NCBI GenBank assembly: GCA_013359135.1
Contig: JABWCN010000011.1
Location: forward strand, 1 to 64,000
Direction of reading: 5' to 3'
From: Pseudobdellovibrionaceae bacterium
GTDB taxonomy: Bacteria; Bdellovibrionota; Bdellovibrionia; Bdellovibrionales; Bdellovibrionaceae
Length of the DNA stretch: 64,000 nt
The notes under the pieces are model-generated. The model was not told the DNA's origin. It ran no database searches and saw only the letters and a list, made by a program, of their open reading frames with translations. Each line of letters begins with the position of its first letter. Within the stretch, counting starts at the first letter, position 1. A program made the translations under genes and the position numbers. Shown here piece by piece: positions 1 through 64,000 of this stretch.

Positions 1-623
1 GTTCATGAAGCAACTCACCGCATATATGTGCTTCTTGCTGTGAAGCTACCAAAAGTGATTCTAGATAATTATTTTTTGAGCTTTTTACTTCAATGACTTT
101 TAAAATATCGCCGTCGTCAATTTTACTTGTCATTTTATGTATAGAAAAACCGAATTTTTCCCCTTCAAGATGAGCCCAAAAATCACACATCAATCCACGT
201 TGATTCGGCAGGAGCCCATGATGGATATTGATACAACCATAACGTGGTATATTCAGAATACTCTTCTTGTAGATATATCGCGTTCGAGCATTAACAATAA
301 GGTCAACTTTTTCTTCTTCAACAATTTTTATAGCTTCTGAGCTATTGATCGTATCTAAAAACCAAATTTTCTTTTGGTTTTTTTTATAACCGTTGGTTCT
401 TTTGTTAGTAAAGGATGATAAATAATTCTTAAAAACCTGGAAGCCTAGGCGTGGAGCAGCCCCTGATAAAATAAGATAAGTGGCTTTTAATAAAAATAAA
501 GGATCTCTATTCTTAAGTACTATGAGTCCTAAAACATGGGGATGCTCGGCCATTTTTAGGACAAAACGGTCGTAGTTCTCTGGTACAAAAGTAATTTGTG
601 ACGTCACTATTATGGCTTTCATA
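1..623 (-). CDS. Formyltransferase family protein (N-terminal formyl transferase domain), 3' end cut by window edge
   Basis: The reverse strand is open from an ATG at 623 to the left edge, giving 207 visible residues. The formyl-transferase active-site signature is present: NIHHGLLPNQRG at residues 131-142 supplies the catalytic Asn132 and His134, and DDGD at 169-172 supplies the conserved Asp. This is the fold of methionyl-tRNA formyltransferase, GART and the sugar-nucleotide N-formyltransferases, which move a formyl group from 10-formyl-tetrahydrofolate to an amine. The N-terminal half is not typical of Fmt (no clear GTP or start motif), so a sugar-amine or other formyltransferase is at least as likely. 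The C-terminal domain that would decide the substrate lies outside the window. The family call is firm; the substrate is not. Confidence 0.85.
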
Positions 624-789
624 AAACTATGCTTTTTAGCGAGCAAAACTAAGGCCCGCGTACGAACGCCTATAATCGCTGAAAAAACAATAAAATGATT
701 ACTTAGTGTCTAAGGATTAAACAAGTTTGTAATGGTTTTAATAAGCTCTATTTATCTTGCTTTTTTATTCCCTTTTAAGAGTTTCTAAA

Positions 790-1179
790 TTATTGGCAAC
801 GCTCAAAAAGCTTTTTGATACGGACATTATAGTAGGTACCAGCTTTTTGTAAATTCCATGGTGGATATGGAAAAAATATAGCCTCAACACACTGTCCTTC
901 TTTGACAACTCCCCATTGGCGGTCTTCTGTAGACCCTGTCACAATTTCAGAACTTTTAGAGTCTTCTACCGCCACAGCAAAAGAATAAATTTTCGAAGAA
1001 GGTTCTCCACCTGTTGTAGGAACAATAGCTGCGGCTTCAAAAATTTGTTTTACACCTTTGACTTGTCCTACAACATGTCTTTGATGAATATATGGAAAAT
1101 AGACCAAATAAAGACTTACCAAAATAAAGATAAAAACAAAAATAGCCGTATTTCTAAACCAAATTTTTAAATTTTTCAT
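790..1179 (-). CDS. Hypothetical membrane-anchored protein, 129 residues
   Basis: The protein has a short basic N-terminus, one hydrophobic segment at about residues 10-30, and then a soluble region of about 100 residues that should face the periplasm. The topology (one N-terminal TM plus a small beta-rich domain with VVGQVKGV and YSFAVAVED-like strands) recalls DUF3592-type proteins, but I do not recognise a defined family. The start is supported by AAGGGA a short distance upstream of the ATG. It is divergent from the MFS gene starting at 1217, so the two share a promoter region of about 37 bases. The function is unknown. Confidence 0.6.
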   Translation of the reverse strand: MKNLKIWFRNTAIFVFIFILVSLYLVYFPYIHQRHVVGQVKGVKQIFEAAAIVPTTGGEPSSKIYSFAVAVEDSKSSEIVTGSTEDRQWGVVKEGQCVEAIFFPYPPWNLQKAGTYYNVRIKKLFERCQ

Positions 1180-1216
1180 AATGACAATCCCTTTTGATTG
1201 CTAGACTATATAAACA

Positions 1217-2428
1217 ATGTTTTCACGACAAGAAAAATTACTGCTTTTTGCTATTGCTGCCATTCAATTTAATCACATCGTCGATTTTATGATTATGATG
1301 CCCCTTGGCCCCCAATTAATCAGAACTTTCCAAATCTCACCTCAGCAATTTAGTTTTTTAGTTGCCTCCTACACCTTTTTTGCTGGAGTTTCTGGGTTCA
1401 TTGGCTCTTTTTTCATGGACAAATGGAATCGGAAAACATTGCTGCTTTTCTTTTTTTCCGGTTTTACATTGGGAACTTTAGCTTGTTCCACTTCTGAAAA
1501 CTACTTATCACTCCTCATTTCACGCTCTATTGCTGGAGCTTTTGGTGGAGTACTTAACTCGGTCACTCTAGCTATTATTTCTGACAATTTTAGTTATGAA
1601 AAACGAGGCACTGCCTTAGGATGGACTTCCACGTCTTTCTCTTTGGCAAGTATTTTTGGAGTACCTTTTTCAATTTTTTTAGCAACTCATTACCACTGGC
1701 AATCACCATTTCTTTTTTTAGGACTCATGTGTTTGATTTTATTTTTCTTGATTTTAAAAGTGATTCCTAACTCAAAACCCCCAGCAAAACCTTCAGGAAA
1801 TTTCTTTGAACCACTAAAAATTGTATTTAACTCTTCAAACTTGCTTTTTGGATTACTTTTCATGATGCTCGTTTTTTTAAGCCAATTTTCTGTAATTCCC
1901 TTCTTAAGTCCAAGTCTTGTTGCAAATACGGGACTTACAGAAAAACAATTACCATTAGTTTATTTAGTTGGAGGAATTCTCTCCATCATTGCCGCGCCTG
2001 AAATAGGTAAACTAACTGATAAGATAGGAAAGCATAAAGTTTTCACGCTAGGAGCAGTTGTTTCCATAATTCCATTTTTCTTCATCACCCACTTAGGAGT
2101 AACTCCAATCTACATAACTCTTTCTTTAACAGGTTTATTTTTTGTTAGTATGGGGTTTCGCATGATTCCAGCAATGGCTCTTATTTCTGGAGCACCCCAT
2201 CCTGCAAATCGCGGCTCTTATATGGGTTTGGTAAGTTCTGTTCAATCTCTAAGCTCAGCTATAGCAGCGAGCTTAGCAGGAACTATTATTACTAAAGATG
2301 CTGAAACAAATAGACTACTAAATTATGGAGCTGTGGGCTATATTGCCATTTTATTTACCATTTTAGCTATTTTAGTTATCCCCAAAGTTAATGCTTATAT
2401 ACCAACAAAAAGCCCTAATACTCTTTAA
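1217..2428 (+). CDS. Major facilitator superfamily (MFS) transporter
   Basis: This is a 403-residue protein with about twelve hydrophobic segments, the normal MFS size and topology. A motif-A-like sequence (FFMDKWNRK, about residues 65-73) lies in the loop after TM2, and a related KLTDKIGKHK sequence lies between TM8 and TM9, as expected for the two pseudo-symmetric halves. The sequence resembles the drug/arabinose-efflux type of MFS proteins, but the substrate cannot be read from it. Its last 14 bases overlap the 3' end of the convergent arfB gene, so the two transcripts have complementary tails. Confidence 0.88.
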   Translation: MFSRQEKLLLFAIAAIQFNHIVDFMIMMPLGPQLIRTFQISPQQFSFLVASYTFFAGVSGFIGSFFMDKWNRKTLLLFFFSGFTLGTLACSTSENYLSLLISRSIAGAFGGVLNSVTLAIISDNFSYEKRGTALGWTSTSFSLASIFGVPFSIFLATHYHWQSPFLFLGLMCLILFFLILKVIPNSKPPAKPSGNFFEPLKIVFNSSNLLFGLLFMMLVFLSQFSVIPFLSPSLVANTGLTEKQLPLVYLVGGILSIIAAPEIGKLTDKIGKHKVFTLGAVVSIIPFFFITHLGVTPIYITLSLTGLFFVSMGFRMIPAMALISGAPHPANRGSYMGLVSSVQSLSSAIAASLAGTIITKDAETNRLLNYGAVGYIAILFTILAILVIPKVNAYIPTKSPNTL

Positions 2429-2828
2429 CTTTTTGTCTAAATTTTTTAATAAGACTTTTACTTTGCTTAGCTTCCTTGGTCTTTACTTTAGAGCTGCGCG
2501 TAGGTTTTGTCGCAATTCTTTTTTTAGGAACAAATAAAAGTTTTTCTAAATGCAGTAATAGTTTTTTTAAAGCCTCTTTTTTATTAAGATCTAAAGATCG
2601 GTGAGTTTGGCACCTAGCTTGAAAAAGGGAGCTTAAACCTTTAAATAGAATTATCTGCTCTATCGCTTCTTTTAGATACAAATCCACTCTAGATTCAGAC
2701 AAATCCCACCGTGCTTCCGCTCCAGTAGCATTTTTTTGCAAGTTTTGCCCGCCAGGACCGCTAATTAAAAAGCTCTTAAACTTAACCTCGTTACAAATGA
2801 TCTTTCTTTGGTCATGATTTATCTTCAT
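2415..2828 (-). CDS. arfB: Alternative ribosome-rescue factor ArfB/YaeJ (peptidyl-tRNA hydrolase)
   Basis: This small class-I release-factor-like protein has the catalytic GGQ in SGPGGQNLQKNATGAEARW (about residues 24-42 from the ATG at 2828). The ~137-residue length and the Lys/Arg-rich C-terminal tail match ArfB/YaeJ: the tail enters the empty mRNA channel of stalled ribosomes and GGQ hydrolyses the peptidyl-tRNA. No stop-codon-recognition domain is present, which separates it from RF1 and RF2. A TTG twelve bases upstream (2840) is possible, but the ATG at 2828 gives the usual N-terminus. It overlaps the convergent MFS gene by 14 bases. Confidence 0.9.
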   Translation of the reverse strand: MKINHDQRKIICNEVKFKSFLISGPGGQNLQKNATGAEARWDLSESRVDLYLKEAIEQIILFKGLSSLFQARCQTHRSLDLNKKEALKKLLLHLEKLLFVPKKRIATKPTRSSKVKTKEAKQSKSLIKKFRQKVKEY

Positions 2829-2909
2829 ATATAGGCGCAACCTTCGACGTTTAGGGTTATTCCGTTTATAAAATGGACTTTTGAAGTAATCATAGCATAC
2901 TATTAAGCC

Positions 2910-4526
2910 ATGGTTATGGAAATTATTATTTATAGTCTTATTGGCTTAAGCTTGGGTGCCCTTTCAGGGTGGTTATTTTATCGTTACTGGACTCGTTCTT
3001 TGATTAAAAATGCAAAAAGTGAGGCCGAAGAAATTCTAGATGAAGTAAAAGAACAACTTGAAATTAAACAGATTGAGCAGAACGAGAAACTCAATGAAAT
3101 TGAGATGGAACTTTGGACTAAATCAGAGCCTGAATTGCTTCGCTTAGAAAACAAAGTCACAGATTTGGACGAACGTTTCCAAGAAAAAAAATCGGTTATA
3201 GATAATCGATGGAGTCAAAAAAAATCAGAAAATGAAGCTAAACATCAATTGATAAGATCAAAAGAAATTGAAAATAAAAAGTTAAATATGCTTATGCAAG
3301 ATAAGAAATTTCTGATTAAAAAAGAAGAAAAAGGACTTATCGAACAACTTTCCAAAAAAATGAATACCTCCACTGACGATGTTAAAAAAGCAATTAGTGA
3401 AACATTTATTGCAGAAATCAAACGTCAAATTAACAAAGAAATCGAAAACTACGAATCTGATGTCAAAGAAAAACAGGAAGAAATTGCAAAAAAAATGCTT
3501 GATACTGTTTTAGATCGTTTTGCTAGAAGTTACTGCCCCGAGAGAGGCATAGCCGCGGTTTATTTTCCAGATAATCAATCCCGCCATTTTCTTTGTGATA
3601 CTAAGGGATTTAATCTGAAGTTGATTCAAGATTTATGTGGTTGTGACATCCTTGTCGAAGACAACAATGACCTTGTTGGAATTGCTGGATTTGACCCTGT
3701 CCGAAGAGAGCTCACTCGAAGAGTTATAGAAAGAATTTTTAAAGAAAGACGACCGGCCACTGAAGACAGTATCAAAAAAACAGTAGATATCCAAAAAAGA
3801 GAACTCTTCCGCCAAATCAAACAAGATGGTGATGCCATAGTGAAAGAACTCAAACTTGAAAATGTACATCCTGAAATCAGGCAGATGATGGGCAGCTTGC
3901 GTTTCCGTTATTCATTCACACAAAATCAGTACTTCCATTGTGCAGAAGTTGGCTGGTTATGTGGTATGTTATCAAGCGAAGTAAATGTTAATCTAAAAGC
4001 AGGACGTCGTAGTGGAATGCTTCATGATATTGGGAAGTCTATGGATCACGCTATGGATGGCGGTCATGCTGTCATCGGTGCTAATTTCATAGCTCTCCGT
4101 GGTGAACAAGCAGACATTGTACACAACGTAAAAGCCCATCACTATGACGAACAGCCAAATTCAGTTCATGCCTTTTTAGTTATTGCTGCTGATGCTATCA
4201 GCGGAGCTAGGCCAGGAGCCAGAAGATCAACACTAGAAACCTACGCTCAAAAGATCTCTGAGCTGCAAGATATTGCAAGAAGTTTTGATGGTGTAACTGA
4301 CTGTTTTGTATTAAATGGTGGAAGAGAATGTCGAGTCTATGTGAACAACAAGAAGGTCAACGACCGCGATGCTCTTTCATTGAGTCAAAAAATTGCGACT
4401 CGGATCGAAAGTGAGTGTAATTATCCTGGGCAGATAAAAGTTGTCGTTGTAAGAGAAACTATTGTTCATGAACAAACGACAGGAAAACCACCTAGAGAAA
4501 AATTCCGCGAAGAAGAGAATGCATAA
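2910..4526 (+). CDS. rny: Ribonuclease Y (TM anchor, coiled coil, KH, HD)
   Basis: The architecture is the RNase Y one. It has an N-terminal TM segment (about residues 4-24), a long charged coiled coil to about 205, a KH region at about 212-280, an HD domain at about 345-440 with HCAEVG, LHDIGK and AADAISGARPGARR, and the C-terminal YPGQIKVVVVRET. RNase Y is the membrane-anchored endonuclease that starts mRNA decay. The HD metal ligands are kept. The KH loop is not: the family's GREG (GXXG) aligns with CDTK within HFLCDTKGFN, so canonical RNA-backbone contact may be lost. The ATGs at 2910 and 2916 are both possible starts. The usual neighbours (recA, ymdB) are absent; an SRPBCC gene follows 26 bases later. 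Confidence 0.9.
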   Translation: MVMEIIIYSLIGLSLGALSGWLFYRYWTRSLIKNAKSEAEEILDEVKEQLEIKQIEQNEKLNEIEMELWTKSEPELLRLENKVTDLDERFQEKKSVIDNRWSQKKSENEAKHQLIRSKEIENKKLNMLMQDKKFLIKKEEKGLIEQLSKKMNTSTDDVKKAISETFIAEIKRQINKEIENYESDVKEKQEEIAKKMLDTVLDRFARSYCPERGIAAVYFPDNQSRHFLCDTKGFNLKLIQDLCGCDILVEDNNDLVGIAGFDPVRRELTRRVIERIFKERRPATEDSIKKTVDIQKRELFRQIKQDGDAIVKELKLENVHPEIRQMMGSLRFRYSFTQNQYFHCAEVGWLCGMLSSEVNVNLKAGRRSGMLHDIGKSMDHAMDGGHAVIGANFIALRGEQADIVHNVKAHHYDEQPNSVHAFLVIAADAISGARPGARRSTLETYAQKISELQDIARSFDGVTDCFVLNGGRECRVYVNNKKVNDRDALSLSQKIATRIESECNYPGQIKVVVVRETIVHEQTTGKPPREKFREEENA

Positions 4527-4552
4527 TCAACAAAGTAAAGTGAGATTAAAAT

Positions 4553-5083
4553 ATGTTTAAAAAGTTTGCTTTAGCCACTGTCATAGGACTTGTTTTATTT
4601 TTAGGTTATGTATCGACTAAGCCAAGTAAATTTCATTATGAGAAAAGCGTTCTGATCAACGCAACTGCTGATAAAATCTTTCCTTATCTATCAAACTTCA
4701 AAATGGGAAAAGAATGGAACCCTTTTGATCAACGTGATCCTAACATTACACGAAAGTTTTTAGGTTTTGACGCTCAAGTTGGTTCCGTTATGGAGTTCGA
4801 AGGTAATAGTGATGCCGGCTCTGGACGCCTAGAAATTTTAAAAATAGTATCGAATGAACTTGTTGAGATAAGGCTTATCATGACTAAACCTATGGCTGCA
4901 GATAACCTTATTCAGTATAAGTTAAGGACTAATGGAACTGGAACTGAATTTACCTGGAGTATGTCAGGAGATGGTGGCTTTGTTGGAAAGTTATTTTGTA
5001 CATTTATTGATGTCGAAAAAATGATGCTTGATCAGTTTGAAATAGGCTTCACAAATCTAAAAAAAATAGTTGAATCTAAATAA
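4553..5083 (+). CDS. SRPBCC (polyketide-cyclase/START-like) family protein, membrane-anchored
   Basis: An N-terminal hydrophobic stretch at about residues 5-20 (signal anchor) is followed by an SRPBCC-type helix-grip domain. It starts with FHYEKSVLINATADKIFPYL, continues with MGKEWNPFD, and ends with the long C-terminal helix around EIGFTNLKKIVE. The family binds hydrophobic ligands, and the specific ligand is unknown here. The gene starts 26 bases after rny and may be co-transcribed with it. It is convergent with the diguanylate cyclase, with only six bases between the two stops. Confidence 0.78.
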   Translation: MFKKFALATVIGLVLFLGYVSTKPSKFHYEKSVLINATADKIFPYLSNFKMGKEWNPFDQRDPNITRKFLGFDAQVGSVMEFEGNSDAGSGRLEILKIVSNELVEIRLIMTKPMAADNLIQYKLRTNGTGTEFTWSMSGDGGFVGKLFCTFIDVEKMMLDQFEIGFTNLKKIVESK

Positions 5084-5089
5084 AGTATA

Positions 5090-6211
5090 TCAAGCACCCT
5101 TTTGCTCTGCTAGCTGATAGATACAATATTTATTACGCCCACTATTTTTTGCATCATAAAGACTTTCATCCGCTTTTTTATACCAAGTCTCAAAATTATC
5201 ATTTTTGAACCATTCAGAAACACCTATAGAAACAGTGAAACGAATTTGATGAGCTCCATGGACAAAGACTTGCTTCCTAACTGACTCTAATACCTCATCA
5301 GCCTTCTTGATAGCCATATCTAAAGTGTAATCAGGTAAAAAAATAGCAAACTCTTCACCGCCCATTCGAGCCAATATATCATTCTCTCTTAGAAAGTGAC
5401 CCTTCAATGTTTTTACACACTCTTTAAGAACAAAGTCACCGATATCATGACCATATTGATCATTAATTTTTTTAAAGAAATCAATATCTATCACAAACAA
5501 GATGGCTCGTGATTGAGTTAAGTCATTTAAACTTAAGAATGATTTAACCTGTTCCTCAAAATATCTTCTATTAAATGCCTGAGTTAGAAAGTCTATATTC
5601 AAATTAGCTTGAGCTTCCATTAACTTTTTCTTTACTAAATTCATATTTTTTTTAATTGTATGAATCCGCTTCTCTTTTGTCTGAACTTTTTTATTTTGGA
5701 CTTCCATATATGTTTTTATGAAATCTTTTGATTTTTTTCTTAAACTTTCTACAGAGTTAGCTTCCACAGCATCTCTGAGTTCATTTAAATGTTCATCCAA
5801 TTCTCCATCTATCTTTTTTTGCTCTTTCAATTCATCTCTTAATTGATCTGCAAAATCCCATATGATGGCTTTAAAATCTTCGAAAGACTGTTGAACAAAA
5901 GATACTTCATCCACGCGATGGGAACTAAAAAACTGTCTGGCTTGAAACAAAATATCTTCGATTTCTTTGGGCCCAATCTGCTGACTCAAAATAAGCCCCT
6001 TTGAAAGTTTATCAAGCTGATCTCTTGAATTACGTAAACTAAATTTGGGTGTCTCCATAAGATTCTTATTTAAAGTATCTAAAAAGTAAATGACTGTTGC
6101 TAACTCTTCACTTAAATGAGCTTTTTCTGGTGCTTCAATATTTTTGGAAGTTTTGATATTTTTTTCATCAATTTCAAATTGTTGAATAATTTTTTTTACC
6201 CAGTCTTTCAA
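5090..6211 (-). CDS. Diguanylate cyclase with GGDEF domain (GGEEF, intact I-site)
   Basis: The C-terminal GGDEF domain (about residues 200-365) contains the active-site GGEEF at 284-288. The inhibitory I-site RxxD (REND, 275-278) sits exactly five residues upstream, so product feedback by c-di-GMP is expected. The reaction is 2 GTP to cyclic di-GMP. The N-terminal ~190 residues are soluble, helical and charged, with no recognised sensor domain and no TM segment, so the enzyme should be cytoplasmic. The start is a TTG at 6211 supported by a perfect GGAGG at 6218-6222; no in-frame ATG is as well placed. c-di-GMP controls the choice between predation and gliding in Bdellovibrio (known), but a link here is only inferred. 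Confidence 0.92.
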   Translation of the reverse strand: MKDWVKKIIQQFEIDEKNIKTSKNIEAPEKAHLSEELATVIYFLDTLNKNLMETPKFSLRNSRDQLDKLSKGLILSQQIGPKEIEDILFQARQFFSSHRVDEVSFVQQSFEDFKAIIWDFADQLRDELKEQKKIDGELDEHLNELRDAVEANSVESLRKKSKDFIKTYMEVQNKKVQTKEKRIHTIKKNMNLVKKKLMEAQANLNIDFLTQAFNRRYFEEQVKSFLSLNDLTQSRAILFVIDIDFFKKINDQYGHDIGDFVLKECVKTLKGHFLRENDILARMGGEEFAIFLPDYTLDMAIKKADEVLESVRKQVFVHGAHQIRFTVSIGVSEWFKNDNFETWYKKADESLYDAKNSGRNKYCIYQLAEQKGA

Positions 6212-6217
6212 AATGAA

Positions 6218-6222
6218 CCTCC
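6218..6222 (-). promoter_or_regulatory. Strong ribosome binding site that decides a TTG start
   Basis: A perfect GGAGG on the minus strand lies six bases before the TTG at 6211. It supports a TTG start for the diguanylate cyclase gene. Confidence 0.75.
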
Positions 6223-6364
6223 ATTAAGTAGCCACTAGCTCTTCGGAAATCCATAGGAAAACTCAATTTCTAGTTAAATCTTATTTTACAGACATTCGTC
6301 TTGTCTGGTTCAATGACATACTTACCATCGTTGCACAATTTATAAAATATATTAGACTCAAGAC

Positions 6365-6826
6365 ATGTCTTTACGAAAACTTGATTTTTATATCAAAGCA
6401 ACTAGTCTGTTTAGAGTACCTCTTCTCTTTTTTTGTTGCCCAAAGGTCTTGGCCTTAGATGATAAAGCCAAAGTAAAATTACCTTTGAATTGGATCACTA
6501 AAAATCATTATCGGAGCATGTATTTTGGAGCCCTGAGTATGGGAGCCGAACTTGCAGTAGCACTTCCAATACTTAACGAAATGTTTGTAAACAAAAGAAA
6601 AGTGAATTTTATCTTTAAGGACTTTAAAGCTGAATTTCATAAGCGAGCTGAAACAGATGTTATCTTTGAATGCCCTAACGTCAAAGAGTTACTAGAACTC
6701 ATATCTAAATCAGAAACTCAAAAACAAAGAATTACTCAGGCATTCAATGGGAAAGCCTATAGCGCAACTGATCCAGAAAATATTTTTATGAGCTATGAAA
6801 TTTCTATTTCAGTAAAACCTTTATAA
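6365..6826 (+). CDS. DUF4442-like hotdog-fold protein
   Basis: The 153-residue protein has the hotdog-type arrangement of DUF4442 thioesterase-like proteins: a basic NHYRSMYFGAL segment followed by the central helix MGAELAVALPI at about residues 60-70, then four to five strands. Related folds hydrolyse or bind acyl-CoA, but catalytic residues cannot be assigned with confidence. There is no signal peptide, so it should be cytoplasmic. It stands alone between a divergent diguanylate cyclase and a lipoprotein gene. Confidence 0.65.
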   Translation: MSLRKLDFYIKATSLFRVPLLFFCCPKVLALDDKAKVKLPLNWITKNHYRSMYFGALSMGAELAVALPILNEMFVNKRKVNFIFKDFKAEFHKRAETDVIFECPNVKELLELISKSETQKQRITQAFNGKAYSATDPENIFMSYEISISVKPL

Positions 6827-7014
6827 GTATATATTAACAATCTGCTAAATTCTTAAAAAATCCATTTTTCACTAAAAATATTGAAGCGATTTACTAACAT
6901 ACCTAAGGCTGTAAAGTTAATCGTAAAAAAAAATTTATTTGCTAAAGATAGTTATATTTAAAAAAATATTGTTGATTCATAAGGGAATTAACAAACCAAA
7001 TTAAAGGAGTTTAT

Positions 7015-8229
7015 GTGAAAAAAAGATACTTGTTGCTTCTTGCAGTTTTGATGCAAACACTTGGCTGTAGCAAATCGTCAGACAGTAACAACGCTGGAAT
7101 CGATAACAGCAAATTAATAACTTCAACATTCACTGAAGTGAATACTCAAGCCGCAAAGGTAGCTAAAATTGCAGATGCTGATTTAACTACATCTAATACT
7201 AGCTCTTTGGGTATAGGGATTCTTTCAGCTCCGAACTTTGGTAACTTTTGGTCAACAACTGATGCAACCAATGATGTTTATGACAATAGTGGTTACATTA
7301 CCATCAAAAAATATATGGGTTACCAGCTTAATCCAGACGCTAAAAGAACTAATGGATCTGATTTAAATGTGTTTGGAAGAATGAAAAATGCATTAGCCAT
7401 TTTTTGTGCTGTCGGCGTAGCGACCCAAGAGGCAGGAGTGAGCATTGATAGTGCCGGATACCCTACCAATGGCCAGCACACAGTTACTTTCACAGCCGCT
7501 TTAAAGGCAAGTATGAACACTACTTGTGGAATCAGCCCTGACAATATTCCAGACGGTACAGCAATGAAACTCACTGTAGAAGATTCTGGAGGAAGTCTTT
7601 ATGTAAAAAAATTCTCGTTTGATGTTTTCAGGCAAGTATATTTTGTAAAGATGACTTCAGATGAAATAAATATTACCACAGCAGAAACAACTGATTCTGG
7701 TGGAGTATCTAGAACCATGGTTGCATGGAATAAGAGCACTAAGGTTATGAGAGTAGAGTACAACTCTTTACAAGGAACAGCCAGTGCTAGCAGTGCTGGA
7801 GTTTATCTTTATAGACTTTATTATGATGAGACAAACGATGATGGACAAATCCTTTCAACTGAGGGAGGTTCAAGTGACTCGTCTTTAAAATCTATTCGTT
7901 ATGTTCTAGCTGGAAAACCAAGTACTGGAGATGCTTTTTCTATATCGATGATTCAAGATCAGGATACAACAACAAACCACTTAAATAATGGAGCTTTAAC
8001 TGAAGCTTGTGTTTCCTCGTCAAATGGTAATTTGATTACAGATGGAAGTCGATGTGCTGAAACATCTAGCAGAACTGCCGGGGCAGCGATTAACCAAAGT
8101 TCCATTGTAACCCTGCTTGGTAACTATTACTCTGATAGAACCAATACAGCGTGGGGAACTGCAGATGCTAACACTACAATTAGTTGGAGCACTAAAACAG
8201 AAATGTTATCTGTAGCTTCTGAACCATAA
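7015..8229 (+). CDS. Predicted lipoprotein, function unknown
   Basis: The 404-residue protein has a lipoprotein signal: MKKRYLLLLAV is followed by TLGC, with Cys18 as the lipidated residue, and then a Ser/Asn-rich linker. The remainder is Ser/Thr/Gly-rich, beta-strand-like and has scattered Cys residues that could pair in the periplasm or at the cell surface. I do not recognise the family. The start is GTG at 7015 with GGAG at 7006-7009. The ATG two bases earlier (7013) is out of frame and is immediately followed by a stop. A hairpin terminator follows at 8271-8305. Confidence 0.75.
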   Translation: MKKRYLLLLAVLMQTLGCSKSSDSNNAGIDNSKLITSTFTEVNTQAAKVAKIADADLTTSNTSSLGIGILSAPNFGNFWSTTDATNDVYDNSGYITIKKYMGYQLNPDAKRTNGSDLNVFGRMKNALAIFCAVGVATQEAGVSIDSAGYPTNGQHTVTFTAALKASMNTTCGISPDNIPDGTAMKLTVEDSGGSLYVKKFSFDVFRQVYFVKMTSDEINITTAETTDSGGVSRTMVAWNKSTKVMRVEYNSLQGTASASSAGVYLYRLYYDETNDDGQILSTEGGSSDSSLKSIRYVLAGKPSTGDAFSISMIQDQDTTTNHLNNGALTEACVSSSNGNLITDGSRCAETSSRTAGAAINQSSIVTLLGNYYSDRTNTAWGTADANTTISWSTKTEMLSVASEP

Positions 8230-8270
8230 AAATAAATTTACTATTTTTCAAGATCGGATCTACCACTTGG

Positions 8271-8305
8271 GATTGGGTGCGAAATACACACCCAATCTCT
8301 TTAGT
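8271..8305 (+). terminator. Rho-independent-type hairpin after the lipoprotein gene
   Basis: A 9-bp perfect stem (GATTGGGTG at 8271-8279 with CACCCAATC at 8289-8297) encloses a nine-base loop and is followed by a short T-rich stretch (TCTTTAG). The weak T tract keeps confidence moderate. Confidence 0.6.
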
Positions 8306-8316
8306 TAGCTAACTAA
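8301..8316. repeat. 16-bp perfect palindrome
   Basis: TTAGTTAGCTAACTAA reads the same on both strands. It lies directly after the terminator stem and between the 3' ends of two convergent genes. It could extend the terminator structure or be a protein site; nothing decides between these. Confidence 0.5.
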
Positions 8317-8373
8317 ACTTTTCTTTGCTAACTTGTCAGGCTATCAGGCACATGACTATTTAAAACTAAGACA

Positions 8374-9495
8374 CTATTGGCACTTTGAATCACCGATATA
8401 ATACTGAGAACCAATTTCATCAAGCCATTCTTCAAGATCTTTTTTGGTCCAATACTCATATCCTGTTTTAGACAACACTTGCGCATCAGGCAAATCAGAA
8501 ATCTTAAGCAAATTTTTACTGGTTATTTTTTTACTTAAAATAGAAAAACTTAGTATTTTTGTATAACCTTTTTTTAATCTTTCTACATCACTCTTGTACC
8601 TTCGAGTTAAACTCTCTAGTATTTTTTGTCTCTCAGATTTTCTTTGCTCCAAGGAAACAAAATTTAAATTTTCATTTTCTTTAACAACTAAAAGATTATG
8701 TAAAGACAGTGTATCAATATCCATCTTAGCCCATTCTTTAACTGTTACTAAGTCATTCTTAAATAATTCATTTATCAGTTTAATCTCTTTAAGTGTATAA
8801 TCTATCTCTTTATAACGACACAATTTTCTTAGAATATAAATTTGAACAATATAGGAATCAGGCTCTAATATTTTTGAAAAATAAGGTGACCTTTGCGAGG
8901 CAATAGCACCAATAGCAATGTCAATTTTATTAGCATAAAAAGCCGTCCACATTTTTTCAAATTGTGTCTGTCGTAAATTATAGTAACTTCTTGGAAAAAA
9001 TTCATATATTTTTAAAGCTTCAGAATAGTTTTTTAGGGCAAAAAAACAACGAGCTATTTGGTGAAGAATATAAAAATAAACTTGTTGATTATCGACAGAA
9101 ACTTTTTGAGGATATACTTTCCTGATAAGTTGAGCCGCCTTTTGAAAAGCGGCAATAGCTGCTTGAAAGTTTTTATCAGTTTCTAGCTGCTCGCCCTCGG
9201 CTATTAATTTATTAACTTGAACTTCTTCTGAGTCTTGGTAGTTTTTCTTTACAGACATTTTTTCTAATGTAAATATAATATCATAACCTATTCCAGGATT
9301 ATGATAAATTAGATTCCTAATTTGTCTCCATTGAGAAAAAGAAACTCCCTTTTTTAAAGTATTTTTAAGTAAAATCCGCGCACCAAGAAAGTCTTTATTA
9401 GATAGCATTTTTTTTACTTTTACTGATACGTCTGACTCAGCAAAGGACGAAGAAGTAAAAAACAAAGTTAAAACAGCAAAAAAAATGGATTTCAT
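8374..9495 (-). CDS. Exported TPR-like repeat protein, function unknown
   Basis: The 373-residue protein has a Sec signal peptide (hydrophobic core FFAVLTLFFTSSSFAES, cleavage near residue 19). The mature part is helical with repeat pairs of TPR character, for example NFQAAIAAFQKAAQLI at about 110-125 and NYSEALKIYEFFPRS at about 155-169. A periplasmic protein-protein scaffold is the likely role. The C-terminus (LSKTGYEYWTKKDLEEWL) carries no recognised enzyme motif. It is divergent from the Glt-like operon with about 134 bases between starts, so co-regulation is possible. Confidence 0.7.
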   Translation of the reverse strand: MKSIFFAVLTLFFTSSSFAESDVSVKVKKMLSNKDFLGARILLKNTLKKGVSFSQWRQIRNLIYHNPGIGYDIIFTLEKMSVKKNYQDSEEVQVNKLIAEGEQLETDKNFQAAIAAFQKAAQLIRKVYPQKVSVDNQQVYFYILHQIARCFFALKNYSEALKIYEFFPRSYYNLRQTQFEKMWTAFYANKIDIAIGAIASQRSPYFSKILEPDSYIVQIYILRKLCRYKEIDYTLKEIKLINELFKNDLVTVKEWAKMDIDTLSLHNLLVVKENENLNFVSLEQRKSERQKILESLTRRYKSDVERLKKGYTKILSFSILSKKITSKNLLKISDLPDAQVLSKTGYEYWTKKDLEEWLDEIGSQYYIGDSKCQ

Positions 9496-9629
9496 TCTAC
9501 TAAAAAATTAGGTCTAAACTCTTTCAAAGTAAACGTAAATATGTCATTTATCCCTAAGTCTAGTTTAAAAAAAAATATACAGAGTTCCTAACCTTAAGTG
9601 TATATTAAAGCGTATTTAGGGGTGTTATC

Positions 9630-10355
9630 ATGAGAATTGGAAAAAAAATGTGGTTTCAAATATTAGCATTATTTTTTGCATTGAACCAACCTACCTTTTC
9701 TCAAGAGAATTCAACAACTGCAACCCCACAACAAAATCAAAAAATAGATAATAAGTTACTACAACAATTTTACAGAGATGATTTGTCGCCGATTTTTGAA
9801 GACATCGTTTCCGTTCAAAAAAAAGCTAAACAGAAGTCTGGAAAAATATTAATTTATCCCTTTTATTCTATTGATTTCTCTGACACTCCCTACACAATGT
9901 GGGCACCAAATCTGAACTTAGGATATGCTTTTGGTGAATTCATAGAAGTTTACCTTAACCTAGCCTCAGGATTTTCTAATTCTGAAAGATTTATTTCAAA
10001 AAAAGTAAAAGAACTCACTTTGGAAACGGGAGACAAAGCTGAGATTAAAATTCAAAAAGCAAAAATGCAAGTTGGAATAGAGCTTAATTGGAGTCCTGTT
10101 TATGGTAAAGACTCTTGGGGACCTTATGGAATTATTCGTAGTGATACTTTCTTGAATTTTGGTGCCTATAACATAGCTTATGAAAAAGATAGTGGACTTA
10201 AATTTAAAATGGGAATTGGAAAAACTTTTTATCTTAGTAAAACTTTTAACCTTAGACTTGTTGGCTCTTTATCCTCTATCCAATTTATAAATGATACTGA
10301 AAAAGTAAGCAATATCGTTGGACTTTTTGAGGGCGGCTTTGTTTTTTATCTTTAA
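9630..10355 (+). CDS. Outer-membrane beta-barrel-type protein, first gene of the Glt-like operon
   Basis: The 241-residue protein has an N-terminal signal (hydrophobic to about residue 20, ending near PTFSQE), a Gln/Asn-rich linker, and then alternating amphipathic strands. It ends in a terminal aromatic strand (GLFEGGFVFYL) typical of outer-membrane proteins inserted by Bam. Short outer-membrane barrel proteins of this kind accompany the ExbB/ExbD motors in Myxococcus glt and nfs loci (family knowledge). It is followed 32 bases later by the ExbB-like gene, which has its own SD (AAAAGGA). Assignment to a particular Glt protein (GltA, B or H) is not possible by eye. Confidence 0.68.
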   Translation: MRIGKKMWFQILALFFALNQPTFSQENSTTATPQQNQKIDNKLLQQFYRDDLSPIFEDIVSVQKKAKQKSGKILIYPFYSIDFSDTPYTMWAPNLNLGYAFGEFIEVYLNLASGFSNSERFISKKVKELTLETGDKAEIKIQKAKMQVGIELNWSPVYGKDSWGPYGIIRSDTFLNFGAYNIAYEKDSGLKFKMGIGKTFYLSKTFNLRLVGSLSSIQFINDTEKVSNIVGLFEGGFVFYL

Positions 10356-10387
10356 TTAATTTTCATTTTTAAAAGGAACTAACGCTT

Positions 10388-11032
10388 ATGGATTTTATCA
10401 TTATTTTGAAAAAGTACTTAAATGAAGCTGGCTTAAGTGCCTATCTAACAATTGGCAATGCTCTATTTCTAATTTATCTTGGAATTGAACGTTTCAATTA
10501 TCTTTTCTTAAGGATTAAAACGGTTTCACCAGAAGCTTGGAATGAAATTAATAAGAAAATCTTGCAGCGTGATTACAACTCTGTTTTACAAATTTGTAAT
10601 ATGACTAAAGACAGTCCTCAAATCGAAGTTATCAAGGCTGGATTGATGTCTTTGGATAGTGGTCGAGAAGCAATGAAATCGGCTCTTGGAGCGGCACTGG
10701 TTAATATAACAAAGAATTGTGAAAAAAAAGTAAACTTGATTGGGTTGATTGCCAGCGTAGCTACATTATTAGGCCTTCTTGGTACTATTACGGGACTTAT
10801 CTCAACATTTAAAGCCATAGAGGTTGCCGATGCTGCCTCTAAGGCCGCTAAGCTTTCAAGTGGTATCTCTGAAGCGATGTACTCTACTGCAGCAGGACTA
10901 AGTGTTGGTGTAGCGGCGATGGTAGTCCATGCTCTTATTACCACAAAAATTGAAGAAATTACTAATGAGGCTCAGTATACAGGCTATACCTTTGCGACTT
11001 TAGTTGAAAAGTCTGAACGTGGTGAAGATTAA
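10388..11032 (+). CDS. MotA/TolQ/ExbB proton channel family protein (AglR-like)
   Basis: The 214-residue protein has three TM segments (about residues 15-33, 115-137, 160-185). It also has the family's cytoplasmic loop and the glycine-rich second TM block LIGLIASVATLLGLLGTITG, with STAAGLSVGVAAM in the third, which is the ExbB/TolQ/MotA signature region. Such proteins form a pentameric inner-membrane stator that couples proton flow to movement of a partner. In Myxococcus the equivalent AglR works with AglQ and AglS to power gliding. Its stop overlaps the next start (TAATG), so it is translationally coupled to the first ExbD gene. Confidence 0.9.
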   Translation: MDFIIILKKYLNEAGLSAYLTIGNALFLIYLGIERFNYLFLRIKTVSPEAWNEINKKILQRDYNSVLQICNMTKDSPQIEVIKAGLMSLDSGREAMKSALGAALVNITKNCEKKVNLIGLIASVATLLGLLGTITGLISTFKAIEVADAASKAAKLSSGISEAMYSTAAGLSVGVAAMVVHALITTKIEEITNEAQYTGYTFATLVEKSERGED

Positions 11033-11535
11033 TGGAAGCAATTAGCAAAGGAAAGAAAGCACCACATGTTGATTTAGTGCCCATTTTGGATGCTCTTACC
11101 GTTGTTATTTTCTTTTTAGTTTTGTCAGTCAGTTTTTCAGAATATGTAAAGTTGACAGTTCCCCCCACTCAAATCACTGACTCACCACCTTCAACAAATG
11201 AAAGTACTCCACCCATTTCACCTAAATTAATTGTAAAAGAGGTTGGATCTTTGATTCACGTAGGCATACTGTGGTCAGGAAAAACACCTGGAAGTTTTTC
11301 AGAAAAAATAGTTAAATCGTCGAATCTCAATCAAGATCAAATCTATTTAACTGTTGAATCCTTAACCAAAAAATTTAAAGAAAAATTCCCAAATGAAAAT
11401 GAACTACAAATAGGTTTAACAGCAGATCTCAAATTCAAACAATTTATAACTGTAACAGATGCTGCAAAAAAAAGCTTTAAAGATATTGTTATGATGTCTT
11501 ACGAAGATGCAGAAAGAGAGACATGGACTTTTTAA
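11032..11535 (+). CDS. ExbD/TolR family protein 1 (AglQ/AglS-like)
   Basis: The 167-residue protein has a short cytoplasmic N-terminus and a single TM at about residues 17-36, with the conserved proton-carrying Asp at residue 20 (LVPILDALTVV). The C-terminal periplasmic domain begins with a Pro/Thr-rich linker. The family inserts a dimer in the ExbB pentamer and transmits torque or force to the envelope. It overlaps the ExbB gene by one base and the second ExbD gene by 13 bases. Confidence 0.88.
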   Translation: MEAISKGKKAPHVDLVPILDALTVVIFFLVLSVSFSEYVKLTVPPTQITDSPPSTNESTPPISPKLIVKEVGSLIHVGILWSGKTPGSFSEKIVKSSNLNQDQIYLTVESLTKKFKEKFPNENELQIGLTADLKFKQFITVTDAAKKSFKDIVMMSYEDAERETWTF

Positions 11536-11993
11536 GTAATGGTAAAAAGAAATACTCTTTGGCAACTTTACAGTTAGCACCTATTATTGATGTCTTTATC
11601 ATTATCATTATTTTCTTTATTCTTGGAAGTTTTTCGAATGGAGTTGCAATTGAAGTTCCCTCCCTATTAAAGCTACCAACAAGTGATCTCTCTGAAAAAG
11701 TTGATATCTCGCCTGAAGTAATCTTATTCAAAGAAAAAGTGCAATTCAAGTTTATTGAAGAAAAAGAATTAGCTTTTTCTTCAGTTAGAAACAACGAAGT
11801 CTTGATTAATAAAGTTAAAACTTATCTTCAGAAGCTTGATGCTAGACTTAAAATAAATGGGACGTCAGTTAATCTCATCATCGATGAGCAAACTGACTTT
11901 AAATCAGTCTATGATATTAGTACTTTCTTGCGCCAACTTGGGTTTGAAAATTTATCTTTTATCACTCTAAAAGAATACAGAAAGGAGAAATAG
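11523..11993 (+). CDS. ExbD/TolR family protein 2 (AglS/AglQ-like)
   Basis: The 156-residue protein has a TM at about residues 18-38 with the key Asp at residue 23 (LAPIIDVFIIIII), then a periplasmic alpha/beta domain. It differs clearly in sequence from the preceding ExbD, so this is an old duplication rather than a recent copy. The Myxococcus Agl motor likewise pairs one TolQ-like protein with two TolR-like proteins. It overlaps the preceding gene by 13 bases and abuts the next gene (TAGATG). Confidence 0.88.
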   Translation: MDFLSNGKKKYSLATLQLAPIIDVFIIIIIFFILGSFSNGVAIEVPSLLKLPTSDLSEKVDISPEVILFKEKVQFKFIEEKELAFSSVRNNEVLINKVKTYLQKLDARLKINGTSVNLIIDEQTDFKSVYDISTFLRQLGFENLSFITLKEYRKEK

Positions 11994-12344
11994 ATGCTAC
12001 ATAAATTTAAGGTTTACTTACTTTTGCTATTGCTTTTTTCACTACAAACAAGAGTTAATGCACAAAATCCAGGATCTCAAGAGCCCAATACGGTAACGCC
12101 AATATCAACCTCTACAGGATCTAAGTCAGTAACGGCAACATTACCTACAGAACCCGCAAACTCAAATACAAATAGAGAATTTAATTTCGAAGGAGATGTT
12201 ATCGAAGCTCAAAAAAACAAACCTATTCTGATATTAGATTCTCAAGATGTGGGACTTGATATTGAAGATATCATTTACAATAGAACTAATTTTGACGAAT
12301 ATTTTCAAATTGAAAAAAACAACAAGCCCCAATTTGCTAAATGA
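11994..12344 (+). CDS. Small exported protein of the Glt-like operon, function unknown
   Basis: The 116-residue protein has a clear signal peptide (YLLLLLLFSLQTRVNAQ, cleavage near residue 24), a Pro/Thr/Ser-rich low-complexity stretch to about residue 65, and a short acidic C-terminal region (DSQDVGLDIEDIIYNRTNFD). I recognise no domain. It starts immediately after the upstream stop and overlaps the FHA gene by four bases (ATGA), so it is part of the same translational unit. A periplasmic adaptor linking the ExbD proteins to the outer-membrane protein is a possible role, by position only. Confidence 0.7.
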   Translation: MLHKFKVYLLLLLLFSLQTRVNAQNPGSQEPNTVTPISTSTGSKSVTATLPTEPANSNTNREFNFEGDVIEAQKNKPILILDSQDVGLDIEDIIYNRTNFDEYFQIEKNNKPQFAK

Positions 12345-14017
12345 AAACTCTAGAAGTCTATAAAAAAGATCAACTTATAGAAAAAATTCCACTAACAAAG
12401 GATACTATTCTAATTGGTAGATCTCCAGTATGTGATATTGTTCTTCGAAAAAAAAACATCAAACAAGTACACTACTCTCTGCAAAAAATTTCTGCGAGTG
12501 ATGATGATTTATGGACTTTATTTGAAAATGAACCTGCAAATGAAAATCATACAGGGATTATGCTAGGCAAAGAAAAAACCTCTCTTGGGGAACTTGATTT
12601 TTGTCTATCTGAAGACAGTCTCCAGCAGACCACTTTTAAAAAAGGAGGTCTAGTTCAAAGTCTATCTCAAGAGAAAAAAGAAACAAAATTAGCTCAAAAT
12701 TTATTGCTTGAAGTGATTTCTATAAATAATGAATTAAACTCAATTAGAAATATTTTTCATTTTAGCAAGGCCAATCACCGCTATAAATGTTTTCCTAATG
12801 ACGTAAATCTTTTTTTAATGTTTTCTTCTAACTTTCAATTAAGTCTGTACGGACTTAAAAATAGCGACAAAAAAAACTCAAATTATAAATTTTTTATTAA
12901 TAATTTTGATGTAACTGAAAAAGTTTTGGCAAATTCAAAGTTCGATTTTATTTATACCGATCAAATTTTATTTCAAACTAAAGAGATTGATTACTTAATA
13001 CGCTTCGTAAAAAAAGAAAATTTCGTTGTCACAAAAAAATCATTCTTCAACGATGACCTCATTAAAATTCTGATACTAGTTTTTATGACCGTGCTTGGGT
13101 TATACATTTTAGTTAAAACCAATCCACCTCCAAAGCCTAAAATAGAATCTAGTAAGGCTCGAATTATAAAAATTGCTAAAGAAAAAAAAGCTGAACCTAT
13201 CCCAATGGTTATGACCGTAAGTGAACTTCCATCTCCACCCCCTATTAAAGTAGAAGCTAAGATTATACCTCAAAAGCCAATACAAGCTAAGATAGACTTA
13301 GAGAATAAAAAAGAAGAAAAAGTTATTCCGAAAGAAATTCCCTCTCCTAAAATTCAACCAATTACAGAAAAACCAAAGTCCAAAACATCAAGCGGCCTAC
13401 TAGGTCTTTTGAGGAAAAATCAAAAAAACCCTCAAAAACATGAGGATTCACTTGCTGATAGAGCACTACAAAAAGTTGCTGAAAATGACTCTTCAAATCT
13501 TCCTACAGTCCGATTAGATGACTCTGTTGTTAAGACAACTTCATCAAACTCTTCTCAAAGTGGGCTTTCATCCGTTGAAAGTAGCATTGATAACGAAATA
13601 CAAACAGGACAAATTGTTTTAGAAAAAAGTAAAAATAAGTTTTCTGATTTTAAAAACAATAACTTAGGTAAATCTTTACTTAGAAGCCTTGAAAGTGGGC
13701 AAAATGGAGAACTTAATATCAGCGGTTCTCTAACTAAAGAATCTGTAAGAAATAGATTGAAATTACATAACAATCAATTTTTAGGTTGCTATCAAAATGC
13801 ACTTATCAAGAAAAGCACTATTGAAGGAGAAATTATTTTTTCATGGATTATCAATAATGCTGGTAAAGTAACAAGTCTTACACTTGTTTCATCTTCTATT
13901 AATGATCGAAGCTTCGAATCTTGTATAGAAGAAACATTAGAAAATATCTCTTTTGAAGTATCAAAAGATGGTAAAGCAACAAATGTGACTTATCCTATTC
14001 GTTTTAAAGGTGGCTAG
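12341..14017 (+). CDS. FHA domain - TM - TonB/AgmX(PglI) C-terminal domain protein (GltG-like)
   Basis: The 558-residue protein starts with an FHA domain (about residues 1-90) in which GRSPVCD at 26-32 matches the phosphothreonine-binding loop region. One TM segment lies at about 242-262, followed by a long Pro/Lys-rich periplasmic stretch typical of TonB. The C-terminal domain, about 470-558, has the AgmX/PglI pattern: LGCYQNAL, GEIIFSWIINNAGKV, FESCIEETLENISF and TYPIRFK, with a likely disulfide pair. Myxococcus GltG has this FHA-TM-TonB layout and links a cytoplasmic phospho-signal to the envelope motor. It overlaps the preceding gene by four bases, and the next gene follows after three. 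This is the most diagnostic member of the operon. Confidence 0.85.
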   Translation: MKTLEVYKKDQLIEKIPLTKDTILIGRSPVCDIVLRKKNIKQVHYSLQKISASDDDLWTLFENEPANENHTGIMLGKEKTSLGELDFCLSEDSLQQTTFKKGGLVQSLSQEKKETKLAQNLLLEVISINNELNSIRNIFHFSKANHRYKCFPNDVNLFLMFSSNFQLSLYGLKNSDKKNSNYKFFINNFDVTEKVLANSKFDFIYTDQILFQTKEIDYLIRFVKKENFVVTKKSFFNDDLIKILILVFMTVLGLYILVKTNPPPKPKIESSKARIIKIAKEKKAEPIPMVMTVSELPSPPPIKVEAKIIPQKPIQAKIDLENKKEEKVIPKEIPSPKIQPITEKPKSKTSSGLLGLLRKNQKNPQKHEDSLADRALQKVAENDSSNLPTVRLDDSVVKTTSSNSSQSGLSSVESSIDNEIQTGQIVLEKSKNKFSDFKNNNLGKSLLRSLESGQNGELNISGSLTKESVRNRLKLHNNQFLGCYQNALIKKSTIEGEIIFSWIINNAGKVTSLTLVSSSINDRSFESCIEETLENISFEVSKDGKATNVTYPIRFKGG

Positions 14018-14020
14018 CAA

Positions 14021-17000
14021 ATGATAGATCATTTAAAAAAATCTCTTTTAATTGCTTTTGTACTTTGCTTTTTACACAATAAATCATGGTCTGTAATTTC
14101 AAACGACATTGATAAACTTGGTGAGAGCAGCAAAATTCTATCTAAAGAAGAAAAACCAGATCTTAAAAGTTTAAAAAATAAAGATGACAATGCTCTAGAT
14201 GCTAATTTTGAGGTTGACGATAGTGACGAATCTTTACTTGCTATAGAAGCTTTACTACAGAGTGATATTAACGAAGAAAAAAGAAACTCTGTTCTAATTC
14301 AAAAGGCTATGATAGAGCTTGAACAAGGCTATAAAAAAAAGAAAATTAAGACAGAAAAGAAAGAAAATATTGATTCTTTTTTCAAAAAAGCTAAGGCTAG
14401 TGTTGACCAAGTCATCTTTAATGGCAAAATAAATCAAAATAAGCTTGCATATGCTTATTTCATTAAAGCTTTAGTTAATAACGAACTTGAAGAATTTACG
14501 GAAAAAAAACAAAACTTAGAAAAATCTTTTAAGATAAGCCCAGCATCAAAACAAAGTTCGCAAATAGCTATGGCATTGGGTGAAATTTATTTTGAAGAAA
14601 ATAACTATAAACAAGCTTATGAGTATTTTAATATTAAATATAAAGAACTTTCTGCTAGTCAGAAGATTATTTCTGACTACAAGTCAGCGTGGTGTTTATT
14701 ACTTCAATCAAAATATGACCAAGCCGTTAATTCATTTCTAAAAATAATTGAAAAAAATGAAGGAAGCAGCCTAAAGAATGATGCCATAAGAGATTTAGCC
14801 TACGCGATGACTCTGTTTAAAAAAGAAAATGAAATGATTCAATTTGCTGCTAAAAACCTTAAGTCTCAAAACCAAACTGATTTTTTATATTTCACACTTA
14901 GGTATTTCTATTTTAGCCCTAAAAAGGAGTTTAAATCATTGATTTTTAAAACCCTTTTAAATCAAAGACTTACTGCAGAAAAAAGAATTGCGATTCTTTC
15001 ACTTCATCTGAACTTCAAACGAGATATTTATCCAAATCTGAACTATAAAGTGGCTCTTAATTTTACAATGAAAAATCTAAGTGAAAATAGTATTTATCCA
15101 GAATCTCAACTCTTTCAAACTTCAGCAAAAGAAATTGAGTCTATTAATGAGTTTTTTATTAAACAATACCTCGATGTCATTTTAAAAAAATTGCCAAATA
15201 AGGCCAATTTAACAAAAGAACAACTTCTTAATGAGATGTTGTTTCATATTAAATTTCACTTAAGTACATTCCCTCAGTCTAGCTTTAAATACCAACTTGT
15301 AAAACTAGGTATTGATGCGGAGACAGAAACTAAAAATGGTAATTTATTTTTTTTCAAAGAATTACTTGAAAAAGAAAAATTGATCAATGATGAAGTTAAA
15401 TCTCTTATTTGTAAAATTGATTACGAACTTTTACAAACTAAACTAAAAGAAACAGCATCAACCACAGAGATTCTTGAAAATCATATTGAATCTATCAATA
15501 AACTATTAGAAAAACATACAAGGCTACAAGAATGTAAATTTTTAAGCTCCAGTGATGAAATTTTTTTAAAAGACAAACTATTTCAGCTCTATTTTTCAAT
15601 AAAAGACTACCAAAATGCGGCTAAAACTATTGATGAAATATATCAGAACAACAAGACAGAAAATATTTTATATAATAGATACCTAATTTATTTTAATCTT
15701 GGAATGTTTGAAAAAATTACGAGTGAAGTTGAAACTCATAAAAAAGTAACAAAACCTGAGATTAAAAAAATTATCCGAGAGTCTTTCTTGAAGCTTGCTC
15801 AAGGAGCTGGCACTCAAAAAGAAAACTTTAATTTTTCTAATTATGAAAGGAATATTGTTTCCTTTATAAAAACTTCAGATGATAAGGCTAAGATAACTTC
15901 AGCTTATCTTGACTACTTTGAAAAAATTCAAACTAGTAAAGATTCAAATTATTTAGCTAAAGTTTGGCAAGGAATACCTTTTTCAGAAAAAAATGATGCT
16001 TTGTTTATTCCCTTCAGAGAAAGATTAATTAACAAGCTCCTAATTTCTAAAGAGTTCGACAAAGTAAATCTTTTTATAGATCCAGTTAACAGCGAATATT
16101 TAAACTTTTTATACTTTTTTAATAAACAACAAAATAAAAACTATGAAATTGATTTCAATAGCAGCTCATTTCAAAAACTTTCAAATGCCTATAAGAATTA
16201 TTTCGTTCAATTAAACTCTATGACAGCGCCTCAAAGTGTTAATAACTGGCTTAAGAACAAAAAATCGCTATCACCCAGTGAAGAGCAACTACTTTTTTTA
16301 ACATTTAAACTTATTCAAAACACTGAAGATCCACAAATTGAAGATAGTCTTAAAGCTAAAATGAGAACTATTAAGTTTGAAAGTCACTTTAAAAATAAGT
16401 TTTTAGAAAGTATCTTATCAAAATTTGACTTTACTAAGACGACTTTAAGTTTTGATGCGTATAATAAAAAAGCTGAACAACTAATAAAACTTTCTTCATC
16501 AGCCAGGCAAGAAATTTCTAAAAGTATTAGTAAGTATTCTTTGAATCAGAGAGTTGAAATATTTAGAAAAGCAGAAATAGCAGAGAGAGGAACCTATCAG
16601 TTTATTATTGAATCTCCAGCTCCAAAAGAAATGACGGCTGCTGAAGTTCAAGACTATAAAAAGCAAATAAGTGAACTGGCTCACGATTATCTGAAAAAAG
16701 CGGATGAGTATAAGGTACTCTATGAAAAACTTGAACAAGAAATAAAACATGAAGCAAAAAATAAAGATCTTAATAGACCACCGCGAATAAAGTCTTTAGA
16801 ATGGTTAACTTCCAACAAAGAAATTACTGAGTATTCTTTAACTGAGATTCACAATAACATGGGATTACGTTTTGCTATTGGTTATCTTGATTTTTTAAAA
16901 CTACAAGGAAAAATTGAAGAAAACCTTTTTTGGAAAATTAAAATTTATCTTTATCTAAAAAGTGATCCCAAACAAACAATATTAATTCACTTACTTTGGC

Positions 17001-17065
17001 AAGATCTTAAAGCAAATAAACAAACAAGTTTAATTGAGACTTGGATTAAAAACAGTGACAACTAA
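14021..17065 (+). CDS. Large exported helical repeat (TPR-like) protein, 1014 residues (GltD/AgmU-like by context)
   Basis: A signal peptide (hydrophobic to about residue 24) is followed by almost entirely helical, Lys/Glu-rich sequence. TPR-type pairs are visible, for example ALGEIYFEENNYKQAYEYFN (about 185-204) and SAWCLLLQSKYDQAVNSFLK (about 222-241), with more in the middle. The protein should be periplasmic and act as a scaffold. In Myxococcus the glt cluster encodes the large TPR-type periplasmic protein GltD/AgmU (about 1200 residues), so position and type agree, but sequence homology is not shown here. It starts three bases after the FHA-TonB gene and overlaps the next. Confidence 0.78.
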   Translation: MIDHLKKSLLIAFVLCFLHNKSWSVISNDIDKLGESSKILSKEEKPDLKSLKNKDDNALDANFEVDDSDESLLAIEALLQSDINEEKRNSVLIQKAMIELEQGYKKKKIKTEKKENIDSFFKKAKASVDQVIFNGKINQNKLAYAYFIKALVNNELEEFTEKKQNLEKSFKISPASKQSSQIAMALGEIYFEENNYKQAYEYFNIKYKELSASQKIISDYKSAWCLLLQSKYDQAVNSFLKIIEKNEGSSLKNDAIRDLAYAMTLFKKENEMIQFAAKNLKSQNQTDFLYFTLRYFYFSPKKEFKSLIFKTLLNQRLTAEKRIAILSLHLNFKRDIYPNLNYKVALNFTMKNLSENSIYPESQLFQTSAKEIESINEFFIKQYLDVILKKLPNKANLTKEQLLNEMLFHIKFHLSTFPQSSFKYQLVKLGIDAETETKNGNLFFFKELLEKEKLINDEVKSLICKIDYELLQTKLKETASTTEILENHIESINKLLEKHTRLQECKFLSSSDEIFLKDKLFQLYFSIKDYQNAAKTIDEIYQNNKTENILYNRYLIYFNLGMFEKITSEVETHKKVTKPEIKKIIRESFLKLAQGAGTQKENFNFSNYERNIVSFIKTSDDKAKITSAYLDYFEKIQTSKDSNYLAKVWQGIPFSEKNDALFIPFRERLINKLLISKEFDKVNLFIDPVNSEYLNFLYFFNKQQNKNYEIDFNSSSFQKLSNAYKNYFVQLNSMTAPQSVNNWLKNKKSLSPSEEQLLFLTFKLIQNTEDPQIEDSLKAKMRTIKFESHFKNKFLESILSKFDFTKTTLSFDAYNKKAEQLIKLSSSARQEISKSISKYSLNQRVEIFRKAEIAERGTYQFIIESPAPKEMTAAEVQDYKKQISELAHDYLKKADEYKVLYEKLEQEIKHEAKNKDLNRPPRIKSLEWLTSNKEITEYSLTEIHNNMGLRFAIGYLDFLKLQGKIEENLFWKIKIYLYLKSDPKQTILIHLLWQDLKANKQTSLIETWIKNSDN

Positions 17066-18608
17066 TCAGCCTTCGAACTCAAACAATAAAGTGGAAAAGC
17101 CAGTCATAAAGAAAAAACTGCCTATACTACAGGATAGTCTTAAGTACATTCTAGTAAAGTCCTCCACTTCTATTTACGGACCTATGAATTTGAGTGAGGT
17201 TATCGACCATTTGTATTCAAAAAAATTTTCTATTTTAGATGAAATAACGATTCCACTTTTTCAGTGGAATTATATCAGGGAAAATCAGCAAGTTATTGAA
17301 CTTTTTCGAAACAAATCTCTTCACGAGGAAGAACTTGAAAAACAAAAAAAACAAAAAGAAATTCAATTAAAGCAACAGCAACTTAAAAACCAGTATGAAA
17401 TACAATCCAAGAAGTCGTTATTTAATTTTTTTACTATCACTTTTATTTTTATAGGACTAATGATTATAGGTTACTTTGTCCGAAAAAAAGTAAAAATTCA
17501 TAATTTTCAGGTTCTAGAGGCTTCAATTATTAGTAAGCAAATTGAACTTGAACTTTACACAGAAGCTTTTGAGCTATTCCAAAAGGCAAAAAGTAGAAAT
17601 CCCGAAGTAGCCCAAATGGAAGCTTTTTTTATACCTTTTTTAGAAAACAATCAGCCTTCATTGCACTCTCTTTACAGCGACTTCAAAAAGGATAATACCA
17701 ATCCTATATTAGTACTTAATCTAGCTTCTCGTCTTATTGTTGATGCCGATTCAAGTCTTCCCCAAGAAGACAAAAACTCGTTCCTGACTGTATTTAACAA
17801 TCTCGAGTTTGAAAAAGCAGAAGAACAAGGTCTTTATCGATTACTAAAAAGTTTGTGGTACTTAAAAGAAAATGTCTTAATCACAGAAGAAGCTAGTGAA
17901 ATTCTTGAAAAGAATACTTTATTTATAAATACTCACTGGTTTTTAAAAAATGAGTTACTTCTAGTTAATTTGTTGATTAAGTCAAGCTTTCAAGAACTGG
18001 AACTTACAGACGTGAATCAATTTATAAATACTATTCCATTTCTTTCATCTGATTTCACACATAATCCTAATATTTTATGGAAACTGACAGAATGGAAGCA
18101 TTTAAACAGTTTGTGTCAGAATTCTTCTGCTTTGAAGCTAAAAAACGATATTCCAACAGAAACTCAAGAAACTTTAAAAAATCAAATTCAATTCATTTGT
18201 TTTATTCAAAATAAAGATTTAACGGAGGCAAAATCCCTACTACAAAAAAATAACCTTGCTCAAAGCCAACACGCTAATTATTTTCTTTTTCTACTTAATT
18301 CATTAGATCCATTGAAGAGCCTTAACCTAGAAAAACAACAATCACTTTTAAAAGAATATATTGGCTATCATTACTTACTTATTAAAAATATTTCAGCAGA
18401 AAATCTTAAAAACTATGAAAAAGAAAATTCTCTTAATGATGAATTTTTAACTTCTTATATAAAAATAAAAACTACAGACAATTTCGATTTTAATTCTTCT
18501 AAAGAACCATCATTTAGACCTCTGAAACTAAAGAAATTTTGCAATGAGCTTTCCAAAGAAGCAATTAAAAACTACCCTTGGGTTTACCAAAAGTATTGCA
18601 AACTTTAG
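17055..18608 (+). CDS. GYF-like domain - TM - periplasmic repeat protein, last gene of the Glt-like operon
   Basis: The frame is open from a TTG at 17034. I prefer the GTG at 17055 (517 residues), which overlaps the preceding stop by 11 bases instead of 32; neither start has a strong SD. Near the N-terminus a GYF_2-like domain is visible (YILVKSSTSIYGPMNLSEV to QWNYIRENQQV), followed by a Gln/Lys coiled coil. One TM segment (FFTITFIFIGLMIIGYFV) leads into about 350 helical residues outside. A cytoplasmic GYF domain before a TM is also found in Myxococcus GltJ/AgmX (family knowledge). Here the TonB C-terminal domain is on the separate FHA protein instead. Conservation of the GYF aromatic core is partial. 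Confidence 0.72.
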   Translation: MTTNQPSNSNNKVEKPVIKKKLPILQDSLKYILVKSSTSIYGPMNLSEVIDHLYSKKFSILDEITIPLFQWNYIRENQQVIELFRNKSLHEEELEKQKKQKEIQLKQQQLKNQYEIQSKKSLFNFFTITFIFIGLMIIGYFVRKKVKIHNFQVLEASIISKQIELELYTEAFELFQKAKSRNPEVAQMEAFFIPFLENNQPSLHSLYSDFKKDNTNPILVLNLASRLIVDADSSLPQEDKNSFLTVFNNLEFEKAEEQGLYRLLKSLWYLKENVLITEEASEILEKNTLFINTHWFLKNELLLVNLLIKSSFQELELTDVNQFINTIPFLSSDFTHNPNILWKLTEWKHLNSLCQNSSALKLKNDIPTETQETLKNQIQFICFIQNKDLTEAKSLLQKNNLAQSQHANYFLFLLNSLDPLKSLNLEKQQSLLKEYIGYHYLLIKNISAENLKNYEKENSLNDEFLTSYIKIKTTDNFDFNSSKEPSFRPLKLKKFCNELSKEAIKNYPWVYQKYCKL

Positions 18609-18632
18609 TGCTCTGTTAATGTTTACTCTCAA

Positions 18633-18650
18633 AATGAGGACACACCCTAA
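18633..18650. repeat. Short sequence related to segments at 27213-27232 and 33790-33800
   Basis: AATGAGGACACACCCTAA abuts the stop codon of the TIGR02147 gene. Read on the minus strand (GGGTGTGTCCTCATT) it matches GGGCGTATCCTCATT, which follows the stop at 27211, with two differences. The adjoining CTCATTTTGAG is also found at 33790-33800. Confidence 0.4.
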
Positions 18651-19466
18651 CTATTTTTTTAAGGTAAAAAAGTCGATTGTAAGGCAATAAAGCGTTTCTT
18701 CTTTAGAATCCTTTACTATGGAATTGTACTCTTCTATTTGTTTAACCAAGTTTGATTTAATTTTTAACACATCCTCTAGTGAAACACTCACTACTGAAGA
18801 ATAATGAAGCTCTTTTTCTGATACAGATTCTAGAGATTTTAAAGCTTGTAAACGCCAATTCGTATGGTGCTTTTGAATCATAGCTTCTTCAGAACCTATA
18901 TGCATCCTTGTCGTTCCTAACTTAAAATGCTCTTTTTCTTGCTCAATAAGCCCACGACTTGAAAGAAACTGCAAAACTTTTGAAACTTTACCTTCTGAAA
19001 TTTGTAAAAAATTGGAAATAGCTTTCAAGTTTTGCAATTGAGGAATAGTGATTGCCATATGGACAGCTGCATAGGTCCACTCACTGAAGTAAAGACTGTG
19101 ATCTTCGGAGGAAAGAGTTTCTTTGATATTGAATCTTTTTTTTAAGTTTAAATATCTTTGCTGTTGTTCTTCCAATAGTTCATTAAAATATTTTTTTAGA
19201 TCTATAGAACCAGCCCTAGCAAACTCTACTAATGTTAGGAAAAATTGGGCTTCTTCTTTATTATGAAAAAGAATTTTATTTAAAGAATGTGCCTGCTCTA
19301 AGCTAAAATGAGCTCGACCATTCAGAACTTGTGAAACGTAGGCTGTTTGACAACCAGCTACCCTAGCCAACTCCGCACGAAACCCACGACCACGGTGAGG
19401 CCGTCCAACTTCCACAAACTCTAAATATTTTTTATAATCTTTAAAATCAAAAATAGATTTATTCAT
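18651..19466 (-). CDS. TIGR02147 family protein, HTH-type regulator
   Basis: The 271-residue protein opens with the family's N-terminal signature (FDFKDYKKYLEF) followed by a Cro/XRE-like helix-turn-helix around GCQTAYVSQVLNGRAHFS at about residues 37-55. The middle part contains YFSEWTYAAVHMAI, and a winged-helix-like ISEGKVSKVLQFLSSRGLIE lies at about 171-190. Families of this type are expanded in Fibrobacter and Bdellovibrio relatives and often lie next to genes for exported proteins. Here it is divergent from a secreted protein gene 136 bases away, with ATTACAAAGTAAT at 19490-19502 between them as a candidate operator. It is likely a transcription regulator of its neighbours; the signal is unknown. 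Confidence 0.85.
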   Translation of the reverse strand: MNKSIFDFKDYKKYLEFVEVGRPHRGRGFRAELARVAGCQTAYVSQVLNGRAHFSLEQAHSLNKILFHNKEEAQFFLTLVEFARAGSIDLKKYFNELLEEQQQRYLNLKKRFNIKETLSSEDHSLYFSEWTYAAVHMAITIPQLQNLKAISNFLQISEGKVSKVLQFLSSRGLIEQEKEHFKLGTTRMHIGSEEAMIQKHHTNWRLQALKSLESVSEKELHYSSVVSVSLEDVLKIKSNLVKQIEEYNSIVKDSKEETLYCLTIDFFTLKK

Positions 19467-19489
19467 ATAAATTCAATATGTTATCGGTT

Positions 19490-19502
19490 ATTACAAAGTA
19501 AT
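19490..19502. promoter_or_regulatory. Candidate operator (inverted repeat ATTAC-AAA-GTAAT)
   Basis: A perfect 5-bp inverted repeat with a three-base centre lies 24 bases upstream of the TIGR02147 start, in the divergent promoter region. The position fits autoregulation and control of the secreted protein at 19603. AT-rich DNA yields such repeats by chance, so confidence is low. Confidence 0.3.
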
Positions 19503-19602
19503 ACTTAATATTATTGCTTAATTTTAATTAAATTCATCTTTTGTTTGCTTAAAACCCAGAGTATTTATAACGCACAACAATAAACAAACTCAAGGAGACC
19601 CT

Positions 19603-20082
19603 ATGAAGACAACAGTCATTTTTATTTTAACAATTTTGATCACAGGATTTACTATTTCATCCTATTCTGAACAAAGGTATTACGGAGTCAATGATCAAGG
19701 ACAAAAAATAAACTTATCAGAATTCAAAAGTTTCTACATCGTCCATGGTGGTTGTAGAGAGTATAATAACAACACTTCCCTAACCGAAATTTGGTTATAT
19801 ATTTCTGAAAAACCTAATACAACTTATGACCCATCTAACTCTCAAATGCAGAGAGGAACTATGTATCTCTCGAGCAAATATGGCTCCATTGAAAGCATTG
19901 TCATTTGTAGTTTTCTTAGAAAGGCTTTAGAAAAGCAAACGTCTATCAAAATGGATTTAATCCCTCATCCTTACTGGTCCAATCATTTTTTAGTAAGAAC
20001 CTTGGATTCTGAGCAAGTTTATTCCAATCTAGAGTTAATAGTGAATAATAACTTACTAGAAAATTTTAGTTCTCACCAATAA
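19603..20082 (+). CDS. Secreted protein, function unknown, divergent from TIGR02147 regulator
   Basis: The 159-residue protein has a signal peptide (FILTILITGFTISSYSEQ, cleavage near residue 23). The mature domain is small and contains two Cys (HGGCREYNN and IVICSFLRKAL) that could form a disulfide. I recognise no family. A good SD (AAGGAGA) precedes the ATG, and a hairpin terminator follows at 20090-20134. Placement opposite a TIGR02147 regulator suggests regulated export. Confidence 0.68.
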   Translation: MKTTVIFILTILITGFTISSYSEQRYYGVNDQGQKINLSEFKSFYIVHGGCREYNNNTSLTEIWLYISEKPNTTYDPSNSQMQRGTMYLSSKYGSIESIVICSFLRKALEKQTSIKMDLIPHPYWSNHFLVRTLDSEQVYSNLELIVNNNLLENFSSHQ

Positions 20083-20089
20083 GAATAAA

Positions 20090-20134
20090 TAACAGGCTAT
20101 TCAGAGAAACACAGAATTGCCTGTTAAGTTTTAT
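20090..20134 (+). terminator. Rho-independent-type terminator
   Basis: TAACAGGC (20090-20097) pairs with GCCTGTTA (20119-20126); an inner ATTC/GAAT pair extends the stem past one mismatch. AGTTTTATTT follows as the T-rich tail. It ends the 159-residue secreted protein gene. Confidence 0.65.
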
Positions 20135-20224
20135 TTGCTCCTATAGTGGGCGTAATTAGGCACTTTGTCTAATTTTCTACACTCGTAAAAAACATTTAAA
20201 AAGTTTAATATCTAAAGGTAATTT

Positions 20225-21439
20225 ATGAAAATAAATAAAAAACTTAAAGACACATTCCTATTTGGTTTCATTTTATTCAGCACAAGTGCTTTTGCTGGAG
20301 GAAACATAAGTGGCGGTGGCAATCCTTATAATATCACAGAAGGAGCATTAAATCTTCTGCTAGAAGGTCAAGGACTTAAGAAAGCCATGATCAATTATCT
20401 TATTACATTGCCAGTAAACAAAATTGAAGATCTCGTTGTTAGAAATTTATTCAACACTATGATGAAAGATAATTCCTTAATCAAAGATATTAGTAAGACT
20501 AAATATTTGATTTCCGAGTCCTGCAAGGATTCAGCTAATGAGCATACTCCTGCATCTACTTTAGTGGGACAAATGGGCAGTGATATTTGTTTTAACACCA
20601 AAAAATTAGTCTCGACATACAAAGATTTAAATGAAGAAGAAGTTATGGTAAAACTAGCAAGTCTAGCTTTCCACGAACACACTCATCACTATCAACGTCC
20701 TGACAAAGAAAAAATGTCACGCAATGAGGAGGATGCGAATAGACTTAGTGGTTATGTTATGATCACAGCTAAGTTTGTTCAACTCCCTTTGCTAAAATGG
20801 TCTAATCCAGGAAATGGTCCTATTGAGTTTCAAGAGATCCAGTCTTTATTTGAAATTATTAAAGCTAAAGAGCAAAGATTTTTAACTCCTCGTCCAGAAG
20901 ATTTTAAAAACTACTTGAGTTACTACAGCCAAAAAGATTCAGGAGTTTTTAAAATTTTACCTCGTGAAAAGTATGATGATAAAATGTCAATTCGTGGAGG
21001 TGGTGCCTATTATTCATTTAAGTACCAAGACCATCAATATGGATATGGATCCAATGTGGAATTATCGATGAATCAGCTTTCCAGCGGGTTTGCAGGTTGT
21101 GATTTTGGTTACTTAGTGAGTTTAGGAAACGTAGAACTAGACGAGATCAATGAAACTCACCCTGCTTTAAAGTTTTTGTATGATTTCAAACCAGCTGATT
21201 CAGAGCCAGATATTAGAAAACAACAGTCAAGAAGAGAGTTTGAAGAAAATGGTTTTAATTATTCAGAACGTACAAAATTTAAAATAGGTGAAGTCTTTGG
21301 TTTAAGATCTGTTAACTTCGGTGAAACTTATGGCTCTGACTTACTGGTAGTTTTTAAAATTATCAAACAATATGAAGATGGTAGTTTATTAATCGTGTGG
21401 AAAAAAATAAAAGAGTTTCCATCTAAAAATTGCACCTAA
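20225..21439 (+). CDS. Secreted putative zinc metallopeptidase (HExxH)
   Basis: A signal peptide ends near AFAGG (residue 24-26). Residues 150-154 are HEHTH, an HExxH zinc-binding motif in the helix LASLAFHEHTHHYQ. An acidic helix, NEEDANRL (about 167-174), follows 13 residues later and could supply the third ligand Glu in gluzincin style. Outside this region the protein (404 residues) matches no family I know. Cys100, Cys122 and two later Cys suggest disulfides. A periplasmic or exported protease is likely; in a predatory lineage it could act on prey, but that is inference. It lies downstream of the TIGR02147-linked secreted protein with a terminator between them. Confidence 0.7.
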   Translation: MKINKKLKDTFLFGFILFSTSAFAGGNISGGGNPYNITEGALNLLLEGQGLKKAMINYLITLPVNKIEDLVVRNLFNTMMKDNSLIKDISKTKYLISESCKDSANEHTPASTLVGQMGSDICFNTKKLVSTYKDLNEEEVMVKLASLAFHEHTHHYQRPDKEKMSRNEEDANRLSGYVMITAKFVQLPLLKWSNPGNGPIEFQEIQSLFEIIKAKEQRFLTPRPEDFKNYLSYYSQKDSGVFKILPREKYDDKMSIRGGGAYYSFKYQDHQYGYGSNVELSMNQLSSGFAGCDFGYLVSLGNVELDEINETHPALKFLYDFKPADSEPDIRKQQSRREFEENGFNYSERTKFKIGEVFGLRSVNFGETYGSDLLVVFKIIKQYEDGSLLIVWKKIKEFPSKNCT

Positions 21440-21477
21440 TTGAAGCTATTCATTAATCCCTAAGACAGAATTTTTAA

Positions 21478-22389
21478 TCAGTTAAGACTCTGTCGATATA
21501 ATTTACTCTTGATTTCCTGAAGTCGCTCAACGCCAATTTCATAGGGGCGACCGCAGACTTGACAACGCACCTCTGCCACTTCCTTGTTTTTAATCATGTC
21601 ATCAAGCTCTTCTTCTCCAAGAGTTTCCAGCGCCTGAATAACTCTTGCTTCCGTACACGGACACGAATAGGAAATAGGAAAATCATGATCTAATTCTGTA
21701 AATGGTATGCCTTGTAAAAATGGTTTAACAAATTCGGTCGCAGCAACACCATTTAAAATTTCTTTTGATATGCTTGTTTTTAAAGCCTGGGCATTTTTTT
21801 CCAAGATCTGAACTACTTCTTCTTCCACTCCAGGCATAACCTCCACTAAAACACCACCAGCCGACTGTACCTTACCATAGGTATCTAAATAAACTCCCAG
21901 GGAAATAACACTGCGAATTTGATGGGACTGAATCAAATAGTGAGAAATATCTTCACCTATTTCAGAGGAAATTAACTCCACCATTCCATGATGCGGTTGC
22001 TTTTGAAATGGCATATGACGAGTAACAGATAACGTTCCCTGCCCTATATACTCTTTTAATTTTAATCCAGGCTGGTATTGCTCTGGTTCAAAATAAGTGT
22101 GAGGCGTGTATCCTCGAACGTGGCCTTCAAAACTAGCTTCAGCGTAGACTCGCCCCATAGGCCCATCACCACGCACGTAAATACCAACTTGTTGTTTTTC
22201 TTTAAGATGACTAGCCATCAGAAGAGCACCCACCATAGCTCGCCCTACGGCTAAAGTTGGAAGCGGTTGAGTGTTCTGAATTTTCTGCATTTCTCTAACT
22301 GCTATTGTTGCATTCACTGCCGCAGCTCTTACTGTAAAGTCATTAGAAACAAATCGATGAACTCTTTCCATGGGGTGACAGTGAATCAT
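21478..22389 (-). CDS. hslO: Hsp33 redox-regulated chaperone
   Basis: From the ATG at 22389 the protein has 303 residues, the normal Hsp33 length; it begins MIHCHPMERVHRFVSNDFTV and has the family core IGQGTLSVTRHM. The C-terminal zinc switch is complete: CPC (CxC) near residue 242 and CQVC (CxxC) near residue 277. Hsp33 holds unfolded proteins after oxidative activation through release of zinc. The frame stays open upstream to 22575, but that extension runs antisense through the histidine phosphatase gene and is not Hsp33-like. ATG 22371 (MERV) is an alternative start. Confidence 0.93.
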   Translation of the reverse strand: MIHCHPMERVHRFVSNDFTVRAAAVNATIAVREMQKIQNTQPLPTLAVGRAMVGALLMASHLKEKQQVGIYVRGDGPMGRVYAEASFEGHVRGYTPHTYFEPEQYQPGLKLKEYIGQGTLSVTRHMPFQKQPHHGMVELISSEIGEDISHYLIQSHQIRSVISLGVYLDTYGKVQSAGGVLVEVMPGVEEEVVQILEKNAQALKTSISKEILNGVAATEFVKPFLQGIPFTELDHDFPISYSCPCTEARVIQALETLGEEELDDMIKNKEVAEVRCQVCGRPYEIGVERLQEIKSKLYRQSLN

Positions 22390-22441
22390 TTTTCTTAGAG
22401 AGTTGCAATAAATAAAAAAGCTTATTATCATTAAAATAATT

Positions 22442-22930
22442 ATGAAATTCATTTTATTTAGACATGCAGAAAAACAAGGTGGCCTGGAAAAGGACTCCCC
22501 CCTCAGCCCCCATGGAATAAGCCAATCTAGACAGATTCTGGGCCAAGTCATTTCTAAACAACTTCCCATTCCCACTAAAATTTATTGTTCTCCTAGAAAA
22601 AGGACCTCTCTGACTCTATCTCCGCTAGCTGAAAGTTTCAAACTTAAGATCAACATCAATTCTTTACTTGATCTAAAGCTTAACTCAGAAACACAAAAAG
22701 ACTTTAGGCTACGCATTCAAGAATTTTTAGTTAGTTTTCAATTGGAACCGGAAACTCCTTGTATTTACGTTTGCACTCACCAGGACTGGATAGAAGAGTT
22801 TTTAAGTGTCATCGAATGCTCTACAGATTTACTCCAACCGAAGTACTCCGTGTGGCCCTGTGGACAGTATATGTATTTTGAAAAAAATGAAATTTGGGAT
22901 TTAGTGAGTTTTAAACTTATTTCCGTTTAA
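22442..22930 (+). CDS. Histidine phosphatase (phosphoglycerate-mutase/SixA-like) family protein
   Basis: The 162-residue single-domain protein has the catalytic RHA at residues 7-9 (FRHAEKQGG), the conserved LSPHGISQSRQ helix start, YCSPRKRT (second arginine region) and VCTHQDW with the second catalytic His. It is SixA-sized. SixA-like enzymes remove phosphate from protein histidine or small phosphoesters; the substrate is unknown here. It is divergent from hslO with 52 bases between the starts, so the two share a promoter region. Confidence 0.85.
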   Translation: MKFILFRHAEKQGGLEKDSPLSPHGISQSRQILGQVISKQLPIPTKIYCSPRKRTSLTLSPLAESFKLKININSLLDLKLNSETQKDFRLRIQEFLVSFQLEPETPCIYVCTHQDWIEEFLSVIECSTDLLQPKYSVWPCGQYMYFEKNEIWDLVSFKLISV

Positions 22931-22990
22931 AATCAAAAAAAATAACTCTAAGATAAAATAACTGATTAACGCAATAGAATAGGTGGAGTC

Positions 22991-23575
22991 ATGACAATTT
23001 GGTGTGTGGGAAGAAATTTCGCTGAACATGCAAAGGAATTAGGAAACGAAGTTCCCCAAGAACCTTTATTTTTTATCAAATCGCCTGCCTGTTTACATTT
23101 AGAAACAGTCATCCCTTACCCTTCAACAGTTAAATCTTTACATTTTGAGCTAGAAATAGCTTTATCTATAGATGAGTCTCTCAGGCCTGACAAAGTAGCA
23201 CTGGCTTTAGATCTAACGGACCGAGTTCAGCAAAATGAAAGTAAAACCAAAGGCCATCCCTGGAGCCTCGCAAAATCATTTAAAAATGCATGCCCTCTAT
23301 CCCCATGGACTTCTTTTAATGCAGACGAGGATTACTCGCTTGAACTATTGATCGATGGACAAACTCGCCAAAAAGGTTCTGTTTCTGAAATGACTTTTAA
23401 GCCTGAACAACTTCTTGCTTATCTTAAATTGCACTTTCCGGTACAACCTGGTGATATTCTGTTAACAGGTACACCTTCTGGAGTAGGTGAGCTAAAAAAA
23501 GGACAAGCTTTAAAATCTTTATTAAAAAGCTCAAAACAACAAATCTTGATTGAGTGGAATACGAAAATAGAGTAA
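22991..23575 (+). CDS. Fumarylacetoacetate hydrolase (FAH) family protein
   Basis: The 194-residue protein has the FAH core: WCVGRNFAEHAKELG at the start, HFELEIAL supplying the metal-binding E-x-E, the ALDLTDR Asp, WSLAKSFKNACPLSPW, and GDILLTGTPSGVG near the C-terminus. FAH-fold enzymes are divalent-metal hydrolases, decarboxylases or isomerases of acylpyruvate-like substrates (FAHD1 and YcgM relatives have this short form). SD AGGTGGAG precedes the ATG. It lies 24 bases before putA and is probably co-transcribed with it. Confidence 0.88.
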   Translation: MTIWCVGRNFAEHAKELGNEVPQEPLFFIKSPACLHLETVIPYPSTVKSLHFELEIALSIDESLRPDKVALALDLTDRVQQNESKTKGHPWSLAKSFKNACPLSPWTSFNADEDYSLELLIDGQTRQKGSVSEMTFKPEQLLAYLKLHFPVQPGDILLTGTPSGVGELKKGQALKSLLKSSKQQILIEWNTKIE

Positions 23576-23599
23576 AAATACCTGACTGAAAGGATTTTT

Positions 23600-26500
23600 A
23601 TGAATTTTCCCGTTTTATTTTCTGATGAAGATCAAAAAAAAATAATTGACCTTGGTGAGAGTATTTTAAAAAAAATTGAATCCCACTCTAAGGTTTCACT
23701 ATTTTCAAAAGATTTTTGGTACGGTTCTATAATGGATTGGAGCATGAAAAATGAAAGCTTCAAAACCAATATGTTTCGTTTCGTGGATGTCTTACCATCT
23801 CTGAACTCAAGTCAAGATGTAGCTCAACACCTAAAGGAATATTTCAGTGAAAATGGCGGTGAACTCCCAAGTGTTTTTAACGTGGGACTTGGACTTGGAA
23901 GTCTAGCGCCAGGTTTGATGGCAGGAGCTATCAAAAAAAATGTCACACAAATGGCAAAAATGTTTATTACTGGTGAAAATCCTGCCGAAGCCATTTCAGC
24001 TTTAAAGAAAATGCGTAAAAATAAAATGACTTTCACCGTTGATATCCTTGGTGAAGCTACCCTTTCAGAAAAAGAGGCTCTTGATTACATCAATCGCTAC
24101 ATGGAACTAATGAATGGGCTGGCTAAAGATGCTGAAAGCTGGGAAACTATTCCTCAAATAGATCAAGATGCTGACGGTGCTATTCCAAAAGTAAATGTTT
24201 CAGTAAAGGTTTCTGCTTTATACTCGCAGGTTAATGATAAAGCTTGGGATGACACTAAATCCGTTCTTAAAGAAAGACTCCGACCTCTTTTTGAATTAGC
24301 TATTAATAAAAATATTTTTTTAAATTTAGATATGGAACAATACTCAATGAAACATCTCACTGTTGAGGTCTTCAAAGAATTGATTACAGAAGAAAGATTT
24401 AAAAACTACCCATTCTTTGGCTGTGTAATTCAAGCCTATCTCAAAGACTCTAAAGAAGATATTTTAAACCTTTGTGAATTTGCAAAAACAAGAAAAACAC
24501 CTTTTACCGTTAGATTAGTAAAAGGGGCCTACTGGGATTACGAAACCATTGAAGCACAACAACGTTCTTGGCCTGTACCTGTTTACACCGTTAAAGCCGA
24601 AAGTGATGCAAACTATGAAGCTTGTGCTCGAGTATTGATAGATAGTTATCCTTTTATTAAATCAGCTTTTGCTTCACACAATGTAAGAACACTTGCTGCT
24701 TGTCTGACTTATGCAAAAAACAAACAAGTTCCAATGAATGGTCTTGAAATACAGATGCTACATGGTATGGCTGATCCTATAAAAAAAACCTTCGTAGAAA
24801 TGGGTTACCGTTTACGCGAGTATGCACCTGTCGGCGAACTTCTTCCCGGCATGGCATATTTAGTCAGACGTCTCTTAGAAAATACCTCTAACGAATCGTG
24901 GCTCAGAGGTAAATTTGCAGAAAATAAAACTCCTCAAGAGCTTCTTAAAGACCCTGTTTTTACCATTCAAGAGCATAAAAATAAAATGGCTTTGAATTCA
25001 CCCCAGGGAGACTTACCAAATGATATTCTAAATTCTCTGGCTCATAGTTTTATTAATGAACCTCTGTTAGACTTTGCAGTTCCACAAAATAGACAAAACT
25101 TACAAAAGGCTCTTATTCAATTTCAACCTGAAAATATCAAAACAGTTTTACCTCAGATCAACTATCAACCTCAACCTGTGAGTGAGTTCTTAAATCGTGA
25201 TAACCCTTCTGACAAACAACAAATCATAGCAAAAATTGGATTATCTACAAAAGAAATGGCAGAGAAAGCAATTCTCGAAGCCCATCGTTTTTGGGTTCAA
25301 GAATGGAAAAAAACTCCAGCACAAAAACGTTCTGAATTTTTAACTCGCCTAGCCGATTTAATGAATAAAAAACGCTTTGAATTGATTAGCACTCAAGTTT
25401 ACGAGGTTGGTAAGCCTTGGGCTGAAGCAGATGCTGACATAGCAGAGGCCATCGATTTTTGCCGTTACTATGCAAAAAATAATTTAGAAATCTCTTCTCC
25501 TCTAAAAGTAGGTCATGTCCCGGGAGAAAACTCTCAGTACATCTACAAATCAAGAGGTGTTTGTGTGGTTATTGCTCCATGGAATTTCCCATTAGCTATT
25601 TTATGTGGGCAAGTCGTCGCTGCCTTAGTTACAGGAAATACTGTAATTATGAAACCTGCTGAACAGAGCTCTTTAGTTGCCCTTGGGCTTTATGAAATGA
25701 TTAAAGAGATTGGCGTTCCGGCTGGGGCCGTCCAATTTCTTCCTGGCCTTGGAGAAATAGTTGGTGAATATTTAGTTTCACATCCTTTAACTACAACTAT
25801 TGCATTCACTGGCTCAAAAGCTGTTGGTCTACATATTTTAAAACAGGCAGCTCATGTTCATCAAGGACAACATCATGTTAAAAAATGCATAATTGAAATG
25901 GGTGGAAAAAATGCGGTCATTATTGATTCAGATTCCGATCTAGATGAAGCCGTTGATGGCGTTCTCTATTCTGCATTTGGATTTGCTGGTCAGAAATGTT
26001 CAGCGGCAAGCCGTGTGATCGTCATTGAGGAAGTTTACGATAAATTTTCTGAACGTCTTGTTGAAGCCGCAAGATCTATCACTATTGGTTCTGCGATAAA
26101 ACCTAATCATTATTTTGGTCCTGTAGTTGATAAAGAAGCCTATGAACGCATTCAAAGTTTAATAGAAAAATACTCTTTGAACCACAAATTACTTTTCAAA
26201 GCACAAGTCAGCGAAAATGGTTACTATGCTCCTGCAACTATTTTTGGGGATGTAAATCCAGATTCTGAGTTGGCTCAAGAAGAAATTTTTGGACCTGTTG
26301 TCGCTTTGATTAAAGCTAAAAACTTCAGTGAAGCTCTAGACTATGCAAATAGCACTAAGTACGCGCTAACTGGAGGAGTGTTTTCCAGAAGTCCTTTGAA
26401 CATCGAACGCACTAAGCAAGAGCTCGAGTGTGGAAATATGTATATTAACCGCGGAATTACAGGAGCCATGGTAGATCGTCATCCTTTTGGAGGTTATAAG

Positions 26501-26611
26501 CTTTCTGGTATCGGATCAAAAACTGGCGGGCCAGACTATTTAAAACAGTTCACTGAACCCATTTGCATAACTGAAAACACCTTACGCCGTGGTTTCGCAC
26601 CTACTGAATAA
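23600..26611 (+). CDS. putA: Bifunctional proline dehydrogenase / delta-1-pyrroline-5-carboxylate dehydrogenase
   Basis: The 1003-residue protein has the short PutA form without the N-terminal DNA-binding domain. The FAD-dependent proline dehydrogenase barrel covers about residues 100-450 (VRLVKGAYWDYE, LEIQMLHGMADP, EYAPVGELLPGMAYLVRRLLEN read in parts). The aldehyde dehydrogenase half covers about 540-990, with APWNFPLAI, the catalytic Glu in IEMGGKNAVI, and catalytic Cys800 in GQKCSAASR. It oxidises proline to glutamate for carbon, nitrogen and energy, which suits an amino-acid-based metabolism. Transcription probably ends at the hairpin at 26622-26650. Confidence 0.95.
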   Translation: MNFPVLFSDEDQKKIIDLGESILKKIESHSKVSLFSKDFWYGSIMDWSMKNESFKTNMFRFVDVLPSLNSSQDVAQHLKEYFSENGGELPSVFNVGLGLGSLAPGLMAGAIKKNVTQMAKMFITGENPAEAISALKKMRKNKMTFTVDILGEATLSEKEALDYINRYMELMNGLAKDAESWETIPQIDQDADGAIPKVNVSVKVSALYSQVNDKAWDDTKSVLKERLRPLFELAINKNIFLNLDMEQYSMKHLTVEVFKELITEERFKNYPFFGCVIQAYLKDSKEDILNLCEFAKTRKTPFTVRLVKGAYWDYETIEAQQRSWPVPVYTVKAESDANYEACARVLIDSYPFIKSAFASHNVRTLAACLTYAKNKQVPMNGLEIQMLHGMADPIKKTFVEMGYRLREYAPVGELLPGMAYLVRRLLENTSNESWLRGKFAENKTPQELLKDPVFTIQEHKNKMALNSPQGDLPNDILNSLAHSFINEPLLDFAVPQNRQNLQKALIQFQPENIKTVLPQINYQPQPVSEFLNRDNPSDKQQIIAKIGLSTKEMAEKAILEAHRFWVQEWKKTPAQKRSEFLTRLADLMNKKRFELISTQVYEVGKPWAEADADIAEAIDFCRYYAKNNLEISSPLKVGHVPGENSQYIYKSRGVCVVIAPWNFPLAILCGQVVAALVTGNTVIMKPAEQSSLVALGLYEMIKEIGVPAGAVQFLPGLGEIVGEYLVSHPLTTTIAFTGSKAVGLHILKQAAHVHQGQHHVKKCIIEMGGKNAVIIDSDSDLDEAVDGVLYSAFGFAGQKCSAASRVIVIEEVYDKFSERLVEAARSITIGSAIKPNHYFGPVVDKEAYERIQSLIEKYSLNHKLLFKAQVSENGYYAPATIFGDVNPDSELAQEEIFGPVVALIKAKNFSEALDYANSTKYALTGGVFSRSPLNIERTKQELECGNMYINRGITGAMVDRHPFGGYKLSGIGSKTGGPDYLKQFTEPICITENTLRRGFAPTE

Positions 26612-26621
26612 ATAAATTTTG

Positions 26622-26656
26622 ACAACCTTGGTAGCCTACTCCAGGGTTGTATTTAA
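26622..26656 (+). terminator. Hairpin terminator after putA
   Basis: ACAACCTTGG (26622-26631) pairs with CCAGGGTTGT (26641-26650), ten base pairs with one G-U. The tail (ATTTAAATA) is AT-rich rather than a pure T run. Confidence 0.55.
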
Positions 26657-26773
26657 ATACGATCATTTACAAAACAATCTACTATACTGAAGATTCATAT
26701 TGACGCTTTTTATATTCAGAGAGATTTTATTGTAACAAGCTAAGATTCAGAAATCATCTGAAAAGGAGTTCTT

Positions 26774-27211
26774 ATGAAAATACCTATTTTTTTTATTTTA
26801 TCTTTGTTTTTTTCAACTGTATTTGCTGGAAATATTCAAGTCGGCCAAACTGTTTATGGAAACAACGGTTCCAACTTGGTAGGAACTGTTAAGGCAATTT
26901 ATGGAGAAAAAGCAGAGATTCTTTGGAGGCTAGAAAATGGTGTTCCTCATGATTTTGACAAACTTTTTTATTGGCCTTGTAAGCTTTTGTCTGAATCAGT
27001 CCAATGTTATAAAGACCTATGTAATGGAGATGAAGTCTATGCTAATAATGGCAACGAACTTGTAGGTGAAGTTAAAAATATTTTTTCAAATGGGATAATT
27101 GAAATTGAGTGGACTAAACTCAATGGACGTGACTATGATTTTTATAAAGTATTCTACTGGAAAAGAGAGCAAGTTACAAAAAAAATAAACTCTTGTAAAA
27201 CTTGTCTGTAG
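26774..27211 (+). CDS. Secreted protein with two tandem ~46-residue repeats
   Basis: After a signal peptide (to about AFAG, residues 17-19 region), two copies of one domain are visible at about residues 23-67 and 84-129. Both run VYxNNGxxLVGxVK, then a beta segment with xIxW, then DFxKxFYW. The pattern (short strands, NNG turn, invariant tryptophans) suggests a small SH3-like barrel such as those that bind glycans or peptidoglycan. This is a fold guess only. Six Cys lie mainly in the linker (CYKDLC) and at the C-terminus (CKTC). SD AAGGAG precedes the ATG. Confidence 0.72.
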   Translation: MKIPIFFILSLFFSTVFAGNIQVGQTVYGNNGSNLVGTVKAIYGEKAEILWRLENGVPHDFDKLFYWPCKLLSESVQCYKDLCNGDEVYANNGNELVGEVKNIFSNGIIEIEWTKLNGRDYDFYKVFYWKREQVTKKINSCKTCL

Positions 27212-27212
27212 T

Positions 27213-27325
27213 TACTAGGGCGTATCCTCATTGGGGCGACCGTCACGAGAAATCAAATATCAGCTGAGATCAAGACGCTAGAAGAAGATTTAGTGGCGCT
27301 GAATCGCCGACGATGAACCGTAAAA
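27213..27325. other. Intergenic segment of unusually high G+C, possible remnant
   Basis: Between two AT-rich genes, about 110 bases are close to half G+C by hand count, against roughly a third around them. It includes the hairpin GGCGCTGAATCGCC. The plus strand is open directly after the preceding stop for about 34 codons with a coiled-coil-like end (SAEIKTLEEDLVALN). I cannot assign it; a degraded foreign gene or mobile-element end is the best guess. Confidence 0.4.
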
Positions 27326-27353
27326 AATTTAGTTTTATCGAATAGCACCTAAA

Positions 27354-28283
27354 CTATATTTTTTTCATAACATGCAGGGATCTCTTTAAAGAGATCCCTA
27401 ATAAGCCACCAAAAATAGCTCCACCTAAATGAGCTGTAAAGGCAACCCCACTTGAAAGTCCAGGGATTTGCCCTAAAAAAGAAGATAAATCGGTCATCAA
27501 AAACATCGGGATAATGATAAGTGTTGGTAAATAAATTAAACCATTCAGCCCTTTTTGAGGTGAAAGGAAATAAAAAAATCTAGTTCTTATTTTTGATTCA
27601 TAAAAACAATAAAAAGCAATTAATCCACTGACAGAACCACTAGCTCCTACCATTGGCAATAGAGTGTTAGGACTGAAATAGAGATAAAACATACCACCAG
27701 CTACTCCACTAAACAAATAAAGCAAAATGAAACCAAATGACCCAATAACTCCTTCAATCCAATATCCTAGTAAAAAAATAAATAACATATTACTTAGCAG
27801 GTGCCAAAATGTCATATGAGAAAACTGATATGTGATCCAAGATAAAGTCTCTTTATTCCCATGAGATAAGCCCATAATAAATAACACTTGCTCTTTAACT
27901 TCCATTTTGTACTTAGAAATAAGATCATTCCAATAGTTTTTTCTTACTTCATCCTTATCAAAATTCTCTTTCTCTACTTGTTCTAAAAAAAACTTATCTC
28001 TAACAGCAAAAGAGGAAATAAAATATTGATGTTTTCTATCTTTAAAATCATAGGTTTCTAATATTTGCTTATAATGTGGCTGCGTTTGATATTTTTCTAA
28101 ATGCCTTTGATAATATTCTGAAGTTATAGAAATTCCGGTATTGTTAAACAACTCTGATTTCACCTTTTGATTATCGGTGTTATAAAAAAATGTGAAATAA
28201 AGCAGAGTATTAAGAATGATTATTACATTTGTAAAACTAATTTCAGTCCTAGAAAAGAAATTTTTCGGCCAAGGAAAAATCAC
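27354..28283 (-). CDS. Rhomboid family intramembrane serine protease
   Basis: The 309-residue membrane protein has the full rhomboid active site: GASG with Ser215, AHLGG with His285, and the conserved HxxxN (HLLSN, 161-165) before it. A ~120-residue extra-membrane insertion sits between TM1 (about 18-34) and the six-TM core; it is charged, helical and larger than in simple bacterial rhomboids. Rhomboids cleave TM segments of substrate proteins inside the membrane. The gene directly abuts the RDD gene (28284), so the two are probably one unit and may act together. Confidence 0.92.
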   Translation of the reverse strand: MIFPWPKNFFSRTEISFTNVIIILNTLLYFTFFYNTDNQKVKSELFNNTGISITSEYYQRHLEKYQTQPHYKQILETYDFKDRKHQYFISSFAVRDKFFLEQVEKENFDKDEVRKNYWNDLISKYKMEVKEQVLFIMGLSHGNKETLSWITYQFSHMTFWHLLSNMLFIFLLGYWIEGVIGSFGFILLYLFSGVAGGMFYLYFSPNTLLPMVGASGSVSGLIAFYCFYESKIRTRFFYFLSPQKGLNGLIYLPTLIIIPMFLMTDLSSFLGQIPGLSSGVAFTAHLGGAIFGGLLGISLKRSLHVMKKI

Positions 28284-29483
28284 CTAAACACCAAGCCTTT
28301 TCTTAAAATTAATATAATTTAACTTCATTTTTTTTTCAGAACTGGTTGCTGGTTTACGACTTTGACTCTGCTCCAATGTTAAAAAAGTTTTTATATATTG
28401 ATTTTCAAGCTTATCAGTCCAAACAATATCATCGTATATTTTATCAAACAGTAGCATTGCTAATTCAGCATCTTTTTCAAGTAGGGCTTGATGTAACTGA
28501 TAGTAATAATAAACAAAGTCTTCGCTCTTATAAGAATCTATCTCCTGCTTATTGGAAGCAGTTGTAACCAACTTACCTGATTCGTTTTCAGTTGCTGTTT
28601 GTAAATGATTAGAGTTACAAAAAAAAGAAACTTCATGACTCATACAGATTTTTTCTAAATATTTTAATTTTAAAACTCGATCATTTTCAATCACAAATCT
28701 GTAAAAGTAATACTTGTTGCTATCATGGTAAGAAAGTTTTTTTGCACACTGTTGCGCAGCTTGCTCTACATCATTATCAATCATTTGCACGAGGTATTGA
28801 TCTAAGTTTTTATTACATTTGACAGCTTTTCCATTGACCATCGTTTCTTCATGATCTTTGCTATTTAGAAATAAATTACTTGAAGTCATCTGATAAAAAA
28901 AAGTACCAATCATGACAAACACAAATGAAACAACAAAATAAGAAACTCGCTGTATAAGATCTTTAAATGCAGGCATTAATTCATCATTGGCAGATATTGA
29001 CTTTAAGCTAATCAATCTTGTGGAAGTTATTCTATCATAAAAAGGACGTCTTTCTTTGTTTACTAAAATTTCTAAAAATGGAGTTAATAAAAAAACAAAA
29101 GAAAAAAACTTGAAAATAGATCTAAAAAAAATCCTTATCAAACTCAACTGTCCATCATCAAGATTAGAACTTTCGATTCTTTGATATAAAAAGTAGTGAC
29201 CAGGAGTAGCTGCTATGAAATAAATAAAAAGACTTTCATAACTTACAAATAAGACAAATACAGTAAAAACATACTGAAACAACAATGAGTACTGATTCGA
29301 AAAATCACTTAATAAAGCATTCATTTTAAAATCTGATAATATACCAGATGTAAATAGAGAGACAAAAGGAGAGAAAATCAAAAAATCTATAACCGCTGCA
29401 AACAACCTGTCTAAATGCGAAGGTAAATATTTGTCTCTAGCGTTTAAAACTGTTTTATTATATGATATATCTTCAATGACCAT
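28284..29483 (-). CDS. RDD family membrane protein with extracytoplasmic C-terminal domain
   Basis: The RDD signature is near the N-terminus: RLFAAVIDFLI (Arg26 and Asp33 of the R..D pair), with two further TMs and NKERRPFYDRITSTRLI after the third TM, typical of the family. A fourth TM at about 190-208 leads to a helical, Cys-containing domain of roughly 190 residues. RDD proteins have been linked to transport or ion exchange, but the role here is unknown. It abuts the rhomboid gene. Confidence 0.82.
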   Translation of the reverse strand: MVIEDISYNKTVLNARDKYLPSHLDRLFAAVIDFLIFSPFVSLFTSGILSDFKMNALLSDFSNQYSLLFQYVFTVFVLFVSYESLFIYFIAATPGHYFLYQRIESSNLDDGQLSLIRIFFRSIFKFFSFVFLLTPFLEILVNKERRPFYDRITSTRLISLKSISANDELMPAFKDLIQRVSYFVVSFVFVMIGTFFYQMTSSNLFLNSKDHEETMVNGKAVKCNKNLDQYLVQMIDNDVEQAAQQCAKKLSYHDSNKYYFYRFVIENDRVLKLKYLEKICMSHEVSFFCNSNHLQTATENESGKLVTTASNKQEIDSYKSEDFVYYYYQLHQALLEKDAELAMLLFDKIYDDIVWTDKLENQYIKTFLTLEQSQSRKPATSSEKKMKLNYINFKKRLGV

Positions 29484-29533
29484 ACCTAATAAATCGGTAT
29501 GGCCACTCTAATCTTGGAGTCTAGAAGTTTAAT

Positions 29534-30157
29534 TTATTGAAGTTTAATTGAATTTAACTTGCCACTTTGATCCAGAGATACTTTTAAAATATCTACAACA
29601 ATACCCCTTTTATCAATAAGTTCATAAGTTTCTTCTCGCGAACTTTCTAACTTGTTTTTTTCTTTAAGTTTGTACTGAACAGCAGTTTCATTGAACAAAG
29701 ATACATACTTCTGTAGTAGTTTACTACCCTCTTCAATCCTAACTAACTCATCACCAGCATTAATCTCCTTAATACGGTTATTCTCTGAGTGAATTTTATA
29801 CTTCCCTTCCAAAAAAGAGAACAATAATTCATCTTTCAAAGATGGATTTTTAGATTTTATACCTAATATTTCATTATCAGTAGCAGCTAATTTTTTTGCT
29901 AAGGTATGTTCACCCAAAATATCTTCACTGATCTCGGCTTTCAAAGAAGCAATTCCTCTATTAGAAGACTGTGCCAAAGAATAGTCTCTAACCCACTGAT
30001 TCACAGCTAAGGTGAACACAAAAAGACTCAATATCGATAAACCAAAAACAGCTCGGCGCTCTTGATTTTTTTTATAAGTCTTTTGTCTAATCATTTTTTT
30101 TATTGGAAATGCTAGAACATTTGACTTACTTTCAATATTCTCTCTTTCTTTTTTCAT
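29534..30157 (-). CDS. Hypothetical single-TM protein, 207 residues
   Basis: A basic N-terminus of about 38 residues is followed by one TM (VFGLSILSLFVFTLAVNQW) and a helical, charged domain of about 150 residues outside. I recognise no family. SD AGAGG precedes the ATG at 30157. It lies about 50 bases upstream of the RDD-rhomboid pair on the same strand and could belong to that operon. Confidence 0.62.
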   Translation of the reverse strand: MKKERENIESKSNVLAFPIKKMIRQKTYKKNQERRAVFGLSILSLFVFTLAVNQWVRDYSLAQSSNRGIASLKAEISEDILGEHTLAKKLAATDNEILGIKSKNPSLKDELLFSFLEGKYKIHSENNRIKEINAGDELVRIEEGSKLLQKYVSLFNETAVQYKLKEKNKLESSREETYELIDKRGIVVDILKVSLDQSGKLNSIKLQ

Positions 30158-30502
30158 TAATTGCCTCTTTCTCTGAGATTAATTGTAACTTTCTTATCGT
30201 CTTTCACCTAGATTTTTTTACCTTTTTTTATATTTTTTTAGCTCTTTAGTCTGAGCTTTGATTCTAAACAAAAGTAATATTGGTCTAGTTTGTAAGTGCA
30301 TTTACAAAAATATAGCTGCGATTTTTATGCCTAATCTAATTCACTGTATTGAAGAAGAATGAATTTTATTGTAAGGTCCGCGACGTGTGACTATTTTTTT
30401 TTCGACAGTACTTTCACCAAAGGTAAGATTGTCTCAATATGATCGTTTCAGTTCAAAACATATTCATCTTAATGTTTAACTAAACTAATACTCGTTTTAT
30501 TT
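30158..30502. other. 345-base intergenic region
   Basis: No gene is visible on either strand. The region should hold the promoter of the 207-residue gene at 30157 and the terminator of the S41 gene. It contains the near-palindrome at 30289-30308 and a small G+C-rich patch (GGTCCGCGACG, about 30377-30387). I see no RNA gene. Confidence 0.6.
30289..30308. promoter_or_regulatory. 20-bp near-palindrome, candidate operator
   Basis: TTTGTAA-G-TGCA-T-TTACAAA has 7-bp arms and a palindromic TGCA centre, with one mismatched pair flanking it. It lies about 130 bases upstream of the 207-residue membrane protein gene. The size and symmetry suit a dimeric helix-turn-helix protein. Confidence 0.35.
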
Positions 30503-31735
30503 TTACATTTCTTTACTTGCTTGCTCAAGCCATGAGTCACTTCCATTTTGATAATCACTTAAGCGATCATAAATAACTTTATCAACAGTAACCCCAACTT
30601 CTTCAATTTTTTTGTTTTCTCTGGAGATATACTCAGCCTCAGGAATCATTATTTTAACTCCACCTGACCATATATGATCTAAATTATACCAAATTCCAAC
30701 CAACAGTTGCCCTGAAGATCCAGCTCCAAATATTTTAGCCTTGTTTATCTCCCTAAATGTATTCGCCACCATCTCGGCTGTCGATGCAGTTTGAGAGTTT
30801 ATTATAACACCAACTTTGCCCAGTATGCACTGTCTGGTCGCAAAAGTACTTAGCTCAACTCTATGGCTCTGATTTAAAATATCAATTTGTAAATCATCGT
30901 CTAAATCATCAGGAAGTTCTGCAACTGAAAACTTATTTTCTTTTTTTGACTTTATGAAACTTCCTATTTTCTGAGGTTGACAAATAAAATAACTAAGAAA
31001 TCTAAGCCCAGCTACAAAGTTACCACCTGCATTTCCCCGCATATCGATAAGAATCTTTTTCTTATTCTCTAAGTTTTTCATAATCTTATCTAGTTCTTGG
31101 TAAGAAAAATATTTTGCTTTGAATGAAGGTACTTTTAAAACACTGACATTATTAACTTCTAAAATTTCTAGACGATTATCTTCAAGTATCTTTTCAGGAT
31201 ACAACTGAAATTTTAACTCTTTATTCTTTCTTGAAACAACTATTGTCCCGGCTTGAGTGTTGATAATCTCGGGACTAACAACATCTCCATTGAAACTTTT
31301 AACTACATCACCCATTTTTAATCCAGAAATCTTCCCTGAATTGAGTTTTTCCACCCGAGTAATTACTAGATCACCATTAATATACTGACTGTTTAAACCA
31401 TTTTGTAAATCCCACTCTTCCCATATTTTTGAACTCTCTTGCTCATCAAAGATTTGCAGATGAGATACTTTCAACTCAGCAAGAAGAGTATTAGCAAAAT
31501 CAAGTTCTTGTCGTTGATTTTTTTGATCTAAGTATGAATAAAACTTTTGTGTCTTTAACTTACATTCATCAAGCCAGTTTTTTAGATACTCCCCTTGAAT
31601 ATAAATATTTTCTGAAACCATTTTACAAGTTTTGAAAATTTTATTTTTGCTTGCTAATGAATCAACAAAAAAAAGAGAGAATATGATGACAACAGAAAGG
31701 AACAGGAAAAGGTATGAAAGGACTTTTTGATTCAA
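30503..31735 (-). CDS. S41 (C-terminal processing peptidase-like) family protein lacking the usual Lys
   Basis: The 410-residue protein has an N-terminal TM or signal segment (VLSYLFLFLSVVIIFSLFF). A PDZ-like region follows (ISGLKMGDVVKSFNGDVV, about residues 137-154), then the S41 core ILIDMRGNAGGNF and QTASTAEMVA, where the Ser aligns with the nucleophile of Tsp/CtpA. The general-base Lys, normally in TFGKG 25 residues later, aligns with Gln in SSGQL. The enzyme may therefore be inactive or use a different base, as tricorn-type S41B members do. The start is TTG with AGGAA just upstream, immediately after the T tract of the terminator at 31743-31779. Confidence 0.8.
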   Translation of the reverse strand: MNQKVLSYLFLFLSVVIIFSLFFVDSLASKNKIFKTCKMVSENIYIQGEYLKNWLDECKLKTQKFYSYLDQKNQRQELDFANTLLAELKVSHLQIFDEQESSKIWEEWDLQNGLNSQYINGDLVITRVEKLNSGKISGLKMGDVVKSFNGDVVSPEIINTQAGTIVVSRKNKELKFQLYPEKILEDNRLEILEVNNVSVLKVPSFKAKYFSYQELDKIMKNLENKKKILIDMRGNAGGNFVAGLRFLSYFICQPQKIGSFIKSKKENKFSVAELPDDLDDDLQIDILNQSHRVELSTFATRQCILGKVGVIINSQTASTAEMVANTFREINKAKIFGAGSSGQLLVGIWYNLDHIWSGGVKIMIPEAEYISRENKKIEEVGVTVDKVIYDRLSDYQNGSDSWLEQASKEM

Positions 31736-31742
31736 TTTCGTT

Positions 31743-31779
31743 CCTAAAAAAATTACGGAGAAATATAAATTTCTCCGTA
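31743..31779 (-). terminator. Strong Rho-independent terminator between the Fis-type gene and the S41 gene
   Basis: An 11-bp perfect stem (TACGGAGAAAT with ATTTCTCCGTA, loop ATAA; 31754-31779) is followed on the minus strand by seven T. The T run leads straight into AGGAACGAAATTG, the SD and start of the S41 gene. Confidence 0.85.
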
Positions 31780-31801
31780 GTCAAAATATTTAATAATAAG
31801 A

Positions 31802-32251
31802 TTATGCGGCTTGCACCGTTTTCTTTTTTCGAGCTTGAGAGGGGTCGATTTGATATTGCTTCACTTTTCTATACAAGGTTGCTCTTCCAATACCGAGAGC
31901 TTTAGCTGCCTCTGTTAAATTTCCTTTGTATTGCATAATTGCAGTTTCAATTGCTTTCGCTTCTATATCATCCATTTTTTGAACTTTCATTTCAGAACTA
32001 GTTGCTGAAGGAAATGGTAATACATTAGCTGTCATTCCTCCTGGTAATACAGAAGGAGTATGATTCAATCCCGCTGACAAAGTTGGAAAAGCCTGAGTTA
32101 AATGTTGTCTGAACAGAGGACTTTCCAGTCCATCTCTCCATTGCTCTGGAGAGTAAACCTGAACCCTAACATCCGAGGTTTCCCAATACTTTTTTGCATT
32201 TTCAATATTTTCTTGATTATCACTTACCATTATTATAACCGATCGAGACAT
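31802..32251 (-). CDS. Fis-type helix-turn-helix protein without a sigma-54 activation domain
   Basis: From the ATG at 32251 (SD GGAGAG a few bases before; an upstream start at 32281 is less likely) the protein has 149 residues. The C-terminal ~45 residues form a Fis-type HTH: KAIETAIMQYKGNLTEAAKA then GIGRATLYRKVKQY, as in the DNA-binding end of NtrC-type regulators. The N-terminal part (VIIMVSDNQENIENAKKYWE) is short and resembles the first half of a receiver-like fold but lacks the AAA+ ATPase. It may be a stand-alone DNA-binding protein derived from an enhancer-binding regulator. It is closed by a strong terminator. Confidence 0.8.
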   Translation of the reverse strand: MSRSVIIMVSDNQENIENAKKYWETSDVRVQVYSPEQWRDGLESPLFRQHLTQAFPTLSAGLNHTPSVLPGGMTANVLPFPSATSSEMKVQKMDDIEAKAIETAIMQYKGNLTEAAKALGIGRATLYRKVKQYQIDPSQARKKKTVQAA

Positions 32252-32437
32252 TTTCTCTCCTTTTGCATCTAAAAGACACATTAATTAATGACAATAATCT
32301 TATCGGTGAATCATTTATAGAATTTAGGGGTATTAAAAAAAAATTACCTCTTTGAGATAATTTTTAAATATCAATAAGATACATTTTAATTTGACCAAAG
32401 TCCTACTAATGAAAATTGGTACTTTTTCATAAATAAA

Positions 32438-32478
32438 CAAAAAAAAACCACCAAACATATGCTGTTTAGTGGTTTTTT
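32438..32478 (-). terminator. Rho-independent terminator, probably bidirectional
   Basis: An 11-bp stem (32447-32457 with 32463-32473) has a T run on both sides, nine T on the minus strand and six on the plus. On the minus strand the single imperfect pair is a G-U; on the plus strand it is a C-A mismatch, so minus is favoured. It ends the 198-residue gene. Confidence 0.85.
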
Positions 32479-32514
32479 AAACGTCTATAAAATCTAATCT
32501 AATTTTAGTAGCGG

Positions 32515-33111
32515 TTATCTTCTTCCTGATTTGATTTTAAGTTGTAATTTTGAAATCAAATGAACGGCCATTTTTTCTTGAACCTTGCACATTTTCAACT
32601 CATCTTTTCTATAAGATCTTTGAGAAGGAGTTAAAGTTCCCGTTTCTAATTCCATTTCATAATCTAACTTAGAAGACCTAATACCTTCTAACTCTTTAGT
32701 TTGTTGCTTAAATAATTTAGTCACGCCACTCAATGGTGCCACTTCAATCCATTCTTCTTTATTTCTGTACCAGCTCACCATTCGTAAAAAACGAGCTTTA
32801 TTTTTAGCTAATGTGAACTTAGGAAACTGAGTATCAGACAACTCAAGAATGTTATCAATCTCATCCAAGTTTGTTGAATCCTCTTCATCCTCACCAAGTA
32901 GCATATTAGGGTTTTTCAACAATTCAGCAGGAATAGTTTGATCTTCAAAATCCATATCAAAGGCAGATTGAATTTTACCTTTTTTATCACCCTCGTCATC
33001 TGCGTCAGAATCTAGGTCATTATCAAGATCTTTTTCAAAGTCAGTTCCTCCGCCACTAGATTGAACCTCTTCAAAACTTTCAGCTGAATCAAATACCACT
33101 TCAAATGCCAT
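32515..33111 (-). CDS. Acidic cytoplasmic protein, function unknown
   Basis: The 198-residue protein has no signal peptide. The first ~90 residues are Asp/Glu-rich low complexity (DLDNDLDSDADDEGDKKG), and the C-terminal ~100 residues are helical and mixed-charge (RFLRMVSWYRNKEEWIEV, then ELKMCKVQEKMAVHLISKLQ). I recognise no family. It may bind partners through the acidic tail. A strong terminator lies downstream. It is divergent from the lipoprotein at 33326. Confidence 0.65.
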   Translation of the reverse strand: MAFEVVFDSAESFEEVQSSGGGTDFEKDLDNDLDSDADDEGDKKGKIQSAFDMDFEDQTIPAELLKNPNMLLGEDEEDSTNLDEIDNILELSDTQFPKFTLAKNKARFLRMVSWYRNKEEWIEVAPLSGVTKLFKQQTKELEGIRSSKLDYEMELETGTLTPSQRSYRKDELKMCKVQEKMAVHLISKLQLKIKSGRR

Positions 33112-33325
33112 TAGCTAACCCTCCCATTAATTTTGATGAACCCTTATACAACAAAAATTGATTTGACACAAGATGTAAAGACTCAAAATTGCAGGACTGT
33201 ACAAATTCTTTACAGACAACACCTGTAAACTTTCCAGATCGCAAAAATATAAAACCTACTCAGGTAGACCTCTTGGCATCGGACTTGCTCTAAATAAAAA
33301 TTGAAGAGACAAATAAGGAGTTCTT

Positions 33326-33763
33326 ATGAAGAAGCTTTTTTACTTAATCAGCGTAACTTTGGCCTTCTCAGTTTTTTTCACTGCTTGTGGACAAAAAGAC
33401 GAAGGCAACAAAGACTATGAAGTGGTACAAGCTCGTCAGTCCTATGATCGCTGTGCTCAACTTAAAGGCCAAGCCTACTGTAACACAGCAAAGATAGGTA
33501 ATGTTGTTTCAATGACTGAATTTTACGGACAAAGTTATTACTACAACTTCTACGGATATAATCCTTATCTGGGTGGAGTTCCTACTGCAAACCAACTCAC
33601 TGTGGATCAAGTAAATACATACTTTGAAAACTACGTAAGAAAAGCTAGTAAGCAAGAAATTTTATCAATGAGTAATCGCTGGTTACAAATGTCTACAGAA
33701 ATTGGAACAGTAAACTCACTTTATTATCCTAACAGAACATGCACCGCATGGGGTTGTTACTAA
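33326..33763 (+). CDS. Small lipoprotein, function unknown
   Basis: The signal peptide ends in the lipobox FTAC (lipidated Cys21). The mature 125 residues include a Tyr/Asn/Gly-rich stretch (YYYNFYGYNPYLGG) and four Cys (CAQLKGQAYC, CTAWGC) that could form two disulfides. SD AAGGAG precedes the ATG. The transcript likely ends at the hairpin at 33838-33885, which lies inside the opposing capA-like gene. I do not recognise the family. Confidence 0.72.
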   Translation: MKKLFYLISVTLAFSVFFTACGQKDEGNKDYEVVQARQSYDRCAQLKGQAYCNTAKIGNVVSMTEFYGQSYYYNFYGYNPYLGGVPTANQLTVDQVNTYFENYVRKASKQEILSMSNRWLQMSTEIGTVNSLYYPNRTCTAWGCY

Positions 33764-33824
33764 ATCCCCTCGTATTACACACTTAAAAGACTCATTTTGA
33801 GCGGAACTCTGTCAATTTTTTTTA

Positions 33825-34985
33825 CTAGAACTCACAGTTTTGAAGAGCCTGTACGGCCTCTTCAAAATACATTTTATTTTTTTTTCCTAAATTTTGAGAT
33901 AGGTATTGATCCGCACTATTCATGGCTATTGACTGATATTTCAACTCAGAACTTAAAGGGATCAAATCAAAGGTTTGCCCGTTCATTACCATTGGAATAT
34001 AGGCAACTTTAACGACCTCAAGAAGGTTATGTTGATTTTTTTGAAGTTTTAACAAAAGCCCTACAGTAACTTTTTGTAAAGGTTTCACTTGCCCAGAAAC
34101 AAAATTACCCAAAGAATAAAATACAAATCCAAGTCTTCCATCACTGGCTAACATTGTCTCCATCGTCTGTACCACATGAGGATGTGAACCTATAATCGCT
34201 GTGGCTCCTTCTTCAATCCAATTTTTTGCTAAAATCCGATGTTGTTGCCTTGGTTTAGTTTCGTTTTCTTCTCCCCAATGAGGGAAAATGAAAATTCCGT
34301 CAACTTGGCCCGACGACTTCAAACCTTTAATCAAGGATAAAATCTTATCAAGATCTTTTCCACAATATAAAACTTGTTCTTCTTTATCTGAAATGCCATT
34401 TGTATGCTCAGTACAAGCTATAAATGCGACCTTAAAACTATTGATTTTCTGAATCCTGATAAAATCACTTAATTTCTTCTGTTCTGACAATCTAGTTCCG
34501 ACATAATCAAGTTCATTTTCTTTTAAAGTCGTAATGGTTTTATCAATACCTAAAGCTCTTCGATCGAGAGCGTGATTATTAGCTGTGGTAACAAGATCAA
34601 AGCCAAGATCTTTAATAGCTATGACTGCTTTTTGATGATAATTGAACATGGGATAGGAACTCAAGACTCTATTATCATAATAATTAACAAGAGAAGCACT
34701 TTTTCCTGAACTCAAAACTCCATTAGCTACGGGTCCTTCAAGATTTAACGTTCTAAAATCTACATACTCAAAAACTGGATTCACTTTTTTTAAAAAAATA
34801 GAAAAATCATTATTACTTAAAGCATATTGTTGTAACCTACCATGGAGTAAGTAATCTCCAAATGAAAGCATTGTTATTTGCTGCTCCGAGCAGGACTTTT
34901 TCTTAATAGATCCAGCGACCGCCACGCTCTCGATACAAGAAATATAGATAATTCCTATAATGATACCTGCGAATTTTTCCCTCAT
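33825..34985 (-). CDS. CapA-family protein (PGA_cap, calcineurin-like metallophosphatase fold)
   Basis: From the ATG at 34985 (GGGGG five bases upstream; the frame is open to 35072) the protein has 386 residues with an N-terminal signal (GIIIGIIYISCIESVAVA). The PGA_cap core is clear: LSFGDYLLHGRLQ, TANNHALDRR, IFPHWGEEN, IIGSHPHVVQ and FYSLGNFVSGQ in the family's order, supplying the metal-binding Asp, Asn and His residues. Related CapA/PgsA proteins function in poly-gamma-glutamate capsule synthesis; no capB or capC is nearby, so this role is not supported here. A phosphoester-hydrolase function is equally possible. Confidence 0.85.
   Translation of the reverse strand: MREKFAGIIIGIIYISCIESVAVAGSIKKKSCSEQQITMLSFGDYLLHGRLQQYALSNNDFSIFLKKVNPVFEYVDFRTLNLEGPVANGVLSSGKSASLVNYYDNRVLSSYPMFNYHQKAVIAIKDLGFDLVTTANNHALDRRALGIDKTITTLKENELDYVGTRLSEQKKLSDFIRIQKINSFKVAFIACTEHTNGISDKEEQVLYCGKDLDKILSLIKGLKSSGQVDGIFIFPHWGEENETKPRQQHRILAKNWIEEGATAIIGSHPHVVQTMETMLASDGRLGFVFYSLGNFVSGQVKPLQKVTVGLLLKLQKNQHNLLEVVKVAYIPMVMNGQTFDLIPLSSELKYQSIAMNSADQYLSQNLGKKNKMYFEEAVQALQNCEF
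33838..33885 (+). terminator. Terminator inside the 3' coding end of the opposing capA-like gene
   Basis: TTTTGAAGAGCC (33838-33849) pairs with GGCCTCTTCAAAA (33855-33867; one extra base), with loop TGTAC, and is followed by a T-rich run to about 33885 that contains nine consecutive T. It is positioned to end the lipoprotein gene at 33326-33763 on the plus strand. The stem also encodes FEEAVQALQN on the minus strand. Confidence 0.75.
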
Positions 34986-35151
34986 AAAACCCCCAAGATT
35001 GAGGGTTTGCCACAAAAATAAAAAAATTAAAATGTCAAAAAGTGAAAAATCCCAATAACTGAATAACATCAATCAAGAGCTAGAAATCCAAATAGTTTTT
35101 AAACTATTTACATGGTTGATTTGGGCAAGTATAACATTCATGTAGTCTTTT

Positions 35152-36843
35152 TTATGGATTTAAATAATTTTTTGCTTCAATAACTGCTTGTTCTGCATTC
35201 ACCAAGCCCGCTCCGTACTCATTCGTGTTTGTATTTGGAATAACAGATGCTGTTCTTTGTAATATCTCTTTCACCTGCTGAGGAGTTAAATTCTTATTTA
35301 CTGATTTCATTAATGCGACAACTCCTGAAACATGGGGAGTCGCCATACTTGTGCCATTGTTAGAACCATAATTTGTAACCTGAACCTGATAAGCTGCTGT
35401 TGCTTGAACACCTTGAATTAGACTCTGTTTAATTTTTTCTCCCACAACCTTCTCTATCATAAAAACACCAACTGGTACCTCTGAACCATCATCAGACAAG
35501 GAACCATTAAGAAGTCCATCGGCGTTATTATAAATAATTACCCCCTTAGCCTGAGCTTGAATGGCATTTTTTACTTTTTCTGAAAACTTGAGTTCACCTC
35601 TTTCAACCAATGCAATTTTTCCTGCTACATCTACATTTTTGAATTCCTCTTCGCTTCCTAATCCCGCATAGACCATCTCATAAGTTTCAGGCCTTGAAAT
35701 CATACGGCTACCTTGAAGCACTGTGCTTTTAACAGATTCAATTGAAGACTCGCCTATTTTTACTTGAACCACTGGAGATCTCCCTTTTCCAAGTGGAACT
35801 GAAGAATCAACTTCTACACCAGGAGCCATAATCGCTAATTCAGGACCATACTGAGAAAACTCAGCTCTTTTATTATTAACATCCAAGGCCCCCACAGCAA
35901 TACAGTTGGGCAAAGCAGCTGGGTAGCTAACACTACCAACACCGTCATTCCCTGTAGCAGCAACAATCGTAATTCCTGCCTTAATAGCACTTTCAATTGC
36001 GATCTGCTCAGTAATTGTTGACCACGATCCCCCTAAAGACATATTGATGACATCCACCTTTTGCTCAATTCCCCAATTCACACCTTCAGCGATAGCAAAA
36101 TTAGAACAACCATCTTCGGAACACACTCTACCCATCAATAAATGAGCACGAGGAGCAACTCCTGAAAAACCAGTAGAGTCTAATACTCCAGCAATCGTTC
36201 CAGACACGTGGGTTCCGTGCCCAACAGAATCTTTATAGGGATAGCCATCCTGGTTATCACCCACAAAGTCTTTTCCTTGTTCTAAATTACCCCTAATAGA
36301 GGGATGATCTTTATCAACTCCCGTATCTAAAACTAATACTCTTGCAGAACTTCCACCTTGAGTTAAGTTCCATGCTTCTTGAGCTTTAATAGCGCTTATC
36401 CCCCAGGGAGTTAATGAAAATGCAAATTGACTATTAAGAGTTTGAGGTAATGCCTTTCTATAAAACTGTGAAATAGGAAAAGGCAACGGATGTTTTACTT
36501 CTTTCTCAACTGTATAAATTTTTGAATTTTCTCTTAATCCTTCTAATTCACTGTCATTTCTGTAATCGATTATCAGAGCGTTCAATTTTGGAAGAACTTT
36601 TTCAATTTGTTCGAGTCTTAAAGGAGCCCCTAAAGTTTTATTTAAAGTTAGATGTGTATTTCGATGAGATCTAAGCTGTTGTATTTCATCATGAACTTGA
36701 CTCATATATGTCTGATTTCTTAAAATCAACATGGCTCTTTTAGCTAAGCTCTTTTCAGCTGTGAAAATAAGCGTAAGGGCTAGAAATAAAACTGTTTTTG
36801 AAAAATAAGTAACACAAATCCTTTTGAATAGTATCGAATCCAT
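35152..36843 (-). CDS. Secreted subtilisin-like serine protease (S8) with PA domain insert
   Basis: The 563-residue protein has a signal (TVLFLALTLIFTAEKSLA), an inhibitor-like propeptide (about residues 36-120), and then an S8 catalytic domain. Its triad is Asp173 (VLDTGVD), His209 (GHGTHVSG) and Ser499 (GTSMATPHVSG), with oxyanion Asn299 (ATGND). A protease-associated (PA) domain of about 145 residues (roughly 345-490) is inserted before the Ser motif, as in larger subtilases. It should be exported and self-processed. Exported subtilisins are numerous in Bdellovibrio-like predators, so prey digestion is plausible but inferred. Confidence 0.94.
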   Translation of the reverse strand: MDSILFKRICVTYFSKTVLFLALTLIFTAEKSLAKRAMLILRNQTYMSQVHDEIQQLRSHRNTHLTLNKTLGAPLRLEQIEKVLPKLNALIIDYRNDSELEGLRENSKIYTVEKEVKHPLPFPISQFYRKALPQTLNSQFAFSLTPWGISAIKAQEAWNLTQGGSSARVLVLDTGVDKDHPSIRGNLEQGKDFVGDNQDGYPYKDSVGHGTHVSGTIAGVLDSTGFSGVAPRAHLLMGRVCSEDGCSNFAIAEGVNWGIEQKVDVINMSLGGSWSTITEQIAIESAIKAGITIVAATGNDGVGSVSYPAALPNCIAVGALDVNNKRAEFSQYGPELAIMAPGVEVDSSVPLGKGRSPVVQVKIGESSIESVKSTVLQGSRMISRPETYEMVYAGLGSEEEFKNVDVAGKIALVERGELKFSEKVKNAIQAQAKGVIIYNNADGLLNGSLSDDGSEVPVGVFMIEKVVGEKIKQSLIQGVQATAAYQVQVTNYGSNNGTSMATPHVSGVVALMKSVNKNLTPQQVKEILQRTASVIPNTNTNEYGAGLVNAEQAVIEAKNYLNP

Positions 36844-37115
36844 TCGATCTCCTCTAGACTTACTTAAGTGAAAATATTAAGCTTTTATTTATATCTTATG
36901 ATTGCATTAAATTATAATCAATTTGGCAATTAAAATAAATCTTGTCTTCATATAAAAATAACTTATGGGCCTAATGAAAAACCTAACAAGACTGTATTGA
37001 TTTTGGACATCTGCCTAGCGATTTTAGTTTTAATTCTTTTGTTCATGATAAAAAACGTTAACATTATTGGCTTCATTATTGAAGTATTGTGTTTACGAAA
37101 GAAAAAGAGGTTTTT

Positions 37116-37790
37116 ATGAACTGTAGAATTGTATTTGCCTTAGTTTGTTGTTTATCGCTTTTTAGCCGCGCAGAAGAAGCTGTAATAAAAGAAACTAAAG
37201 GAACCCTTAAGCTTTTAAATAAAGAAAATGCTGCTGTTGAGTACAACGAAAAAGACACCAAAGATAAAAAGTTTGAAATCCAAATAAGACCCTCGAAATC
37301 AATGTCAAAAGTCATGATGGATGGTAAATATCTTCTCACTCTAATTGAAGGAAAAAATCAGTTTGTTTTCGATATGGATCAAACCCGAGGCCCTTTAAAA
37401 ACTAGTGAAACTGATGAAAAAAACTTCAGACTGATTTACAATATAAGCTCAAGTGATAACAATAAAGAAGTTAACAAGGAAATAAAAGTAACATGTTACG
37501 AAAGTGTTAACTATAAAGAAACTGACACTTCAGAAAAAACAAAAAAAACAGACTGTGTGAAAAAAGATTCTTGTAAATCCTATGGAGTCAAAGATAGCAA
37601 AAGTCTTGAGCTCAAAGAGACACCAATATGCATAGGTAAAGCTAACACCACCTATACTCAGGGTAATAAAGAACTTTATTTAAATTGCGCATTCTTTGAT
37701 GAAGAAAAAAAGAATACATTGATTTTAAGTCAATTACTAAACACACAAAACAAAATTGACATCATTAAAAAGACTGAAAAATGCGAGTAA
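37116..37790 (+). CDS. Small exported Cys-containing protein, function unknown
   Basis: The start at ATG 37116 follows AAAGAGG with five bases spacing and gives a signal peptide (CRIVFALVCCLSLFSRAEE); the frame is open to 37089 but without a matching SD. The mature ~205 residues are Lys/Glu/Thr-rich with four to six Cys in the C-terminal half (KTDCVKKDSCKS, PICIGKA, LNCAFF, TEKCE), suggesting a disulfide-linked domain. I do not recognise a family. It is divergent from the subtilisin and ends one base before the convergent methyltransferase. Confidence 0.68.
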   Translation: MNCRIVFALVCCLSLFSRAEEAVIKETKGTLKLLNKENAAVEYNEKDTKDKKFEIQIRPSKSMSKVMMDGKYLLTLIEGKNQFVFDMDQTRGPLKTSETDEKNFRLIYNISSSDNNKEVNKEIKVTCYESVNYKETDTSEKTKKTDCVKKDSCKSYGVKDSKSLELKETPICIGKANTTYTQGNKELYLNCAFFDEEKKNTLILSQLLNTQNKIDIIKKTEKCE

Positions 37791-37791
37791 A

Positions 37792-38910
37792 CTAAAACAC
37801 CAGGACTGAAAAGAAAATTTTTAGTCCACCATTTTCAACAGGATAGTGAATGGTCTTCTTGGCAGTTTTGTCTTGCCATTTCTTGGGATGAAACAAACCC
37901 ATAATTTTAACGTCATACTTATTTTTTAAAATTTCCACCAAATTTCCTGGAAGCTGGTCTTTGACTCTTTTACCATATGGTAAATTGGTTATCAGCCAAC
38001 TTGGTATATTATCTCTATTTTTAAAACTATCCTTCAAATCTAACGAATCACCAAGAATAAACTCCACTTTATCTGGAGATAGTCCAATTGAAATATTTTT
38101 TTTTGAAGCATCTATGGCTTCTTGTTGTAAATCCATAGCAAAGTACTTTATAAAAGGAAGAGGCTTCACTTCATCTAAAAAAAAGTTTTTTCCCTGAGAT
38201 AATAAAAGACTTTTTTGGAAAGAAAAAGATCTGTTCAATGATTGATTAAATTCCAAAGCCTCTAACACTAGAGTTCCAGAGCCACAAAAAGGATCAATGA
38301 AGTTCATAGGCTCTGACCAGGGGCTAAGGACTTCCATCATTTTAATTAAACCCCAATGAGCTATAGTTTCACGCATAGGGGCTTCATGATTCCATTTCTC
38401 AAACTTTCTTTTATACAATGGTTCACCTGTTGTATCATAACTTAACCGACACTGATCTTCATAGATATCAACATAAAGTCGTTGCGTTTTTTCACTTACC
38501 TCAGAGGCTTTGGAAATGATTTGAATTTTTTTAAATTTTTCCTTGAAGATTTTTTCAAAAACTGCAAAGATTTTTTTTTCTTGACCTAACTTCGACTTTT
38601 TAGAATCCACTTTAATAAAAACTTCATCATCTGGTTTAAAAAATTTGGAAAAATCTATTTTCCTTATTTTCTTATCAAGTTCGTTAAAGAAAAAAACTGG
38701 AAATTTTTCTATTCTAAAAAGTATCCTCGTTGCCAATTTCAATCTTTGATTTAAACACAAACCTGCATTCAGAGAACAATTAACCTCAACACCACCTTTA
38801 ACAACATTTATTGTAAAGTTTTGTTCTTCAACCAATGATAAATTGAGCTGGATTTCTTTGTAGGTATCCTCTTCAAACCCCAAAGGAGTGATCACAAAAA
38901 AATCAAACAT
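37792..38910 (-). CDS. RlmL/K-like 23S rRNA (guanine-N2) methyltransferase (THUMP + class I MTase)
   Basis: The 372-residue protein begins VITPLGFEEDTYKEI, the RlmL-type N-terminus; a THUMP-like region follows, then a Rossmann methyltransferase domain from about residue 185. It has NFIDPFCGSGTLVLEAL (SAM-binding motif I) and the catalytic TNLPYGKRV (NLPYG in place of NPPYG). This is the UPF0020/RlmL pattern, predicted to make m2G in 23S rRNA. It is shorter than E. coli RlmKL because the second methyltransferase domain is missing. It overlaps the upstream MFS gene by eight bases. Confidence 0.88.
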   Translation of the reverse strand: MFDFFVITPLGFEEDTYKEIQLNLSLVEEQNFTINVVKGGVEVNCSLNAGLCLNQRLKLATRILFRIEKFPVFFFNELDKKIRKIDFSKFFKPDDEVFIKVDSKKSKLGQEKKIFAVFEKIFKEKFKKIQIISKASEVSEKTQRLYVDIYEDQCRLSYDTTGEPLYKRKFEKWNHEAPMRETIAHWGLIKMMEVLSPWSEPMNFIDPFCGSGTLVLEALEFNQSLNRSFSFQKSLLLSQGKNFFLDEVKPLPFIKYFAMDLQQEAIDASKKNISIGLSPDKVEFILGDSLDLKDSFKNRDNIPSWLITNLPYGKRVKDQLPGNLVEILKNKYDVKIMGLFHPKKWQDKTAKKTIHYPVENGGLKIFFSVLVF

Positions 38911-40033
38911 ATTTTTCCTTTTTAATACTCAACAAAAGAAATAAGGCTGTAGCCATACATACAGGACCAATAAGAAAAGCAGTTTTAAGATTGGTCAAAT
39001 CAGCGATATTGCCAACAAGTAAATGCATTGCAACTACAAATAAGGCCTGAATAGCAACCGTATTTGAAACAATCTCTGGGGCTTTTTTTTGATTTATCTC
39101 AGAAATATAAGAAATAGCTAAAGGATAAAATGGTGCCATCGTTAAACCACAAAGAATTAAAACAGCTGGATGATAATACATTCCAATTAAGAAACAAAAT
39201 AAAGAGCCTACTAAAGAAAATACAAGCTGAGTTTTTAATGGAATTCTAGGTGGGTAAAAAGAGACTACCACACGGCCTATCAACATAAACACAAACAATA
39301 AGGTCACATAGAAACTTGACTCCTGCAAAGAAAAATCAAAATAACGACGCATATAAAGCGCCAGTCGAGATCCTAACATGATTTCAGCAATCACATAAAA
39401 AGAAATAACCAAACAAATTCGTTTTTCCCTCCAAGTCACCTTGGGGTGAATTTCTGTGACTGTTTTTTGATGAAGCTCTAGCCAATATTTTCGATTTTTA
39501 ATTAGTTGAATTAAAATAATTACGAAAAAAATAAAAGGAAAAATCGCTGTCACACTTAAAATCTTTTGCCATCCCCAGTTCGAGTACCCAGCCACGTAAA
39601 GAGGAGAAAGTAACGATGAAATTCCATACATAGAGTGTAATCCAGATAACATCTTAGAGCGATTAATGTCAGTCGATCCTTGCACAACCAAATTATTTTG
39701 ACTTACGCCCAGAAATCCAAAACTGATTCCAAAGAAAAAGACCCCTGTCATTAAAACCAGATAGTTTTGAGAAAAACTTTGGATTGCAAAAGAAATACCC
39801 AAACACAGAACTCCCGAGTTCAAAATATGGAGCAATTTATAGGTATTTTTTTCTTTTCTGATAAAATAACTAGCAAAAAAAGCCACAAAAGAGGTGACTG
39901 CAAAATAAGCTGCCCCTAAGGTATCGCTCACCGAAAAATACTTAATGATTTCTGGGAACAAAGGACCACGTAAATTATCACAAAACCCTAATATAAATAA
40001 GCTGACAAAAGAAACTGCAATTAAATAATTCAT
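38903..40033 (-). CDS. MFS transporter
   Basis: The 376-residue protein has about twelve TM segments in MFS arrangement, including DNLRGPLFPEI after TM1 and SFYPPRIPLKT in the central region. It resembles sugar/FucP-like or uncharacterised MFS permeases rather than multidrug exporters; the substrate is not determined. It overlaps the following methyltransferase gene by eight bases, and its start is 34 bases from the divergent GT9 gene. Confidence 0.86.
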   Translation of the reverse strand: MNYLIAVSFVSLFILGFCDNLRGPLFPEIIKYFSVSDTLGAAYFAVTSFVAFFASYFIRKEKNTYKLLHILNSGVLCLGISFAIQSFSQNYLVLMTGVFFFGISFGFLGVSQNNLVVQGSTDINRSKMLSGLHSMYGISSLLSPLYVAGYSNWGWQKILSVTAIFPFIFFVIILIQLIKNRKYWLELHQKTVTEIHPKVTWREKRICLVISFYVIAEIMLGSRLALYMRRYFDFSLQESSFYVTLLFVFMLIGRVVVSFYPPRIPLKTQLVFSLVGSLFCFLIGMYYHPAVLILCGLTMAPFYPLAISYISEINQKKAPEIVSNTVAIQALFVVAMHLLVGNIADLTNLKTAFLIGPVCMATALFLLLSIKKEKYV

Positions 40034-40067
40034 ATACTTTTTAGAATATCTGAGTAAAATTAGCTTT

Positions 40068-41084
40068 ATGCAATCTAATTCTCATCACAAAATATTGATT
40101 ATAAGGTTTTCAAGCTTTGGTGACATCACTCAATGCCTGAGTGTTATTGATAAGCTTAAAGAAAAATTTAAAGACTGTGATATTGATTGGGCTACTCGAC
40201 AAGAATTTAAAGAACTCATTAGCCATCACCCCAATCTTACAAATGTAATCTGCCTTGATAGGAAATCGGGGCTAAAAGGGTTATTCAAAATGGCTTTTCT
40301 TATCAGAGAGCAAAACTACACCCACATTTACGATGCCCATAACAACTTTAGATCAAACCTAATCCTTACAGTAGCTGCATTTTTTAAAAAAATGACCATC
40401 TTAAAAAGGCCAACTTATCGATGGAAAAGATTTCTTCTTTTTAAACTTAGAATAAATAAATATAAACAACCTTTTTCTGGACAACGAGATTTACTTGAAC
40501 CCTTGTTAGCTTGGGGAATAAATAGTGAGTCACCCAACCCACCTCAAGTTTTTTACTCTAGAGATCATGAGCTTCAAGCCAAAGAAAAATTAAAATCAGT
40601 TCCTGAAACCTATATTACAATGGCTCCTTCTGCTGCTTTTTTTCTTAAACGCTGGCCAAAGGCATACTGGAAGCAGCTTATTGAACATTGCAAAGATGAT
40701 TTTTTTGTACTTCTTGGTGGGCCTGACGATCAATTCATCGAAGACATAATCAAAGACTTTCCAGGTAGAACTTTAAATCTTGCTGGAAAATGTAGCCTTT
40801 CAGAGAACATTCCTATTATCAAAGGCTCAAAGATGCTAATAAGTAATGACACTGGCCTTATGCATATTGCAGAACAACTTGGTCACCCTTGTGTGGCACT
40901 TATGGGCCCTGCCCCCTTTGGATTTCCATCTAGATCGACAACTAAAATTCTTCAACTAGATTTAAAATGCAGACCTTGTAGCAAGCATGGTCAAGGTCCT
41001 TGTGTAAACTCAAAATATCATCAATGCCTTGTTGATATTTTACCAGAACAAGTCGCTAGACTGGTGATTCATGGAATTAATTAG
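40068..41084 (+). CDS. Glycosyltransferase family 9 (heptosyltransferase-like)
   Basis: The 338-residue protein has the GT9 pattern: ILIIRFSSFGDITQCLSV at the N-terminus, MAPSAAFFLKRWPKAYW (donor side) and SNDTGLMHIAEQLG (conserved Asp-Thr-Gly and His). The C-terminal CRPCSKHGQGPC plus a fourth Cys is a Cys cluster common in this family. GT9 enzymes add heptose or related sugars to the LPS inner core from an ADP-sugar. The gene overlaps the Kdo transferase by 14 bases, so LPS core assembly is the likely job. Confidence 0.92.
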   Translation: MQSNSHHKILIIRFSSFGDITQCLSVIDKLKEKFKDCDIDWATRQEFKELISHHPNLTNVICLDRKSGLKGLFKMAFLIREQNYTHIYDAHNNFRSNLILTVAAFFKKMTILKRPTYRWKRFLLFKLRINKYKQPFSGQRDLLEPLLAWGINSESPNPPQVFYSRDHELQAKEKLKSVPETYITMAPSAAFFLKRWPKAYWKQLIEHCKDDFFVLLGGPDDQFIEDIIKDFPGRTLNLAGKCSLSENIPIIKGSKMLISNDTGLMHIAEQLGHPCVALMGPAPFGFPSRSTTKILQLDLKCRPCSKHGQGPCVNSKYHQCLVDILPEQVARLVIHGIN

Positions 41085-42393
41085 CTTATATTGTTACCGT
41101 TTACTTTTATTATTATTTTTTTTCTTTTTGAAAAACCTGTATTTCTTATTACCAAAAGGCAAGATAAAAGCAGCACTGAACTTTAGATTTTCACAAGAAA
41201 TGATCAAAAAAAAATCTTTTTCTTCAACCAAAAAGACTATTTGGATTCATGCTGCGAGTGGCGAAATTGAATATGCTTTACCCATCATTTACCTCATTAA
41301 AGAGCAACTTCCTGTATATAACATCTTAGTGACACTCTCATCTCCTTCGATGCTAAGTACTATAAAAAATAACATCCTAATTGATGCTTATGGACCTGCT
41401 CCTTTGGATTTTCCAGCAAATGTAATTAACTTCATAAAATCCTGGAATCCTGAAAAGGTTTTGTTTGCAAGAACAGATGTTTGGCCAGAACTCAGTTATC
41501 AGTTGAAGAAACAAAAAATTCCTTCCTATTTATTTTCATGCACTCTAGCGCAAAACAGTAGCCGCACTCGCACTTTATCACAGATTTTTACTCGATTAGC
41601 ATTAAACCAACTCAACGAAATCTTTGTCGTTACCCAAGAAGATAAGTGGCAACTTTTAAAAATTAAAGTTACCACACCCATTGAAGTATACGGTGACAGC
41701 CGCTTTGACCAGATGGACCTTAAAAAGAAAGTTAAAATTGAACTCAAAAATCTTTTCCCACAAAGCTCAAATCAGGAAGAACAAACTTATAACAATAATG
41801 AATTGATTTCAAAAAAACTACTTGTCGCTGGTTCTACCTGGCCAGAAGATGAAGTAGTTCTTTTAAAGGCCATGAATCATTTACCAAACTGGCGTTGGAT
41901 TATTGCCCCCCATGAAGTCAATTCTGAACGTATTGAAAAACTTAAATTTTTGCTGGAGAAACACTTCCCAAAAATGGAACTCCAAATTTATTCTACCTTC
42001 AATGAAAAAAGAAAATGGGACATCATCATCGTTGACCAGATTGGGAAGTTATTTTCTCTTTATGAGTTCGCTGATGCCTGCTTAGTTGGTGGATCATTTA
42101 AAGAAAAAGTACATTCAGTTATGGAACCTCTTTCCTACAACAAGTACGTTCTGGTAGGCCCGAATATCTACAATAACCGAGAAGCTATTGAATTTTCAAA
42201 AATAAACTTAACTGAAAAAGTGAAGATGGTACAAGTGGTACAAAATGAACACAAAATGACAGAAGTTCTATCTCAAATAGAAAAAGTGACTACAGAAGAT
42301 CGCATAAAAGACTTTTTTAAAATTCAAGAAACATTTAATTCTAAAAAATCGGCTTCCCACAAAATTTTTGCTGCCATCTTCAAAACTATCTAA
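41071..42393 (+). CDS. waaA: 3-deoxy-D-manno-octulosonic acid (Kdo) transferase
   Basis: The 440-residue protein has an N-terminal membrane anchor (LLLLFFFFLKNLYFL) and the WaaA pattern: IWIHAASGEIEYALPI (acceptor-site Ser-Gly-Glu), LVTLSSPS, LFARTDVWPEL, LVAGSTWPEDE, and near the end CLVGGSFKEKVHSVMEPL. WaaA adds Kdo to lipid A on the inner face of the cytoplasmic membrane. It overlaps the GT9 gene by 14 bases. A hairpin at 42407-42430 follows the stop. Confidence 0.93.
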   Translation: MELISLYCYRLLLLLFFFFLKNLYFLLPKGKIKAALNFRFSQEMIKKKSFSSTKKTIWIHAASGEIEYALPIIYLIKEQLPVYNILVTLSSPSMLSTIKNNILIDAYGPAPLDFPANVINFIKSWNPEKVLFARTDVWPELSYQLKKQKIPSYLFSCTLAQNSSRTRTLSQIFTRLALNQLNEIFVVTQEDKWQLLKIKVTTPIEVYGDSRFDQMDLKKKVKIELKNLFPQSSNQEEQTYNNNELISKKLLVAGSTWPEDEVVLLKAMNHLPNWRWIIAPHEVNSERIEKLKFLLEKHFPKMELQIYSTFNEKRKWDIIIVDQIGKLFSLYEFADACLVGGSFKEKVHSVMEPLSYNKYVLVGPNIYNNREAIEFSKINLTEKVKMVQVVQNEHKMTEVLSQIEKVTTEDRIKDFFKIQETFNSKKSASHKIFAAIFKTI

Positions 42394-42406
42394 TATTGAC
42401 TATGCC

Positions 42407-42430
42407 AAGTTAGTCTCTGGTGACTAACTT
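42407..42430 (+). terminator. Hairpin after waaA
   Basis: AAGTTAGT (42407-42414) pairs with ACTAACTT (42423-42430), loop CTCTGGTG. There is no T run after it, so it may be a Rho-dependent 3' end or a processing structure rather than a classical terminator. Confidence 0.4.
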
Positions 42431-42534
42431 ACTGAAACTGAGCCTTTAAAGGTATGTGTGACCTGTCTACAATAATTGGCACTACACTTATTAAAAAGTC
42501 TTAACTGGAATAACTTTCAGTTTAAAGTAATCAA

Positions 42535-42564
42535 TTGACGGTATCAAGATTGCACTTCTACACC
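42535..42564 (+). promoter_or_regulatory. Candidate sigma-70-like promoter for the outer-membrane protein/lipoprotein pair
   Basis: TTGACG (42535-42540) and TACACC (42559-42564) are 18 bases apart. Transcription would then start almost at the ATG at 42569, which lacks an SD, so a leaderless mRNA is possible. The -10 match is weak. Confidence 0.25.
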
Positions 42565-42568
42565 TAGT

Positions 42569-43726
42569 ATGAGGGTAAAACTCTATTTGTTATTTATTCT
42601 TTGCTGTTTTAACTTAAAAGTTTTTGGGGAAAAGAAAATCTCTTCTCTAAATGAATCTGTAGTTAAAAACTCTGTATCTCAAAATGAGACTATCTCTGAC
42701 AGTCGTTTTTTTATTAGCATGCGGGCTCTTTCTAATGAAAACCTGTACTCAAAAGCCGATGTGTTTGGCTTTAAAATATATTACTTTTTAACTTATAATA
42801 TAAATCCTTTCATATCGTTTGAGCTGACACCTCTTGCCCAACTTCAATCAGGACATATTCAAAGTGTTGATGCTAGTGAAAAACTTGAGAACAAACTCAC
42901 TCTTTTAAAGGGAGCGATGTTTTTTAAGTGGATGAAGGAAAGCTATTTTAGCCTGGGTATACTTAATGCAGAAGAAAATTATTCTTCTATTCTAGCTTCA
43001 GAAAAAGGTTTTTTCTCGACACAGATTTTACAGTCTTTAACTTTTAACCCTTGGACTTTTAGTGGATATGTACTGGGAGCTATCCCTAACTCAGAGTCCA
43101 GCGTGAGTGATCAAAATGCAAAGGAATCAACGCCTCTTCTAACAACAGCAGGACTTAGAAGTCGATGGAAGGTAAATGACTATAATAAAACTCAATTAAG
43201 AGTTTCCTATTTTAAATACTCTCAAATACCTACAAGTGTATCTACTCAAAGTGTACAAAGTGGCAATACTCCTTACGACTTTAAGATTTCAGATACAGAA
43301 AGAAATTTTAAATATGATTACGCTGGAATTGACACTTCAATAGAGTTTAAAAAAAGTGTCACAAAAAAACTTTACGCATTAGGTGAAGGTAGTTTTGTTA
43401 AAAATGATAAAGCACCTGAAAGTTTAAATCAGGGAGTACAACTTATAGGTGGACTAGGTTACAGACTAAATCTAGAATATGAAATAGAAGTCCTTTCTGG
43501 CTACTACAAAATAGAGCCTGATGCAGTTATAGCTTATTACGGAAATTCACGTTTTTTTAGAACAAACCACCAGGGTATTGAAACCAAGGGTGCTTTGTTG
43601 TTTAAAAAGCAGCAGTTCAAAATTTCTTTTTACTACAATGACTCAAAACTTATTTATGAAAACCCAGCTCAATCAGATGAAAAGCTTTATCTTTTAAAAT
43701 TCGAGGTATCACATGATACTTTCTAG
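42569..43726 (+). CDS. Outer-membrane protein, probable beta-barrel, function unknown
   Basis: The 385-residue protein has a signal peptide (LYLLFILCCFNLKVFGEK, cleavage near residue 21). The mature part alternates polar and hydrophobic residues through many predicted strands (SFELTPLAQLQSG, QLRVSYFKYSQ, YEIEVLSGYYKIEP) and ends YLLKFEVSHDTF with terminal Phe, typical of outer-membrane barrels. It does not resemble a known porin family to my eye. It overlaps the next lipoprotein gene by 14 bases, which suggests the two products work together at the outer membrane. Confidence 0.7.
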   Translation: MRVKLYLLFILCCFNLKVFGEKKISSLNESVVKNSVSQNETISDSRFFISMRALSNENLYSKADVFGFKIYYFLTYNINPFISFELTPLAQLQSGHIQSVDASEKLENKLTLLKGAMFFKWMKESYFSLGILNAEENYSSILASEKGFFSTQILQSLTFNPWTFSGYVLGAIPNSESSVSDQNAKESTPLLTTAGLRSRWKVNDYNKTQLRVSYFKYSQIPTSVSTQSVQSGNTPYDFKISDTERNFKYDYAGIDTSIEFKKSVTKKLYALGEGSFVKNDKAPESLNQGVQLIGGLGYRLNLEYEIEVLSGYYKIEPDAVIAYYGNSRFFRTNHQGIETKGALLFKKQQFKISFYYNDSKLIYENPAQSDEKLYLLKFEVSHDTF

Positions 43727-46700
43727 AATTTTATTAATGATGATAGGCTTATTGTATCTGACTCATTGTCAATTAGGAGAAACTCAAAAAAGAATTGATT
43801 CTCAAGCCTCAGCAAGTAGTTTTTATGTTGAAAAAATTTCAGGCAGTTTTGTATCAGAGTCTTTCAATGAAAATATCTCTATTCCTAAAGATAGAACATA
43901 CCAATTTAGTGTCTGCTTAAAAGATCTTAAGAAAAATAAAGCCATAACGAATCACCCATTTTTAATTGAAGAAATTAAGGAAACTTTAACAACAGATGCC
44001 TCTGGATGCTTTAACTGGACAGAAACATTTACTTTTGAGTTTCTTGCTGAACCAACCTTTTTAAAGTTTGAAAGGAATATCATTTCCAAAGGTCTACATT
44101 CTGGTTCTGAAAGCATAACCTATGCAATAAATCTTTGGGATACTGAAAACTATAAAAACATCGTAGATTTAAGTAAAAATAAAGTAAGCCCTTTAGTTGA
44201 AGGTAATAAAGTAGAACAAAAGTTAGCCGCTAGGAATGAGACCTCTGCTTTTGATTTATGGCTTGAAGATGGAAGGGTTTTCATTACAGACGAAAAAATG
44301 GGAGAAGAACTACAACTTAAATACGACTTTTCACTACAGCCATTTATAAAGTTTAAAAAAACGTCAGGAGAACCTTTCAACTACGCATTAAAATCAGGTC
44401 TTTTTAAAGGAAAAATTCAATTATTGCAAAGATACTTTGATGGTAATAGTAAAGAAAATCAATATGATATTTTTGGTGAAGATAGTTTCGATGCTGCGAA
44501 AATGGAAAAAGGGATTTTATCTTTCAGTAAAACACTAAAATTTAAATCACCTCCAACCAGAGGTAATTTATTCTTAAGAATTCAAATAGAGAGTCAACTA
44601 CCCATTAACAATCTGAAATCATTTACCGGTCTTTTTCCTCTAGGAGACTATAGAAACTTTAAAACTAATCAGTTTTTAAAAGTAACATCTAGTCCAGAGC
44701 TTCTTCAAGAAGTTGCAAAAAAAATCCCAGGCAACAGTCGATATGATGTAAATAAAAATACTCAACCATCTTCCGAAAATGAAAATGAAACTCGTTCAGA
44801 CAGTTTAATTTCTATTGCACCTTTATCCATTGACCCCTTAAGCGGTGAACAAATAAATTATCACAAAAAAATGGTTAAATATATTGTAACTGCTTGTTTT
44901 TCAAATAATTTAGTGACCTCTCCACTGGTTTTTCAAAAATTCAAAGTCTATGGCTTTAGCCAAAATGAAAATCAGCCAGGAGAATTAAAAGATGTCAAAA
45001 AAACTAATCATTTAGGTTGTGTCTATTGGACTGATAATGTTGAGTTTGATATGTACGACTGTCATCACTTCTATCGTGGATACGTCATTGTCGAGAATCA
45101 ACATTTCAATTTTAAAGAAAAAATTTATTACTTTGTTAACCCTTGGGAGCCTTATTTACTTGGGACTGACGAAAAGAAAATTGATAATGTAAACGTTCTG
45201 AGTACTTCTTGTGATAGTAAAAAACCTAAAAAATCAGAAATTCTGATAGATAGTGTTGTTTTTGAGAATCAGGGCCAGCAAAACGAAAACAAAATTAATC
45301 ACAAACTAGACATAGAGATCACTAGACATCTCAGCCTAACTTTTCACCCTAAAGTAAGTGTTCCTAGTGATATACGTGATGACTACAATGCTAAGTTAGA
45401 AAGTTTGGCCAACGGAATTTATCTTTTAAGATTGGCTTTTTTTAAAAATTTAAAGACTAGCAATAAAAAAGAATTAATTTTTTACAAAGAAATTCCAGTT
45501 TTAAATAAGAATAATATAGTCACAACAGATCTTGATTTTACGCTAAAAGACAAACGCTTATTAGAAACTAAAAACTCAATGATAATTCAATTGCTTCCAG
45601 TAAAACAAGAAGATTTTGAAGTTGTTAGTGATTACAAAGTTATACCCAAGAGCAAAAGTAAAAGTATTCAACTAAGTTTGGATAACAACACTAGCCTTCT
45701 ATCACCTATTTTTAAACAAGAATTTTCTCTTGATGGAGATGGAAAACAAGTCAGCCTAAGGACCTTTAAAGGTTCTGAGATAACTACTCATTTTAATGTT
45801 ACTTTCAATGAAGAAAATAAAAATTTTGACTTGAACTCTTTCATACAAGCCTTTCGCAGCGAAGAAGATTTACATCAACAAAGATTATTGATCCCACCAA
45901 AAGCCAATGATTTTGCTCTTAAAAATCAACTTCTTCTATACGAAAATAAAAAAATTGAAGAACTTAAATTTAAAAATGCTGCCATTAAAACAATTGAAGC
46001 CTCAAAAAACTCATTCGATGAGCAAAGCGTAGAAAAACTTTGTGATTATTGGTTTGAAAACAATTGGAAGGAAAAATTTAGAACGACAGAGTCTTTATTT
46101 CATAGGTACTGTAAATCCGAGGGGAGTAAAAACCTCAAATCCATTTTTGATTTAAATTATGTTTACCTCATCCATAATGTCAGTGGTTCAAAATATCTAG
46201 GACCAGGACTAGATAAAAACCTTACAACTTCTGATAGTTACAGTTTATCAACAAGTATAAATAATTTTAGTTCCTCTGCTTTAAGTACTGGAGTGAAAGT
46301 AGGTGTAAAACCCCCACCAACTGTTATCCCTGAATGGTTTAGTCTTGGTGCTGAGGTCGGCGCACAAATATCATCAGGTCAACAATCGGCAACATCAGAA
46401 AGTAACTCAATCACACTTAATGAAATGTCCAACCTTCAAGTCAGTGAAAGCCATTTCCAAATAACAACTTCAAAATACCAGAAGTGTTTATCAATTAAGC
46501 CAAATGCTTCTCTATTCTATGACTCTGGAAAAAATAGTTTTCTGAAAGTTTGGGATGCTATGTGGAAAACTGATATGAAAACAGAAATGGGTAACCTTTT
46601 ATTTAAATCCGATATCACAGAATCTGAAAAAATGGAGGCATCAAACAAAGGAATTTTGATTTGCAAAAGTGATTTAGCTACAACTCCATTCAGCTTTCAA

Positions 46701-46961
46701 GAGTCCTACTACTGGGTACAACCTAATCTATCAACAAATGAACTTCAGGATGCCAAAGATGAAAGAACAAAGATCAACTCATTCATGCTCAGAGGAGTCC
46801 AGGATTTTACTCGTTTCAAATATTTTCTGACTACCAAGTGGACCTTACCAGAAGGAAGTAAGCAAATCAAATTAGACTCCGAGAGAATTTTTAATAACCT
46901 AATCTACTTAAAATACTTTCAAGCTACATTACCTGGGATTTACATCCAAAAAGAAAAATAA
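43713..46961 (+). CDS. Very large lipoprotein (1082 residues), function unknown
   Basis: The lipoprotein signal LLYLTHC gives lipidated Cys19. Two regions share a pattern and may be duplicated domains: about residues 60-150 (FSVCLKDLKKNKAITNHPF, then ASGCFNWTETF) and about 390-490 (TACFSNNLVTSPLVF, then HLGCVYWTDNVEF). Each has a Cys, a strand, and a second Cys followed by a W-T pair. The C-terminal third (about 800-1000) includes a Ser-rich, glycine-rich stretch (SSALSTGVKVGVKPP, SLGAEVGAQISSGQ) that looks amphipathic. I recognise no family. Its 14-base overlap with the outer-membrane protein gene argues for a joint surface complex. Confidence 0.75.
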   Translation: MILSRILLMMIGLLYLTHCQLGETQKRIDSQASASSFYVEKISGSFVSESFNENISIPKDRTYQFSVCLKDLKKNKAITNHPFLIEEIKETLTTDASGCFNWTETFTFEFLAEPTFLKFERNIISKGLHSGSESITYAINLWDTENYKNIVDLSKNKVSPLVEGNKVEQKLAARNETSAFDLWLEDGRVFITDEKMGEELQLKYDFSLQPFIKFKKTSGEPFNYALKSGLFKGKIQLLQRYFDGNSKENQYDIFGEDSFDAAKMEKGILSFSKTLKFKSPPTRGNLFLRIQIESQLPINNLKSFTGLFPLGDYRNFKTNQFLKVTSSPELLQEVAKKIPGNSRYDVNKNTQPSSENENETRSDSLISIAPLSIDPLSGEQINYHKKMVKYIVTACFSNNLVTSPLVFQKFKVYGFSQNENQPGELKDVKKTNHLGCVYWTDNVEFDMYDCHHFYRGYVIVENQHFNFKEKIYYFVNPWEPYLLGTDEKKIDNVNVLSTSCDSKKPKKSEILIDSVVFENQGQQNENKINHKLDIEITRHLSLTFHPKVSVPSDIRDDYNAKLESLANGIYLLRLAFFKNLKTSNKKELIFYKEIPVLNKNNIVTTDLDFTLKDKRLLETKNSMIIQLLPVKQEDFEVVSDYKVIPKSKSKSIQLSLDNNTSLLSPIFKQEFSLDGDGKQVSLRTFKGSEITTHFNVTFNEENKNFDLNSFIQAFRSEEDLHQQRLLIPPKANDFALKNQLLLYENKKIEELKFKNAAIKTIEASKNSFDEQSVEKLCDYWFENNWKEKFRTTESLFHRYCKSEGSKNLKSIFDLNYVYLIHNVSGSKYLGPGLDKNLTTSDSYSLSTSINNFSSSALSTGVKVGVKPPPTVIPEWFSLGAEVGAQISSGQQSATSESNSITLNEMSNLQVSESHFQITTSKYQKCLSIKPNASLFYDSGKNSFLKVWDAMWKTDMKTEMGNLLFKSDITESEKMEASNKGILICKSDLATTPFSFQESYYWVQPNLSTNELQDAKDERTKINSFMLRGVQDFTRFKYFLTTKWTLPEGSKQIKLDSERIFNNLIYLKYFQATLPGIYIQKEK

Positions 46962-46965
46962 AAAA

Positions 46966-48165
46966 TTATACTATTTTTAAAATAAACTTCATCACTTCAA
47001 AAGAAAGTATTGATCTCATACACTCATGAGTGCCCAATGGGCAAACTTGATGTCCATGCTTACCGCAGGGGCGACAACTCAAAGTTTCATTCTCAAAAAC
47101 ATAAACATTATTTCCCCAAGGCCTATAACCAAAGCCTAAAACCGTAGGACCAAAAAAAGTTATCAACTTTTTATCTAGGACACAAGCTAAGTGAGAAGAA
47201 GCACTATCATTACCAATAATTAAATCAGCTTCTTTCATCAATAATACAGATTCATAAACAGTAGTTCGTGCAGAAAAATCATACAAATCACTAGACTTAG
47301 AGACCGCGTTTACTTGACGAAAAATTTCTTGGCAAAGTTTTTCTTCTCCCGGTGCACCCATCAAAAAAATTCTAAATTGATTTTTTAATAACAGTGATAT
47401 CAATTGAATGTAATTTTCTTCACGCCAACGCTTTGTCGCCCAAACACTACCTGGAAAAACACAAATCAATTTTTGTTTTTTTTCAACAACAACATCTTCA
47501 GTCTCATTAATAAGTGCTAACTTTTTTTGTAATTTTCGATAAGAAAATTCATCTTTTTGAACTATTTCAGCTAAGTTAAGACTTGCCCATAAGGGCACTT
47601 CTTTAAGATGGTATTCTTTTTTCTGATTAAAGTTTTGATTTTTAACTCTGTTTTCAAAAACTTTTTTTGACTCAGACGATACTAATGGTTCCAACAATTG
47701 AATTAATCTAAGAGCTTCTGGAAGCTCTGAGTTTCTGACTAAACGGTGATCAAAAAATAAAAAATTATACCATTTATAATAACCAATTTTAGTTTTAGCT
47801 TTTATTTTACTAATAAAAAATAATGTTCTTATTGATTGGTGAGGGCACAATAAATAATCATACGACTCGGAAGCAATTGAATTAATCACATGACGATAGG
47901 ATTTTGAATTACCTTTTTCGATTTCGTAATATTTATCGACAAGATTTAATTTTTGAAAAAAATCTCCTACGTTTTTTCGACATATCAAAGTAATTTCAGC
48001 CTGAGAATATTTTTTTTTCAAATTCAACAATAACGGAATGCTAAGTACCAGATCACCAAGGAAAGCAGTATGAACCAAAATAATTTTTTTTATTTTTAAA
48101 TCATCAGATGTTGGATTCAAGTAAGCGATCTCTAGTTGGCTCAAAAAAACTAATTCCTTTTTCAA
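46966..48165 (-). CDS. Glycosyltransferase family 9 (heptosyltransferase-like)
   Basis: It has GT9 motifs IILVHTAFLGDLVLSIPLLL, CVFPGSVWATKRWREENY, GNDSASSHLACVL and the C-terminal Cys cluster CRPCGKHGHQVC plus a fourth Cys. The frame begins at TTG 48165, overlapping the upstream gene by 62 bases. An in-frame TTG at 48120, preceded by GAG, gives a normal GT9 N-terminus with a 17-base overlap and is the more likely start; no ATG is available. The role is LPS core or related glycan assembly. It ends five bases from the convergent lipoprotein gene. Confidence 0.9.
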   Translation of the reverse strand: MKKELVFLSQLEIAYLNPTSDDLKIKKIILVHTAFLGDLVLSIPLLLNLKKKYSQAEITLICRKNVGDFFQKLNLVDKYYEIEKGNSKSYRHVINSIASESYDYLLCPHQSIRTLFFISKIKAKTKIGYYKWYNFLFFDHRLVRNSELPEALRLIQLLEPLVSSESKKVFENRVKNQNFNQKKEYHLKEVPLWASLNLAEIVQKDEFSYRKLQKKLALINETEDVVVEKKQKLICVFPGSVWATKRWREENYIQLISLLLKNQFRIFLMGAPGEEKLCQEIFRQVNAVSKSSDLYDFSARTTVYESVLLMKEADLIIGNDSASSHLACVLDKKLITFFGPTVLGFGYRPWGNNVYVFENETLSCRPCGKHGHQVCPLGTHECMRSILSFEVMKFILKIV

Positions 48166-49255
48166 CGGCTTTAATAAAATGTTCTAGTTCGACATGATCA
48201 TAACACATTTTTTCCTGAGAACAAGACCTCTTCCAGCAAGGAGCACAATCTAAGGTTGTTTTGATTTTAACTCCTAAATCAAATAGATCTATCTCTTGCT
48301 CACAGGTTGGTCCAAACCAGGCTATGGTAAACTTTTTAAATGCAATGCCCAAGTGCATCCCCAAAGAATCTCCAGAGATCACAATATCACATGCATTCAC
48401 ACTGATCATTCCGTCTCTTAGCCCCGATAAGTTGTCACTTTGAATCACATCTTTAATACTATTTTTTATTGCATTGTTTCTTTCCAAATCTTCACGACCA
48501 CCTAACAAAACTATCTGAAGATAAGGAAAATTTTGAGAAATTTCCTTTATCAAGTCTAAGTGTTTTTCAACGGTCAGCTTCTTGTATGGAATAATATGAC
48601 TGCAACCTGTATTTATGCCCAAAATTATTTTTTTATGGTTCATCTTCAGCCAGGCTTCTTTTCTTAATTTTGAAGATTTGATTTCTGAAGAGGTCAATTC
48701 AATCCAATAATCTTCACGTTGATATGTGAATCCAAAGGATTCAAAAATTAATTGTAACTCAGATTTTTTATTTACAAAAAACTTTTTATGGTTATCTATT
48801 CCTAACTCCCAAATCTCTTCTGACTCTTTTGATGCTGGTAAAATAGCTCCATTTTTGGGATTTGCAACAAAACCATAAAGTTCGTTATACTTCAAAAAGC
48901 CTAAAACACCTACAGCCTCTTGACTTTTATCAACAACAAAAACTCTATCAAAAAAATAATTTTTTAATTTTAAAAGACCTTCAAAGTCCAAAGTGATAAG
49001 GCGGTCTATAGCGGAGTGCCCCTCTAGAATGGACTTCACTGAAGAACTCGTCAACCAAATCACAAAACTAGAAGAATCTTCACTTTTAATTTTTCTTAGA
49101 AGTGCCGAACTCCTGACGACGCTTCCCATGGCCCCAAGATGAATAATCAATATAGTTTTACTGACAATTGTTTTTTCAGGGCACAAATTGTCACAAGTAT
49201 AGTTTTTCCCACAGGGTTTGTACCCATTAAAGTGCTTACAATTTTTTACGGGCAT
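48104..49255 (-). CDS. Glycosyltransferase family 9 with N-terminal Cys cluster
   Basis: The 383-residue protein begins with a Cys-rich leader (C6, C15, C21, C25 in NCKHFNGYKPCGKN and TCDNLC) before the GT9 fold ILIIHLGAMGSVVRSSALL. This arrangement is known in a GT9 subfamily and may bind metal. GINTGCSHIIPYKKL and SGDSLGMHLGIAF form the rest of the active region. The C-terminus has CAPCWKRSC plus a further Cys. It overlaps the following GT9 gene and is probably co-transcribed with it. Confidence 0.88.
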   Translation of the reverse strand: MPVKNCKHFNGYKPCGKNYTCDNLCPEKTIVSKTILIIHLGAMGSVVRSSALLRKIKSEDSSSFVIWLTSSSVKSILEGHSAIDRLITLDFEGLLKLKNYFFDRVFVVDKSQEAVGVLGFLKYNELYGFVANPKNGAILPASKESEEIWELGIDNHKKFFVNKKSELQLIFESFGFTYQREDYWIELTSSEIKSSKLRKEAWLKMNHKKIILGINTGCSHIIPYKKLTVEKHLDLIKEISQNFPYLQIVLLGGREDLERNNAIKNSIKDVIQSDNLSGLRDGMISVNACDIVISGDSLGMHLGIAFKKFTIAWFGPTCEQEIDLFDLGVKIKTTLDCAPCWKRSCSQEKMCYDHVELEHFIKAVEKGISFFEPTRDRLLESNI

Positions 49256-49278
49256 AACTTCATTTTAAATGAAGCTTA

Positions 49279-50097
49279 CTAACTATCAAAGTGCTTTCGC
49301 ATTTCCACGACCAATTCTAAGGCAGCTTCTCTCGCTTTTAGCTGAAAGTCCTGCCCCGCACTTGCATAAATAATTCCTCTTGATGAGTTAATAACGACTC
49401 CTTGCTTATGTCTCGATAATCCTTTTGCAAGAACCTGAGCCAGGTCTCCGCCTTGTGATCCAACACCCGGCACCAAAAAAGGTAATTGATCATCGATCTT
49501 CCTTAGAGAGAGAATTTCATCAGGAAAAGTTGCTCCAATAACAAGTCCTAAATTATGATTTTTATTCCATTCATAAGCCACTTTTTTTGCGACCTTCTGA
49601 TAAAGAAATTCCCCATCAAATGATAGGTTTTGAAAGTCTACACTTGATTTATTTGAAGTCTTACATAAAACAAAAATACCTTTATCTTTATAAGTAGCAA
49701 ATGGTTCAATGGTGTCAAATCCCATGTAGGGATTAACAGTCACAGCATCTGCTTGAAATCGAACAAAAGACTCCTGTGCGTATTGCTTTGCTGTGGCATC
49801 AATATCACCTCTTTTAGAATCAAGAATTACCTGAACAGCACTGTTTTTACTTTTTATATACTCGATGGTTTTTTCTAACTCTAGCTCGGCTCCCTGAGCA
49901 CCATAATAAGCGATTTGAGGTTTATAACATGTCACCAAATCAATCGTTGCATCGATGATAGCTTTATTAAATTCAAAAATAGATTCTCGACGTTTTTTAA
50001 AACATTCAGGTAATTTATTTATTTCTGTATCAAGGCCAACACATAAAAAACTTTGATGAACAATGCTAATTTCAGTAAGTCGTTGATAAAATGTCAT
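49279..50097 (-). CDS. pyrF: Orotidine 5'-phosphate decarboxylase
   Basis: The 272-residue protein has the long (type 2, PyrF) form. It has the N-terminal LCVGLDTEINKLPECF, the catalytic ILDSKRGDIDATA with Asp93, Lys95 and Asp98, VTVNPYMGFD, and the phosphate-binding LVPGVGSQGGD followed by VINSSRGIIYA. It decarboxylates OMP to UMP, the last step of pyrimidine synthesis. It is divergent from the channel gene starting near 50146. Confidence 0.95.
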   Translation of the reverse strand: MTFYQRLTEISIVHQSFLCVGLDTEINKLPECFKKRRESIFEFNKAIIDATIDLVTCYKPQIAYYGAQGAELELEKTIEYIKSKNSAVQVILDSKRGDIDATAKQYAQESFVRFQADAVTVNPYMGFDTIEPFATYKDKGIFVLCKTSNKSSVDFQNLSFDGEFLYQKVAKKVAYEWNKNHNLGLVIGATFPDEILSLRKIDDQLPFLVPGVGSQGGDLAQVLAKGLSRHKQGVVINSSRGIIYASAGQDFQLKAREAALELVVEMRKHFDS

Positions 50098-50145
50098 ATT
50101 GAATTCCTTTACAAGGAGATTAAAATAAAGTCTAATTTAAAACAA

Positions 50146-51681
50146 ATGACTTATAACAATAACACTCAAGATAAAAAGCCACCAACAAAAAAAAAAGAAT
50201 CGGCCATTATCTGTGGTTTTGGTCATATTGGTCAGAGTGTTTTTGACCTTCTAAGTAAATTTGATTTCAAAATCTATGTCATTTCTAACAGTCATGTTGA
50301 GCAAGAATATTACACTCAACGTAATTTAGATGTTACTTTCATTCATGGAGATGCCAGAAACGATGACATTTTAAAAAAAGCTCATATTCATGAAGCCATA
50401 GCTATTTTTGCTTTGACCGATAATGACTTAGTAAATATTTCGATTGCCATTGATGCTAAAAAACTCAATAGCCATATTTATATTTCGGTACGTATGTTTG
50501 ATAGTGAGTTAGGTGAAAGTCTAAAGAAAACACTGGGTATTCATCAAGTTTACTCTGCCACTCAATTGGCGGCTCCTCACTTTATCCCCAACACTGGAAA
50601 TCTAAAACGAATTGGTGACTTAAACACTTTACATACTGATTACGAATTACTTTTACAAAATAATTTTGAGCTCAATGAAACTTCAAATCAAAGTCAGATA
50701 AAAATTTCCATTGAGCAGGGAAGTTTGCTCTTCAAAGAGAAATTTAAATTGAAGAAGAATAAGTCACTTTTTCATCTTATTCATTTCTTTCATCATAGTA
50801 CGACCTTCAGTTTTAAAATGCTGACCCTATTTTTTATTATGATCTTGAGTCTAAGTACCTTAATAATTTCTACCCACATGAAACTTTCTCCATTGGATGC
50901 TCTTTATTTTACAGTCACAACCATAACCACCGTAGGTTATGGAGATCATAATTTTTCAAATGCCTCAGTTTTTATGAAGCTATATGGAATTGTTTTGATG
51001 TTTTTTGGCACAGCCCTTCTAGCCTCAATATTTAGTTTAATCACTGACTTTATCTTAGCTGAAAAACTAAAAACTTTTTTTGGCAATCACTCCATACCAC
51101 AAAAAAACCATCATATTTTGATTGGAGCTGGAAATATTGGCGCAAGAATAGCTGAAATTTTAATTAAAACCCAAGAACCCACCGTCATTATTGAAAGTGA
51201 AAAAACAGGGAAATTTTCAGAAGACTTCCGCAGACAGTTGGCTGTAGTTGAAGGAAACCCTAAAAACAAAGAAACTCTGATTCAAGCTAATATATTACAA
51301 GCAAAATCAGTTATTTGCGTGACAGATAATGATGTGGATAACTTGAGCATTAATCAAAAGGCCAAAGATCTGAATAAGGATATTATAACTGAGATGAGTA
51401 TCTTTGATAAAGAAATGGCAAAAAAATTAAAAATAAACTTAAAAGAGGAGTCGATCATTTCTTCTCCTTTAATAGCTGCAAACTACTTTCTTTCGTCTTT
51501 TTTTTTCCAAGGAGTTATTTTTTGTAGTTCCTTTAGCAACTCTTTGATCGTTATCTGTGACAGAAAAGACTTTTTTCAAAAACTTCCAATTCCTGAAAAA
51601 TATAAAACACAAATCACAGATTTTAATTTGAAAGAAAAAGAACTGTGCCTCATTGAGATCATTTTTTCTAAAGAGAAATAG
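50146..51681 (+). CDS. Potassium channel protein with RCK - 2TM pore - RCK architecture
   Basis: From the ATG at 50146 (511 residues; the frame is open to 50053 through pyrF) a first RCK/TrkA-N domain has ICGFGHIGQ (GxGxxG, about residues 22-30). Then come two TMs around the pore TTVGYGD selectivity filter, and a second RCK domain with LIGAGNIGARIAE. RCK domains bind NAD(H), nucleotides or Ca2+ and gate K+ flux. Most bacterial K+ channels carry only a C-terminal RCK; having one before the pore as well is less common. The nearest SD (GGAG, 50114) is too far from this ATG, so the start is uncertain. The exact gating ligand is unknown. Confidence 0.85.
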   Translation: MTYNNNTQDKKPPTKKKESAIICGFGHIGQSVFDLLSKFDFKIYVISNSHVEQEYYTQRNLDVTFIHGDARNDDILKKAHIHEAIAIFALTDNDLVNISIAIDAKKLNSHIYISVRMFDSELGESLKKTLGIHQVYSATQLAAPHFIPNTGNLKRIGDLNTLHTDYELLLQNNFELNETSNQSQIKISIEQGSLLFKEKFKLKKNKSLFHLIHFFHHSTTFSFKMLTLFFIMILSLSTLIISTHMKLSPLDALYFTVTTITTVGYGDHNFSNASVFMKLYGIVLMFFGTALLASIFSLITDFILAEKLKTFFGNHSIPQKNHHILIGAGNIGARIAEILIKTQEPTVIIESEKTGKFSEDFRRQLAVVEGNPKNKETLIQANILQAKSVICVTDNDVDNLSINQKAKDLNKDIITEMSIFDKEMAKKLKINLKEESIISSPLIAANYFLSSFFFQGVIFCSSFSNSLIVICDRKDFFQKLPIPEKYKTQITDFNLKEKELCLIEIIFSKEK

Positions 51682-51711
51682 AAAGAAAACCACTATCTCT
51701 CATTCAAAAGC

Positions 51712-51741
51712 AATAAGGGCGAACAAACGAATTTTCGCCCT
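51712..51741 (-). terminator. Rho-independent-type terminator after trxA
   Basis: AGGGCGAA (51716-51723) pairs with TTCGCCCT (51734-51741). On the minus strand it is followed by TATTGCTTTT. It serves the thioredoxin gene and could act for the convergent channel gene as well. Confidence 0.65.
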
Positions 51742-51749
51742 AGCATAGA

Positions 51750-52076
51750 CTAAAAATTTTGTTTTAAAAAGTCGACAATTTTATCTTTTGGTTGGTTACC
51801 AACAAGTTCACCAACTTTAGAGCCACCTTTAAATAACAACATCGCTGGTATTCCACGAATGTTGTAGTTTGCAGGGGTTGCTTGATTTTCATCTACATTT
51901 AACTTTACAATTTTCACCTTATCGCCAAGTTCATTAGCAATTTCTTCAAGTTTAGGCCCTAAAGCTCTACAAGGACCACACCATTCTGCCCAAAAATCAA
52001 CAAGGACAAGATTTGAAGATCCCAAAACCTCTGTTTGAAAAGTAGAATCTGTTACTGCCGTTGTATTTGCTCCCAT
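51750..52076 (-). CDS. trxA: Thioredoxin
   Basis: The 108-residue protein has the redox motif WCGPC (Cys33, Cys36), the buried Asp in VDFWAEW and the cis-Pro in IRGIPAMLLF. It is a cytoplasmic dithiol reductant for ribonucleotide reductase, peroxiredoxins and others. A strong AAAGGAG precedes the ATG at 52076. Confidence 0.96.
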   Translation of the reverse strand: MGANTTAVTDSTFQTEVLGSSNLVLVDFWAEWCGPCRALGPKLEEIANELGDKVKIVKLNVDENQATPANYNIRGIPAMLLFKGGSKVGELVGNQPKDKIVDFLKQNF

Positions 52077-52193
52077 AAAATCTCCTTTAACACTTGGCTT
52101 ATTTTTATAACTTAATTTATTTATTTAAGTTTTATATTTAAAACACGTTTAAGTTAAAACTACAAAACGTACCACCATCAATGTAGAACAGAT

Positions 52194-53060
52194 TTACTTC
52201 TTAAATAAAGCTTTTACAAACTCTTTTCGCAGCCCATCTTGATCTTTTAGTTCGTCCTTATTCCAGTCTTTCATGAGTTTTTTAAATTCTGCTTTAGTGG
52301 CTACTTTTTTTAACGTCGACTCGGGATATAAAGAGCTTTCTGTAAGTATTTCTGAGTATTTTTTCAGCTTTTCAGCCATTTTTTGACTATGAGCTTCTAC
52401 CTCATTACGTAGTCGCTCTTGAGCTGATTCGGCACTTTTAATTTCTACAGTTTCTTTATTAAGTTTATTCTTATCTTTAACAATCTCTATCTCTTTATCT
52501 GCGCCAGATAGTTCTTTTATCAACTCCTGAAAAGGATCCTCTTTTTTATTCTCTTTTCCCTGAATAATTTGAATTTTATTGTCATCATCGCCAAGCTTCA
52601 CAGGTTCTGACTTAGAGCTACTGATATCTGCTTTTTCATTAGAAAATGGCTTGACCAAACGATCTACAACCAGATTCTCATCCTGACCTGCATACTTAGC
52701 AATCACTTGTATCATTTTAGTCAGCGAAATTCGTGTTTCTAACATCATATCCATACGAATTTTAAGCAAATCATCTGGAGGAATTTTATAAGTTGGCGGA
52801 AAAACAAGAATGGATTTACCTTGCCAGCGACTCATTTCTTTTAATTTTTTTCCAACACTTAATGTAGAAACTCTAGAGGAATCACCACAAATAACAATCA
52901 CATCAGGGTTAAATGTAACCACTTGATCTTTAATAGTGTACTCATTGGTAAGGGCTATAACATCAAACCCCACCTTTTTGAGAGCACTATCTAAATTGGA
53001 CAGTTCTGCAAAATCATCATAGACAAGTAATACTTTACTCATTAATTTAATGTTAAGCAT
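52194..53060 (-). CDS. Pseudo-receiver (degenerate REC) protein with charged C-terminal half
   Basis: The N-terminal ~115 residues have a CheY-like fold (VLLVYDDFAELSNLDSAL, later GKSILVFPPTYKI and RISLTKMIQVI). The phosphoacceptor Asp position in DVIVICGDSS is Cys, so phosphorylation as in normal response regulators is unlikely. The C-terminal half is Lys/Glu-rich and helical without a recognised output domain. Starts at 53060 or 53042 (MSKVLLVY) are both possible; neither has a strong SD. It is probably a cytoplasmic interaction module. It is divergent from the LptF/G gene at 53165. Confidence 0.72.
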   Translation of the reverse strand: MLNIKLMSKVLLVYDDFAELSNLDSALKKVGFDVIALTNEYTIKDQVVTFNPDVIVICGDSSRVSTLSVGKKLKEMSRWQGKSILVFPPTYKIPPDDLLKIRMDMMLETRISLTKMIQVIAKYAGQDENLVVDRLVKPFSNEKADISSSKSEPVKLGDDDNKIQIIQGKENKKEDPFQELIKELSGADKEIEIVKDKNKLNKETVEIKSAESAQERLRNEVEAHSQKMAEKLKKYSEILTESSLYPESTLKKVATKAEFKKLMKDWNKDELKDQDGLRKEFVKALFKK

Positions 53061-53164
53061 CTAAAGCAAACTTAACAAGTTGTAAGCTCCTAATGAGGCC
53101 AAGGTTGGACTATGGACCAACAAACGGAGGTTTGCTAAATTTAAGAATGGAACCAAGGAAGTAA

Positions 53165-54268
53165 ATGGTTTTCTTTAGAGGAAAAAAAGCATTTCAATAT
53201 ATTTTCTTTGAAACACTCCCTAGTTTTATTTTGGGTTTACTTGTGTTTGTTTTTATAATTCTAATGTTTCAAGTCCTAAGGCTGACAGAATTTGCCCTCA
53301 TTCATGGAGTCGAATGGCAAACTCTTGCTCAGATTATCATCTACATAACTATTTCCATGTTACCTATTCTTTTTCCGATGAGCCTTTTATTTTCTATTCT
53401 TTTAACTTATGGACGTTTGAGTCAAGACTCAGAAATTGTCGCTATGAAAGCAAGTGGACTTTCGATGAAGACAATATTGGCTCCAGCTTTGTTCCTTGCT
53501 TTACTGATATCTATAATCTCTGGACAGACGTCATTCGAGCTTGCACCATGGGGAAATCGCCAATTTGAAGTGCTTTTTACAAAACTTGGAAATACTAAGG
53601 CTGCTGCAACAATAAAAGAAGGTACTTTCTCAGAAGGTTTTTTTGATTTAGTAGTCTATTCGAATGAGGTAAACTCAGAAACTGGAGAACTAAAACATGT
53701 CTTTATCTACAATGAAAGAGATGCTGACTCACCAATAACAATTATTGCAAAAAAAGGTGAACTCATACCTGACCCTCTTAATCCTGGACACAAAGTCTTA
53801 CTAAGACTCTACGATGGAACTATTCACAAGAGAAACGAAAATCACACGAAAATTAAATTTGAATCTTCGGATCTTCAGCTTATTGAACCAGTTCGTAATG
53901 AATTCAAAGAAAAATCACCTCAATCCATGACTCTAGATGACCTACGAATTCTGAAAGATGACATGACCATCAATGAAGAAGATCAAAGACTCTATCAAGT
54001 TGAGTTTCACAAACGCTGGGCTATTTCTGTTCTATGTATAGTTTTTGCTATTGTTGGTGTAGGATTAGGTATCGATAACAATCGCAGAGAACAAAAAACA
54101 AGTGGTTTTGTTTTGTCTATTTTAGTTATCATTATTTATTGGATTCTTTATGTCACCTTAGAGGGGTTCGCCCGCTCTAAGAACTTATCTCCAGCTCTAG
54201 CCATATGGCTCCCCAATATTTTATTCGGAATTTATGGGTTAAGACTTTTGAAAAAACAATGGAAGTAA
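53165..54268 (+). CDS. LptF/LptG family LPS export permease
   Basis: The 367-residue protein has three N-terminal TMs, a periplasmic beta-jellyroll region of about 150 residues and three C-terminal TMs. The pattern includes LPILFPMSLLFSILLTYGRL, SEIVAMKASGLSM (the coupling-helix region) and GVGLGIDNNRREQ. It is one of the two membrane subunits of the LptBFG ABC transporter that extracts LPS from the inner membrane. LptF and LptG cannot be separated confidently by eye, though the sequence leans to LptF; the partner is not in this window. Confidence 0.9.
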   Translation: MVFFRGKKAFQYIFFETLPSFILGLLVFVFIILMFQVLRLTEFALIHGVEWQTLAQIIIYITISMLPILFPMSLLFSILLTYGRLSQDSEIVAMKASGLSMKTILAPALFLALLISIISGQTSFELAPWGNRQFEVLFTKLGNTKAAATIKEGTFSEGFFDLVVYSNEVNSETGELKHVFIYNERDADSPITIIAKKGELIPDPLNPGHKVLLRLYDGTIHKRNENHTKIKFESSDLQLIEPVRNEFKEKSPQSMTLDDLRILKDDMTINEEDQRLYQVEFHKRWAISVLCIVFAIVGVGLGIDNNRREQKTSGFVLSILVIIIYWILYVTLEGFARSKNLSPALAIWLPNILFGIYGLRLLKKQWK

Positions 54269-54350
54269 TGTAAAAAAATAAAATCAATGAAACTTTTTTG
54301 AATTTTTGTTTTTTAAGAAATTAGAAGAAAATACGAAATAAGATAATTGA

Positions 54351-54398
54351 GCGATGCAGTAGCTTCCTTACCACCACAGTCTTCCTTGACTACATCGC
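54351..54398 (-). ncRNA. Possible structured RNA element in a convergent intergenic region
   Basis: Read on the minus strand, GCGATGTAGT and ACTGCATCGC form a ten-pair stem (one G-U) around a 28-base loop that contains AAGGAAG twice. GGA motifs in loops are what CsrA/RsmA binds. The element lies between the 3' ends of the lptF/G-type and dprA genes and could equally be a transcript end structure. No promoter was identified, so this is only a candidate. Confidence 0.25.
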
Positions 54399-54540
54399 CC
54401 CTCCCTTAGAAATATGTTAAGCTATCTTTATAAAAAACTTCAAAGACTTTTTTCATTTTTTTTCATTTTTTTTAAATTAATGCATGAAGTTTAAACTTAA
54501 ACAAAAAAATATCTCATTTTTTTAGCTTCACTTGGTCTTT

Positions 54541-55389
54541 TTAAAACAAAGTTTCTAAATCAATATGACTAGTAAATACAGTACCACCAAGCTTAATAAG
54601 GTGATGACTACCATGAAAATTAAGATCCATAGGATGCCCAGGTAACACCATTAAATCTTTACCTAACTCTAAAACAAAATGCCCAGTGATTAAGCTCCCG
54701 CTTTTTTCTTTAGCCTCTATAACAAGACAAAACTGATTCAAAGCAGCAATTAATCGATTACGATGCTGAAAGTGATATTTTTTTACTTCTTCATGGGGCA
54801 TGAACTCACTTAAAAAGCAGCCGCCTTGTTTTAAAATATCTTCTTCCTTATTCTTTATCGCTAATGGGTAAATTTTATTTATTCCCGAAGGTAAAATAAC
54901 AATAGTTGGACACTTACTTTTAAGACTCAGTTGATGAAAGTATAAATCTACCCCAATCGCTCCACCACTAACTGTCACCCAACTATTTCTAGCTAATAGC
55001 TTTGGTAATTCCAAACTCATCCATTGAAGACTTTTAAGAGTTGGCCTTCTAGATCCCACAACAGTAAGTTTTAATGAATTAAACCAGCAGGGTTTCCCCT
55101 TATATGAAAAAACTAATGGAGGGTCTGTCAGTAAATAAAACTCCAAAGGGTAAAGATCCTCACCATAAGCACAATAATTATTTTCTCCTGAACTCATTCT
55201 TAAACTATCATATAGGTCATTGGAAAAAAGTTGATCCAAAAGCAGCGGATCTAAATCTTTAATAAAAGCAATTAATTCAAAAAAAACTTTATCCTTATTT
55301 TGTTTAAGATGAAGGAAAATTCTATCTTGATATAAATAGTATTTTTTATTACGACTTAAAAGATATAAAAGAGCATAAAATTCTGTCAT
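54541..55389 (-). CDS. dprA: DNA-processing protein DprA (Smf family)
   Basis: From the ATG at 55389 (a TTG at 55395 is an alternative) the protein has 282 residues. It has VVGSRRPT, VSGGAIGVDLYFHQ, LPSGINKIYPL, FLSEFMPHEEVKKYHF, HRNRLIAALNQ, SGSLITGHFVLELGK and MVLPGHP in the order of the DprA Rossmann core. DprA loads RecA on incoming single-stranded DNA in transformation. Its second motif departs from the usual SGLARGID. The start lies in a hairpin (55391-55425). A ComEC-core gene lies 3 kb away. Confidence 0.9.
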   Translation of the reverse strand: MTEFYALLYLLSRNKKYYLYQDRIFLHLKQNKDKVFFELIAFIKDLDPLLLDQLFSNDLYDSLRMSSGENNYCAYGEDLYPLEFYLLTDPPLVFSYKGKPCWFNSLKLTVVGSRRPTLKSLQWMSLELPKLLARNSWVTVSGGAIGVDLYFHQLSLKSKCPTIVILPSGINKIYPLAIKNKEEDILKQGGCFLSEFMPHEEVKKYHFQHRNRLIAALNQFCLVIEAKEKSGSLITGHFVLELGKDLMVLPGHPMDLNFHGSHHLIKLGGTVFTSHIDLETLF

Positions 55390-55390
55390 T

Positions 55391-55425
55391 CCCAAATATT
55401 GTACATTTTAAATACCGCATTTGGG
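55391..55425 (-). promoter_or_regulatory. Inverted repeat covering the dprA start region
   Basis: CCCAAAT (55391-55397) is matched by ATTTGGG (55419-55425) with a 21-base spacer. In the dprA mRNA the GGG nearest the ATG, the only SD-like sequence, would be inside the stem, which could reduce translation. Confidence 0.3.
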
Positions 55426-55463
55426 TCCCTTAAAATTTAAATAAAAAATAAAAAATCCGAAAT

Positions 55464-57089
55464 TTACAGCCCATTTGTTTCATTAGATGTTCCTGAAGCC
55501 TTACTTCCTTTTGAAGAACTCTCTTTAATTACCGAATCTTCCTCTGCTGACTGTGATTCTGAAAACTCATTAACAGTTCCTTCTTCAACCGTTGGTACCT
55601 CTTGTAGGTGATTTTCCGATACTTCACTCACTTGATTTTCATTATAGCCCAACGAGGATCCAACATAATCCTGCACATATATCTGCTCAAAAATACTCTT
55701 AACATAACCTACAGAATAACGTTCACTACTATCGGCAATAATAACATTTCCAATAGGTGCAACATTTTCAACAGCCAATGTTGCACTTTTACGTGCCAAA
55801 AAGTTTGGATAAATAGGTAAATAACTTCCCTTAGTATAGCCAGAAGCACTTCCTTGATCAATTACCACGAAAGAATTTTTCTGAACCAGCTGATTCTCTT
55901 GTAATCCTCCAATAATTTTAGCTTGGCTAGCCTGTCCTACTGCAGAACCAGTAACCGAACTAATTTGCGGTAAAGATCCCGGGTTAATAACTGATCCTTT
56001 ACTTACGAAGTTTCTAGCCTTTAAAACCATTGCCTTATAAATATTTTCTTGAGAATTAACCTTATTTAAAATTTCTATTTCGCCTTGAACCTCATACAGG
56101 TAAACTGTACTTTCTTTATTCGTTCCTACCTTAATTTCTTTGGTATTTCTATAAACTGTATACTTCTTGGTTTCTGGGCTATTCAACTTAACATAGACAT
56201 ATTGTAAGTCAGCTGCGGAGTGCCCACCCAGCTCAACTTCTTGAATAATTCCAGCGGCCTCCATGGGCGACTCTCTTACTACAAACTCAACTTGAACTTG
56301 ATTCCTAAGGTTTAAATCTTTTCTACGTTCAACAGTAATACTCTCGGCCTTATCTTGGCCTCCAATCATGTAATCAGGAAAAGACCTAGGAATTGCAGCA
56401 CTCTCAAAGCCTATAGTTCTGTCTTTTGCCCCCTCGACGAAATTAATTTTTTCGTTTTTTTTGGGACTCTCTTCTGCTACTGGCAACTCCTGCTCTTGCT
56501 GTGTTTCTTTTTTATCGACAAAAGTCAACGAAGGTACAATTCCCATAGCTCCAGGATAAAATTTAATGTTCATTTTAGGATCAATTTCATGAGGATTAAA
56601 AATAATGTCCTTATTAACTGCCCACAATTTGGGCCAAAAAAAAGGATCACCAAAAAGTGTCTTAGAAATATCCCAAAGAGTGTCCCCTTTTTGAACTACA
56701 TATATCTCTGCTTTTCTTTTTCCAATAATTTTTTCCCAGTTCTCTGGAGCTGTCTCCGCAGAATTATATTTTTCATAGATACGATGGTATTTCTCTTCAA
56801 GATCGTTATTAGGATGATTCTCTGCATCCGCGGTAATTGGTTGCTGAACTTGCAAATTCGCAGGAACTTTCTCTTCCACTGATGGAGCACTAGGAAGCTC
56901 TTGTTTTCTTGTTAACTCATCAACGGGAACCTGAATAGACACTGGCTCCTTTGTTGGCTCTTCGCTCTTAAGCTCTTTATTGTTACTACTCTCGGCAGGA
57001 AAAGGTATTTCATTGGGATCAAGGTTCACCTCATCCTGGGCAAGCAAGTAAAATGAAAGTAAAATAAAGGGTAAGGTTTTCTTTATCAT
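55464..57089 (-). CDS. Exported LysM-domain protein
   Basis: The 541-residue protein has a signal peptide (to about residue 17), a Pro/Glu-rich linker, and one LysM domain at about 129-179 (YVVQKGDTLWDISKTLFGD, with a YPG end). The C-terminal region of about 300 residues is beta-rich, and a Ser/Glu-rich tail follows. LysM binds peptidoglycan glycan chains, so the protein should sit in the periplasm. Its first four bases overlap the upstream TPR gene, and the two probably form one periplasmic unit. Confidence 0.85.
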   Translation of the reverse strand: MIKKTLPFILLSFYLLAQDEVNLDPNEIPFPAESSNNKELKSEEPTKEPVSIQVPVDELTRKQELPSAPSVEEKVPANLQVQQPITADAENHPNNDLEEKYHRIYEKYNSAETAPENWEKIIGKRKAEIYVVQKGDTLWDISKTLFGDPFFWPKLWAVNKDIIFNPHEIDPKMNIKFYPGAMGIVPSLTFVDKKETQQEQELPVAEESPKKNEKINFVEGAKDRTIGFESAAIPRSFPDYMIGGQDKAESITVERRKDLNLRNQVQVEFVVRESPMEAAGIIQEVELGGHSAADLQYVYVKLNSPETKKYTVYRNTKEIKVGTNKESTVYLYEVQGEIEILNKVNSQENIYKAMVLKARNFVSKGSVINPGSLPQISSVTGSAVGQASQAKIIGGLQENQLVQKNSFVVIDQGSASGYTKGSYLPIYPNFLARKSATLAVENVAPIGNVIIADSSERYSVGYVKSIFEQIYVQDYVGSSLGYNENQVSEVSENHLQEVPTVEEGTVNEFSESQSAEEDSVIKESSSKGSKASGTSNETNGL

Positions 57090-57589
57090 TTAATCAGTTT
57101 CATTTCCGTTTCGGCTCTAAAATACTCTGGAGAATTAGGATACTTTTTGCGAATATCAGTAAATACTTCCTTAGCTTGAGGATTTAAATTCATTTTTTTG
57201 TAAGCCATTGCTTTACCGAATTTTGCAGAAATGACCTTATTACTTAACGGATACTGAGTGATGATTCTTTGAAAGTGTTGAAGCGCCTCTGGATAGTTTT
57301 TTTCCTCTAGAGCTAACTTTCCTGCCAGATAAATTGAATTATCCAAATAAGGGCTCTTCGGAAATTTCTTAACAAAAGAGTTAAGTCTCAAGTTCAAAGT
57401 TTTTGACTTACCCGCTTGATAGTCAGAGATAATTTCTGAGTAAAACTGCAAGTCATTTTTTGCATCTTTTACTCCCTCTAGTTCTTTAACCAACTCATTG
57501 TAATTACGGGGTGATGATTGATTGTTCTTTGCAGCTAGCGCTGAAAAAGAGATGCCCATTATCAATGCAACATAAAGTCCTTTTTTCAT
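57086..57589 (-). CDS. Exported TPR protein (YbgF/BamD-like repeats)
   Basis: The 167-residue protein has a signal peptide ending near ALAAK, then TPR-type pairs: YLDNSIYLAGKLALEEKNYP and ALQHFQRIITQYPLSNKVI, then KFGKAMAYKKMNLNPQAKEV and TDIRKKYPNSPEYFRAE. The spacing and the KYPNSP turns match the repeats of YbgF (CpoB) and BamD. It may coordinate wall synthesis with the envelope through the LysM protein, whose gene overlaps it by four bases. There is no lipobox, so it is not BamD itself. Confidence 0.82.
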   Translation of the reverse strand: MKKGLYVALIMGISFSALAAKNNQSSPRNYNELVKELEGVKDAKNDLQFYSEIISDYQAGKSKTLNLRLNSFVKKFPKSPYLDNSIYLAGKLALEEKNYPEALQHFQRIITQYPLSNKVISAKFGKAMAYKKMNLNPQAKEVFTDIRKKYPNSPEYFRAETEMKLIK

Positions 57590-57849
57590 AATAACCTCAA
57601 CTATAATTATGACATGTAATCAAATTTTCCTTCAAGTATAGTTATCCACAAAAAATGTTATAAACTCCATCTTCTGGACCTTAGACCATAAGTATTTCAA
57701 GGGTTTCACCTCTTTGCTGAGTTAATAAACAATTTTATTTTGTCTCCAAAAAACAACAATCACTGCGTCCGAGTTTTAAAAAAAAATTAATATCTTTTCA
57801 CTTTTTATTAGATTTAAAGATTGGACCAAAAAGTGAATAACACATTGAA

Positions 57850-58770
57850 ATGCCTATAATATTAATTATTTTTATTTTTTTTGGAACATTTTTTAAATTT
57901 AGTATGAATAAATATTTAGCACCAATATCACATAAACTAAACATAAAATGTCTGAACGAAGTTGCCTCGGAAAGTCGCTACTCATCGTTGTGGCAGAGTT
58001 TTTTATGTGGAAAAAAATTGGACTTAAAAAAAGAAAAAAATACCCTTATTAAAACTGGTTTATACCACTTGATTGTAGTTTCTGGTGGACATTTTATGTT
58101 TATTGATAAGACATTTAAGTTTCTTAAATTACCTTTCATTTTTAGAGTTTTGATACTATTTTTATATTACCTTACATCTGGTCTTCAAGCTCCTGGAGCG
58201 AGGGCTTTTTTTCATCTTGTAACTTACAAAATCAAACAATATTTTGATTTTAAAATCTCAAATACTCAGATCACTTTTTTCTCTGGAATCCTTTGCTTGA
58301 TTCTAAATATGGACTACTGGCGTTCATTGAGCTTTTGGCTTAGCTGGATTGTCAGCCTCGCAATAGGAATAAATGATTCTCTTTTTTACACTGAGAATGA
58401 AATTCAAAAAAAAATTTTACAGATTTTTTTAATCTATTTTTTTACGTGGCCATTTGTGAATTCATTTAGTTTTTCCCATCCAGGAATTTTATTTATTGGA
58501 ACTGTTCTCCTCAATCCAACATTTTACATCTTGTTTACTTCTGCATTCCTGACTCTTTTCCTGAAGTTTACTGCAGGAAACTACTTTTTAAACCTGCTTG
58601 ATTTTCTTATGGATTTATTTTTTTCTTTTCTTGCGAGACTGACTGACTTTGCTGACTTAAAAAACCAATCTCCCATGAATTGGAATTTTTTTTGGACATA
58701 TCTTTTTTCTCTCATGATTTTATACCACTTCTTCAAAATATCTAAAGAAAGAGAGCGCTCACATGCTTAA
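57850..58770 (+). CDS. ComEC/Rec2-type membrane protein, competence domain only
   Basis: The 306-residue, very hydrophobic protein has several TMs and the competence-domain motifs TGLYHLIVVSGGHFMFI (where ComEC has HLLAISGLH), SGLQAPGARAFF (SPxxRA-like) and SLSFWLSWIVSLAIG. Full ComEC (700-800 residues) also has an N-terminal OB-like domain and a C-terminal metallo-beta-lactamase domain; both are missing here. This may be a reduced DNA-uptake channel that works with other subunits, or a decayed one. The AT content of this gene is high even for this genome. dprA lies nearby. Confidence 0.75.
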   Translation: MPIILIIFIFFGTFFKFSMNKYLAPISHKLNIKCLNEVASESRYSSLWQSFLCGKKLDLKKEKNTLIKTGLYHLIVVSGGHFMFIDKTFKFLKLPFIFRVLILFLYYLTSGLQAPGARAFFHLVTYKIKQYFDFKISNTQITFFSGILCLILNMDYWRSLSFWLSWIVSLAIGINDSLFYTENEIQKKILQIFLIYFFTWPFVNSFSFSHPGILFIGTVLLNPTFYILFTSAFLTLFLKFTAGNYFLNLLDFLMDLFFSFLARLTDFADLKNQSPMNWNFFWTYLFSLMILYHFFKISKERERSHA

Positions 58771-58915
58771 CTGGAAAGTGATTATCATCTTGATCTTTTG
58801 TTCTTCATATCTGAAAAACAAACCTGTTTTTTATGATCCCAAAAAGCTTGAGCACATAAAAAAAAGGAAGAATTCCTATTCTTCCTTTCTTGGCAAATTT
58901 TCTATTCAAATTTAA
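58763..58915 (+). CDS. Possible 50-residue ORF overlapping the ComEC-like gene
   Basis: The ATG at 58763 overlaps the preceding stop by eight bases. The predicted peptide has an N-terminal hydrophobic segment (VIIILIFCSSYL) and a Lys-rich tail. The 3' half is also the terminator hairpin of the opposing ald gene, so it may not be a gene. Confidence 0.25.
   Translation: MLNWKVIIILIFCSSYLKNKPVFYDPKKLEHIKKRKNSYSSFLGKFSIQI
58855..58888 (-). terminator. Rho-independent terminator of ald
   Basis: AAAGGAAGAA (58863-58872) pairs perfectly with TTCTTCCTTT (58879-58888), loop TTCCTA. On the minus strand it is followed by a run of at least six further T. It lies 65 bases past the ald stop. Confidence 0.85.
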
Positions 58916-58953
58916 ATAGCTAATTTATATATCACCCAAATAAGATTTTTAAT

Positions 58954-60060
58954 TTATCTTGGATATGCGCGATATTCCATTTGTAAATCTTTTGCAACCG
59001 GCTCATAGCAAACATAGCCACCATAAACATTCACACCTTTTCTTAGGGCCTTGTCTTTGGCAACAGCTTCTTCTAATCCCATCGCTGCAATCATAGAACC
59101 ATATTTCAATGTTACATTAGTTAGTGCGTAAGTAGATGTTCTTGGAACAACTCCAGGCATATTAGGAACACAGTAATGAATCACACCATCAACCTCATAA
59201 GTTGGATGCTGATGCGAAGTTGGCCTACAGGTTTCAATACAACCCCCTTGATCTACAGCCACATCAACGACAACAGATCCTTTAGACATACTAGAGATCA
59301 ACTCTTTGCTGACTAAAGTTGGAGCTTTTTGTCCAGTAATCAAAACCCCACCAATCAAAAGATCGCAATCCCTAACTGACTCTTCAATATTTTTAGTGTT
59401 TGAATATAAAGTCATTAAACGACCTTGAAAAATATCATCCAAATATTCTAATCTTGCGGTATTAACATCAAGAATAGTAACATTAGCACCAAGCCCCATA
59501 GCCATCTTTGCAGCATTAGTTCCAACAACTCCAGCCCCAATAATAGTCACTTTAGCTGGTTTTACGCCTGTAACACCACCCAAAAGAACCCCTTTGCCAC
59601 CATGATCCTTTTGCAAATAAAAAGCACCAATTTGAGTAGCCATTCTTCCAGCCACCTCACTCATTGGTTTTAATAGAGGTAACGAACCATCCTCTAGCTG
59701 AATGGTTTCATAAGCCACAGATTTTACTTTTCTTTCACAAAGGACTTTAGTTAACTTTGGCTCTGCTGCAAGATGCAGATAAGTGTATAGAATTTGATTT
59801 TCTCTGAGTAATTCATATTCATCAGGAAGTGGTTCTTTAACCTTCATGATCATATCCGCTTTTTTATAAACTTCGGCTTTGGTATCTATAATTTTAGCCC
59901 CAGCTTTTTCGAATTGTTCATTGGTTATTTGCGAGCCAACACCTGCCTCTTTTTCAATTATGACAGTGTGTCCTTCTCTAACTAACTGTTTTACTCCCGC
60001 TTCAGTGATACCAACTCGGTTTTCACTGATTTTAATCTCTTTTGGTACTCCGATAATCAT
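58954..60060 (-). CDS. ald: Alanine dehydrogenase
   Basis: The 368-residue protein has the usual length and motifs: MIIGVPKEIKISENRVG, the catalytic Lys75 (MKVKEPL) and His96 (TYLHLAAE), the NAD-binding IIGAGVVGTNAAKMA, and the late VDVAVDQGGC with the conserved Asp. It interconverts L-alanine and pyruvate with ammonia and NAD(H). Together with putA it points to amino-acid catabolism. SD GAGGAG precedes the ATG, and a strong terminator lies downstream. Confidence 0.95.
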   Translation of the reverse strand: MIIGVPKEIKISENRVGITEAGVKQLVREGHTVIIEKEAGVGSQITNEQFEKAGAKIIDTKAEVYKKADMIMKVKEPLPDEYELLRENQILYTYLHLAAEPKLTKVLCERKVKSVAYETIQLEDGSLPLLKPMSEVAGRMATQIGAFYLQKDHGGKGVLLGGVTGVKPAKVTIIGAGVVGTNAAKMAMGLGANVTILDVNTARLEYLDDIFQGRLMTLYSNTKNIEESVRDCDLLIGGVLITGQKAPTLVSKELISSMSKGSVVVDVAVDQGGCIETCRPTSHQHPTYEVDGVIHYCVPNMPGVVPRTSTYALTNVTLKYGSMIAAMGLEEAVAKDKALRKGVNVYGGYVCYEPVAKDLQMEYRAYPR

Positions 60061-60113
60061 GGAATGCTCCTCATACTCATGCTAAAATGTAAATCGTTCC
60101 TAAAACCTTGGAA

Positions 60114-60248
60114 CTACTTCTTTTTTTCTTTTTTAGGGGCTGCTTTTTCGGCACTAGCTTTTCCAGCTTTAGTTGCTTCGTAGGCCTCTTTACCTGATTT
60201 TCCTTGTTTTACTAACTTAGCTATCTCTTCCTGTCTTTTTTTATTCAT
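60114..60248 (-). CDS. Small lysine-rich basic protein, 44 residues
   Basis: The minus-strand ORF begins MNKKRQEEIAKLVKQGKSGK after a good SD (AGGTGA, five bases from the ATG). It encodes 44 residues with repeated GK/AK units and a C-terminal KKEKKK. Composition resembles small nucleic-acid-binding or histone H1-like tails, which is only a compositional analogy. It lies between ald and the divergent aldo/keto reductase. The SD and steady codon use support a real gene. Confidence 0.6.
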   Translation of the reverse strand: MNKKRQEEIAKLVKQGKSGKEAYEATKAGKASAEKAAPKKEKKK

Positions 60249-60371
60249 AACATCACCTTTCTTTTAATTTGAAAATACATGATTATGAATTTATAAATTT
60301 GAATACGGATTGTTACAATCTAATTTCTTTGGTCAGGACCTTAAGGAAACAAAGCGAAATAAAGGATACAT

Positions 60372-61331
60372 ATGAAATACAATCGACTTGGCCGATCAGG
60401 AGTGAAAGTCTCTGAACTTTCCTTTGGCTCATGGGTCACATTTCACAACCAACTTAACATCAAAGATGTCATGGAAACCATGTCAATAGCCTACGACAAG
60501 GGTGTTAACTTCTTTGATAATGCTGAAGTCTATGCTAATGGTAAGTCAGAAGAAGTTATGGGTGAGGCGCTTAAAAAACTAGCATGGCCACGCGTTAAAT
60601 ACCTAGTTTCAACAAAGTTCTACTGGGGAATATCTGAAGGTCCCAATGAAAAAAATACCCTAAATCGAAAATACCTTTTACAAGCCATGGAAAATAGCCT
60701 GCGCCGTTTTCAGCTTGACTACATCGATTTGATCTATTGCCACAGACCAGATCCGCATACTCCCCTTGAAGAAACTGTTTGGGCTATGCATGATTTGATT
60801 CACAGAGGTCATGCCCTCTACTGGGGAACTAGTGAGTGGAGCGCTGACGAAATAAGAGCTGCCTACATGATTGCCGAAAAACATCATTTACACAAACCTA
60901 TTGTCGAGCAACCTCAGTATAATTTATTTCACCGCCATCGCGTAGAGATTGAATACCAAAGACTTTATGAAGACTTGGGAATAGGACTTACCACCTGGTC
61001 ACCTCTTGCCAGTGGTCTGTTGTCTGGAAAATACCTTAAACAAATTCCTGAAAATACCAGAGCACAAATGAAGTCAATGACATGGCTAAGAGAAGACATA
61101 AATAATGAAAATAAACGTAACCAGATTCAAAGTTTTTGTGATTTAGCGACGGAACTCAATGTCAGTCCTTCTCAATTAGCTATTACATGGTGTATGAGAA
61201 ACAATAATGTCTCGACAGTTATTTTAGGGGCTAGCAATCAACAACAGCTGAATGAAAACCTGAAAAGCCTAGATCATAAAGATCTGCTCACGACCGAAAT
61301 TTTGGAACGTATTGATAAGTTATTTGCCTAG
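60372..61331 (+). CDS. Aldo/keto reductase, potassium-channel beta-subunit-like
   Basis: The 319-residue TIM-barrel enzyme has the AKR signature: MKYNRLGRSGVKVSELSFG, FFDNAEVYANGKSEE with the catalytic Asp-Tyr, STKFYWG with the Lys, and YCHRPDP with the His. The sequence is closest in pattern to the AKR6/Kv-beta and YghZ type enzymes, which use NADPH on aldehydes. The true substrate is unknown. SD-like AAAGGA lies before the ATG. Confidence 0.93.
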   Translation: MKYNRLGRSGVKVSELSFGSWVTFHNQLNIKDVMETMSIAYDKGVNFFDNAEVYANGKSEEVMGEALKKLAWPRVKYLVSTKFYWGISEGPNEKNTLNRKYLLQAMENSLRRFQLDYIDLIYCHRPDPHTPLEETVWAMHDLIHRGHALYWGTSEWSADEIRAAYMIAEKHHLHKPIVEQPQYNLFHRHRVEIEYQRLYEDLGIGLTTWSPLASGLLSGKYLKQIPENTRAQMKSMTWLREDINNENKRNQIQSFCDLATELNVSPSQLAITWCMRNNNVSTVILGASNQQQLNENLKSLDHKDLLTTEILERIDKLFA

Positions 61332-61377
61332 AACATAAATTTGGGATGTCATAAAGAAAGTCAAAGGAATCACACTT

Positions 61378-62784
61378 ATGGGAAAATTATTTGATCGTTA
61401 TACATTGGTTAAGTCCATCAATTTAAATCATGAAAAGATGCTAAATCAGAAAATCTGTGTGTCAGGCTGGGCCAGAAAAATTAGAATTTCTAAAAATTTT
61501 GGTTTTATAGAATTAAATGATGGTTCTCATTTCAAAGGCTTGCAAGTTGTAGTTGATAACACCTTAACTAACTTTGAAGAAATCTCTCACCTTTCTATCT
61601 CTTCCTCTTTAATTGTTGAGGGTGTTTTAGTGAAGTCTGAAGGTGCTGAACAACCTTATGAATTAAAAGCCTCACATGTTAACTTGATTCAAAAAGCGGA
61701 TCTGGATTACCCTCTACAAAACAAAAGACACACTATGGAGTTCCTCAGAGAAATTGCTCATCTCAGACCCAGAACTAATACCTTTGCTGCCGTCTTTAGA
61801 GTTCGTTCCGTATTGGCGCAAGCCATTCATGAGTTTTTTCAAACCAAAGATTTTGTCTATGTTCATACTCCCATCATTACCGGCTCTGATTGTGAAGGTG
61901 CTGGAGAAATGTTTCGTGTAACTACATTAGATTTAAAGAAACCACCTAAAAATGAAAAAGGGGAAATTGATTTTGCCCAAGATTTTTTTTGCAAGGAAAC
62001 TAACCTTACTGTTTCTGGTCAACTTAATGTTGAAACCTATTGTGCCGCTTTTAGAAATGTTTATACTTTTGGCCCCACCTTCCGCGCTGAAAACTCTAAT
62101 ACTTCCAGACATGCCGCAGAGTTTTGGATGATTGAACCTGAAATGGCTTTTGCAGATCTGGACGTGGACATGGAAATCGCAGAAGAAATGATTAAATTCA
62201 TTATTCAAAAAGTGCTTGAACGTTGTCCCGATGAAATGGCTTTCTTTAATCAATGGGTTGAAAAGGGCTTGTTCCAAAAACTTGATATTATTTTAAAAAA
62301 TGATTTTGTTCGTTGCACCTATACTGAGGGCATCGATATTCTAAAGAACTGCAGTAAAAATTTTGAACACAAAGTCGAATGGGGAATGGATCTTCAATCT
62401 GAACATGAACGTTATCTTGCCGAAGAGCACTTCAAAAAACCTGTATTTTTAACAAATTATCCTAAAGACATTAAAGCCTTCTATATGAAGCTTAATGAAG
62501 ACGGAAAAACGGTTCGTGCCATGGATTTATTGGCTCCTGGAATCGGCGAAATTATTGGAGGCTCTCAAAGAGAAGACCAACTGGATCTTTTAGAGAAACG
62601 CATGCTCGAAATGCACTTAAACCCAAAAGATTATAAATTCTATACCGACCTTCGCCGTTATGGCAGTTTTCCTCACGCAGGGTTTGGTCTTGGGTTTGAA
62701 AGAATGTTAATGTACATCACTGGAGTTGGTAACATCAGAGATGTTATTCCTTTCCCAAGGACCCCGAGAAATGCTGACTTTTAA
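61378..62784 (+). CDS. asnS: Asparaginyl-tRNA synthetase
   Basis: The 468-residue protein is of normal length. It has an N-terminal OB-fold anticodon-binding domain ([19 protein letters not shown]) and a class II catalytic core with motif 2 [20 protein letters not shown] and motif 3 [21 protein letters not shown]-type sequence distinguishes AsnRS from AspRS. It charges tRNA-Asn with asparagine. SD AAAGGAA precedes the ATG. Confidence 0.96.
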
Positions 62785-62880
62785 CTAAAGTATGTGGCCT
62801 AAAAAGTCACTTTGGCTTTAGTGAAACTGTTAAATGCTCTTCTTGATTTATGGAACGACTTTTGAACAGACCATAACTGT

Positions 62881-64000
62881 ATGAAGTTAGTGTTCTTTCT
62901 TTTACTTATAACTGCAGTAATTCAGGCAGAAAGCAGATTCTGCCTTTCTTTTTACAGAGTGTCTATTTCGGAGACAGAGCATCCAACACTCAACCTACCA
63001 GAAGCCGTAACTTACGACATATATGCACTGGCAAATTCATGGAGAAACCCATTTTCACCAGATAGAAGTAATTTTCAGACGGACACTTACAGTCAATTTT
63101 CTATCACCAGACTTCGTGAGAACCCCAAGACCGGTCAATTACCTAGAGAAATTTTTAATGAAAACTATCTCTATCAGCTAGGCCTTTCAAGCCTTGTCTC
63201 GCTACCATTTCTGCGCCAACAACGAGATGAATCTCTCTCTCAGATTTATAACAACTATTTAAAGCAAGGACCTGAGCGTCGAGATAACGTTCTGACTTAC
63301 CAACGGGAAGATATCGACTTTCGTGATCGTACCACCCATTTTCTTTTGCATGAAGGTAGCAAGACTGTCGGTCGTATTCAACTGCAACACTCTCTAAATC
63401 CCAGCCAACAGCTGAATGTTGAAACCCATTTTCCTGAGCGAGCTTCTGCCGTCATTCGCAAACGAAAAGAGGCTGTCTTTTTTGAGCTAGGAAGACTTCA
63501 TATCCCTGATCCAAAAAAAGATGGAGTTGGACTTGATAATTCCTTTTCTAGAAAATTAGCTTTCTTTGAGTTGTTTCTTAGACCCTTAATGTATGTTGCT
63601 AAAAATGAACCCTCAGCTGCCATTGTCATGCAGACAAATCATGATGTTCTGGAGCGAATTCGAAAAAGGTTTGCTCCCTATAAATTGACAAACATAACGA
63701 TAGTTTCCAAACCTGGTGATCCACTTGAGTATCTAACAATTATTCCAGCCTCTGAAATAAAAAATGCGACAAGAACACTGTTCTTAAAGCGTGCTCAGTT
63801 AATAATCGAGAACTACCTAAAGTCTAATTTTGGAGAACTTCGACTGACAATACATCCTGACGAAAAAAACTTATACGATGAGCTCGATGTTACCTCCTTA
63901 GCAACTAAGTGGTTACAAAAAAATCTAGAGCCTGTGTGGCGAAAGCACATGAACAAATCTTTATATGACTCTCTAGGATCTAGTGCTATGCATATAAAAG
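62881..64000 (+). CDS. Secreted protein, function unknown, 3' end cut by window edge
   Basis: An ATG at 62881 opens a frame of 373 codons that runs to the right edge without a stop. It begins with a signal peptide (MKLVFFLLLITAVIQAES). The middle (about residues 190-310) has strands and helices arranged like a GNAT-type acyltransferase core (AVFFELGRLHIPD, AFFELFLRPLMYVAK, AAIVMQTNHDVLERI, then RRFAPYK-like basic residues), but no certain acetyl-CoA motif. An acyltransferase-like fold in an exported protein would be unusual, so treat this as a guess. Confidence 0.7.
   Translation, partial: MKLVFFLLLITAVIQAESRFCLSFYRVSISETEHPTLNLPEAVTYDIYALANSWRNPFSPDRSNFQTDTYSQFSITRLRENPKTGQLPREIFNENYLYQLGLSSLVSLPFLRQQRDESLSQIYNNYLKQGPERRDNVLTYQREDIDFRDRTTHFLLHEGSKTVGRIQLQHSLNPSQQLNVETHFPERASAVIRKRKEAVFFELGRLHIPDPKKDGVGLDNSFSRKLAFFELFLRPLMYVAKNEPSAAIVMQTNHDVLERIRKRFAPYKLTNITIVSKPGDPLEYLTIIPASEIKNATRTLFLKRAQLIIENYLKSNFGELRLTIHPDEKNLYDELDVTSLATKWLQKNLEPVWRKHMNKSLYDSLGSSAMHIK

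Follow-up and report, generated by a model that had tools for sequence, protein, structure and literature searches.

The closest described systems are the AglRQS-GltA-K gliding machine of Myxococcus xanthus, the Nfs spore-coat machine of Myxococcus and the tonB/agl clusters of Bdellovibrio. In Myxococcus, a single AglRQS motor drives two outputs, Glt gliding and Nfs (PMC3858216); a contact between AglR and GltG and the importance of AglQ D28 have been published (PMC3169522, PMC3858216), as has the mutual stabilisation of GltA and GltB (PMC4488436). The Bdellovibrio clusters (Bd0412-0420, Bd0828-0838, Bd1473-1483 and Bd2368-2377) pair GltG- and TPR-type proteins with a motor of the AglRQS type and occur, as in the genome studied here, as several paralogous sets per genome.

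We analysed a window of 64,000 nucleotides from a Pseudobdellovibrionaceae bacterium (contig JABWCN010000011.1), which contains a compact locus made of the same kinds of parts (see the table). The eight consecutive genes on one strand of the original prediction, with overlaps or tiny gaps from the ExbB gene onward, were recovered by reading the open reading frames: a gap of 32 bp follows the barrel gene, and the next junctions are an overlap of 1 bp (ExbB/first ExbD), an overlap of 13 bp (first/second ExbD), 0 bp after the second ExbD, an overlap of 4 bp, a gap of 3 bp and an overlap of 32 bp before the last gene, whose start is uncertain (a TTG without a clear ribosome site). The predicted one-operon form missed a ninth gene of the machine, a divergently oriented GltC homologue. 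A chance grouping is excluded, since homologous operons are conserved in other genera.

Features of the locus, with positions in the window and the evidence for each assignment
Feature	Positions	Strand	Evidence
gltC-like, periplasmic TPR protein, 373 aa	8374..9495	-	phmmer; NCBIfam GltC NF033756
Divergent intergenic region, 134 bp, presumed promoter region	9496..9629	.	direct reading
Outer-membrane beta-barrel, GltA/GltB type	9630..10355	+	TIGR04565 OMP_myx_plus; identity to set-2 barrels
AglR-type ExbB/TolQ channel subunit	10388..11032	+	PF01618; set-2 identity; tree
AglQ-type ExbD, copy 1, TM aspartate retained (PILD)	11032..11535	+	PF02472; TM comparison
AglS-type ExbD, copy 2, TM aspartate retained (PIID)	11523..11993	+	PF02472; TM comparison
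Small exported protein, assigned to the CglF (=GltF) family via its relatives	11994..12344	+	phmmer to own set-2 member
GltG-type transducer, FHA-TM-TonB, 558 aa	12341..14017	+	NF033768; alignment; predicted structure
GltD-type periplasmic TPR protein, 1014 aa	14021..17065	+	phmmer; signal peptide by eye; weak TPR matches
GYF-like-TM-TPR-like helical repeat protein, Mla-linked relative	17034..18608	+	phmmer; predicted helical-repeat fold

The promoter scan returned a count close to that of shuffled sequence, i.e. not above chance, and seven terminators were predicted versus 3.6 ± 2.1 in shuffled sequence, none of which directly follows the operon on the + strand. Searches for RNA families and against PHROGs gave no match. 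With regard to possible horizontal transfer, the G+C content of the operon is 30%, versus about 34% in its surroundings, but the set-2 genes of the same genome (see below) span 30-37%. We recognised no gene for a surface adhesin next to the operon. In genome G003 the upstream lipoprotein is encoded at a different place.

The domain calls for ExbB, the two ExbD proteins and the FHA-TonB protein hold. ExbB matches PF01618 with 86.5 bits and shares 43-56% identity with the set-2 ExbB proteins, its threonines T126, T133 and T167 are invariant in the 14 sequences aligned, and the ExbD proteins match PF02472 with 33.6 and 36.5 bits, respectively, and both keep the aspartate when the TM segments are compared. 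In the ExbB tree the window copy falls in a set-2 clade (support 1.0) within the AglR-type clade, and this placement, together with the homology of the parts, confirms the predicted relation to the Agl/Glt machines. The five Tol/Exb-like ExbB paralogues of the genome form a separate clade (support 0.988) and score 117-223 bits against the TolQ model, versus 58.9 bits for the window ExbB (cut-off 221); an ordinary Tol or siderophore Ton system was therefore rejected. Common to the window machine and to Tol-Pal and TonB-ExbBD are an ExbB/ExbD motor and a TonB-like C-terminal tail, whereas two different ExbD proteins, an FHA-like cytoplasmic domain, large TPR proteins and an ExbB of another clade set the window machine apart. 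The single barrel matches TIGR04565 with an E-value of 1.7e-11, under the model's cut-off, and is 34-48% identical to the set-2 barrels.

The GltG-type protein matches NF033768 (myxo_SS_tail) with 68.8 bits and the GltG C-terminus with an E-value of 1.8e-15. It comprises an FHA-like domain (1-91), a second beta domain (~121-224), a TM helix (~239-260) lacking a histidine such as has been reported in TonB/TolA transducers, a disordered Pro/Lys-rich linker (~261-455) and a TonB-like tail (466-555). Its predicted fold matches FHA domains in the PDB with a best E of 2e-5, while the matches to TonB C-terminal domains are weaker (E 2e-3 to 1e-2); a sequence search of solved structures with this protein gave no match. 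The periplasmic proteins were connected to their families largely through paralogues in the same genome: the gltC-like protein to the gene after the second ExbD of the paralogous operon (phmmer 1e-74), the GltD-type protein to its set-2 counterpart (1e-68), and the CglF-type protein to the set-2 member (4e-9). The window CglF-type copy has no direct NCBIfam match; the family link runs through NCBIfam CglF NF033764, which matches the set 1 member (41 bits) and the set-2 member of G003 (26.4 bits). Likewise, the set-2 GltD profile matches a 1054-aa TPR protein of a fuller Agl/Glt cluster elsewhere in the genome (4e-19). The FHA-TonB protein is thus related to GltG, the large repeat protein to GltD via the fuller cluster, and ExbB is not of the Tol/Exb kind, all of which favours the motor interpretation.

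Compared with the gliding machine of M. xanthus, the window machine has the R, Q, S, A/B, C, D, F and G types, whereas GltE, H, I, J and K types were not recognised in the operon, there is one barrel rather than two, and the scores stay under the NCBIfam equivalog cut-offs (full-length GltG 56.5 bits versus 650; GltC, NF033756, 29.9 bits, E 2.4e-7, far under 450). From the core complex of Luciano et al. 2011 (AglR, Q, S, GltC, D, E, G), the AglR, AglQ, AglS, GltC, GltD and GltG types are present; no operon protein matches NCBIfam GltE, although the fuller cluster does, so that the window machine is a variant and not a full member of that core. The Nfs machine, by published description, has paralogous A/B, C and G parts; it differs in running on the AglRQS motor, which it shares with gliding (PMC3858216).

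Homologues of all nine genes of the machine except the GYF gene cluster together (phmmer) in ten genera, in a compact 8-gene Agl/Glt-like module of Bdellovibrionota that we defined here as set 2; conservation of the operon in other Bdellovibrionota is thereby established. Set 2 is present in 18 of 144 genomes of the class, the source genome included (contig C90, 104.8-113.7 kb, locus L039; also L052-L068 and L122-L134). It has homologous barrel, AglR, AglQ, AglS, GltC, GltD, CglF and GltG types and is equally compact, in the order barrel-R-Q-S-GltC-GltD-CglF-GltG, whereas the window operon has its gltC in inverted orientation, its CglF-GltG pair ahead of GltD and a GYF-TM-TPR gene in addition. 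Given this gene order and the extra gene, the window operon is a rearranged relative of set 2 and not a standard member. The arrangement occurs in this single genome and in no other genome examined; no window-type orthologue was found in five other genomes of the genus, their matches being the other set-2 operon. The stretch around the operon is variable, and the two blocks that flank it sit on different contigs in relatives. In the barrel and GltD trees the window copies group with set-2 subgroup A (support 0.999 and 0.992), while a concatenated tree (FastTree) with a distant outgroup places the window copy just outside set 2, which is probably due to long-branch attraction. On these sequence comparisons we regard the window machine as a divergent third relative of the set-2 module. 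A recent duplication of the set-2 operon of the same genome was rejected: the set-2 operon has its counterpart in the nearest species as sister (support 1.0), and the window copy falls outside the whole genus.

The protein encoded by the last gene has a GYF-like domain (~36-100), a TM segment (128-146) and TPR-like helical repeats. "GYF-like" remains a motif reading, since Pfam GYF_2 matches three other places in the genome and not this protein, and the matches listed for the protein's family do not include it. Foldseek with the predicted model gave nothing at E ≤ 0.001; what it returned were generic TPR-like folds. Its relatives are order-wide and encoded beside mlaE-mlaF-mlaD (phmmer E 1e-8 to 1e-21, identity only about 20%), and by sequence the last gene encodes a diverged member of this mlaD-adjoining group. 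The GltJ-like assignment was dropped on account of these relatives and of the lack of an NCBIfam match; as far as tested, there is no homology to GltE or GltJ.

The genome encodes five AglR-type motors, versus four each in its nearest relative and in two probable Bdellovibrio genomes. The best AglR-type match in the latter two reaches 144 bits, whereas the window and set-2 types score 325-355, and on this sequence evidence none of the four Bdellovibrio clusters is likely to be of the window type. The fuller cluster contains two barrels and GltC, GltD, GltE, CglF, GltG and AglRQS types; it lies between what we take to be kdsD-kdsC-like and lptC-lptB-like genes, with a presumably rpoN-like gene beside lptC-lptB. 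MglA is also encoded in the genome (1e-87 to MglA chains in the PDB). The idea of a reduced, simpler machine without MglA is consequently not supported, and the window machine is additional and not a minimal replacement.

We consider it likely that the locus encodes an additional AglRQS-Glt-type trans-envelope force machine, which would serve a specialised task at the surface or in the envelope alongside the fuller cluster and is most likely a proton-driven force transducer from inner to outer membrane. The two conserved ExbD aspartates would let protons through between an AglR-type pentamer ring and a dimer of the AglQ and AglS types. The GltG-type protein would take up the resulting motion with its membrane helix, and its flexible linker and TonB-like tail may span the periplasm. 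We infer a periplasmic scaffold of the GltD-, GltC- and CglF-type proteins, ending at the outer membrane in the single GltA/B-type barrel; the FHA-like domain could be a cytoplasmic docking site for a regulator and the GYF-like-TM-TPR protein a second inner-membrane adaptor. Counting against this explanation are the absent GltE and the absent second barrel, given that GltA and GltB of Myxococcus stabilise one another, together with GltG and GltC scores far under the equivalog cut-offs, the missing adhesin gene next to the operon and the lack of a transducer-type histidine in the GltG-type membrane helix. The different expression peaks of the homologous B. bacteriovorus clusters during predation (PMC12546842, PMC2797640) support a division of labour between paralogous machines.

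Gliding, the function originally suggested, has no specific evidence here. The parts are the same as those of the Myxococcus gliding machine and Bdellovibrio glides by a motor still described as unidentified (PMC13104615); however, the fuller cluster resembles Bd0828-0838, held to be the best gliding candidate of B. bacteriovorus (PMC3169522), and is the better candidate here as well, while the window copy has neither GltE nor a second barrel, and no orthologue was found in the five other genomes of the genus searched. That it is the gliding motor of the organism, or one of several redundant ones, is accordingly quite improbable. Movement of a polysaccharide along the cell surface is unlikely too: Nfs, with parts paralogous to Glt, is driven by AglRQS and moves spore-coat polymer (PMC3858216), but among the neighbouring ORFs read we noticed none for the synthesis or export of polysaccharide.

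Work on outer-membrane lipids together with Mla-type transport, via the GYF-TPR protein, would accord with the mlaE-mlaF-mlaD neighbourhood of the relatives of the added gene and with the flanks of the fuller cluster, as named from sequence reading and family knowledge; the link is nevertheless one of gene neighbourhood, the identity is low, and we hold this reading very unlikely. Slightly less so is a lineage-specific composite, in which an Agl/Glt-type proton motor recruited the diverged Mla-linked inner-membrane protein and would couple force to outer-membrane lipid or surface-layer handling. The single-genome arrangement could also mean that the copy is decaying, even though every frame is open. 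A duplicate that is degenerating or neutral and has no present function would fit the long branch and the variable stretch, but nine open frames, overlapping genes and the retained ExbD aspartates and ExbB threonines make it highly doubtful.

An additional force machine with a task of its own is in line with B. bacteriovorus, where four paralogous tonB/agl clusters differ in expression pattern through predation: bacteria of this kind carry several such machines. Set 2 is patchy in Bdellovibrionota, and the two probable Bdellovibrio genomes that we checked seem to lack it; with all its parts within about 9 kb, it is small and convenient for reconstitution. Rearrangement and extension of the module are possible, as seen in the window copy, which also draws attention to the uncharacterised, order-wide mlaD-adjoining protein as a possible partner of such motors.

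The gene description in the original prediction proved correct: the operon consists of eight tandem ORFs, all on the + strand and spaced 32, -1, -13, 0, -4, 3 and -32 bp from gene to gene (negative values are overlaps), in which Pfam and NCBIfam searches recovered an ExbB domain (86.5 bits), two ExbD domains (33.6 and 36.5 bits), a barrel protein resembling OMP_myx_plus (E 1.7e-11, under the model cut-off) and a 558-aa protein with an AgmX/PglI tail (68.8 bits) and a GltG C-terminus (E 1.8e-15). As the full extent of the machine, however, these eight genes were too few. Comparison of the window proteins with those of homologous loci revealed that there a TPR gene follows the second ExbD and precedes the large TPR gene; the window series is without this intervening gene, and its homologue is the divergent upstream gene, whose product matches a copy in the same genome (1e-74) and the GltC model (E 2.4e-7). 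Because this gene is a GltC-type homologue, we consider the machine to include it, together with a divergent intergenic region of 134 bp.

Coordinates of the machine and its neighbours in the window
Feature	Position	Strand	Remark
Predicted lipoprotein	7015-8229	+	404 aa; upstream of the machine
GltC-type gene	8374-9495	-	divergent from the operon
Eight-gene operon	9630-18608	+	
GYF-like-TM-TPR gene	17034-18608	+	524 aa; last operon gene
Complete machine	8374-18608		
TIGR02147-family regulator	18651-19466	-	convergent with the operon end

The same genome carries a fuller Agl/Glt cluster (contig C90, about 117-129 kb) with NCBIfam scores for GltC (176 bits), GltE (64), CglF (41) and GltG (234), two OMP_myx_plus barrels above cut-off, a 1054-aa TPR protein and an ExbB-ExbD-ExbD set. 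Since profiles of the window-type proteins detect all of its parts except the GltE-type protein, the window parts can be named by homology as putative GltA/B-type barrel, AglR, AglQ, AglS, CglF (alternatively GltF; PMC4488436), GltG, GltD and GltC. The window GltG and GltC scores are far under the equivalog cut-offs and these names are therefore family assignments, not orthology; the GltD and CglF identities are transitive and likewise tentative. MglA is present in the genome as well (1e-87 against PDB MglA chains), so that, with the fuller cluster present, the idea of a reduced, simpler machine lacking MglA was not upheld. The fuller cluster (L202, C90:113-130 kb) is flanked by kdsD-kdsC-like and lptC-lptB-rpoN-like genes, with gliding-type and LPS-pathway genes interleaved, and directly adjoins the standard copy of set 2, the compact eight-gene module of Bdellovibrionota.

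The set-2 order (barrel-R-Q-S-GltC-GltD-CglF-GltG) was found in 10 genera, the named carriers being Bdellovibrionaceae, Bdellovibrionales and Oligoflexia metagenome genomes; its GltG-type protein was matched in 18 of 144 class genomes (one of them, G125, with a partial match that is perhaps of a different type) and its barrel in 32 of 369 phylum genomes. The window ExbB shares 43-56% identity with those of set 2, the GltG-type protein only 20-26%. In the ExbB tree the window copy falls inside the set-2 clade (support 1.0), grouped with subgroup A (0.854), and the Tol/Exb-like paralogues of the genome, also scored with NCBIfam, form a different clade, which bears out the proposed relation to Agl/Glt motors rather than Tol/Ton systems. 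The concatenated tree without a distant outgroup places the window copy at the base of subgroup A (0.968); with this outgroup it shifts just outside set 2, which we read as long-branch attraction. Either placement rules out a recent duplicate of the genome's own set-2 operon, and both an old duplication kept in one lineage and a transfer from an unsampled relative fit. Separately from the window case, set 2 has multiplied in Bdellovibrio sp. 336R, with two copies in the usual order (L057 and L058; G008:C45 and C87; records L129 and L134).

A search with an ExbB profile recovered five AglR-type ExbBs in the window genome (355, 325, 143, 116 and 116 bits), four in its nearest relative (G003) and four in each of two complete genomes of genus g6, none of the latter above 145 bits. 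We assume that g6 is Bdellovibrio, given that B. bacteriovorus has four published agl-like clusters (PMC3169522, PMC2797640); if so, the window type would be none of these four.

The operon is part of a ~15-kb stretch (roughly 6.2-21.5 kb) bordered by two genus-conserved blocks; in both G003 and G001 these blocks fall on separate contigs. Among 30 genomes searched, the lipoprotein has a close relative in G003 only (59% identity), at a different genomic place near IS91-type-like genes (identified by reading only); by eye, the ORFs read upstream and downstream of the operon showed no recognisable mobile element. The window genome has another AglR-type cluster (L040:3478-13356, contig C72) that encodes an adhesin-like lipoprotein of the MIDAS family (NF052240, 70.9 bits; also CglD-like) and a GYF_2-PilZ protein directly upstream of ExbB, which places a motor next to a possible surface adhesin and a possible c-di-GMP sensor.

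The last operon gene encodes a protein in which a single TM helix (128-146) is followed by a helical, TPR-like C-terminus. Homologues of ~590 aa, about 20% identical to it, were matched in 92 of 141 order genomes, many via the N-terminal domain alone, and share a similar gene neighbourhood in the loci read, with MlaD and MlaE identity confirmed in the window genome and MlaD in one g6 genome; this order-wide protein adjoins mlaE-mlaF-mlaD (L092:8969-10732, L093:8053-9825, L097:8535-10313). The kept N-terminal motif (W-L-V-S-S...G-P...D-E-R...W...I-R-E) is GYF-like in appearance and is not recognised by Pfam. No further copy of the window type turned up in the order, and this distribution, order-wide homologues versus one window-type copy, suggests a recruited protein.

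The TM aspartates are kept in both window ExbDs, as are the ExbB threonines. In the pairs of window and set-2 type both ExbDs have the aspartate, whereas the first ExbD of L040 (10327-10866), its relatives (L148, L174, L190, L199) and further AglR-type clusters (L143, L152, L155, L162, L194) has Ala, Ser or Asn instead, so that in such pairs one ExbD alone seems able to carry protons. In the GltG-type protein, an FHA-like domain in the cytoplasm is joined through one TM and a disordered linker to a TonB-like tail; since the FHA-like domain also matches T3SS YscD-like domains, we do not claim phospho-binding. Contact of AglR with GltG (PMC3169522) and Glt/Nfs movement powered by the pmf (PMC3858216) have been published; by analogy, proton flow would drive a motion that GltG passes on to the TPR proteins of the periplasm and to the barrel.

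The window machine is real, and its relation to Agl/Glt machines is well supported. It is ordinary in principle, paralogous sets being already known in Bdellovibrio, from which this module type apparently stands outside; its gene arrangement is new and the added component unexpected. The paralogous clusters of B. bacteriovorus reach their maximum at different stages: for Bd0411-0421 this is early in the bdelloplast, for Bd2368-2377 at exit (PMC12546842; for further differences see PMC2797640). The most economical reading is therefore that the window machine serves a specialised, possibly stage-specific task, and that the fuller cluster is the likelier one for gliding.
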